Shown here in pieces: positions 1 to 36,384 of a DNA stretch of 36,384 bases. The translations under genes and the position numbers were made by a program. The number at the start of each line of letters is the position of its first letter. Positions within the stretch are counted from its first letter, which is position 1. Source of the DNA: Pseudomonadota bacterium (GTDB lineage Bacteria > Pseudomonadota > Gammaproteobacteria > Burkholderiales > Thiobacillaceae); the NCBI GenBank assembly GCA_021802945.1, contig JAJZRE010000024.1, positions 1 to 36,384 of the forward strand, given 5' to 3'. A model generated the notes under the pieces. That model was not told the origin of the DNA. It saw nothing but the letters and a program-made list of their open reading frames with translations, and did not search any database.

Positions 1-223
1 CTGTTGCGCCGTTCGTGGTGATCGTGAGCTTGTCGAACGATCGAACCACATCTCAGCCCATGCCAGAGGTTATGGCAACGCAGCCCTTCGACAGGCTCAG
101 GGCGAACGGGCTAAAAGTGGGTTGCTTGGGTGGGTACGGCGATACGCACGGATAGGATGTGGGCTGTTGCACCGTTCGTGGTGATCGTGAGCTTGTCGAA
201 TGATCGAACCACATCCCAGCCCA
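1..223. repeat. REP-like palindromic repeat cluster
   Basis: A 60-bp unit at 1-60 recurs in direct orientation at 164-223 with only three mismatches. Each copy can fold: GTGGTGATCG (15-24) pairs with CGATC plus ACCAC (38-49) around a loop that holds the core GAGCTTGTCGAA. In the second copy a C-to-T change in this stem leaves a G-U pair, so the fold survives. Between the two copies, at 83-111, lies an inverted core of the related type CCTTCGACAGGCTCAGGG. Similar cores occur at 3797-3890 and 11961-12030. No gene is supported here; short reading frames through it are chance. Confidence 0.8.
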
Positions 224-225
224 CC

Positions 226-519
226 TCAATCTTGTTTTCCGGGCTTGCTTTTGGCCAGCCTGGAAATCGCTCCCCAATCTCCGCGTATCAACGCCTCTTT
301 CTTGGCGCGGCTCCAGCCTTTGATCCGCCGCTCGAAACTCAAGGCTTCGATGCGCGTGGCGCATTCCTGGCTCCAAACCAACTCAACCGGCAACCGGGTC
401 GCTGTATATCCGCCGCAGACACCGGCCACATGTTCGTTAATGCGTTTGTCGAGATCGTCGGTATGGCCCGCGTAGTACGAGCCGTCTGTGCAGCGCAGCA
501 GATAAACCCAGAACGTCAC
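226..519 (-). CDS. GIY-YIG nuclease superfamily protein (YhbQ/UPF0213-like)
   Basis: Single-domain GIY-YIG protein of 97 residues. The N-terminus TFWVYLLRCTDGSYYAGHTDD is the family's first beta-hairpin, with the two signature motifs present as VYLLR and YYAGHT. The usual arginine helix follows (LDKRINEH), then YTATRLPVELVW and the conserved glutamate region (EALSFERRIKGW). The start is taken as the GTG at 519, which puts the domain at the very N-terminus as in the family; a longer frame exists upstream but only reads antisense through the neighbour. It starts 2 bp after the stop of the membrane protein gene at 522-860, so it is probably the last gene of that operon. The cellular role of stand-alone proteins of this type is poorly known; nuclease activity is a family inference. 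Confidence 0.85.
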   Translation of the reverse strand: MTFWVYLLRCTDGSYYAGHTDDLDKRINEHVAGVCGGYTATRLPVELVWSQECATRIEALSFERRIKGWSRAKKEALIRGDWGAISRLAKSKPGKQD

Positions 520-521
520 TG

Positions 522-860
522 CTACAGCGGCATCGGCTTGCCGTCGTTCAGGTTGAGCCAGCCCTTGGCGATGCGGTAGATGAACCAGATGCCGGCGACG
601 CCAAGGATGAACCAGCCGATCAGGATGATGATGGTGAGCCAGCCCAGCACGCCCCACACCACGCTCCACCAGAAGGTGCGGATCTGCCAGCGGAAATGGC
701 TTTCCAGCCAGGTGCCGCGGGCGTCGTCGAGCTTGATGTAGTCGAGCACGATGGCGACGATGGCGGTGACGCCGGCGAACAGCGACAGCGCGTACAGCGC
801 GTAGATCACGGTGGCCAGCGTTTTGAGGCTGGCGAGCTTGTCGTCGGTCTGGGTATCCAT
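522..860 (-). CDS. Small integral membrane protein, DUF4870/COG3671-like
   Basis: Protein of 112 residues with three hydrophobic segments: about 15-42 (LATVIYALYALSLFAGVTAI), 62-77 and 78-98 (WGVLGWLTIIILIGWFILGV). A polar loop (DDARGTWLESHFRWQIRTFWW) separates the first from the second. The HFRWQIRTFWW stretch followed by a paired helix is typical of the small COG3671-type membrane proteins. No catalytic residues are apparent and its function is unknown. Its ATG overlaps the TGA of the upstream M48 protease gene (ATGA at 860), so translation of the two is probably coupled. That suggests, without proving, a link with envelope protein quality control. Confidence 0.8.
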   Translation of the reverse strand: MDTQTDDKLASLKTLATVIYALYALSLFAGVTAIVAIVLDYIKLDDARGTWLESHFRWQIRTFWWSVVWGVLGWLTIIILIGWFILGVAGIWFIYRIAKGWLNLNDGKPMPL

Positions 861-1636
861 CAGTTACGGGCTTTCTCGTAGATCGGCATCATCTTCGGCA
901 CCAGCGCGTTCAGCGCCTGGATGCGGTTGCTGGGCGCCGGGTGGGTGCTGAGGAACTGCGGCGGGCCGTTGCCGGTGGCCTGGCTCATCTTTTCCCACAG
1001 GCGGATGGCGGCGTGCGGGTCATAGCCGGCGCGGGCGGCGAGCTCGATGCCGTAGCGGTCGGCCTCGGATTCGTTTTCGCGGCTGTTGGGCAGGGTCAGC
1101 GCAACGTCGGCCACCGGCGCCAGCACGGAGAGATCGTATCCGGAGACGATGGAGCCGAGCGCCATCCCGCCCTGCATCGCGATGGCGCGCGACATGCGCT
1201 CACGGCCGTGGCCGAGCAGGGCATGCGAGATTTCATGGCCCATGACTTGGGCGATCTCGTCGTCGGAGAGATTCAGCTTGCGGATGATGCCGGTGTAGAT
1301 CGCCATCTTGCCGCCCGGCATGCACCAGGCGTTGAGCGTGGGCTCGTCGATCACCGCGACCGACCATTTCCAGCCGCGGCTGGGCGGGTACATGTTGCCG
1401 GCCTGCACGATCAGCCGGTCGGTGATGCGCTTGACCCGGGCGTTCAGGACCGCGTCGGTGCTGAGCTTGCCCTTCTGCTGCGCCGCGTTGACGGTTTGCG
1501 CATAGGCCTGCGCGGACGAGGCCTGTGCCTGTTCTTCCGAGACCAGCACCAGTTGCGAGCGGCCCGAAACGGGGTTGGTCTGGCAGCCCGTCAGGCCGAC
1601 GGCGAGCAGTACGGTGGCGGCGAGCAGTTTTTTCAT
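860..1636 (-). CDS. M48-family zinc metalloprotease, lipoprotein (LoiP/YggG-like)
   Basis: Zinc endopeptidase of the M48 (HtpX/Ste24) family, expected at the periplasmic face of the outer membrane. The start at 1636 follows a good ribosome site (AAGGAGACGCC) and gives MKKLLAATVLLAVGLTGC, a short lipoprotein signal with Cys18 as the lipidated residue. The catalytic zinc motif HEISH is at residues 134-138, and the third ligand lies in ENESEADRYG further on. The 258-residue length and single domain resemble E. coli LoiP (YggG), which acts in outer-membrane quality control; that match is by family only. A seven-codon longer start at 1657 is less likely because it would spoil the signal peptide. 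It lies 31 bp after dapD and overlaps the next gene by ATGA. Confidence 0.88.
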   Translation of the reverse strand: MKKLLAATVLLAVGLTGCQTNPVSGRSQLVLVSEEQAQASSAQAYAQTVNAAQQKGKLSTDAVLNARVKRITDRLIVQAGNMYPPSRGWKWSVAVIDEPTLNAWCMPGGKMAIYTGIIRKLNLSDDEIAQVMGHEISHALLGHGRERMSRAIAMQGGMALGSIVSGYDLSVLAPVADVALTLPNSRENESEADRYGIELAARAGYDPHAAIRLWEKMSQATGNGPPQFLSTHPAPSNRIQALNALVPKMMPIYEKARN

Positions 1637-1667
1637 GGCGTCTCCTTGGCCCGGCATCCCGGGCGGA

Positions 1668-2492
<825 letters not shown>

Positions 2493-2516
2493 GATGGATT
2501 CCTTGATAAGAGTGAG

Positions 2517-2544
2517 GCGTGAGGGGTTAGGCGTGAGGGGTTAG
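2517..2544. repeat. Two-copy 14-bp tandem repeat at the dapC stop
   Basis: GCGTGAGGGGTTAG occurs twice in exact tandem. The dapC stop codon (TAA on the minus strand, 2527-2529) lies in the first copy, and the last dapC codons lie in the second. Such a slippage repeat can move the stop and change the last few residues without affecting the enzyme core. Confidence 0.75.
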
Positions 2545-3732
2545 GGCGCTGGCGTGAGTCGCGATGCGCTGTGCGGCTTCGATGCAGGCCTCCAGACCGT
2601 CGACCAGGGCGATGCGGACGAAGCCCTTGCCGGGGTTGACGCCGGCGGCGTCGCGCGCGAGGTAGCTGCCGGGCAGCACGGTGACGTGCTGTTTCTCGTA
2701 CAGGCCGCGCGCGAATGCGGCATCGTCGCCGCCCGGCACGCGCGCCCACAGGTAGAAGGCGGCGTCGGGGGCGTCGAATTGCAGCACATCCTTCAGCATG
2801 GGCATGACGGCGGCGAACTTTTCGGCGTACTGGCGGCGGTTCTCGATCACGTGCGCCTCGTCGTTCCAGGCCGCGACGCTGGCGGCCTGCACCGCCGGGC
2901 TCATCGCGCTGCCGTGATAGGTGCGATAGAGCAGGAATTTCTTCATCACCCCGGCGTCGCCCGCGACCATGCCGGAGCGCAGGCCGGGCACGTTGGAGCG
3001 CTTCGACAGCGAGTTGAACACGATGAGGTTCCTGAGGCCGCGGCCGAGCTGCTGCGACGCGGTGAGGGCGCCCAGGGGCGGGGCGCCTTCCACGAAATAA
3101 ATCTCCGAATAGCATTCGTCGGCCGCGATGACGAAGCCGTGCCGGTCCGACAGCGCGAACAGTTCCGTCCAGTCGGCCAGCGACATCACCTTGCCGGTGG
3201 GGTTGCCGGGCGAGCACACGTAGACCAGGCTGATGGTCTCCCACAGGTCTTCCGGCACGCGCGACCAGTCCATGCGGAAGCCGTTTTCCGGCAGCGTGTT
3301 GAGGAAGAAGGGGCGGGCGCCGGCCAGCAGCGCCGCGCCTTCGTAGATCTGGTAGAAGGGATTCGGCGACACGACCGTGCGGCGGCCGTGGCGGCTCGAA
3401 TCGACGGCGGCCTGGGCGAAGGCGAACAGCGCCTCGCGCGAGCCGTTCACCGGCAGCACCTCGGTCGCCGGGTCGAGCTGCACGCCGTAGCGGCGCGCAG
3501 CCCAGTCGGCGATGGATTGCCGCAGCGCATCCGAGCCCTGAGTGATGGGATAATTCGCCAGCCCGCCGAGTCCGGCGATCAGCGCGTCCTTGATGAACTG
3601 CGGCGTCGGGTGCCTGGGCTCGCCGATCGACAGGTTGATCGGAGACAGCCCGGGATTCGGCGTCACCCCGGCGAACAGCTCGCGCAGTTTCTGGAACGGA
3701 TAGGGATGGAGTTGTTCGAGACGCGGATTCAT
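2527..3732 (-). CDS. dapC: Succinyldiaminopimelate transaminase
   Basis: PLP-dependent class I/II aminotransferase of 401 residues, in the betaproteobacterial DapC subfamily. It converts N-succinyl-2-amino-6-ketopimelate to N-succinyl-LL-diaminopimelate using glutamate. Visible features are the N-terminal [20 protein letters not shown], the substrate-loop motif [12 protein letters not shown], the PLP-phosphate region [13 protein letters not shown], the aspartate that contacts the pyridine nitrogen in [11 protein letters not shown], the Schiff-base lysine in [15 protein letters not shown], and the carboxylate-binding arginine near GKGFVRIAL. It directly precedes dapD. The C-terminal tail (HASALTPHA) runs into a tandem repeat and is probably variable. 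The 227-bp region upstream carries a REP pair and the divergent EamA gene. Confidence 0.95.
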
Positions 3733-3796
3733 TGCAGTGCCAAGTTTGATAAAGTCGGACCGGTGCCGAACATTGCATACGCATGATTAAAGTACC

Positions 3797-3890
3797 CGTT
3801 CGCCCTGAGCCTGTCGAAGGGCATGTCCGAGCGGGCACGGAGCCGTTTCGACACGCTCGGGACAGGCTTCGACGAGTTCAGTCCGAACGG
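3797..3890. repeat. Inverted pair of REP-like palindromes
   Basis: A core CGTTCGCCCTGAGCCTGTCG at 3797 onward is followed, after about 40 bp, by a diverged inverted copy at 3861-3890 (GACAGGCTTCGACGAG to CCGAACGG). The layout is that of a BIME-like unit in the divergent space between dapC and the EamA gene. It belongs to the same family as the repeats at 1-223 and 11961-12030. Confidence 0.75.
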
Positions 3891-3959
3891 TGCTTGGGCC
3901 GTCGCGGTTTGGTCAACGCGATGAGCAAAATTTTAACAAGCCACGCATTATAAAGCCCC

Positions 3960-4862
3960 ATGCCTTCGATTCCCCTGCAACGCACGCTCGCCATCAGCAG
4001 CCTGGTCTATGCCGCCTCCCTGTGGGGACTGGTCTGGTATCCGTACCGCCTGCTGGGCGAGGCGGGGGTGGGCGGCATCGCGTCCAGCTTCTTCACCTAT
4101 GCGACGCCCCTGCTGGCGATCGGCTGGCTGCATGCCCGCGCGCTGCGCGACGCGCGCGGGCGCTGGCCGTGGCTCGTCGCGCTCGGCCTGGCGGCGGGCT
4201 GGACCAACCTGGCCTACGTGCTCGCGGTGCTGGAAGGCGAAGTGGTGCGGGTGCTGCTGCTGTTCTACCTGTCGCCGCTGTGGACGGTGCTGTTCGCCCG
4301 TTTCCTGCTGCACGAGAAGCTCAACCGCGCCGGCTGGGCGGTGATGGCGCTGGCGGCGGGCGGCGCGCTGGCCATGCTGTGGCAGCCGGGCGAATGGCCG
4401 CTGCCGGCCAACCGCGCCGAGTGGCTGGGGCTGTCGGCGGGGGTGATGTTCGCGGCGAGCAACGTCATCAGCCGCCACCTGGACGGGGTGGCGGAGGTCG
4501 CCAAGTCGGTGTCGGTCTGGGCCGGCGTCATGGTGCTGACGGTGATCGCCCTCGCGTTCAGGCCCGCCGAACTCGGCTTCATGGCGGATGCCGCGGCGAG
4601 CACCTGGCTGCTGCTGGCCGGCGTGGGGGTCGCCATCGGCAGCATGACCTACGCCGTGCAGTACGGCCTGGCGCGCGTGCCGGCCAACCAGGCCATCGTG
4701 ATCTTCCTGTTCGAGCTGGTGGTCGCGGCGGTCGCGGCCTACTTCCTGTCGGACGAGCGCATGGGCGTGCAGGAATGGGTGGGGGCCGTCATGATCGTCA
4801 CCGCCAGCCTGTTTTCCGGCCACATGGAAAACGATCGATCGAAGGACACGCACCATGTCTGA
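3960..4862 (+). CDS. EamA/DMT-superfamily permease
   Basis: Inner-membrane drug/metabolite-type transporter of 300 residues. About ten hydrophobic helices form two EamA repeats (roughly 8-145 and 155-290), the classic arrangement of amino-acid, nucleoside-sugar or metabolite exporters. The second repeat starts near LGLSAGVMFAASNVISR and ends in WVGAVMIVTASLFSG. The substrate cannot be read from sequence. The start is the ATG at 3960; only five bases separate it from a TATAAA hexamer at 3949-3954, so if that is the -10 box the transcript would be almost leaderless, and no ribosome site is seen. Its last 8 bp overlap the start of the VOC gene, so the two are co-translated. Confidence 0.88.
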   Translation: MPSIPLQRTLAISSLVYAASLWGLVWYPYRLLGEAGVGGIASSFFTYATPLLAIGWLHARALRDARGRWPWLVALGLAAGWTNLAYVLAVLEGEVVRVLLLFYLSPLWTVLFARFLLHEKLNRAGWAVMALAAGGALAMLWQPGEWPLPANRAEWLGLSAGVMFAASNVISRHLDGVAEVAKSVSVWAGVMVLTVIALAFRPAELGFMADAAASTWLLLAGVGVAIGSMTYAVQYGLARVPANQAIVIFLFELVVAAVAAYFLSDERMGVQEWVGAVMIVTASLFSGHMENDRSKDTHHV

Positions 4863-5232
4863 CATCACGGCGCTGCTGCACGCCGGCCTGATCGTTTCCG
4901 ATCTGGCGCGTGCCAAGGCTTTCTATGAATCGGTCATCGGACTCAACGTGTTTCCCGGCCGCCCCGATCTGCCGTATCCGGGCGCGTGGTACGAGCTCGG
5001 CGGCGGCCAGCAGCTGCACCTGATGTGCCTGCCCAACCCCGATGCCGACAATGCGCGGCCGGAACACGGCGGCCGCGATCGTCACATCGCGCTTGGCGTG
5101 AAGGACATGGCTGCGCTGAAAAGGAGGCTCGACGGGGCGGGCGTGAGCTACACGGCCAGCCGGTCGGGACGGGCGGCGCTGTTCTGCCGCGATCCGGATA
5201 TGAATACCTTGGAGTTCGTGGAGGTCGGTTGA
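4855..5232 (+). CDS. VOC (glyoxalase/bleomycin-resistance) family protein
   Basis: Vicinal-oxygen-chelate fold protein of 125 residues, forming one domain of two beta-alpha-beta-beta-beta modules. The opening LLHAGLIVSDLARAKAFYES is the family's first module with its metal-ligand histidine (H9). The second module runs from HIALGVKDMAALKRRL, with a second candidate ligand in RHIAL, to DPDMNTLEFVEV, which carries the conserved glutamate. Substrate is unknown; the family includes lactoylglutathione lyases, dioxygenases and antibiotic-binding proteins. It overlaps the transporter gene upstream by 8 bp. A diverged copy of its own last 11 codons follows 43 bp downstream. Confidence 0.88.
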   Translation: MSDITALLHAGLIVSDLARAKAFYESVIGLNVFPGRPDLPYPGAWYELGGGQQLHLMCLPNPDADNARPEHGGRDRHIALGVKDMAALKRRLDGAGVSYTASRSGRAALFCRDPDMNTLEFVEVG

Positions 5233-5269
5233 GCAAGTCAGGCTTCGCGCTCCCGCCGGGTCGCTGCGT

Positions 5270-5302
5270 CCGGACATGAACACGCTGGAATTTGTCGAGA
5301 TC
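5270..5302 (+). pseudogene. Remnant of a second VOC gene (C-terminal fragment)
   Basis: Thirty-three bases encode PDMNTLEFVEI, the same as the end of the intact VOC protein (PDMNTLEFVEV at 5194-5226). The two stretches differ at eight bases, and all but one change are synonymous. This is the pattern of two functional homologues that diverged under selection, not a recent slippage copy. Upstream of the fragment no clear homology can be followed, and no stop codon follows in frame at the expected place. The fragment runs into the convergent kinase gene, whose stop is at 5301. It is probably what remains of a tandem or replaced VOC gene. Confidence 0.65.
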
Positions 5303-6569
5303 AGCCGACCGGGTCGAACAGCCGCACGCCCTCACGCGCCAGCAGCGCCGCGCCGTAGGCGGCTTCGGTGTGCGCGGCGCGCGCCACCGGCACGCCGAGC
5401 AGGCGCTGGCGGATGCGCGCCCAGACGGCGTTGCGGGCGCCGCCGCCGGCGGTTTCGACCCGGGCCACGGGCGTGGCGCCCAGTTCGGCCAGCAGGCCGT
5501 AGCCTTCCGCCTCGATGCGGGCGAGGCTTTCCAGCAGGCCGTGCAGGAATTCGGCGTCGTCGGCCGGGCGCGGCGTCAGGCGTGGCGCCCGTTGCGGGTC
5601 GTTGACCGGGAAGCGCTCGCCGGGTTTGGGAAGCGGGACATAATCCAGCGGGCTGGCGATCGCCGGGTCGATTTTCTCGCTGAGCGCGGCCAACTGGCGG
5701 TCGTCGAAGAACTGCCGCAGCACCGCGCCGCCGGCGTTGCTTGCGCCGCCCGCCAGCCAGCGGCGGCCGAACCAGTGCGAATAGACGCCGTGCCCGGTCG
5801 ATTCCGCCGGGGTGTCGGAGAGCAGCTTCAGCACCAGGGTGCTGCCGAGCGAGGTGACGGCGTCGCCGCTGCGGGTCACGCCGGCCGCCAGAAAGGCGGC
5901 GATCGAATCGGTCGTGCCGGCGTGCACCATGCAGCGCGGGTTGATGCCGAGATAGCGGGCGCGCGGGCGCGACACGGTGGCGAGCCGGGCGCCGGGCGCC
6001 ACCGGCACCGGCAGGTAGTCGACGTCGGCCAGGTAGTCGACCCAGGCCGGCCATTTCAGGGTATCGAGGTCGAGGCCCATCTTGAGGGCGTTGTGGTAGT
6101 CGGTCATGCCGACCCGGCCGCTCAAGAGGCCGGAGAGCCAGTCGGACTGGTTCAGATAGAGCCGCGCGCCAGTGAGGCCGAGCCGCTTTTTCAGCCACAG
6201 GATCTTGGCCAGCCCCGAGGTCACCGCTGCGGCCGGGTGGCCGGGGGTGGCGGTTTTCGCGATCAGCGCGGCTTCCTCGACCGCGCGATCGTCGTTGTAC
6301 AAGAGCGGCGGATGGCGCGGGTTGAGTTCCTCGTCGCACGCCAGCACGGTGCCGGAGGTGCCGTCAAGCGCGATGTCCGATAACCGGCTGCGGATCGGCG
6401 GGGGCAGCGAGGCGGCCAGATCCCACAGCGCCTCGCGCCAGATGCCGGCGCGCTCGTGTTCTGCCAGCGTGCCGAAGTCGCGCGTGTCCTCGGCAATGAT
6501 CGCGCCTTCGGCGTCGATGACGCAGCTGCGCGCGCCCGAAGTTCCGAAATCAATTCCAAGGAAATACAA
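5301..6569 (-). CDS. FGGY-family carbohydrate kinase, D-ribulokinase-like
   Basis: Sugar kinase of the FGGY/actin-like ATPase fold, 422 residues, shorter than the roughly 490-540 of classic xylulokinases. Residues 7-14 (DFGTSGAR) are the phosphate-1 motif, the catalytic aspartate is D221 in GTTDS, and the adenosine motif is ETAGGGARN near 380. This length and the D7/D221 spacing match the cyanobacterial and plant SePSK/XK1 group, for which D-ribulose phosphorylation is reported, so D-ribulose is the favoured substrate by inference. The start is a TTG at 6569: MYFLGIDFGTSG begins there, and no upstream ATG is in frame within the domain. The queF stop lies 4 bp before it, so the two are likely one transcript. 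Confidence 0.82.
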   Translation of the reverse strand: MYFLGIDFGTSGARSCVIDAEGAIIAEDTRDFGTLAEHERAGIWREALWDLAASLPPPIRSRLSDIALDGTSGTVLACDEELNPRHPPLLYNDDRAVEEAALIAKTATPGHPAAAVTSGLAKILWLKKRLGLTGARLYLNQSDWLSGLLSGRVGMTDYHNALKMGLDLDTLKWPAWVDYLADVDYLPVPVAPGARLATVSRPRARYLGINPRCMVHAGTTDSIAAFLAAGVTRSGDAVTSLGSTLVLKLLSDTPAESTGHGVYSHWFGRRWLAGGASNAGGAVLRQFFDDRQLAALSEKIDPAIASPLDYVPLPKPGERFPVNDPQRAPRLTPRPADDAEFLHGLLESLARIEAEGYGLLAELGATPVARVETAGGGARNAVWARIRQRLLGVPVARAAHTEAAYGAALLAREGVRLFDPVG

Positions 6570-6573
6570 TGGA

Positions 6574-6993
6574 TTATCCGCGTGTGTTCGACTGATGCTC
6601 GAACTGCGTGAGGTCGACGCGCGGCGCCGGCTGCCAGCCTTTCTTGCGGTGCTCGGCGACCACGTTGGTGAAGATGCCGCCGCGCACGTAGAACTTGGCG
6701 GTGAGCCGCATGAAGCGCGGCCTGGTCGCCTTGACCAGGTCGTCGAGGATGCGGTTGGTCACGTCTTCGTGGAAGTGGCCCTCTTCGCGGAAGCTCCACA
6801 TGTAGAGCTTCAGGCTCTTCAACTCGACGCAGGTCTTGTCGGGGATGTAGTCGAGGATCAGCGTGGCGAAATCCGGCTGCCCGGTCTTGGGACAAAGGCA
6901 CGTGAATTCAGGGACTTCCATGTGAATGTGAAAGTCGCGTCCCGGTTTGGGGTTGGGGAAGGTTTCCAGGGTCTTGGCGGGCGTGGAGGGCAT
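6574..6993 (-). CDS. queF: NADPH-dependent preQ0 reductase, type I QueF
   Basis: Reduces 7-cyano-7-deazaguanine (preQ0) to preQ1 with two NADPH, a step in queuosine tRNA modification, in the cytoplasm. At 139 residues it is a single tunnel-fold domain, the short type I form. The nucleophile is Cys34 in [14 protein letters not shown], with Asp41 as the proton donor. The substrate motif follows in [18 protein letters not shown], with the HFHED histidine and aspartate after it. It is transcribed divergently from smc across 93 bp and is followed by the kinase gene 4 bp on. No sugar link between queF and the kinase is known; they may simply share a promoter. Confidence 0.96.
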
Positions 6994-7086
6994 GGGGGGC
7001 TCGGTGTAGAATGTGACAAAACAGAACGCCGCGAATCGAACGGCGCATTGAGACGATACCCATTATAAAAGCTTAGGTCCGCTGTC

Positions 7087-10000
7087 TTGCGCTTAACCCA
7101 CATCAAACTTGCCGGCTTCAAGAGTTTCGTCGACCCCACCGTCATTCCCGTTCCCGCGCAGCTGACCGGCGTGGTGGGGCCGAACGGCTGCGGCAAGTCG
7201 AACGTGATCGACGCGGTGCGCTGGGTGCTCGGCGAATCGTCGGCCAAGCACCTGCGCGGCGAGACCATGCAGGACGTGATCTTCAACGGCTCCGGCACCC
7301 GCAAGCCGGCGTCGCGCGCGTCGGTCGAGCTGGCGTTCAACAACGAGCTGGGCCGTGCCGCCGGGCAGTGGTCGCAATACGCCGAGATCGCGGTCAAGCG
7401 CGTGCTCGACCGCAGCGGCGACTCCACCTATTACATCAACAACATGCGGGTGCGGCGGCGCGACGTCGCCGACCTGTTCCTCGGCACCGGCGTCGGCGCG
7501 CGCGCCTACGCCATCATCGAGCAGGGCATGATCACGCGCCTGATCGAGGCCAAGCCCGAGGAACTGCGCGGCTATCTGGAAGAGGCGGCGGGCGTGTCCA
7601 AGTACCGGGAACGCCGCAAGGAAACCGAAGCCCGGCTGAAGGACGCGCGCGACAACCTCAACCGCGTCGAGGACATCCAGCGCGAACTCAGGAACCAGGT
7701 CGAGAAGCTCGCCGCCCAGGCCGAAGTCGCCCAGCACTACAAGCAGCTGCAGGCCGACCTGACGTTCTCGCAGCACCGCCTGTGGTACGCCCGCAAGCAC
7801 GACGCCGCCCAGCAGCGCGCGCGCATCGACAAGGATCTGGTCGCGGCGCAGACCAGGCTGGAAGCCGAAACCGCCCGCCTGCGCCATATCGAGTCCGAGC
7901 TGGAAACCGCGCGCCAGACCCAGTTCGCCGGGCAGGACACGCTGAACACTTCGCAGGCGACGTATTACCAGGCGCAATCCGAGGTCGCGCGCATCGAGCA
8001 GACCATGGCGCACCAGAACGCCACCCGCGAGCGGCTCTATCGCCAGGTGCAGGATCTGGGCGCGCGCATGGCGGCGCAGCAGGCGCGCCGCAGCGCCACG
8101 CAGGAAGCCCTGGACGAGGTGCGCGCGCAGCAGCCCGGCCTCGAGGCCGCGGTGATGGAGGCCGAGGCCGTCGCCCGCCAGGCCACCGACAGCACGCTGC
8201 CGCAGAAGGAGGCGCTGCTGCGCGAGGCGCAGCAGGCGGTGGGCGAGGCGCAGCGCGTGGTGTCGCAACTGGATCAATCGCGCCAGGTCGACGAAAACAG
8301 CCTTGGCCACACCAAGCGCCAGCTCGAACAGCTCGACGCGCGCCAGCGCCGCCTCGCCCAGGAACAGGCGCAACTGCCGCGTACCGATACGGCGGGGCTG
8401 GCGCAAAAACAGCTCGACGTCGAGGAACTGGCGCACACGTTGGCCACCGCCCAGGCCGGTCTCAGGGAGGCCGAGACCGCGCTGCCCGAACTCGACGCCG
8501 CGCGCACCCGGCACACCCGCGAACTCGAGGCCGCGCGCAAGATGCTGCACCAGACCGAGGCCGAACTCGCCGCGCTGAAGAAGCTGCAGGAAAGCCTGAA
8601 GGCCGACGAGAAGCTCGGCGGCTGGCTGCGTAGCCGCGGCCTCGATGCCGCACCGCGCCTGTGGGAAAAGCTGCGCGTCGCCCCCGGCTGGGAAGCGGCG
8701 GTCGAGGCGGTGCTGCGCGAACGCCTGCAGGCCGTGGCCGCGGATGCGGCGCCCGACTGGTTCACCGATGCGCCGCCGGCGCGGCTCACCGTCTGGACCG
8801 GGCAGGGCGCTTCCGCCGCCGCGCCGGAACTGCTGGCCAGCAAGATTGCCAGCGACGATGCCGCCGCCCACGCCGCGCTCGCCGACTGGCTGGCCGGCGT
8901 GTACTGGGCCGACGACGCGGATGCCGCGCGCGCGCGCTGCGCCAGTCTGCAGCCTGGCGAATGTCTGGTGACCCCGCAGGGCCACCTGTTCACCCGCCAC
9001 AGCGTCACCTTCCACGGCCCGCACACGGCGGTGGAGGGCATTCTCGCGCGCGGGCGCGAACTCGAGCGGCTGACGACCGATGCGGCACGGCTGTGTGAGG
9101 ACGTCACGCAACTCGAAGCCGTCTGCGCGGACACGCAGCAGCGCTACCTGGAGCGCCAGCGCGAGGTCCAGGCGCTGCGCGCGCAGACTGGCCAGACGCA
9201 AAGCCGCCACCACACCGCGCAGATGGAACTGCTGCGCCTGCAGCAGGCGGTGGAGCGGGTGCAGGGCCGGGCCGCGCAGATCGCCCAGGAGCTCGACGAG
9301 GTCACCCGCCTGCAGGCCGGCGAGCGCGCCACGCTGGACACGCTGGAGGCCCGCCTCAAGGACTACCGCGCGCAGGACGAGGCCGCCCGCGAGACGCTCT
9401 ATGCCGCGCGCCAGCAGCGCGACCAGGCCGACCGCGCGGTGTTCGAGGCGCGCGAACTGCAGCGCGCGGCCGAACGGCGCCATCAGGAAGCCGGCTTCGC
9501 GCTGACCACCTGCACCAACAAGATCAGGGAGCTCGGCGAGACGCTGGCGCGCATCGACCAGGAAATCGCGGACGATGAAATGCGCCTGACGCAGGCGCGC
9601 GACGAGCTCGCCCGCCTGCCTGCCGACGCGCTGGACGACGAACTGCAAGCCGCTCTGACCACGCGCACCGAGGCCGAAACCGCGCTGGCGGCCGCGCGCG
9701 ACGCGCTGGAAGGCCTGACCGCGCAATTGAGAAGCCACGACGAGGCGCGCCTGGCCTGCGAGCAGGGGCTCGACCCGCTGCGCCGCGGCATCGAGCAGCT
9801 GAAGCTGAAGGACCAGGAAGCCATGCTGATGCAGTCGCAGTTCGAACTGCAACTGCGCGAGGCGGCCGCCGACGAGGCCAGCCTCGAATCGGGTCTGGCC
9901 GACAGTCCCAAGCCTTCGCAGCTGCAGGCCGACATCAACCGCCTGCAGAGCGAGATCGCCGCGCTGGGCGCGGTCAACCTGGCCGCGCTGGAGGAACTGA

Positions 10001-10581
10001 CCCAGGCGCAGGCGCGTGCCGAATACCTCGCCGCGCAATGCGCCGACCTGCTGGAGGCCGTCGGCACGCTGGAAGACGCGATCCGCCGCATCGACCAGGA
10101 GTCGCGCGCGCGGCTGAAGGACACCTTCGACACCGTCAACCAGCACATGGGCGAACTGTTCCCGCAGCTGTTCGGCGGCGGCCAGGCGCGGCTGATCCTC
10201 ACCGGCGACGAACTGCTCGACGCCGGCGTCCAGGTGTTCGCCCAGCCGCCCGGCAAGAAGAATGCCTCGATCCACCTGCTGTCCGGCGGCGAAAAAACGC
10301 TCACCGCGCTGTCGCTGGTGTTCGCCATGTTCAAGCTCAACCCCGCGCCGTTCTGCCTGCTCGACGAGGTCGACGCGCCGCTCGACGACGCCAACACCGA
10401 GCGCTACTGCAACCTCGTCAAGGCGATGTCCGACCACACGCAGTTCCTCTTCATCACCCACAACCGCGTCACCATGGAAATGGCGCAGCACCTGGCCGGC
10501 GTCACCATGCAGGAACAGGGCGTGTCGCGCATCGTCGCGGTGGACGTGGAAGAGGCGGTGGGGATGGTCGAGGCGGCCTAA
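7087..10581 (+). CDS. smc: Chromosome segregation protein SMC
   Basis: Condensin ATPase of 1164 residues that compacts and segregates the chromosome. The N-terminal head carries Walker A GPNGCGKSN at 31-39 and QGMITRLIEAKPEELRGYLEEAAG. Long coiled coils run to about 510 and from about 660 to 1000, rich in Ala, Gln, Arg and Glu. The hinge lies between, about 511-661, bounded by GGWLRSRGLDAAPRLWEKL and VEGILARGRELERL. The C-terminal head has the ABC signature LSGGEKT near 1065 and Walker B FCLLDEVDAPLDD near 1094. The start is a TTG at 7087, giving MRLTHIKLAGFKSFVD, the usual family N-terminus. Partners ScpA and ScpB are not in this window. Confidence 0.97.
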   Translation: MRLTHIKLAGFKSFVDPTVIPVPAQLTGVVGPNGCGKSNVIDAVRWVLGESSAKHLRGETMQDVIFNGSGTRKPASRASVELAFNNELGRAAGQWSQYAEIAVKRVLDRSGDSTYYINNMRVRRRDVADLFLGTGVGARAYAIIEQGMITRLIEAKPEELRGYLEEAAGVSKYRERRKETEARLKDARDNLNRVEDIQRELRNQVEKLAAQAEVAQHYKQLQADLTFSQHRLWYARKHDAAQQRARIDKDLVAAQTRLEAETARLRHIESELETARQTQFAGQDTLNTSQATYYQAQSEVARIEQTMAHQNATRERLYRQVQDLGARMAAQQARRSATQEALDEVRAQQPGLEAAVMEAEAVARQATDSTLPQKEALLREAQQAVGEAQRVVSQLDQSRQVDENSLGHTKRQLEQLDARQRRLAQEQAQLPRTDTAGLAQKQLDVEELAHTLATAQAGLREAETALPELDAARTRHTRELEAARKMLHQTEAELAALKKLQESLKADEKLGGWLRSRGLDAAPRLWEKLRVAPGWEAAVEAVLRERLQAVAADAAPDWFTDAPPARLTVWTGQGASAAAPELLASKIASDDAAAHAALADWLAGVYWADDADAARARCASLQPGECLVTPQGHLFTRHSVTFHGPHTAVEGILARGRELERLTTDAARLCEDVTQLEAVCADTQQRYLERQREVQALRAQTGQTQSRHHTAQMELLRLQQAVERVQGRAAQIAQELDEVTRLQAGERATLDTLEARLKDYRAQDEAARETLYAARQQRDQADRAVFEARELQRAAERRHQEAGFALTTCTNKIRELGETLARIDQEIADDEMRLTQARDELARLPADALDDELQAALTTRTEAETALAAARDALEGLTAQLRSHDEARLACEQGLDPLRRGIEQLKLKDQEAMLMQSQFELQLREAAADEASLESGLADSPKPSQLQADINRLQSEIAALGAVNLAALEELTQAQARAEYLAAQCADLLEAVGTLEDAIRRIDQESRARLKDTFDTVNQHMGELFPQLFGGGQARLILTGDELLDAGVQVFAQPPGKKNASIHLLSGGEKTLTALSLVFAMFKLNPAPFCLLDEVDAPLDDANTERYCNLVKAMSDHTQFLFITHNRVTMEMAQHLAGVTMQEQGVSRIVAVDVEEAVGMVEAA

Positions 10582-10595
10582 ATTCAGCTCGCCCC

Positions 10596-10614
10596 TAGCC
10601 GGATGCGCCGGCTA
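10596..10614. other. Perfect 7-bp hairpin after smc
   Basis: TAGCCGG (10596-10602) and CCGGCTA (10608-10614) flank a five-base loop in the 73-bp space between smc and serS. No run of T follows, so it is not a standard terminator. It could be a processing or weak attenuation site, or chance in GC-rich DNA. Confidence 0.4.
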
Positions 10615-10627
10615 TCGGCGAAAATGA

Positions 10628-11938
<1,311 letters not shown>

Positions 11939-11942
11939 ATTA

Positions 11943-12051
11943 GGAAACGCTGAACAAGTCCTTCGACAAGCTCAGGACGAACGGCAAATTGTTGATTCCG
12001 TTCGCGGTGAGCTTGTCGAACCATGAGCGGAATCAATTGTTCAGCGATTCC
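11943..12051. repeat. Inverted-repeat unit carrying two REP-like cores
   Basis: A 15-bp inverted repeat, GGAAACGCTGAACAA at 11943-11957 and TTGTTCAGCGATTCC at 12037-12051 (one mismatch), encloses two opposed REP-like cores: CCTTCGACAAGCTCAGGACG from 11960 and TTCGCGGTGAGCTTGTCGAA from 12001. A further inner pair (TTGATTCCG / CGGAATCAA) strengthens the fold. The whole 109 bp can form one long cruciform in the convergent space between serS and mltF, where it might also stop transcription from both sides. No target-site duplication is evident. Confidence 0.7.
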
Positions 12052-12094
12052 TTGGCGCTTGGCGCGGCTGACGCCTGCCTGATGCGCCTGCGGA

Positions 12095-13507
12095 TCAGCC
12101 CGGCGCGGCCACGTCTTCCCCGCCGGTTCCCAGATTGATCAGCGGGTTGTACTCGGGCTCCAGCCGCAGCAGGATGTCGTAGTAGTTGCGGATGTTCTCG
12201 GCGAACAGCTTCGCCTCGGCCCCGCGCGCATAGCCGTATTTCATCACCCTGGCATAACTGCCGCGGCTCAGGTAGGGCAGGGCCTCCTTCACGTCGGCCC
12301 AGCTGTCCGGGTTGCCGCCGCGCGCCTGCGCGATGCGCCGCGCATCTTCCAGATGGCCCTGCCCCTGGTTGTAGCAGGCCAGCGCGAGCCAGGTGCGGTC
12401 GGGCTCGGGGATGCGGTCGGGCAGGGCCTCTTTCAACAGCGCCAGATAGCGTGCGCCGCCGAGGATGCTCTGGCGCGCATCGAGGCGATTGCCGATTCCC
12501 ATGCGGTCGGCCGTTTCGGCGGTCAGCATCATCAGGCCGCGCACGCCGGTCGGCGAGGTGGCGGACGGGTCCCACTGCGATTCCTGATATCCGATCGCGG
12601 CCAGCAGCCGCCAGTCGATGCCGGTCAGCGTCTGGGCCTCCTGGAAATACCGCCGCAGCGCAGGCAGGCGTTGGGGGCGGCGCTGCATGATGCCGAGGAT
12701 GTCCGAGCTGTCGAGCCGTTTGACGTGGCCGAAATAACGCTCGTAGATCCGCTTGATGGTGCCGTCCTGCTGTGCCTGCTCGACAAAGCGCGCCAGGGCG
12801 TTGCGCAGGACCGGCGAACTGCCGGTAGGCAGCGCCCACACTATTTTTTGCGTGTCGGGAAGGTCGAATGCCACCGCCAGTTCAGGATAGAACGTGCGCC
12901 TGGGATCGAAATCCATGCCGTTGATGACCACCGCGTCGTATTTGCCCGCCTGCAGCTGCGCCAGCAGTTCGTCCGGCCAGACGTTTTCGAGTGCGGCCCA
13001 GCTCAGCCCGGGGAATTTGCGTTTCAGGCGCATCAGCATGGGGGTATGCCCTGAACCGATGATCAGCGCCAGCTTCTTGCCGGACAGGTCGGCGACGCTG
13101 CGCGGCGCCCGGTCGTCTGTGCGATACACGACATGAACCGGTGTTTCGAATATCACCGGGCCGGCGATCAGGTGGCGATCCTTGACCACGGCTTGCGGCA
13201 GGGCGGCCGCGGCGAGGTGGATCTGATGCGTATCGAGCAGTTCGAACAGGGCTTCCGGTTTGGGTTTTTCCGTCCAGGTGAGCGTCCAGTGCTGCGACTG
13301 GCCGAAAGCCTGGATCAGATCGTGCTCGAAGCCGGCGGCCTCGCCGTTGCGGGCGATGTAGTAGGTGGCGGGGCTGTTGCGCACGCCCACCCGCAGCTCG
13401 CCGCTGGTTTCGGGCGGCGGAATCGGGCGGCTGCAGGCAGCCAGTGCCAGCATGAGCGCCAGCGCAGCCAGTCTCCCGCACAGGCCCGCTTTTTTTATGG
13501 TTGGCAT
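12095..13507 (-). CDS. mltF: Membrane-bound lytic transglycosylase F (MltF-like)
   Basis: Cleaves peptidoglycan glycan strands to give 1,6-anhydromuropeptides; anchored to the outer membrane. From the ATG at 13507 the protein has 470 residues, with a lipoprotein signal MPTIKKAGLCGRLAALALML ending at Cys25. Residues about 35-265 form a solute-binding-like domain (RVGVRNSPATYYI, SVADLSGKKLALIIGSGHTP). The SLT domain follows, with catalytic glutamate in AAIGYQESQWDP and the motifs SPTGVRGLMMLT and ALACYNQGQGH. This two-domain order defines MltF. A start 13 codons earlier (13546) would make the signal too long. Neither start has a strong ribosome site. It is transcribed away from tRNA-Ser. Confidence 0.93.
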   Translation of the reverse strand: MPTIKKAGLCGRLAALALMLALAACSRPIPPPETSGELRVGVRNSPATYYIARNGEAAGFEHDLIQAFGQSQHWTLTWTEKPKPEALFELLDTHQIHLAAAALPQAVVKDRHLIAGPVIFETPVHVVYRTDDRAPRSVADLSGKKLALIIGSGHTPMLMRLKRKFPGLSWAALENVWPDELLAQLQAGKYDAVVINGMDFDPRRTFYPELAVAFDLPDTQKIVWALPTGSSPVLRNALARFVEQAQQDGTIKRIYERYFGHVKRLDSSDILGIMQRRPQRLPALRRYFQEAQTLTGIDWRLLAAIGYQESQWDPSATSPTGVRGLMMLTAETADRMGIGNRLDARQSILGGARYLALLKEALPDRIPEPDRTWLALACYNQGQGHLEDARRIAQARGGNPDSWADVKEALPYLSRGSYARVMKYGYARGAEAKLFAENIRNYYDILLRLEPEYNPLINLGTGGEDVAAPG

Positions 13508-13577
13508 GAGCACAGTCTGAACGAGAGCGAAATTTTCGTCCAGCAATGCGCCCGGCTCGGTTACAATACGCGCCGCC

Positions 13578-13667
<90 letters not shown>

Positions 13668-13680
13668 TCACACTAGCAAG

Positions 13681-13706
13681 AAAGCGCCTTTCGGGGCGCT
13701 TTTTTC
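13681..13706 (+). terminator. Rho-independent terminator after tRNA-Ser
   Basis: AAAGCGCC (13681-13688) pairs with GGCGCTTT (13695-13702) around a TTTCGG loop. The run of T continues to 13705. It lies 14 bp after the tRNA. Confidence 0.93.
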
Positions 13707-13743
13707 AATTTATCCCCTACTTCCTCCCCTGAAGATGTCCGGC

Positions 13744-13908
13744 TAGTACGACAACCCATGAGTTTGCGTACATGCCGAGACGCGCATCCGCGCGCCGAGT
13801 GCGCGAAGCGAACCGCAGCCATAGCCGTTCCATGGCGAGGATGCGCGACAAAGCAATCGGCGATGCGGGGCGCGTTGAACATAGCGAAACTTATGGGTTG
13901 CCGTACTA
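13744..13908. mobile_element. 165-bp MITE-like inverted-repeat element
   Basis: Ends at 13744-13765 and 13887-13908 are inverted repeats matching at 20 of 22 positions (TAGTACGACAACCCATG at the left; CATAAGTTT pairs with ATGAGTTT inside). A second, inner inverted repeat, CGCGCATCC / GGATGCGCG, lies inside. GGCT is found at both junctions (13741-13744 and 13909-13912), overlapping the end by one base, and may be a target duplication. No transposase is encoded, so any movement would be in trans. It sits between the tRNA-Ser terminator and the EAL-GGDEF gene, and its right end forms that gene's TAG stop. Short reading frames exist on both strands but have no support. Confidence 0.7.
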
Positions 13909-15759
13909 GGCTGCCCGAGACTGAACCGGGTGCAATTCCGCTGTGCTTGCCTCGCCGGGCCTTTCTCCTTTTTCGGCGCCGGGCGCCGGCCAAGGCAGCC
14001 TGCGCTGATCGATGAACAGGCTGCTGCCGTCGTTGCGCTTGGCCATTCCTTTGGCCTCGGAGGCGGCGCGCGCGACTTCCTGATAGTGATGGAAATGGGA
14101 AGGGTCGACCAGCACCGCGCCGATGGACAGCGACACCAGGGGATGGAAGGCCATGGCGCCGCGCCGGTCTTCACTGTGGTAGCCACCGACTGCCACGTGC
14201 TCGGGGTTGTACAGGGACAGGCTTTCCCGGTCGAACCGTGCCAGGATGGTCTGGCAGCGCTCTTCCCAGTCGAGACTCTGGAATAGGACCACGAAGTCGT
14301 CGCCGCCAATGTGGCCGATGAAGTCGAGCTCGAGCTTGCAGCTCTCGCGCAGGATGCGCGCCAGCAGCTGGATGATGTCATCACCGCGGCGGAAGCCATA
14401 GACATCGTTGTAGGGCTTGAAGTGGTCGAGGTCGAAATAGGCGGTGATGAAGGTCTGTTCGTTGGAAAGCAGGCGTTCCATGTGCTCCTGGATCGGTACG
14501 TTGCCGGGCAGGCCGCTCAGCGGGTTGGCGTAGCGCGCGGCGACGATCTGCATTTCGGTCACTTCGCGCATCAGGTCGAATCCCGATCCCAGCCCCAGGT
14601 AGAGGCCTTCGTCGGTGATGATGAAACCCTGGGTGAAGGCGCTCTTGCCTTTTTTCACCACCAGTTCAGACAGTTCGGTCATCCGTGTGGCCTTGTCGAC
14701 GATGAGCGGATTGGGGTCCATCAGTTCTCGGCAGGGTTTGCGGCCATGCAGTTCGCGTCCATAAAGGGTGAGAAACTGGTCCAGCAGGGCGGGGCGGTGC
14801 AGGATGCCGACCGGCATGCCTTCATCGACGACTGCCACGGCATGCAGGTTCGGGTGTTGCATCAACAGTTCGAGCACATCCTGGCTGGCTGTCAGCGGCG
14901 AGACTGCCGGTGCCGACACCATCAGCTTGTCGGCCGAGATGCGCAGGCCGTCACGCGCCCGTGGCATGGGGAATACGCTGACCGTGCCGGACTGCAGACA
15001 TGACTGCACCTCTCTGGACGGCAACCGGATCGGCGTCGGCGAGGGGCGGCCGATCAGGTAGCCCTGCGCGAAGCGGATACCCAGATCTTTCAGGACCGCC
15101 AGTTCGGACGGGGTTTCCACCCCTTCGGCAATCACGCATGAATGCGCGCCTTCGGCCAGCATCCGGATCGAGCGCACGAACTGGACCTTGTGGGGGTCCT
15201 GGTGGATGTCGGAGATGAAGTGCTTGTCGATCTTGACGAAGGCCGGCTTCAGCTCAGACCACAGCCGCAGGCTGGAAAACCCTTCCCCGAGGTCGTCCAT
15301 GGCCACCTCGATGCCCGCTGAGCGCAACAGGGACACGGCTTGGCGCATGTCGGCGTAGTCAAGCGCTGCCTCATGTTCGGTGATTTCGAACACCACCTGA
15401 TGGCCGTTCAGGCCGGCCTCGGCCAGTGCCGCCAGCACGGCATCCGGTGAAAAGCTCGGGTCGAGCAGGCTGCTGGGCGAGAGATTCACGAACAGCCTTC
15501 CGGGCAGACGCAGTCGGACAAACGTCTTGAATGCCATGCGCAGGCAGGCCCAATCCAGTTCCGGAAGCCGCCCGTGTTGTTCGGCCATGTTGAACAAGGC
15601 CTGGGGGGCATGCAAGGGGCTGTTGGAAGGGCCGCGCGACAATGCCTCATAGGCCACCACCCGGCCTTCGGTCAGGTCGAGTACCGGTTGCAGCAAGGTC
15701 GTCAACCGTGCGTTGGTCAGGATGTGTTCCAGATGGAGGCGTAATTCTTCTTGGCTCAT
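13906..15759 (-). CDS. EAL-CBS-GGDEF cyclic-di-GMP signalling protein
   Basis: Cytoplasmic protein of 617 residues with no membrane segment. The EAL phosphodiesterase domain (about 12-250) keeps its metal and general-base residues: E38 in YEALSR, FVNLSP, FEITEHE, AMDDLGEG, FVKIDK, AEGVET and QGYLIGRP. A CBS pair (about 265-390) may sense nucleotides. The GGDEF domain (about 410-580) has YFDLDHFKPYND, but its active loop reads GGDDF (485-489), and the RxxD inhibitory site is LELD (476-479), with the arginine lost. It is therefore probably a phosphodiesterase, with the GGDEF domain regulatory or weakly active. The C-terminal tail ends inside the adjoining inverted-repeat element. The start at 15759 has no strong ribosome site. 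It may link c-di-GMP to the motility genes, by inference only. Confidence 0.92.
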   Translation of the reverse strand: MSQEELRLHLEHILTNARLTTLLQPVLDLTEGRVVAYEALSRGPSNSPLHAPQALFNMAEQHGRLPELDWACLRMAFKTFVRLRLPGRLFVNLSPSSLLDPSFSPDAVLAALAEAGLNGHQVVFEITEHEAALDYADMRQAVSLLRSAGIEVAMDDLGEGFSSLRLWSELKPAFVKIDKHFISDIHQDPHKVQFVRSIRMLAEGAHSCVIAEGVETPSELAVLKDLGIRFAQGYLIGRPSPTPIRLPSREVQSCLQSGTVSVFPMPRARDGLRISADKLMVSAPAVSPLTASQDVLELLMQHPNLHAVAVVDEGMPVGILHRPALLDQFLTLYGRELHGRKPCRELMDPNPLIVDKATRMTELSELVVKKGKSAFTQGFIITDEGLYLGLGSGFDLMREVTEMQIVAARYANPLSGLPGNVPIQEHMERLLSNEQTFITAYFDLDHFKPYNDVYGFRRGDDIIQLLARILRESCKLELDFIGHIGGDDFVVLFQSLDWEERCQTILARFDRESLSLYNPEHVAVGGYHSEDRRGAMAFHPLVSLSIGAVLVDPSHFHHYQEVARAASEAKGMAKRNDGSSLFIDQRRLPWPAPGAEKGERPGEASTAELHPVQSRAA

Positions 15760-15941
15760 GCTCGGGAGGGGAAAATGAAGATCCTCCTACGATAGGCCGG
15801 AAGCATGACGTGCGTGTGAAACCGGACACGCTGCGGCGGGATTGGGGTATAAAGCGGATCTGGCTGGGGTGGGCGACTGGCAAGCCCCCGTATTCCTGCC
15901 GGACAGGCTGCCGGGATCGTTTGGCCCTACTTCCCGCGGGC

Positions 15942-15969
15942 TTGAAAATTCCCCACATCACATCAAAAT
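15942..15969 (+). promoter_or_regulatory. Candidate sigma-70 promoter for clpS-clpA
   Basis: TTGAAA (15942-15947) and CAAAAT (15964-15969) are separated by 16 bp and lie 30 bp before the clpS ATG. The -35 matches five of six consensus bases and the -10 four. The remaining space back to the divergent EAL-GGDEF start (15760-15941) shows nothing else clear. Confidence 0.45.
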
Positions 15970-15998
15970 AAAGCCAGTAACTCGGGCTTATTCAGGCT

Positions 15999-16307
15999 AT
16001 GGCGACCAAGCGAGAAGGCAGTACCCTTCTGGAACCGACTGCGGCGAAGGTGAAGCCGCCGCCCTTGTACAAGGTTCTGCTGCTGAACGACGACTACACC
16101 CCGATGGAATTCGTGGTGCATGTCCTCAAGAAGTTTTTCGGCATCGACCAAGAACGGGCGACACAAATCATGCTCAAAGTGCATACTGAGGGTGTGGGTG
16201 TGTGCGGCGTATATCCGAGGGATATCGCCCACACCAAGGTCGAGCAGGTTGTGGATTTCGCGCGGCAGCATCAGCACCCGCTGCAATGTACGATGGAGGA
16301 AAGTTAG
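15999..16307 (+). CDS. clpS: ATP-dependent Clp protease adaptor ClpS
   Basis: Adaptor that binds N-degron substrates (N-terminal Leu, Phe, Tyr, Trp) and delivers them to ClpA-ClpP. At 102 residues it has a disordered N-terminal tail (about 1-22, [17 protein letters not shown]) followed by the core. The core shows [18 protein letters not shown], with the asparagine-aspartate pair and methionine gate of the N-degron pocket, the histidine in [18 protein letters not shown], and [20 protein letters not shown] at the end. The stop codon TAG is directly followed by the clpA ATG, so the pair is translationally coupled, as is usual in proteobacteria. Confidence 0.97.
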
Positions 16308-18560
16308 ATGATTGCCCAGGAACTCGAAGTCACGCTGCACATGGCCTTCATGGACGCGCGGCAGAAGCGCCACGAATTCATTTCGGTGGAGCATCTGCTG
16401 ATGGCGATGCTGGACAATCCGTCGGCCGCCGAAGTGCTGCGCGCCTGCGGCGCCAACATCGACGCGATGCGCGAGCAGCTCGGCAACTTCATCGAGGAAC
16501 ACACGCCCAAGGTGGCGGGCGAGGGCGAGGTCGATACCCAGCCGACGCTCGGCTTCCAGCGCGTGATCCAGCGCGCCATCCTGCATGTGCAGTCGTCCGG
16601 CAAGAAGGAAGTGACCGGCGCCAACGTGCTGGTGGCGGTGTTCGGGGAAAAGGACTCGCATGCGGTGTATTTCCTCACCCAGCAGGGCGTGACGCGGCTC
16701 GACATCGTCAATTTCATCTCCCACGGCATCACCAAGACGCCGCAGAGCGAGCCGGTGCGGCCGGACGAAGCCCCGGACGCCAATGCCGAGGCCCCGGCCA
16801 GTTCGCCGCTCGACAGCTTTGCGCAGAATCTCAACACCCAGGCGCTGGCGGGCAAGATCGATCCCCTGATCGGGCGCGACCAGGAACTCGAGCGCGTGAT
16901 CCAGACGCTGTGCCGCCGCCGCAAGAACAATCCCTTGCTGGTGGGCGAGGCCGGCGTGGGCAAGACCGCGATCGCGGAAGGCCTGGCGCGCCGTATCGTC
17001 GAAAACGCGGTGCCGGACATCCTGGCCCAGAGCACGGTCTACGCGCTGGACATGGGCGCCTTGCTGGCGGGCACCAAGTATCGCGGCGATTTCGAACAGC
17101 GGCTGAAGGGCGTGCTGAAGCAGCTGTCCGACAATCCCAAGGCGATCCTGTTCATCGACGAGATCCACACGCTGATCGGCGCCGGCGCGGCGTCCGGCGG
17201 TACGCTCGATGCGTCCAACCTGCTGAAGCCTGCGCTGTCGTCCGGCCAGCTGCGCTGCATCGGCGCTACCACCTATACGGAATACCGCGGCATCTTCGAG
17301 AAGGACCATGCCCTGTCGCGGCGCTTCCAGAAGGTCGACGTGCCGGAACCCTCGGTCAACGAGACGGTGGCGATCCTGCGCGGCCTGAAGTCGCGCTTCG
17401 AGGATCACCACGGCGTCAAGTACACGGCGGCCGCGCTGAGCACCGCGGCGCAACTTTCGGCGCGCTATATCAACGACCGCCATCTGCCGGACAAGGCGAT
17501 CGACGTGATCGACGAGGCGGGCGCGGCCCAGCGCATCCTGCCGAAATCCAAACAGAAGCGCACCATTACGCCGCGCGAGATCGAGGACATCATCGCCAAG
17601 ATCGCCCGGATTCCGCCCAAGACGGTGTCCTCCGACGACAAGAACTCGCTGAAGACGCTGGACCGCGACCTCAAGGCCGTGGTGTACGGGCAGAACGCGG
17701 CGATCGACGCGCTGGCCACCGCGATCAAGATGTCGCGCAGCGGCCTCGGCAACCCGCAGAAGCCGATCGGCAACTTCCTGTTTTCCGGTCCCACCGGGGT
17801 CGGCAAGACCGAAGTCGCGCGCCAGCTCGCCTACGTGCTGGGCGTCGAGCTGATCCGCTTCGACATGTCCGAGTACATGGAGCGCCACGCGGTGTCGCGG
17901 CTGATCGGCGCGCCGCCGGGCTACGTGGGCTTCGACCAGGGCGGGCTGTTGACCGAAGCCGTCACCAAGCATCCCTATGCCGTTGTCTTGCTGGATGAAG
18001 TCGAGAAGGCCCACCCGGACATCTTCAACGTGCTGCTACAGGTGATGGATCACGGCACGCTGACCGACACCAACGGGCGCAAGGCCGACTTCCGCAACGT
18101 GGTGCTCATCATGACCACCAACGCCGGCGCGGAAATGCTCAACAAGGCGACCATCGGCTTTTCCGGTTCGCGCGAAAGCGGCGACGAAATGGGCGAGATC
18201 AAGCGCATGTTCACGCCGGAATTCCGCAACCGGCTGGATGCGATCATCCCGTTCGCGCCGCTGACCGAGCCGGTCATCCTGCAGGTCGTCGACAAGTTCC
18301 TGATGCAGCTGGAAGAGCAGTTGCACGAGAAGAAGGTCGAGGCGGTGTTCACCGATGCCCTGAAGGCCTATCTCGCCAAGCATGGCTTCGACCCGCTGAT
18401 GGGCGCCCGCCCGATGGCGCGCCTGATCCAGGACACGATCCGCAAGGCGCTGGCCGATGAACTGCTGTTCGGCAAGCTGGCGCACGGTGGTCGCGTGACC
18501 ATCGATGTCGATGCCAGCGAGAAGGTCTGTCTGGAGTTCGAAGAGGCGGTGCCGGTTTAA
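16308..18560 (+). CDS. clpA: ATP-dependent Clp protease ATP-binding subunit ClpA
   Basis: AAA+ unfoldase of 750 residues that feeds substrates to ClpP. The N-domain (about 1-145), from [20 protein letters not shown], carries the ClpS-binding double repeat. The first AAA domain has Walker [10 protein letters not shown] near 215 and Walker [10 protein letters not shown] near 282. The second has Walker [10 protein letters not shown] near 495 and Walker [12 protein letters not shown]. There is no ClpB-type coiled-coil middle domain, which separates it from ClpB and ClpC. A ClpP-docking loop of the IGF type is seen in [11 protein letters not shown]. clpP itself is not in the window. It ends 88 bp before the coiled-coil protein gene. 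Confidence 0.97.
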
Positions 18561-18647
18561 GTCCGCGAAAGCGAAATTACCCATAAAGATTTAGCGTGAG
18601 GTGGTCGTAAGGCGTCCTAGATACAGGTTTATCTTGAGGGGACACCC

Positions 18648-19232
18648 ATGAAACTGCACTTCGCATCGCATATCGCTGCGCTTACGCTGATCGGCATGCT
18701 GCCCGTTGCTGCCCAAGCTGCCGCGGGGGCGGGCAATGCCGCAGTGTCCGGCGACGACTTGACCGCGGCAAGCGAGCGCATCCGTCAGACCGGTGAGAAG
18801 ATCCGCGAGGATTTGAAGAAAGCGCGGGCGCGACTGGAAGCCCAGAAAGCGCAACAGGAAGCCGAAAAAGCGCGACTGGAAGCCGAACGCAAGCGGCAAG
18901 AGGAACTGGCGCGTCAGCAGGCGCTCAAGGAAAAACAGCAACGAGAAGCCCAGCAGGCTGCGCAGGAGCGCGCTCGCCGGGAGGCCGCTGCGCGCGCAGA
19001 GCAAGCCGAGCGCCAGCGTCAGGAAGCGCTGCGCGCGCAGCAACTGGAAGTGGCCAGGCGGGAGGCGGCGAAAGCCAAGGCGGCCGAAGCACTCAAGGAA
19101 GCGCGCGCGTCGGTTGGTGAGCGGGCATTCGGCGGCACGGCGGAGGATCGGCAAGCGGCCGCCAAGGCCAGGGCCGCCGCAGCGCTCAAGAAAGCGCGCG
19201 AAGCCGCAGGCGTGCGGGCCTTCGGGGACTAA
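18648..19232 (+). CDS. Secreted Ala/Glu/Arg-rich coiled-coil protein, function unknown
   Basis: Protein of 194 residues. A signal peptide (MKLHFASHIAALTLIGMLPV, cleavage likely after AAQA near 24) is followed by a nearly unbroken charged helix from about 40 to 150, of the TolA type (KARLEAERKRQEELARQQAL and similar). The C-terminus holds two copies of a motif of about 22 residues: AKAKAAEALKEARASVGERAFG and AKARAAAALKKAREAAGVRAFG. This looks like a small repeated module and not simple low complexity. It has a good ribosome site, GAGGGG, before the ATG. It stands alone between clpA and the EpsD-like gene. It is probably periplasmic; a structural or envelope-spanning role is only a guess, and the similarity to TolA may be compositional. 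Confidence 0.82.
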   Translation: MKLHFASHIAALTLIGMLPVAAQAAAGAGNAAVSGDDLTAASERIRQTGEKIREDLKKARARLEAQKAQQEAEKARLEAERKRQEELARQQALKEKQQREAQQAAQERARREAAARAEQAERQRQEALRAQQLEVARREAAKAKAAEALKEARASVGERAFGGTAEDRQAAAKARAAAALKKAREAAGVRAFGD

Positions 19233-19259
19233 CCGCCAGGCCATTCATGGCATGCGGGC

Positions 19260-19282
19260 CCACTGGAACTGAAATCCAGTGG
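19260..19282. other. 7-bp perfect hairpin in the 19233-19529 spacer
   Basis: CCACTGG and CCAGTGG flank a nine-base loop 28 bp after the coiled-coil gene. No T-run follows, so termination would need Rho. The rest of this roughly 300-bp spacer shows no gene or convincing promoter. Confidence 0.4.
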
Positions 19283-19529
19283 CTCGGCAGCCGTCCGCGC
19301 GACGCGGCCCTGGCACCGGCTGCGGATCATGCGCGCCGGGGTCGATTGAAGCGTGGATGATCCGCCGGCCGGAATATTGGCCGACATGCGCCTTGCGTCC
19401 CCGGGCTGAACGGAGAAGCCGGCTGAATTGCGCGGTTCCCTGACGCGCGCCAGGCCTGCGCTTCCCTGACTTGCTCAAATCCGTCGAATCCCGCACCATA
19501 CCTGGCATTCAATGTATACCGGAGTGCGG

Positions 19530-20393
19530 ATGAGACCCCAGTACGCATCGCTTTGGGCGGCCCTGGCCGTATCCATGGCGCTGTCGGCTTGCGAAAAGCC
19601 CGCGGCAACTGCCCATGATGCCATTGCCGCCAAAGCGGGCGGCGAATCCATCAGCGAGTTCGAGTTGGGCCGCGCAATGGCCCGCCTGGGCCCCCTGAGC
19701 GAATCGGCGTCCGCCGAGGCCCGCGGCAAGGTGCTGGAGGCCCTGGTCGACCAGTACCTGGTCAGCAATGCCGCCAAAGACGCGAAGCTGGACAAGGTTC
19801 CGGAAGTCGCGCTGGCGATGCGGCAGGCGCAGCGGCAGGTGCTCGTGGAGGCCTACATGGAGCGCCTGTTCAAAAGCTTGCCCGAGCCGACGGATAGCGA
19901 AATCCGGGACTACTACGACCGCCATCCCGAATGGTTTGCGCAGCGCAAGGTATACCGCCTGCAGGAGCTCGATTTGCAGGTGGCGCCGGAGCGCGTCGCC
20001 GAGGTGGAGGCGAAATTGAAGCAAAGCCGCACGCTGTCCGCGTTCACCGACTGGCTGGGCGCGCAGGCGATCGCCTTCAAGTCGGGCGAGGCGGTGCGGC
20101 CGGCCGAACAAATCCCGGCCGCCATGCTGGCGCAGCTCGGCAAAATGAACGCGGGGCAGGCGGTCGTGGTGCCAAGGGACGCCAATCGCATCAGCGTGCT
20201 TCGCCTGATCGGAAGCCAGGCGCGGCCCGTGACGCTGGAGCAGGCCAGAGATGCCGTCGGCCGCCTCATCCTGAGCGGGAAGCGCGAGACCCTGCTGGAA
20301 GCCGAAGTTCGCAAGCTGCGCGAGCGCGGCAAGGTCGAATACGCCCGCGGCTTCGCGCCTGCGGGTTCGGCCGCGCAACCCGGCAAGCCCTGA
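19530..20393 (+). CDS. EpsD-family peptidyl-prolyl cis-trans isomerase, lipoprotein
   Basis: Predicted periplasmic foldase of the SurA/parvulin-related EpsD family, usually found with exopolysaccharide export genes. From the ATG at 19530, which has GGAG five bases before it, the protein has 287 residues. It has a lipoprotein signal ending LAVSMALSAC (Cys21). Then comes a SurA-N-like helical region (SEFELGRAMARLGP, EALVDQYLVSNAAKDAKLDK, PEPTDSEIRDYYDRHPEWFA) and a degenerate PPIase domain (about 135-225). An upstream ATG at 19512 would add six residues and has no ribosome site. manC follows 121 bp on, which supports a polysaccharide context, although no other EPS gene is present here. Confidence 0.8.
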   Translation: MRPQYASLWAALAVSMALSACEKPAATAHDAIAAKAGGESISEFELGRAMARLGPLSESASAEARGKVLEALVDQYLVSNAAKDAKLDKVPEVALAMRQAQRQVLVEAYMERLFKSLPEPTDSEIRDYYDRHPEWFAQRKVYRLQELDLQVAPERVAEVEAKLKQSRTLSAFTDWLGAQAIAFKSGEAVRPAEQIPAAMLAQLGKMNAGQAVVVPRDANRISVLRLIGSQARPVTLEQARDAVGRLILSGKRETLLEAEVRKLRERGKVEYARGFAPAGSAAQPGKP

Positions 20394-20467
20394 GTCCGGC
20401 ATGGTCCTTGTCCGCGTTGACGCCGCGATAGGACGTGCCGGTTGCCCGCCGGCGTCTGGAACATAAT

Positions 20468-20495
20468 GTAATGGGCCCCGTTCGAACGACATTAC
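20468..20495. promoter_or_regulatory. Palindrome pair before manC, possible operator
   Basis: The 10-bp perfect palindrome CGTTCGAACG (20479-20488) lies inside an outer inverted repeat GTAATG / CATTAC (20468-20473 and 20490-20495), 20 bp before the manC ATG. The position suits an operator or a leader hairpin. No known regulator site is recognised. Confidence 0.35.
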
Positions 20496-20514
20496 CATTT
20501 CACGAGTACTCGAC

Positions 20515-21936
20515 ATGACCCTCATTCATCCCGTGATTCTTTCCGGAGGCTCGGGCACCCGCCTGTGGCCCCTGTCGCGTGCGGCCCTGCCCAAGCAGTT
20601 GCTGCCGCTTGCGAGCGACCGCAGTCTGCTGCAGGACACGGTCAGCCGATTGGCTGACATGCCGGAAATGGCCGCGCCCCTGATGGTGTGCAACGTCGAA
20701 CACCGCTTCATGATTGCCGAGCAGATGCGCCAGATCGACACCGCGCCGCGCGCCATCGTGCTGGAACCGGTGGGGCGCAACACCGCCCCGGCGATGGCCG
20801 TCGCTGCGCTGATGCTGACGCGCGACGATCCCGATGCGCTGATGCTGGTCTTGCCGGCCGATCACCTGATCGGCGACGTCGCGGCGTTTCATGCCGCGAT
20901 CCGCACCGCCGCGCTAGCCGCGCAGAACGGCCATCTCGCCACCTTCGGCATCGTCGCTGCCACGCCGGAGACCGGCTACGGCTATATCCGCAGGGGGACG
21001 CCGCTGGCGGATACGGCCGGCGCGCATGAGGTGGCGGCCTTCGTCGAGAAGCCCGACCTGGCCACCGCGCGGCAGTATGTCGAATCCGGCGAGTATTTCT
21101 GGAACAGCGGCATGTTCCTGTTCCGCGCATCGGATTTCCTCCAGGAACTGCAGGCCCTGCGGCCCGACATTCTGGAGGCCAGCCGCGCCGCGCTGGATGC
21201 GGCCACGCTCGATCTCGATTTCGTGCGGCTCGACCCGGCTGCCTTCGAGGCCTGCCCGTCGGAGTCGGTCGACTATGCCGTCATGGAGCCCACCCGCCGC
21301 GCCGCCGTGGTACCCGCCGACATGGCATGGAACGACATCGGCGCCTGGTCTGCGCTATGGGAGGTGGCCGAGAAGGACGGGCAGGGCAACGCCGTCCGCG
21401 GCGACGTCATGCTGGAAAATGCCGCCAACAATTTCGTCCGTGCCGAAACCCGCATGGTCGCGATGCTGGGCGTGTCGGACCTGGTCGTGGTGGAGACTGC
21501 CGACGTCGTGCTGGTGGCGAACAAGGATCAGGTGCAGGACGTCAAGAAGCTGGTCGACCGCCTGAAGGCCGAGAAACGCTGCGAGCACCTGGTCCACAAG
21601 CAGGTGTACCGTCCCTGGGGATGGTACGAGGGCATCGACGAGGGCGAACGCTTCCAGGTCAAGCGCATCATGGTCAAGCCGGGCGAAAAGCTCAGCCTGC
21701 AGATGCATCACCACCGCGCCGAGCACTGGATCGTGGTGTCGGGCACGGCGAGCGTCACCTGCGGCGACGAGGTCATGCTGCTGACCGAAAACCAGTCCAC
21801 CTATATCCCGCTCGGTACCACCCACCGGCTGGAAAACCCCGGCAAGATCGACCTGCACATGATCGAGGTGCAGTCGGGCACGTATCTCGGCGAGGACGAC
21901 ATCGTCCGGTTCGAGGATATCTACAAGCGCAGCTGA
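20515..21936 (+). CDS. manC: Mannose-1-phosphate guanylyltransferase / mannose-6-phosphate isomerase
   Basis: Bifunctional type II enzyme of 473 residues that makes GDP-mannose for exopolysaccharide or O-antigen. The nucleotidyltransferase domain (about 1-340) starts with PVILSGGSGTRLWPLSR and LPKQLLPL, and has VLPADHLIGD, FVEKPDLATARQYV, and NSGMFLFRASDF. The cupin isomerase domain follows (about 350-470) with YRPWGWYEGIDEGERFQVKR, the metal-site run QMHHHRAEHWIVVSG, and a closing LHMIEVQSGTYLGEDDIVR. The EpsD-like gene upstream suggests a shared role in surface polysaccharide. The only candidate control element seen is the palindrome pair just upstream. Confidence 0.96.
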   Translation: MTLIHPVILSGGSGTRLWPLSRAALPKQLLPLASDRSLLQDTVSRLADMPEMAAPLMVCNVEHRFMIAEQMRQIDTAPRAIVLEPVGRNTAPAMAVAALMLTRDDPDALMLVLPADHLIGDVAAFHAAIRTAALAAQNGHLATFGIVAATPETGYGYIRRGTPLADTAGAHEVAAFVEKPDLATARQYVESGEYFWNSGMFLFRASDFLQELQALRPDILEASRAALDAATLDLDFVRLDPAAFEACPSESVDYAVMEPTRRAAVVPADMAWNDIGAWSALWEVAEKDGQGNAVRGDVMLENAANNFVRAETRMVAMLGVSDLVVVETADVVLVANKDQVQDVKKLVDRLKAEKRCEHLVHKQVYRPWGWYEGIDEGERFQVKRIMVKPGEKLSLQMHHHRAEHWIVVSGTASVTCGDEVMLLTENQSTYIPLGTTHRLENPGKIDLHMIEVQSGTYLGEDDIVRFEDIYKRS

Positions 21937-21970
21937 GCGCAGTTCTGTTTCATTCTCGGCAGGGCCTGTA

Positions 21971-21999
21971 TTTACTCGGCATTCCTTTTTAAATACAAT
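21971..21999 (+). promoter_or_regulatory. Candidate sigma-70 promoter for the mgtA leader
   Basis: TTTACT (21971-21976) and TACAAT (21994-21999) are spaced by exactly 17 bp. The -10 matches five of six consensus bases and the -35 four. Transcription would begin near 22006, about 470 bases before the mgtA start. Confidence 0.6.
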
Positions 22000-22006
22000 C
22001 CGCCGG

Positions 22007-22475
22007 CTTATTCACTACGGAGACCCGCGTGGGCACTTGTTCGAGCGACAGTAGATGGCCGGTTCAGGTAACCGGCAAATTCTCGGCAAGATAACGCGCA
22101 GGCTTCCCCTGCCGCTGTCTCGCCGAGCGCGAGAGGCGGTCACGGCGCCGCGGCAATTCTGCCGTGACGTTTCCTCCCTCAAAGATACTGACTGGCCGAT
22201 TGCTTGCGGGCGGCCGGCCGCCGACATCGCTTGTCGTCATCGACTGGCGGATGGATTGTGTGCGTCTTTCGTGGCGCCACGCTTTCTGTCGTGCGCCTGG
22301 CAAGACTCCGACCCGATTGCGAGGAGGGTATCGTGCGCATTGATCGTTGCCAGCACCGAGGCTGCCTTGGCGCGGCCTATCCACTGCTCTTGCCGGCATG
22401 GACTGCCGCCCACGAAGCGGGCCAGACGCAAACCACGGGCGTGCAGATGCCGGGCACGCCGCCTGGAGAACAAGA
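22007..22475 (+). promoter_or_regulatory. Long structured 5' leader of mgtA
   Basis: About 470 bases between a good promoter and mgtA hold no long gene but many inverted repeats: GCCGGTT/AACCGGC (22058-22076), GCAGG/CCTGC (22098-22112), an 8-bp stem GTCACGGC/GCCGTGAC (22139-22168), the 14-bp palindrome GGCGGCCGGCCGCC (22209-22222) and GTGGCGCCAC (22271-22280). Other Mg2+ transporter genes of this family are controlled from long leaders by riboswitch or leader-peptide mechanisms. I could not recognise the M-box or the enterobacterial mgtA leader here, so a different leader class is possible. The role is inferred from position. Confidence 0.5.
22029..22094 (+). CDS. Candidate 21-residue leader peptide upstream of mgtA
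   Basis: A GTG at 22029 has GGAG six bases before it and opens a frame of 21 codons ending in TAA at 22092-22094. The predicted peptide begins MGTCSSDSRWPVQV and ends TGKFSAR. The start is only about 22 bases after the predicted transcription start, as in known leader peptides, and the first hairpin of the leader (22058-22076) lies within the frame. Proline is present once, unlike the proline-rich MgtL of enterobacteria. A frame this short may be chance. Confidence 0.35.
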   Translation: MGTCSSDSRWPVQVTGKFSAR

Positions 22476-25241
22476 ATGAACTTCACGCTGTTGAAAGCGT
22501 TTTTTGCAGGATTCCTGCACAACCGCCACATTGCCCGGCACTTCCGCCGCCTTGCCTTGCTGGACACCCTGACCCAGACCGGGGTCAGCCGCGAAGTGCC
22601 GCCGGGTTTGACCCGGACTTTGGTCGGCAGTGCGACGATGGACGCCGATGCGTTGCTCAGGCAGCTCGACAGCCACAGCGATGGTCTGTCCGAAGCCCAG
22701 GCTGCCACCATTCGTGCGCGCGTCGGCTTCAACGAGGTCGAGCATGAGAAGCCGCTGCCTTGGTGGCTACACCTGTGGCACTGCTACAAGAACCCGTTTA
22801 ACCTCCTGTTGACGCTACTGGCCGTCATTTCCTATCTGACCGAGGACATGAAGGCAACCGTCGTCATCGGCACGATGGTGGTGCTCTCGACCTTGCTGCG
22901 CTTCTGGCAGGAGGCCAAGTCGAACAAGGCGGCCGATGCCCTCAAGGCAATGGTCAGCAACACTGCCACGGTGATACGTCGTGACCTGTCCGAAGCTGCC
23001 GCAGCCGAGGCCGGGAACTTATTTGGCGGACATTTGCATGTCAAGGCAGCACAGCGCGTGGAACTGCCGATCAAATTGCTGGTGCCGGGCGACTTGATCA
23101 TTCTGTCTGCTGGCGACATGATCCCTGCCGACTGCCGGGTACTCGCGGCCAAGGACCTGTTCGTAGCCCAGGCTGCGATGACCGGCGAGTCGATGCCGGT
23201 AGAGAAATTCGCCATCCAGCGCGAAGTCCGCGCGATCAACCCGCTCGAACTGGACAACATCCTGTTCATGGGTACGAACGTGGTGTCCGGTTCGGCCACG
23301 GCTGCCGTCCTCGGCACCGGCAATGGCACCTACTTCGGCGCGCTGGCCAGCCGCGTCACGGCCACCGATCGCGCCCCGACCGCGTTCCAGTCCGGCGTGA
23401 ACAAGGTGAGCTGGCTCTTGATCCGTTTCATGTTTGTGATGGCTCCGCTGGTGCTCTTCATCAACGGCTTCACCAAAGGTGACTGGATGGAGGCGCTGCT
23501 GTTCGCGCTGTCCATTGCCGTTGGTCTGACGCCCGAGATGCTGCCGATGATCGTCACCTCGACGTTGGCCAAAGGCGCGGTAATCCTGTCTCGCAAGAAA
23601 GTCATCGTCAAGCGGCTGGACGCCATCCAGAATTTCGGCGCGATGGACGTGCTGTGCACGGACAAGACCGGAACGCTGACGCAGGACAAGATTTTTCTGG
23701 CGCGGCACGTCGACGTGTGGGGCGAGGATTCCGACGACGTGCTCGAGTTGGCGTTCCTGAACAGCTACTACCAGACTGGCCTGAAGAATCTTCTTGACGT
23801 GGCGGTGCTGGAACATGTGGACATCCATCGGGAGCTCAATCCTGCCCGCAACTATCGCAAGGTTGACGAAATCCCCTTTGACTTCACCCGCCGCCGCATG
23901 TCAGTGGTGGTTTCGGAACGAGAGGACCATCATGAGCTGATCTGCAAGGGTGCAGTGGAGGAAATCCTGTCGGTATGTACCACGGTGAGACACAAGGAAT
24001 CGGTCGAATCCCTGACGCCGGAGCTGTTGGCACGCATACGCGCCGTGACAGCCGATCTGAACGAGGAAGGCCTGCGCGTGGTGGCGGTCGCAGCCAGGGA
24101 ATTGCCGCCGAGGAAGGACGTTTATGGCCTGGCCGATGAGCGTGAGCTGACGCTCATCGGCTACGTGGCCTTCCTCGATCCGCCGAAGGAGTCGACCGCC
24201 CCGGCACTCAAGGCGCTAGCCGAGCATGGCGTGGCAGTCAAGGTACTGACCGGCGACAACGAACTGGTGACGGCCAAAATTTGCCGCGAAGTCGGGCTGG
24301 AGCAGCAAGGCGTCCTGCTGGGCAGCGATATCGAGCGCATGAACGACAAGGTGCTGGCCGAGGCAGTGGAGAAGCATAACGTGTTCGCCAGACTGACCCC
24401 GTCGCACAAGGAGCGCATCGTGAGGCGCCTGAAGGGTAACGGGCATGTGGTCGGCTTCATGGGCGATGGCATCAACGATGCCCCGGCATTGCGCACGGCC
24501 GACATTGGCATCTCGGTCGACACGGCGGTGGACATCGCCAAGGAAGCAGCCGACATCATCCTGCTGGAAAAGAGCCTGATGGTGCTGGAAGAGGGCGTGC
24601 TTGAAGGCCGCCGGACCTTTTCCAACATGCTCAAGTACATCAAGATGACCGCCAGTTCCAACTTTGGGAACGTGTTCTCGGTGCTGGTCGCTTCGGCCTT
24701 CATCCCCTTCCTGCCGATGCTTCCCCTTCAGCTGCTGACGCAGAATCTGCTGTACGACATCTCGCAGATCGCCATCCCGTTCGACAATGTGGATGAAGAA
24801 CTGTTGAGGAAACCGCAGCGCTGGCAGCCTGGCGATGTGGGCCGCTTCATGCTGTTCTTCGGCCCGATCAGCTCGATCTTCGATATCACAACCTTTGCCC
24901 TGATGTGGTACGTGTTCGGCGCCCGTACGCCGGAGGCGCAGACCCTGTTCCAGTCCGGCTGGTTCATCGTCGGACTGCTGACGCAGACCCTGATCGTGCA
25001 CATGATCCGCACGCCCAAGATTCCGTTTATCCAGAGCAGGGCGGCGACCCCGCTCCTGGTGACGACCGGCATCATCATGACCATTGGCATTTTCCTGCCG
25101 ATGGGGCCTTTGGCGCATTACTTCAAGCTGCAGGCGCTACCACCGCTCTATTTCGCCGTCCTTCCTGCGGTCCTGATTGGGTACATGGGGTTGACGCAGG
25201 CCATGAAAGGGTTCTACACACGTCGCTATGGCTGGCAGTGA
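22476..25241 (+). CDS. mgtA: Magnesium-translocating P-type ATPase (MgtA/MgtB type)
   Basis: Inner-membrane P3B-type ATPase that imports Mg2+, 921 residues. The true start is the ATG at 22476 (MNFTLLKAFFAGFLHNRHIA), preceded by GGAGAACAAGA; a longer frame from 22347 reads through the leader. A cation ATPase N-domain leads to PWWLHLWHCYKNPFNLLLTL. The actuator domain has MTGESMPVEK, the membrane core VGLTPEMLPMI, the phosphorylated Asp396 sits in CTDKTGTLT, and then come KGAVEE, KVLTGDNELV and MGDGINDAPA. The C-terminal membrane part includes LLPLQLLTQNLLYDISQI-like helices. By eye its base and codon use is less GC-biased than the flanking manC and flhDC, which could mean acquisition. Low Mg2+ induction through the long leader is likely. 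Confidence 0.95.
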   Translation: MNFTLLKAFFAGFLHNRHIARHFRRLALLDTLTQTGVSREVPPGLTRTLVGSATMDADALLRQLDSHSDGLSEAQAATIRARVGFNEVEHEKPLPWWLHLWHCYKNPFNLLLTLLAVISYLTEDMKATVVIGTMVVLSTLLRFWQEAKSNKAADALKAMVSNTATVIRRDLSEAAAAEAGNLFGGHLHVKAAQRVELPIKLLVPGDLIILSAGDMIPADCRVLAAKDLFVAQAAMTGESMPVEKFAIQREVRAINPLELDNILFMGTNVVSGSATAAVLGTGNGTYFGALASRVTATDRAPTAFQSGVNKVSWLLIRFMFVMAPLVLFINGFTKGDWMEALLFALSIAVGLTPEMLPMIVTSTLAKGAVILSRKKVIVKRLDAIQNFGAMDVLCTDKTGTLTQDKIFLARHVDVWGEDSDDVLELAFLNSYYQTGLKNLLDVAVLEHVDIHRELNPARNYRKVDEIPFDFTRRRMSVVVSEREDHHELICKGAVEEILSVCTTVRHKESVESLTPELLARIRAVTADLNEEGLRVVAVAARELPPRKDVYGLADERELTLIGYVAFLDPPKESTAPALKALAEHGVAVKVLTGDNELVTAKICREVGLEQQGVLLGSDIERMNDKVLAEAVEKHNVFARLTPSHKERIVRRLKGNGHVVGFMGDGINDAPALRTADIGISVDTAVDIAKEAADIILLEKSLMVLEEGVLEGRRTFSNMLKYIKMTASSNFGNVFSVLVASAFIPFLPMLPLQLLTQNLLYDISQIAIPFDNVDEELLRKPQRWQPGDVGRFMLFFGPISSIFDITTFALMWYVFGARTPEAQTLFQSGWFIVGLLTQTLIVHMIRTPKIPFIQSRAATPLLVTTGIIMTIGIFLPMGPLAHYFKLQALPPLYFAVLPAVLIGYMGLTQAMKGFYTRRYGWQ

Positions 25242-25400
25242 ACAGGCGCCCGTGTAGGACAAACACCTACAATGAGGGTTGCGCGCTTCCGACCAGCAAT
25301 ACAGCGATTGTCCGCATCAACTTTCTGCGACGCCGTCCGAAAACGAATTCACCACGCTGACTTAAGCGTGCATGCGGAAAAATTTCGATGGAGACGGACA

Positions 25401-25718
25401 ATGAAGCTGGATGAAATGCTGGACGAGATGCGCGACGTCAACCTGAACTACCTGATGCTGGCGCAGAACATGATCCAGCACGACAAGGCCACCGCCATCT
25501 TTCGTCTGGGCATCAGCCAGGACGTCGCCGACCTGATCGAGGCGCTGACGCCCGCACAGATTCTCAAGCTTGCAGCATCCGGCATGCTGGTGTCACGCTT
25601 CCGTTTCGACGACGGCGTGGTGCTGAACATGCTGACCAGCTACACCAAGGACCGTGCCATCGCGCGGTCCCATGCCGCCATCCTGATGGCAGGCCAGGCT
25701 GTGGAAGCCTTTGCCTGA
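25401..25718 (+). CDS. flhD: Flagellar transcriptional activator FlhD
   Basis: Half of the FlhD4C2 master activator of flagellar class II promoters, 105 residues. The ATG at 25401 has GGAG upstream and gives MKLDEMLDEMRDVNLNYLML, the family N-terminus; a longer upstream frame is spurious. The core NMIQHDKATAIFRLGISQDV matches the FlhD dimer fold, with DLIEALTPAQILKLAASGML after it. A cysteine seen in enterobacterial FlhD (forming the dimer disulfide) is absent: there is no Cys in the protein. flhC follows 42 bp downstream. The 159-bp region before it shows a weak hairpin (TGTAGG/CCTACA, ending at 25270) but no clear promoter. Confidence 0.95.
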   Translation: MKLDEMLDEMRDVNLNYLMLAQNMIQHDKATAIFRLGISQDVADLIEALTPAQILKLAASGMLVSRFRFDDGVVLNMLTSYTKDRAIARSHAAILMAGQAVEAFA

Positions 25719-25760
25719 TTCTGCCACGCAGCGCAGCACGATACGAAGGGGAGTGGCTCC

Positions 25761-26315
25761 ATGAGCAGGAAGAGTCTGTTGACCGAAATGCGCGACACCC
25801 AGCTGGCGATCGAGCTGATCGAGCTCGGCGCCCGCCCGCAGGTGCTGGAATCCGAAACCACATTGTCGCGCGAACGTCTGCTCAAGCTGTACAAGGAGGT
25901 CAAGGGCGTGTCGCCGCCCAAGGGCATGCTGCCGTTCTCGACCGACTGGTTCCTGACCTGGCTGCCGAACGTGCACGCCTCGCTGTTCATCAACATTCAC
26001 CGCTACATCACGAAAAACAGCGACTGCATCGGCATCGAGGCCGTGCTCAAAAGCTACCGCCTGTACCAGGAATACCTGCATACCCATCAGATCGAGGAAG
26101 TGCTGAGCTTCACGCGCGCCTGGACGCTGAACCGTTTCTTTGAGAGCAGGATGCTCGAAACGGCCGTATGCAGCGGCTGCGGCGGCCACTTCGTGGTCCA
26201 TCCGGACGATCTGCACGACCGGTATGTGTGCGGTCTGTGCAACATGCCGGCACGCGCAGGCAAAACCCGCAAGGCCAAGGCCGCGGCGCAGATCGGCCTG
26301 ACCGCGGCTGCCTGA
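25761..26315 (+). CDS. flhC: Flagellar transcriptional activator FlhC
   Basis: DNA-contacting zinc-binding subunit of FlhD4C2, 184 residues. It opens with SRKSLLTEMRDTQLAIELIE and has the conserved middle GMLPFSTDWFLTWLPNVHAS. The four zinc ligands appear as CSGCGG (near 137-140) and CGLCN about 17 residues later. The C-terminus is basic (RAGKTRKAKAAAQ). A ribosome site AAGGGGAG precedes the ATG. Together with FlhD it should activate the box seen before flhB at 29092-29119. The methyltransferase gene follows after 18 bp and is probably in the same transcript. Confidence 0.95.
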   Translation: MSRKSLLTEMRDTQLAIELIELGARPQVLESETTLSRERLLKLYKEVKGVSPPKGMLPFSTDWFLTWLPNVHASLFINIHRYITKNSDCIGIEAVLKSYRLYQEYLHTHQIEEVLSFTRAWTLNRFFESRMLETAVCSGCGGHFVVHPDDLHDRYVCGLCNMPARAGKTRKAKAAAQIGLTAAA

Positions 26316-26333
26316 CGGCCCCGCGAGCAACCG

Positions 26334-27092
26334 ATGGCGCGCCTGCCGGTCAGCCTGCACTCGCTTGTCATCCAGTGCGCCGCCTTGCTGCTGGCTGTAT
26401 CCCTCGGCACGCTGGCTCAGATCCGGTTTTCGCATCCCCCCACGCTCTGGCAGCTCGTCTTCGCACAGGGGGCGTTGGCTGCGGCGTTGAGCGCCGCGTG
26501 GCGGCAACCGGCCTGGTGGCCGCCGCTGCATTTCGGTTTCCTGCCTGCCGCCCTCCTGGCCCGGCATGCCGGCTTGCCTGCCTGGTGCTACCTGATGGCA
26601 TTCATGCTGCTGGTCCTCTTTTACTGGAGCACGTTCCGCACCCGGGTGCCTCTGTATCTGTCCGGCCGCGAGGCCTGGCGAAGCCTGGCGTCGCTGTTGC
26701 CGCAGACGCGACCCTTCCGCTTTATCGACCTCGGCAGCGGCCTGGGCGGCGTGCCGTTCTATCTGGAGCCGCGGTTTCCGCGGGGCCGCTTTTATGGCAC
26801 CGAGATTGCCCCGGCTCCCTGGCTCATCAGCCGCATGCGGGCCTGGCTCCGGGGGAGCCGGGTTCATTTTCTGCGTCACGATTACGCCGCACTCGACCTG
26901 GCGCGGTTCGATGTCGTGTTCGCCTTCCTCTCTCCCGCGGCCATGCCCGGCCTGTGGCGACAGGCCGAGGTCCAGATGCACGGCGGCGCGTTGTTCATCA
27001 GCCTGGCATTTCCGGCGGAAGGGCGGCAGCCGGACCGGATTGTGGCCCAGGATGCCGGTCCGCGCCACACCCTGTATGTCTGGCGGATGTAG
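26334..27092 (+). CDS. Membrane-anchored class I SAM-dependent methyltransferase
   Basis: Protein of 252 residues whose first half is hydrophobic, with about three membrane segments (10-28, 36-56 and 75-98: LMAFMLLVLFYWSTF). The cytoplasmic half is a Rossmann methyltransferase: SAM motif I is FIDLGSGLGG at 130-139, the acidic motif II is YGTEIAP, and motif IV lies in FDVVFAFLSPAAM. Motif post-I to C-terminus is short, so the substrate may be a small molecule, a lipid or a protein near the membrane. It begins 18 bp after flhC and precedes motA by 147 bp, so it is likely to be transcribed with the master regulators. Substrate and role in motility are unknown. Confidence 0.82.
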   Translation: MARLPVSLHSLVIQCAALLLAVSLGTLAQIRFSHPPTLWQLVFAQGALAAALSAAWRQPAWWPPLHFGFLPAALLARHAGLPAWCYLMAFMLLVLFYWSTFRTRVPLYLSGREAWRSLASLLPQTRPFRFIDLGSGLGGVPFYLEPRFPRGRFYGTEIAPAPWLISRMRAWLRGSRVHFLRHDYAALDLARFDVVFAFLSPAAMPGLWRQAEVQMHGGALFISLAFPAEGRQPDRIVAQDAGPRHTLYVWRM

Positions 27093-27123
27093 GACCCCTT
27101 GCGGAAATACCCGCCCTGCGCCA

Positions 27124-27150
27124 TCAAGTTTCTTTTCGTCCGGTCGAATC
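27124..27150 (+). promoter_or_regulatory. Candidate sigma-28 (FliA) promoter for motAB
   Basis: TCAAGTTT (27124-27131) matches seven of eight bases of the FliA -35 consensus TAAAGTTT, and exactly 11 bases later stands GTCGAATC (27143-27150), a weaker match (four of eight, with the central CGA) to GCCGATAA. A closer -10, GCCGATCT at 27164-27171, is also present but has a poor -35. The motA GTG lies about 80 bases downstream. Confidence 0.55.
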
Positions 27151-27239
27151 TTCACGTGAGCGCGCCGATCTCGAATGCCGCAAGACGGGGCAGGGCAGGA
27201 CCGCTCCCCAGTGAGTCAATCAATAAGGAATAGACGGTC

Positions 27240-28100
27240 GTGCTAGTCATTGTTGGATACATTGTTGTGATCGCCAGCGTGTTTGGTGGGTTCGCGCTGG
27301 CAGGCGGGCATCTGGCTGCGCTGCTGCAGCCGCTCGAACTGCTGATGATCGGCGGCGGCGCAGCAGGTGCATTCTTTGTCGGCAACAACAGCAAGGCCGT
27401 CAAGGCCACCCTGAAGGCGCTGCCTACGGTATTCAAGGGATCGAAATATACGCGTGCGCTGTACATGGACATCATGGCGCTGCTGTATGAGCTGCTGACC
27501 AAGATACGCAAGGAAGGCCTGATGTCGGTGGAAGCCGATGTCGACTCGCCTGAGAACAGTCCCTTGTTCACGAAATATCCGGCCATCATGGCGGATCATC
27601 ACATCATCGAATTCCTCACCGACTATCTGCGCCTGATGGTGAGCGGCAGCATGAATGCGTTCGAGATCGAGAACCTGATGGACAACGAAATCGAAACGCA
27701 TCATCACGAAGGCGAAGTGCCGGTGCACGTCATCGCCAAGCTGGGCGACGGCATGCCCGCATTCGGCATCGTGGCGGCGGTGATGGGGGTGGTGCACACG
27801 ATGGAATCGGTCGGCCTGCCGCCCGCTGAACTGGGGATCCTGATCGCGCACGCGCTGGTCGGGACTTTCCTCGGTATTCTGCTGGCCTATGGTTTTGTCG
27901 GTCCGCTTTCCACCCTGCTCGAACAGAAGCTGCACGAATCGACCAAGATGTTCCAGTGCATCAAGGTGACGCTCCTGGCCAGCATCAACGGCTATGCGCC
28001 GGCGATCGCGGTCGAGTTCGGGCGCAAGGTGTTGTTCTCGACCGAGCGCCCCTCCTTCAGCGAACTGGAAGGGCACGTGAAGAGCGCGAAATCGCGCTGA
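27240..28100 (+). CDS. motA: Flagellar stator protein MotA
   Basis: Proton-channel subunit of the MotA5MotB2 stator, 286 residues. It has four membrane segments (about 1-21, 34-52, 170-192 and 202-222) around a large cytoplasmic loop. The loop carries charged torque residues, and KYPAIMADHHIIEFLTDYLR is the usual family stretch. HVIAKLGDGMPAFGIVAAVM contains the conserved proline and glycine near the third helix. The start is GTG at 27240, with AAGGAA ten bases before, giving MLVIVGYIVVIASVFGGFAL as in other MotA proteins. motB follows after 36 bp. A FliA-type promoter candidate lies upstream. Confidence 0.96.
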   Translation: MLVIVGYIVVIASVFGGFALAGGHLAALLQPLELLMIGGGAAGAFFVGNNSKAVKATLKALPTVFKGSKYTRALYMDIMALLYELLTKIRKEGLMSVEADVDSPENSPLFTKYPAIMADHHIIEFLTDYLRLMVSGSMNAFEIENLMDNEIETHHHEGEVPVHVIAKLGDGMPAFGIVAAVMGVVHTMESVGLPPAELGILIAHALVGTFLGILLAYGFVGPLSTLLEQKLHESTKMFQCIKVTLLASINGYAPAIAVEFGRKVLFSTERPSFSELEGHVKSAKSR

Positions 28101-28136
28101 TTGCACGCCCCTGTTCCGGAACCGCATGGCTGACCA

Positions 28137-29066
28137 ATGAGCGAGCAAAAAGCCCCGATCATCATCAAGCGCGTCAGGAAGGTGGCGGGGGGCCACCACG
28201 GCGGCGCCTGGAAGATCGCCTATGCCGATTTCGTGACGGCGATGATGGCTTTCTTCCTGCTGATGTGGCTGCTCGGCTCGACGACCAAAGGCGACCTGCA
28301 AGGCATTGCGGAATATTTCAAGACGCCGCTCAAGGTGGCCATGCAGGGGGGCTCGGGCAGCGGCGACAGTTCCAGCGTGATCAAGGGGGGCGGACACGAT
28401 CTGACGCGCAAGACGGGACAGGTGAAAAAAGGCGAGACCCCGGCCGAGAAGAAATCCTACAATCTGAAAGCCGCCCAGGCCGAGCTCGAACGCATCGAAG
28501 CGGGCAAGCTCAGGCAACTGAAGAAGCGGCTGGAAGTGGCGATCGATGCCAATCCCACCCTGAAGCAGTTCAAGCGGCAACTGCTGATCGACATCACCAG
28601 CGAAGGTCTGCGTATCCAGATCGTCGACGAGCAGAACCGCCCCATGTTCAACCTCGCGAGCGCCGAACTGCAACCCTACACCAAGGTCATCCTGCACGAG
28701 ATCGGCAAGATGCTGAATGACGTGCAGAACCGGATCAGCCTGTCGGGCCACACCGATGCCACGCCGTACGCCAACGGCGCGCGCGGCTACAGCAACTGGG
28801 AGCTGTCGGCCGATCGCGCCAATGCCTCGCGCCGCGAACTCATCGCCGGCGGCATGGATGAATCGAAGATGCTTCGCGTGGTCGGCCTGGCATCGTCCGT
28901 TCCGTTCGGCCAGGCCGCACCCCACGATCCGGTCAATCGCCGCATCAGCATCATCGTGATGAACAAACGCACCGAGGAAGCGGTCACCAAGGAGGCCAGC
29001 GGGGTGAACGTGGCCGACGCCGATGAGGTGCGTGGCGAAATGGCCCGGACCGGCGCTTCGAAATAA
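28137..29066 (+). CDS. motB: Flagellar stator protein MotB
   Basis: Stator subunit of 309 residues that anchors MotA to peptidoglycan. A short basic N-terminus (IIIKRVRKVAGGHHGGAWK) leads into the single membrane helix, with the proton-carrying aspartate at D31 in YADFVTAMMAFFLLMWLLG. A plug and linker region follows (about 60-150), then the OmpA-like peptidoglycan-binding domain (about 155-275) with SLSGHTDATPYANG and LSADRANASRREL. The C-terminal 30 residues are polar and variable. It forms a pair with motA. It is the last gene before a 152-bp space with a possible FlhDC box. Confidence 0.97.
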   Translation: MSEQKAPIIIKRVRKVAGGHHGGAWKIAYADFVTAMMAFFLLMWLLGSTTKGDLQGIAEYFKTPLKVAMQGGSGSGDSSSVIKGGGHDLTRKTGQVKKGETPAEKKSYNLKAAQAELERIEAGKLRQLKKRLEVAIDANPTLKQFKRQLLIDITSEGLRIQIVDEQNRPMFNLASAELQPYTKVILHEIGKMLNDVQNRISLSGHTDATPYANGARGYSNWELSADRANASRRELIAGGMDESKMLRVVGLASSVPFGQAAPHDPVNRRISIIVMNKRTEEAVTKEASGVNVADADEVRGEMARTGASK

Positions 29067-29091
29067 GTCGGCCTCCGCGCCGCTTGGCGCG

Positions 29092-29152
29092 AAATAGCAG
29101 CCCAATTCCACCCCTATTCCCCTGATTGCCCGCGCCGGGCGTGGCCAATAAT
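29092..29152 (+). promoter_or_regulatory. Candidate FlhD4C2 box and class II promoter for flhB
   Basis: AAATAGCA (29092-29099) and CCCTATTC (29112-29119) form an inverted pair with a 12-base spacer. The enterobacterial FlhDC consensus core is AAATAGCG, 10-12 bases, CGCTATTT; the halves match at seven and six of eight. A -10-like AATAAT is at 29147-29152, where a FlhDC-dependent sigma-70 promoter would place it. The flhB ATG is 67 bases further on. The -35 region shows no good hexamer, as expected for an activated promoter. Confidence 0.55.
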
Positions 29153-29218
29153 CCAGCCTGAAGAAAGCCCGTCTCGCACAGGTGCACGAGGCGGGTCCCG
29201 CAAACCAGGTGAGCAGGG

Positions 29219-30361
29219 ATGGCTGAAGAAAGCGATCAGGAACGGACAGAAGCCCCATCGCCACAGCGATTGGAGAAGGCGCGCGAAGAAGGCCAGGTGC
29301 CGCAATCGCGCGAGCTCGCCACGTTCGTCGTGCTGATGACCAGCGGCGCGGCCTTGTGGATGATGGCCAGCAGCCTGGGGCAGACCATGTCCGGGATCAT
29401 GCGCGGCGGGCTGCAGTTCGAACCGGCCGTCGCGCGCGACAGCACCTATGTCATGGCGCAGCTGTCGGATCAATTCCTGGATGCCGCCCTGGCCCTGGCA
29501 CCCTTTCTCGCACTGGTGGTGATCGCGGTCCTGGCATCGCCGCTGCTTCTCCGCGGCTGGCTGTTCAGCGCCAAGGCCGTCATGCCTGACTTCAACCGTC
29601 TGAACCCGCTGTCGGGCATCAAGCGCATGTTTTCCACCCAGGGCCTGGTCGAGCTGGTCAAGTCGCTGGCCAAGGTCGGCTTGCTGGGCGTGGTTGCGGT
29701 CTGGCTGATCTGGTCCAATCTCGACGCGATTTTTTCGCTCAGCCTGGAGGAGCCGTCCGGCGCCATCCGGCACATGGGCAATCTGATCGGCAAGGTCTTC
29801 CTGCTGGCCTCGGGTGCGATGATTTTCATCGTCGTGCTCGATCTGCCCTACCAGCTCTGGAGCCACTTCAACAAGCTCAGGATGAGCAAGGAAGAGCTGC
29901 GCCAGGAGGCCAAGGAATCGGAGGGCGATCCGCACATCAAGGCGCGCATCCGCGCGCAGCAGCGCGATGCCGCGCGCCGTCGCATGATGTCCGAGGTTCC
30001 GACTGCCGACGTCGTGGTGACCAACCCGACCCACTACGCGGTCGCGCTCAGGTACACCGAGGGCAAGATGGGCGCCCCGCGCGTGGTGGCCAAGGGCGCG
30101 GACGCGGTCGCCGCGAAGATCCGCGAACTGGCCGCCGAGCACAAGGTTCCGCTGCTGGAGGCGCCACCGCTGGCGCGCGCGCTGTTCCGCCACACCGAAC
30201 TCGGAGATGAAATCCCGGCCACCCTGTATGCAGCGGTGGCCGAGGTGCTGGCCTATGTGTTCCAGCTGCGCCATTTCCAGCAGGTGGGCGGGGCCTACCC
30301 CGAGACGCCGACCGCCTTGCCGGTCCCGCCTGAACTTGATCCGCTGCAGGCCACCGCATGA
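29219..30361 (+). CDS. flhB: Flagellar type III export protein FlhB
   Basis: Export-gate protein and substrate-specificity switch, 380 residues. It starts MAEESDQERTEAPSPQRLEK, followed by AREEGQVPQSREL, the usual start. Four membrane helices lie between about 30 and 215. The autocleavage motif NPTH is at 269-272 in VVTNPTHYAVALRY, at the same residue number as in Salmonella. FlhB-C continues with PRVVAKGADAVAAKIRELA and PLLEAPPLARALFRH. Its stop overlaps the flhA start (ATGA), giving tight coupling. It would be the first gene of the FlhDC-driven unit flhBA-flhFG-fliA-motCD. Confidence 0.97.
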   Translation: MAEESDQERTEAPSPQRLEKAREEGQVPQSRELATFVVLMTSGAALWMMASSLGQTMSGIMRGGLQFEPAVARDSTYVMAQLSDQFLDAALALAPFLALVVIAVLASPLLLRGWLFSAKAVMPDFNRLNPLSGIKRMFSTQGLVELVKSLAKVGLLGVVAVWLIWSNLDAIFSLSLEEPSGAIRHMGNLIGKVFLLASGAMIFIVVLDLPYQLWSHFNKLRMSKEELRQEAKESEGDPHIKARIRAQQRDAARRRMMSEVPTADVVVTNPTHYAVALRYTEGKMGAPRVVAKGADAVAAKIRELAAEHKVPLLEAPPLARALFRHTELGDEIPATLYAAVAEVLAYVFQLRHFQQVGGAYPETPTALPVPPELDPLQATA

Positions 30362-32433
30362 ACGGCGCACTGAGGCTTTCGACCATTTTCAACCCGGCCA
30401 ATGCACGTGCATTGGCAGCGCCGATATTCATCGTCCTCGTCCTGGCGATGCTGGTGCTGCCGCTGCCGCCGTTCGCGCTGGACATGCTGTTCACCTTCAA
30501 CATCGCGCTCTCCATCATGGTGCTGCTGGTGAGCCTGTCGACCAAGAAGGCGCTCGATTTCGCCGCGTTTCCCACGGTGCTTCTGCTCTCCACGCTGCTG
30601 CGCCTGTCGCTCAACGTCGCCTCCACCCGCGTGGTGCTGCTGCACGGGCACACCGGGCCGGACGCGGCAGGGAAGGTGATCGAGGCCTTCGGCCATTTCC
30701 TGGTCGGCGGCAATTACACGGTCGGCATCATCGTGTTCGTCATCCTGGTGGTGATCAACTTCATCGTCATCACCAAGGGCGCCGGCCGCATCGCCGAAGT
30801 CAGCGCGCGCTTCACCCTCGACGCGATGCCGGGCAAGCAGATGGCGATCGACGCCGACCTCAACGCCGGCCTCATCGACGAGAACGAAGCGCGCCGCCGC
30901 CGTGCCGAAATCGCCCAGGAAGCCGACTTTTACGGGTCGATGGACGGCGCCTCGAAATTCGTGCGCGGCGACGCCATCGCCGGCATCCTGATCCTGCTCA
31001 TCAACATCGTCGGCGGCCTGGTCATCGGCCTGATGCAGCACGGACTGTCGCTCGCCGACGCCGCGCAGAACTACACGCTGCTGGCGATCGGCGACGGCCT
31101 GGTGGCGCAGATTCCCGCGCTGGTCATCTCGATCGCGGCCGGCATCATCGTCAGCCGTGTCAGCACCGAGGAAGACATTGCCGGACAGATGCTGTCCAAC
31201 GTGTTCAACAAGACACAGGCGCTCTACATCACCGCCGCGATTCTCGGCATGATGGGCATGATCCCGGGCATGCCCAACTTGGCCTTCCTGCTTCTGGCGG
31301 GCGGCATGGCCTGGCTGGCCTACAAGGGGAGCCGGAAGCAGGAGACGCCGCCCGCAGTGGAAACGGCCCCCGTGGCCGCGGTCGAATCCCAGGAAGCCAG
31401 CTGGGAAGACGTCGCACCCATCGACACCCTGGGGCTGGAAGTCGGATATCGCCTGATCCCGCTGGTGGACAGCGCGGCCGACGGCGAACTGGTGCGCCGC
31501 ATCAAGGGTATCCGCAAGAAATTCGCCCGGGAAATCGGCTTCCTGCCGCCGGCCGTGCACATCCGCGACAACCTCGAGATCGGTCCGAACAGCTACCGCA
31601 TCACGCTCAAGGGCGTGGAAATCGGCAGCGGAGAAATCCGTACCGGATCCTTCCTCGCCATCGACCCGGGCAACGTCGTCACCGCGCTCCCCGGCGTCGC
31701 CACGCGCGATCCCGCCTTCGGCCTGCCGGCCGTGTGGATCGAATCCGACCTGCGCGAGCAGGCGCAGGCCATGGGCTATACCGTGGTCGACCCGGGCACC
31801 GTGGTCGCCACGCACCTGAACCATCTGGTGACGCTGCACGCCGCCGAACTGCTGGGACGGCAGGAAGCCCAGGCGCTGCTCGACCATCTGGGCAAGAGCG
31901 CGCCCAAGCTGGTGGAGGACCTGGTTCCGAAGATGCTGTCGCTGTCCACCGTGCAGAAAGTCCTGCAGAACCTGCTTACCGAAGGCGTGGCCATCCGCGA
32001 CATGCGCACCATCATCGACACGCTGCTGGAGCATGCCGTGCGCATTCAGGATCCCCACGAACTGACCTCGCTGGTCCGGGTGGCGCTCGGCCGCTCGATC
32101 GTCCAGCAGATCTACGGCTCGTCCAGCGAACTGCCGGTGATCGCCCTCGACCATGGGCTGGAACGCCTGCTGCTGCAGACGCTCCAGGCAGGCCACGATT
32201 CCGCCGGCCTGGAGCCAGGTCTGGCCGACTCCCTTCTGGAGCGCGCGCAGACCTCGACGCAGCGCCAGGAAGCGCTTGGCCATCCCCCGGTTCTGCTGAC
32301 GCCGGCCGTGCTGCGTCCGTTACTCGCACGTTTCCTGCGGCGCACGGTGCCGCAGCTCAAGGTGCTTTCGCACGCTGAAGTGCCCGAAGGCAAACAGATC
32401 AAAGTGACTTCCCTGGTAGGAGGAGCAGCATGA
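30358..32433 (+). CDS. flhA: Flagellar type III export protein FlhA
   Basis: Main membrane component of the flagellar export gate, 691 residues. About eight membrane helices occupy roughly 20-310. The FHIPEP signature lies at 144-167, starting RIAEVSARFTLDAMPGKQM, in the first large cytoplasmic loop. The C-terminal domain (about 345-691), which docks chaperone-substrate complexes and forms the nonameric ring, begins near VAPIDTLGLEVGYRLIPL. ATGA overlaps join it to flhB before it and flhF after it. No odd residues were noted. Confidence 0.97.
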   Translation: MNGALRLSTIFNPANARALAAPIFIVLVLAMLVLPLPPFALDMLFTFNIALSIMVLLVSLSTKKALDFAAFPTVLLLSTLLRLSLNVASTRVVLLHGHTGPDAAGKVIEAFGHFLVGGNYTVGIIVFVILVVINFIVITKGAGRIAEVSARFTLDAMPGKQMAIDADLNAGLIDENEARRRRAEIAQEADFYGSMDGASKFVRGDAIAGILILLINIVGGLVIGLMQHGLSLADAAQNYTLLAIGDGLVAQIPALVISIAAGIIVSRVSTEEDIAGQMLSNVFNKTQALYITAAILGMMGMIPGMPNLAFLLLAGGMAWLAYKGSRKQETPPAVETAPVAAVESQEASWEDVAPIDTLGLEVGYRLIPLVDSAADGELVRRIKGIRKKFAREIGFLPPAVHIRDNLEIGPNSYRITLKGVEIGSGEIRTGSFLAIDPGNVVTALPGVATRDPAFGLPAVWIESDLREQAQAMGYTVVDPGTVVATHLNHLVTLHAAELLGRQEAQALLDHLGKSAPKLVEDLVPKMLSLSTVQKVLQNLLTEGVAIRDMRTIIDTLLEHAVRIQDPHELTSLVRVALGRSIVQQIYGSSSELPVIALDHGLERLLLQTLQAGHDSAGLEPGLADSLLERAQTSTQRQEALGHPPVLLTPAVLRPLLARFLRRTVPQLKVLSHAEVPEGKQIKVTSLVGGAA

Positions 32434-33689
32434 ACGTCAAACGTATCGTCGCAAAGACATCCCGCGAAGCCATGCGCCAGTTGCGCGACATGCTCGGGCC
32501 CGATGCGGTCATTCTTTCCAACCGCACGGTCGAGGGCGGCGTCGAAGTGCTGGCCCTGCCGGCGGAGGACATCGCGGCGATGGCGCCGCCCGCCGCGGAT
32601 GCGACCGTATCCGCCCCGGTACGCGCTTCACCGCCCGCCGCCCATCAGGCCGACCCGGAGCCCGTGCCCGCAGTCACCATCAAGCGCCGCCTGATCGAGC
32701 GGGTCGCCGTGCCGGGCCAGGACAGCGCCCAGCTGGCGCAAAGCGTGATCAGCGAGATCAAGTCGATGCAGGTACGGCTCGAAAGCCAGCTGGCCGACCT
32801 GGCCTGGCGCGACCTGCCGGGCCGCGACCCGGCCGGTGCCGCGGTGATGCGCGACATGCTGGCGGCGGGCTTCAGCGCAACGCTGGCGCGCGAGCTGCTG
32901 GAGACGCTGCCAAAGGGCGATGTCGAACAGTCGCAGGCCTGGGCGAGAAACGTCCTGATGAAGCGGCTCCAGGTGATGCAGAGCGAAACGGACATGCTCG
33001 ACGCCGGCGGCGTATTCGCCCTGATGGGGCCGACCGGCGCCGGCAAGACCACCACCACCGCCAAGCTGGCGGCGCGCTTCGTGGTGCGCCATGGCGCCGA
33101 CAAGCTGGCGCTGCTGACGACCGACAGCTACCGGATCGGCGGCCACGAGCAGCTGCGCATCTACGGCAAGATCCTCGGCGTGGCGGTGCATGCCGTGCGC
33201 GACGCCGCCGACCTGCGTCTGGCGCTGTCCGAGCTGCGCAACAAGCACACCGTGCTGATCGATACCGTCGGCATGAGCCAGCGCGATCAGGCCGTCGCCG
33301 AGCAGGTCGAGATGCTGTGCCGGGCCGGCAAGCCGATCCGGCGCCTGCTGCTTCTGAACGCCACCAGCCATGGCGACACCCTGAACGAAGTGGTGCAGGC
33401 CTATCAGACGCGCGGACTCGATGGCTGCATCCTGTCGAAGATAGACGAGGCGGCCAGCCTCGGCCCGGCGCTCGATTGCGCGATCCGCCACGAGTTGAAC
33501 GTGCACTACCTGGCGACCGGCCAGCGCGTACCGGAGGATTTGCATCTGGCCAATCGGCAATACCTCATCCATCGAGCATTCAAGACGCGCGCCCAGGTTT
33601 CGCCCTGGCAGCTGGACGAGAGCGAGCTGGCGTTCGCGCTTGCCGGCAATCCGGCCCTGCATCGTGAAAGCGCGGTGGCCCTTGGATAA
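32430..33689 (+). CDS. flhF: SRP-type GTPase FlhF, flagellar positioning
   Basis: SRP-family GTPase that marks the pole or site where a flagellum is built, 419 residues. The B domain (about 1-90) begins MNVKRIVAKTSREAMRQLRD; the N domain is about 110-190. The G domain has the P-loop GPTGAGKTTT from G200, followed by LLTTDSYRIGGHEQL and VLIDTVGMSQRD, and SKIDEAASLGPALD near the guanine-specificity motif. Its ATG overlaps the flhA stop by four bases. FlhG, its regulator, follows with an overlap. Presence of FlhF and FlhG beside FlhDC argues for few, probably polar, flagella. Confidence 0.96.
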   Translation: MNVKRIVAKTSREAMRQLRDMLGPDAVILSNRTVEGGVEVLALPAEDIAAMAPPAADATVSAPVRASPPAAHQADPEPVPAVTIKRRLIERVAVPGQDSAQLAQSVISEIKSMQVRLESQLADLAWRDLPGRDPAGAAVMRDMLAAGFSATLARELLETLPKGDVEQSQAWARNVLMKRLQVMQSETDMLDAGGVFALMGPTGAGKTTTTAKLAARFVVRHGADKLALLTTDSYRIGGHEQLRIYGKILGVAVHAVRDAADLRLALSELRNKHTVLIDTVGMSQRDQAVAEQVEMLCRAGKPIRRLLLLNATSHGDTLNEVVQAYQTRGLDGCILSKIDEAASLGPALDCAIRHELNVHYLATGQRVPEDLHLANRQYLIHRAFKTRAQVSPWQLDESELAFALAGNPALHRESAVALG

Positions 33690-34563
33690 ATTCGTGAGCG
33701 ATCAGGCCGCGGGACTGCGCCGCCTGCTGGGGCAGACCGGGTTTCAGGTCATTACCGTGATGTCGGGACAGCAGGGCGCGGGCAAGACCGCGGCGACCGC
33801 CAATCTGGCTGTCGCCCTGGCGCGCTCGGGACGCGATGTCCTCATCGTCGACCAGGATCGGAACGGACGCGGCGCGTGCGCCGCACTGGGGCTGACGCCA
33901 CGCCACGACGTGGCGGACGTGCTCGCAGGGCGCTGCACGCTGGATGCGCTGATCCTCACCGGCCCGGACAACGTGCAGGTTCTGCCGCTCGGCGGCGGCT
34001 TCAGCCGCCTGGGGCGCTTGTCCGAACGCGACCAGGAATGGCTGGCACAGGGCTTCAACCGCCTGCAATGCGGCGTCGACGTGGTGCTGGTGGACATGGA
34101 AGAAGCGACCGACCCGGATGCCTTGCCGCTGGGCCTTGCCGCATCCGAAATCATGGTGGTGCTGCCGCCCGGCAACGCTGCGATCACCCGGGCCTATACG
34201 CTGGTGAAACGTCTTGCGCAGAATTTCGGCAAGCGTCAGTTCCGTCTCCTGCTCAACCGCATGGAATCGCCCGAGCAGGCGCAGGCCGTCGCCCGCAACT
34301 TTTCCCACACCGCCGAGCAGTACCTCGGGGTCTCGGTCGATTACCTCGGCTATATTCCGCTCGACGAGCGCCTCACCCGTGCGAGCCACTTGCGCACCTC
34401 GGTGATGGACGCGTTTCCGGTTGCGCAGTCGACCTCGCAGTTCCGCAAGCTGGCGGACGGCCTGCTGCGCTGGCCGCAGCCGCCCAGCCTGGGCAGCGTC
34501 GGCGGCTTCATGCAGCGCGTGATCCAGGGTGGCCGCCTGGTGGAAGCCTGCAGAAGGGGATAG
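33682..34563 (+). CDS. flhG: MinD-like ATPase FlhG, flagellar number regulator
   Basis: ParA/MinD-family protein that limits flagellar number and stimulates FlhF, about 293 residues. The N-terminal DQAAGLRRLL is the conserved FlhF-activating DQAxxLR helix. The start is uncertain: TTG at 33682 (overlapping the flhF stop) is preferred, with GTG at 33664 or 33694 as alternatives and TTG at 33640 less likely. The P-loop reads GQQGAGKTAATANLA, so the signature lysine of KGGxGKT is glutamine. Switch I is VDQDRNGRGA and switch II is VDMEEATDPDAL, both unlike the usual DADLGLAN and DTGAG. It should still bind nucleotide, but its hydrolysis may be altered. fliA starts 3 bp after its stop. Confidence 0.88.
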   Translation: MDKFVSDQAAGLRRLLGQTGFQVITVMSGQQGAGKTAATANLAVALARSGRDVLIVDQDRNGRGACAALGLTPRHDVADVLAGRCTLDALILTGPDNVQVLPLGGGFSRLGRLSERDQEWLAQGFNRLQCGVDVVLVDMEEATDPDALPLGLAASEIMVVLPPGNAAITRAYTLVKRLAQNFGKRQFRLLLNRMESPEQAQAVARNFSHTAEQYLGVSVDYLGYIPLDERLTRASHLRTSVMDAFPVAQSTSQFRKLADGLLRWPQPPSLGSVGGFMQRVIQGGRLVEACRRG

Positions 34564-34566
34564 GCC

Positions 34567-35307
34567 ATGTACACCGCAACCGGCAAGAGCGAAAAGAGCG
34601 AGAAGAACGACCTGCTGACGCAGTACATGCCGATGGTGAAGCGCCTCGCGCATCACATGATGGGACGGCTGCCGCCCAGCGTGGAGGAGGACGACCTGGT
34701 GCAGGCCGGCATGATCGGCCTCCTGGATGCCGTCAGCCGATTCGATGAGGCGCAGAGTGCCCAATTCGAGGCCTATGCCATCCAGCGCATCCGCGGCTCG
34801 ATGATCGACGAACTGCGCCAGTCCGACTGGATGCCGAGGAGCGCGCGGCAGTCGATGCGCAAGATCGAGCAGGCCATCGGCGCGCTGCAGCACAGGCTGG
34901 GACGACAACCCAGCGAAGCCGAAATCGCCGAATCCATGAAAATGCCACTGGCCGAATACCAGGCCATGCTGGGCGATGCGCGCGGCCATCAGCTGCTGTA
35001 TTTCGAGGACTTCGGCGAGTCGGACGAGGACGATTCGTTCCTCGACAAGCAGTCGGCGAACGAAGCCAGCATGCCCTTGCCCCAACTGCTCGATGCGAAT
35101 CTGCGGGCCTGCATCATCGCCGGCATCGAGAACCTGCCCGAGCGGGAGCAACTGCTGATGTCGCTCTACTACGAGCAGGAACTCAACCTGCGCGAAATCA
35201 GCGAAGTGTTCGGCGTCAGCGAATCGCGCATTTGCCAGCTGCACGGGCAGGCCATCGCGCGGCTGCGCGCCAAACTGAAGGAAGATGCATGGATCGTGGC
35301 AGCCTGA
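34567..35307 (+). CDS. fliA: Flagellar sigma factor FliA (sigma-28)
   Basis: Class III flagellar sigma factor, 246 residues. Region 2 spans QYMPMVKRLAHHMMGRLPPS and EDDLVQAGMIGLLDAVSRFD, and QFEAYAIQRIRGSMIDELRQ. Region 3 holds GRQPSEAEIAESM, and region 4 is NLPEREQLLMSLYYEQELNL followed by the helix-turn-helix EISEVFGVSESRICQLHGQA. FlgM binding is expected from family. It starts 3 bp after flhG, and its last 19 bases overlap motC. Its target motif is present before motA in the same cluster. Confidence 0.97.
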   Translation: MYTATGKSEKSEKNDLLTQYMPMVKRLAHHMMGRLPPSVEEDDLVQAGMIGLLDAVSRFDEAQSAQFEAYAIQRIRGSMIDELRQSDWMPRSARQSMRKIEQAIGALQHRLGRQPSEAEIAESMKMPLAEYQAMLGDARGHQLLYFEDFGESDEDDSFLDKQSANEASMPLPQLLDANLRACIIAGIENLPEREQLLMSLYYEQELNLREISEVFGVSESRICQLHGQAIARLRAKLKEDAWIVAA

Positions 35308-36026
35308 TCGGACTCGGGCTGGCGGCGGTCGCCATCCTCGGCGGCCAGGCGATGGAAGGCGGGCACATCGGCCTGTTCATGCAGCCGGCCGCTTTCGTCA
35401 TCGTGATGGTCGGCACCCTGGCTGCGGTGCTGCTGCATTATCCGCTGCCGGTTTTCCTGCAGGGCGTGCGCATGGCGAAATGGGTGTTTCGTCCGCCCGA
35501 GCCGGAAGCCGGCATCATTATTCGCCGCGTCGTCCAGTGGTCGCACACCGCGCGCCAGGATGGCCTGCTGGCCCTGGAAAGACACCTCGACATGACGCAC
35601 GACCCCTTCCAGCGAACCGGTCTGCAACTGCTCATCGATGGCGCCGACGTGACCAAGCTGCGCGACACCCTCGACGTACAGATCATCAGCTTCGAAACGG
35701 CGGAGCGTCAGGCCGCACGCGTGTGGGAGGCGGCTGGCGGCTATGCGCCCACGCTCGGCATCCTGGGCGCGGTGATGGGCCTGATTCACGTGATGGAAAA
35801 CCTGGCCGAGCCCGGCAAGCTGGGCACCGGCATCGCGGTCGCCTTTGTCGCCACCATTTATGGCGTGGGCCTCGCCAATCTGGTGTTCCTGCCGATTGCC
35901 AACAAGATCAAGTTCACCATCGCGCGCCGGGTGAGCGAGCGCGAGATCGTCTGCGACGGTCTCGCAGGCATTGCGCAGGGCGACAACCCGCGCATCATCG
36001 AGGCGCGCCTGAAGGGTTACCTATGA
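35289..36026 (+). CDS. motC: Second stator protein MotC (MotA homologue)
   Basis: MotA-family stator subunit of the MotCD type, 245 residues. The start at 35289 (MDRGSLIGLGLAAVAILGGQ) matches MotC and PomA-like N-termini; a longer frame from 35232 reads through fliA. Four membrane segments, with the first two at about 5-22 and 30-50. The third-helix region is GGYAPTLGILGAVMGLIHVM, and KLGTGIAVAFVATIYGVG marks the fourth. The C-terminus is NPRIIEARLKGYL. The gene overlaps fliA by 19 bp, so motCD are co-translated with the sigma factor. Its TGA stop falls inside the left repeat of the element at 36023-36317, so the native C-terminus may have been different. Confidence 0.93.
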   Translation: MDRGSLIGLGLAAVAILGGQAMEGGHIGLFMQPAAFVIVMVGTLAAVLLHYPLPVFLQGVRMAKWVFRPPEPEAGIIIRRVVQWSHTARQDGLLALERHLDMTHDPFQRTGLQLLIDGADVTKLRDTLDVQIISFETAERQAARVWEAAGGYAPTLGILGAVMGLIHVMENLAEPGKLGTGIAVAFVATIYGVGLANLVFLPIANKIKFTIARRVSEREIVCDGLAGIAQGDNPRIIEARLKGYL

Positions 36027-36317
36027 TCCCAGGAACCGCGGTTGACCGCTCATAAGCTCATGGCATACCGCATGAAAACCTATTGCCGTGCCTTCGACCA
36101 CGCTCACCAGAAAGGCGAGTCCGCTCCGCGCCCGCTGGCACGCCTAGTCACGCGCCTGCCTTTGTCATTCGTCGTTGCAGGCCCGAGCCTGCCGCCTCCT
36201 CATTTCGCCCTAAAGGACTCCGATCCACTATGGGCCGAAGCCCATGTGGAGTCGTATGCGGCAGCCACCTGCCCAGACGCACCTTCGGGTGCGTCCAACC
36301 ACGGTTCCTAGGATCAT
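36023..36317. mobile_element. 295-bp structured inverted-repeat element between motC and motD
   Basis: Inverted repeats at 36023-36043 and 36297-36317 match at 19 of 21 positions (outer ends ATGATCC and GGATCAT). Inside are three strong hairpins in a row: GCAGGC-CCGA-GCCTGC (36177-36192), ATGGGC-CGAA-GCCCAT (36230-36245), which CCAC/GTGG extends across one bulged base, and GACGCACC-TTCG-GGTGCGTC (36276-36295), a C(UUCG)G tetraloop. No transposase is encoded. A frame of 89 codons crosses it but is not convincing. An AT is found just outside each repeat if the first two bases are left out, which may be a short target duplication. The element could be a MITE. Confidence 0.7.
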
Positions 36318-36384
36318 GCGCAGGCGCCGCCGCATCGCCTATGACCACGACAACCACGATCGCTGGCTGATCTCGTACGCTGAC
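36316..36384 (+). CDS. motD: Second stator protein MotD, N-terminal fragment (cut by window end)
   Basis: The last 69 bases give MRRRRRIAYDHDNHDRWLIS and then YAD, which is the start of a MotB-type protein of the MotD subgroup. A basic N-terminus is followed by DRWLISYAD, where the aspartate is the proton carrier at the head of the membrane helix. The frame runs off the end of the window. The ATG overlaps the right-hand repeat of the preceding element. AGGA lies only two bases before it, so the ribosome site is poor. In other bacteria motC and motD are adjacent; here they are 289 bp apart. Confidence 0.85.
   Translation, partial: MRRRRRIAYDHDNHDRWLISYAD

What the first reader, a model, noticed from the sequence alone, without database searches (positions are those of the whole stretch)
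36023..36317. Structured 295-bp element inserted exactly at the motC/motD junction
The sequence shows 21-bp inverted repeats (19 matches) bounding DNA with three consecutive stable hairpins with CCGA, CGAA and UUCG loops. It lies where motC and motD normally abut. Removing it and one AT would join CCT to ATGCGC, making motD's start overlap motC. It may reduce or retune MotD relative to MotC, since transcription and translation have to pass three hairpins and the motD ribosome site is poor. The tetraloop-rich interior is unusual for a simple MITE, and it could act as an RNA.
Basis: partly seen in the sequence, partly recalled or inferred. Interest (0 to 1): 0.72.

Follow-up and report, generated by a model that had tools for sequence, protein, structure and literature searches.

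The report
Mobile element sitting between motility genes
The insert between two flagellar motor genes is a copy of a small "jumping" DNA repeat of these sulfur bacteria; its copies sit mostly in one direction at the joints between co-oriented genes and carry a start signal and an uninterrupted reading frame, as if to let ribosomes pass on to the next gene.

Summary
The 295 bp are a miniature transposon (MITE): a 285-bp core (36028-36312) between 5-bp target duplications (ATGAT / ATCAT), inserted in the overlapping stop/start (TGATG) that joins motC and motD in relatives. Matches to it occur in 35 of 36 genomes of the genus, Thiobacillus, and its ends in other proteobacteria. One relative carries an IS1634-type transposase. 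The CGAA hairpin belongs to a nested 51-bp repeat; the stems covary.

What stands out is the placing. At independent Thiobacillus sites with co-directional neighbours, 62 copies point with the genes and 7 against. A start codon is the most conserved triplet of a hypervariable stretch, and translation from it crosses the element at 59 of 59 forward sites that have it (70 of 71 copies), against 19 of 26 others. The amino acids are not conserved (dN/dS about 1). In the window, motC's stop, a 10-codon leader, an 83-codon frame and motD follow at -4, +4 and +4 nt. I read it as a MITE tolerated in operons because it is translated: a ribosome relay. No expression data were available.

The parts
35289..36026 (+). 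motC (flagellar motor protein); stop codon TGA at 36024-36026
   Evidence: Pfam MotA_ExbB 1.2e-28 and NCBIfam PRK09109.1 6.4e-111
36023..36027 (.). left 5-bp target duplication ATGAT; overlaps the motC stop codon
   Evidence: 58 of 133 family copies have an exact 5-bp duplication, mostly (A/T)TNA(A/T)
36028..36312 (+). MITE core, 285 bp = usual family length of 234 bp + nested 51 bp
36028..36044 (+). left terminal inverted repeat
   Evidence: repeat-end pattern found in at least 120 stretches of genome contigs
36296..36312 (-). right terminal inverted repeat; carries the TAG stop of the internal frame
36023..36055 (+). 10-codon leader frame whose ATG overlaps motC's stop (ATGA, -4) and which ends TAA
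   Evidence: also in L013 and L017; fused to the main frame in L025
36060..36311 (+). stop-free internal frame: ATG at 36060, family start codon ATG at 36072, TAG at 36309-36311, 4 nt before motD
36177..36192 (+). hairpin with CCGA loop, covarying across the family
36207..36257 (+). nested 51-bp palindromic module (hairpin with CGAA loop at 36232-36243)
   Evidence: 12 of 110 aligned copies carry it (11 at 51 bp, 1 at 52 bp); occurs alone elsewhere
36276..36295 (+). hairpin with TTCG loop
36313..36317 (.). right target duplication, ATCAT (presumed changed from ATGAT)
   Evidence: empty sites
36316..36384 (+). motD, 5' end only (the window ends here)

Best explanation
A non-autonomous transposon (MITE) with IS1634-type ends entered the overlapping motC-stop/motD-start TGATG in an ancestor. 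Its 5-bp duplication left both the stop codon and the start codon intact, and several species still carry it. Shown: the element belongs to a dispersed family, has duplicated its target, and lies forward in the operon. Inferred: it persists in operons because ribosomes translate it. The ribosome that ends motC restarts on the overlapping ATG, ends a 10-codon leader, restarts 4 nt on, crosses the element in a stop-free frame, ends at the TAG in the right inverted repeat and restarts 4 nt later on motD. This keeps the C-rich RNA covered, so Rho should not stop transcription, and keeps motD translationally coupled. The peptide itself does not matter. The covarying hairpins are a property of the element (DNA or RNA level not resolved) and would be unfolded by passing ribosomes.
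For: Family: 3 MITE copies in the own genome, the other 7 of 11 matching places being the 51-bp module alone; 35 of 36 genus genomes with matches; 58 of 133 copies with an exact 5-bp duplication. IS1634: L314 has both ends, TTTAA duplications and a transposase piece matching NF033559 at 2.6e-54. Filled, empty and scar-like sites at motC/motD. Orientation at independent Thiobacillus sites: 62 forward, 7 reverse, p 4e-12; at tight stop/start joints 34 against 3. Outside Thiobacillus: 14 against 3, and 4 against 2 in 40 further loci; together 18 against 5. Start codon: the most conserved of 69 triplets, 16 changes against a median of 59; ATG or GTG in 102 of 110 copies. Stop-free passage: forward 59 of 59 sites, others 19 of 26, p 1.3e-4; frameshifted forward copies 10 of 11 against 6.9 expected, p 0.018. 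In 22 of 39 forward sites with an ATG within 20 nt, that ATG lies 1 or 4 nt after the position of the element's TAG, inside or just outside the -4 to +3 nt best for coupling (PMC12548453, passages). In G011 leader and main frame are fused into one 78-codon frame from a GTG overlapping motC's stop to 4 nt before motD.
Against: No RNA, ribosome or protein data. Loss of stop codons by substitution in this frame is not significant (9 seen, 13.3 expected), and two of the five other frames show stronger depletion, so much of the openness is composition. Frameshifts are common in the first half. One forward copy of 71 stops inside (L144); it dropped out of the per-site count because its site was represented by another copy called convergent. 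Two forward copies from the last 40 loci, L330 and the Hydrogenophilales copy L365, stop inside by a rougher start rule. Reverse copies in operons do not have significantly more open antisense frames (7 of 11 against 45 of 99, p 0.34). In G055 the bias is only 9 to 4 (p 0.27). A first, cruder gene caller gave 37 forward to 26 reverse; it called motC on the wrong strand, and Pfam backed the second caller on 13 of 15 disputed flanks and the first on 0 of 15. The p-values ignore relatedness between copies. In G011 the frame is also open upstream into motC, so its GTG is only a candidate start.
Confidence: 0.6

Rival explanations
1. Plain MITE relic: a neutral insertion at a joint where it does no harm. 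The open frame is only GC-rich composition and the orientation bias comes from something else, for example reverse copies containing a harmful signal.
For: dN/dS about 1 and an even spread over codon positions; no significant loss of nonsense changes; matches to the transposase piece in only 2 of 56 genus genomes; clean or scarred losses at this locus.
Against: Does not explain why the start codon is the most conserved triplet, why forward sites are open 59 of 59 times while convergent ones are open 8 of 14, or the 62 to 7 orientation.
Confidence: 0.27
2. Structured RNA element acting in the mRNA (stability, processing or attenuation between motC and motD); the frame is secondary.
For: Stable fold and covariation, 131 cells changed on both sides against 42.6 in shuffles; the orientation bias fits an RNA role.
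Against: The central stems (helices 3 and 4) show no G-U pair in 9 pairs over 61 sequences, which fits DNA pairing or arm-to-arm correction at least as well as RNA. Copies also lie in convergent and divergent sites (15 and 8). No Rfam match in the element.
Confidence: 0.1
3. The frame encodes a functional small protein carried by the element.
For: A reading frame of about 75 codons in many copies and a conserved start codon.
Against: Missense changes at the neutral rate, 942 seen against 912 expected; median dN/dS 1.09; frameshifted forward copies stay open in another frame; no Pfam or NCBIfam match for the window's peptide.
Confidence: 0.03

Closest known systems
Chunjie MITE of Geobacter uraniireducens (Chen et al. 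2008; seen only as cited in the review PMC10969869, passages; the original is not held)
   Same: 235-bp MITE with direct repeats, one copy inside a phosphate-uptake operon; the cited title says without disturbing the operon structure, the review's text says it disrupts it
   Different: The passages seen mention no orientation bias and no translated frame; its sequence was not compared here
Enterobacterial RU elements with open reading frames (Delihas 2007, PMC2759123, passages)
   Same: Small mobile sequences that carry open reading frames
   Different: In the passages seen the frames are fused to or extend genes. The words operon, orientation and intercistronic do not occur in that paper; here the frame lies between two intact genes
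Other IS-derived MITEs such as MITEAba12 (PMC6382973, passages)
   Same: Inverted repeats, target duplication, parent insertion sequence identified
   Different: MITEAba12 has stop codons in all six frames and no preferred orientation, as reported there
Rickettsia palindromic elements (recalled; listed in the review PMC10969869)
   Same: The nested 51-bp palindrome is a multiple of three and some solo copies lie in frame inside genes (8 of 34)
   Different: Most of the solo copies examined here are not clearly in genes

Membership tests
MITE | short, terminal inverted repeats, no transposase gene | tested here: met
   core 285 bp, repeats of 17 bp plus the duplication; no family match for its frame
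MITE | target-site duplication | tested here: met
   58 of 133 copies exact, 87 of 133 with 4 or 5 of 5 letters; the window copy has 4 of 5
MITE | multiple copies at unrelated sites, with empty sites in relatives | tested here: met
   114 independent sites; empty motC/motD joints
IS1634-derived | ends shared with an element carrying an IS1634 transposase and the same duplication length | tested here: met
   one example only, L314, degenerate transposase: the larger open piece matches, the smaller has no match
IS1634-derived | transposition shown with that transposase | not testable with these tools
   needs an experiment
IS1380-derived (considered first) | shared terminal repeats | tested here: not met
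   the resembling stretch in five G054 loci has the same letters on both sides, so it is not a terminus
Rfam structured RNA | match to a curated family | tested here: not met
   one hit at E 1 in 35000-36384, outside the element and far below its gathering score
Conserved small-protein gene | purifying selection on amino acids | tested here: not met
Translated intercistronic relay | ribosomes cross the element and reinitiate on the next gene | not testable with these tools
   only indirect sequence evidence

The most novel reading that the evidence does not exclude
A widespread proteobacterial transposon family is adapted to live inside operons. Its palindromic 5-bp target preference fits overlapping stop/start codons, so the duplication keeps both. 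Its body supplies a leader, a start codon, a stop-free passage of arbitrary peptide and a terminal stop next to the following gene: a mobile ribosome relay that avoids polarity.
Probability: 0.42. Interest if true: 0.78.

Novelty: new variant of a known kind. Interest (0 to 1): 0.6.

Why it matters
Insertions in operons are normally polar. A transposon that stays harmless by being translated, selected for being open rather than for what it encodes, would be a distinct survival strategy for mobile DNA. It would also explain a class of unconserved 'hypothetical protein' genes between operon genes and offer natural tests of translational coupling and of Rho-dependent polarity.

Tried and rejected
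IS1380 as the mobiliser: rejected, since the resembling repeat in G054 is not a terminus. Conserved small protein: rejected. A first gene caller gave no clear bias and was replaced after it called motC on the wrong strand; the replacement was checked with Pfam on 15 of 65 disputed flanks, using the longest frame on each called strand. Prediction that reverse copies in operons keep an open antisense frame: not supported. RNAalifold on 110 copies found only two short stems, so stems were named and counted instead; helix 3 of that count was chosen because its columns covaried in the same alignment, so it is not an independent test. The 51-bp module as a purely intragenic element: not supported, 8 of 34. 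Literature: searches listed no paper whose title or shown abstract describes this family or a translated, oriented intercistronic MITE; the library lacks most subscription journals, and I looked only at listings and at passages of four papers.

Full report
Observation. The sequence at 36023-36317 is as described. motC stops at 36024-36026 and motD starts at 36316. The ends form a 22-bp inverted repeat with 20 matches. The fold is more stable than all 100 shuffles, z -4.5, and the CCGA, CGAA and TTCG hairpins are in it. The default repeat finder missed the inverted repeat.

What it is. The own genome gave 11 matching places: 4 belong to 3 MITE copies (this one, one on C73 and one on C23) and 7 are the 51-bp module alone (the MITE copies again). 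Of 60 genomes including the own one, 38 had matches, 35 of 36 in the same genus (matches to the module alone count there too). The genus is Thiobacillus: contigs of G002 and G010 have the lengths of named T. denitrificans RG and Thiobacillus sp. 65-29 contigs. Aligned copies show a common unit of about 234 bp from CC to GG. I collected 133 distinct copies at 114 independent sites; they come from the loci and the regions, not from every hit listed. Of the 133, 58 have an exact 5-bp target duplication, mostly (A/T)TNA(A/T), and 87 have at least 4 of 5 letters. The repeat end occurs in at least 120 stretches of named genomes, among them Rhodoferax, Polaromonas, Sterolibacterium, Denitromonas and Thiodiazotropha (the scan stopped at its limit and printed 80; one search lists all 120). 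One, in a Sterolibacterium MAG (L314), is 1693 bp long with both ends and TTTAA on both sides, and its larger open piece is an IS1634 transposase (2.6e-54; the smaller piece has no match). Only 2 of 56 genus genomes match that larger piece, so the family seems to have largely lost its engine there. IS1380, my first idea, failed.

The motC/motD site. The search covered 37 genomes, 23 of them of the genus; 19 of the 23 showed motC. Junctions: filled in 4 (G000, G005, G022, and G011 with a diverged copy), a scar-like TAGGATCATG in 2 (G002, G021), and 13 without the element, 5 of which read plainly NTGATGCG. The motC tree of 18 of these (G008 left out) puts scar G021 beside filled G022 and empty G016 beside filled G005. 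The filled copies and the scars share GGATC(C)ATG on the right. One old insertion with repeated loss is the simplest reading, but separate insertions are not excluded.

Nested module. The CGAA hairpin is part of a 51-bp repeat (36207-36257) carried by 12 of 110 aligned copies (11 at 51 bp, 1 at 52) and found alone elsewhere. Of 34 classifiable solo copies, 8 lie in frame inside genes, 11 have flanking coding on one strand but no stop-free common frame, and 15 are elsewhere (9 copies in MITEs and 1 too short were set aside).

Placing. With a codon-usage gene caller, the independent Thiobacillus sites are 62 forward between co-directional genes, 7 reverse, 15 convergent, 8 divergent and 2 unassigned; G055, from another bacterial family, has 9, 4, 5 and 3 (one shared site is counted in both). 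At tight stop/start joints the count is 34 to 3. A cruder caller had given 37 forward and 26 reverse of 133 copies, but it misread motC. I drew 15 of 65 flanks on which the callers disagreed: the second caller's strand matched Pfam in 13 of 15, the first caller's in 0 of 15. In the first 80 loci, 10 Thiobacillus or close loci left out, 27 copies gave 14 forward, 3 reverse, 2 convergent, 7 divergent and 1 unassigned. The other 40 loci were examined only while checking this report: with 7 Thiobacillus or Hydrogenophilales loci left out and the twice-called L363 counted once, 4 are forward, 2 reverse, 4 convergent and 2 unassigned. Together that is 18 forward and 5 reverse outside the genus (two-sided binomial p about 0.011, my arithmetic).

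The frame. The element's forward strand has a frame that ends at TAG in the right repeat in most Thiobacillus copies. It is open through the interior in 56 of 62 forward sites, 7 of 7 reverse, 12 of 15 convergent and 7 of 8 divergent. Its amino acids are not conserved: median dN/dS 1.09 over 5050 pairs, and 942 missense changes against 912 expected. Nonsense changes are 9 against 13.3 expected, not significant; two of the five other frames show stronger depletion and three do not. So composition explains much of the openness. Two facts go further. First, the start codon at aligned columns 44-46 is the most conserved of 69 triplets in the hypervariable part (16 changes, median 59), with ATG in 94 and GTG in 8 of 110 copies; I set the bounds of that part after seeing the profile. 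Second, translation from it reaches the right end at 59 of 59 forward sites, but at 8 of 14 convergent, 4 of 5 reverse and 7 of 7 divergent ones (forward against the rest, Fisher p 1.3e-4; sites without a start codon there, with N, or unassigned are left out). Counted by copy it is 70 of 71 forward; the exception, L144, lost its place in the site count to another copy at its site. Of 11 frameshifted forward copies 10 are open in their new frame, against 6.9 expected (p 0.018). Outside the genus, with a rougher rule for the start, 12 of 12 and 3 of 4 forward copies with a start are open; the excluded Hydrogenophilales copy L365, forward, is not. The converse test, open antisense frames in reverse copies, was negative: 7 of 11 against 45 of 99. 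These p-values treat copies as independent beyond shared sites, which they are not fully.

The window copy. motC's stop overlaps an ATG (ATGA) with AAGGG upstream, presumably the old motD ribosome site. That ATG opens a 10-codon leader ending TAA; 4 nt later comes ATG, then an 83-codon frame ending TAG; 4 nt later motD's ATG. G005 and G022 have a leader of the same length; in G005 the next in-frame ATG is 17 nt on, in G022 it is 4 nt on and motD follows the TAG by 5 nt. In G011 leader and frame are fused: 78 codons from GTG (overlapping motC's stop) to TAG, 4 nt before motD, though that frame is also open upstream. In 39 forward sites with an ATG within 20 nt, that ATG follows the TAG position by 1 nt (11 sites) or 4 nt (11 sites). 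A review of translational coupling gives -4 to +3 nt as best and Rho loading on untranslated RNA as the cause of polarity (PMC12548453, passages). The element's RNA is C-rich, 106 C and 73 G in 285.

Structure. With named stems on 61 copies, 91.0% of cells pair (shuffles 85.1%) and 131 cells change on both sides (shuffles 42.6, 0 of 500 as high); slid stems pair 31-40%. Shuffles do not remove relatedness, and the three pairs of helix 3 were picked because they covary. The central stems have no G-U pair, so the pairing may matter as DNA.

Mechanism and judgement. Shown: a MITE, its family, its target, its orientation bias, start-codon conservation and open passage. Inferred: ribosomes use it, and this is why it persists in operons. 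I put this at 0.6, with a plain relic as the main rival. MITEs in operons (Chunjie) and small mobile elements with reading frames (RU) are known, so this is a new variant of a known kind, not a new kind.

Noticed in passing
L049 (G007), about 1898-1954, in motD: A solo copy of the 51-bp module lies in frame, antisense, about 200 nt into motD of a species that lacks the MITE at the motC/motD joint.
   Followed up: partly
L017, L140, L139, L138, L156 and others: A second nested module of 57 bp (114 bp in two copies) sits in the MITE, a multiple of three, at column 136 in 23 of 110 aligned copies and at column 91 in L156; 138-bp inserts sit in three copies.
   Followed up: partly
A1 columns 145/181, 148/178, 151/175: Covariation outside the central hairpin recurs every third base with unpaired bases between; unexplained.
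   Followed up: no
L012 about 1490-1782 and the site of L167 (G055): Copies in two bacterial families clustered as the same site by their flanks; in L012 it lies between PTS EIIA-type and PEP-utiliser genes.
   Followed up: partly
L374 2497-2676: On a Polaromonas plasmid an annotated 'hypothetical protein' is antisense to a copy of the element, possibly a mis-annotation caused by this family.
   Followed up: no
L251, L253, L289, L303, L311, L315, L322, L327: Shorter stretches of 119-145 bp between the same ends in gamma- and betaproteobacterial genomes, perhaps a separate subfamily.
   Followed up: no
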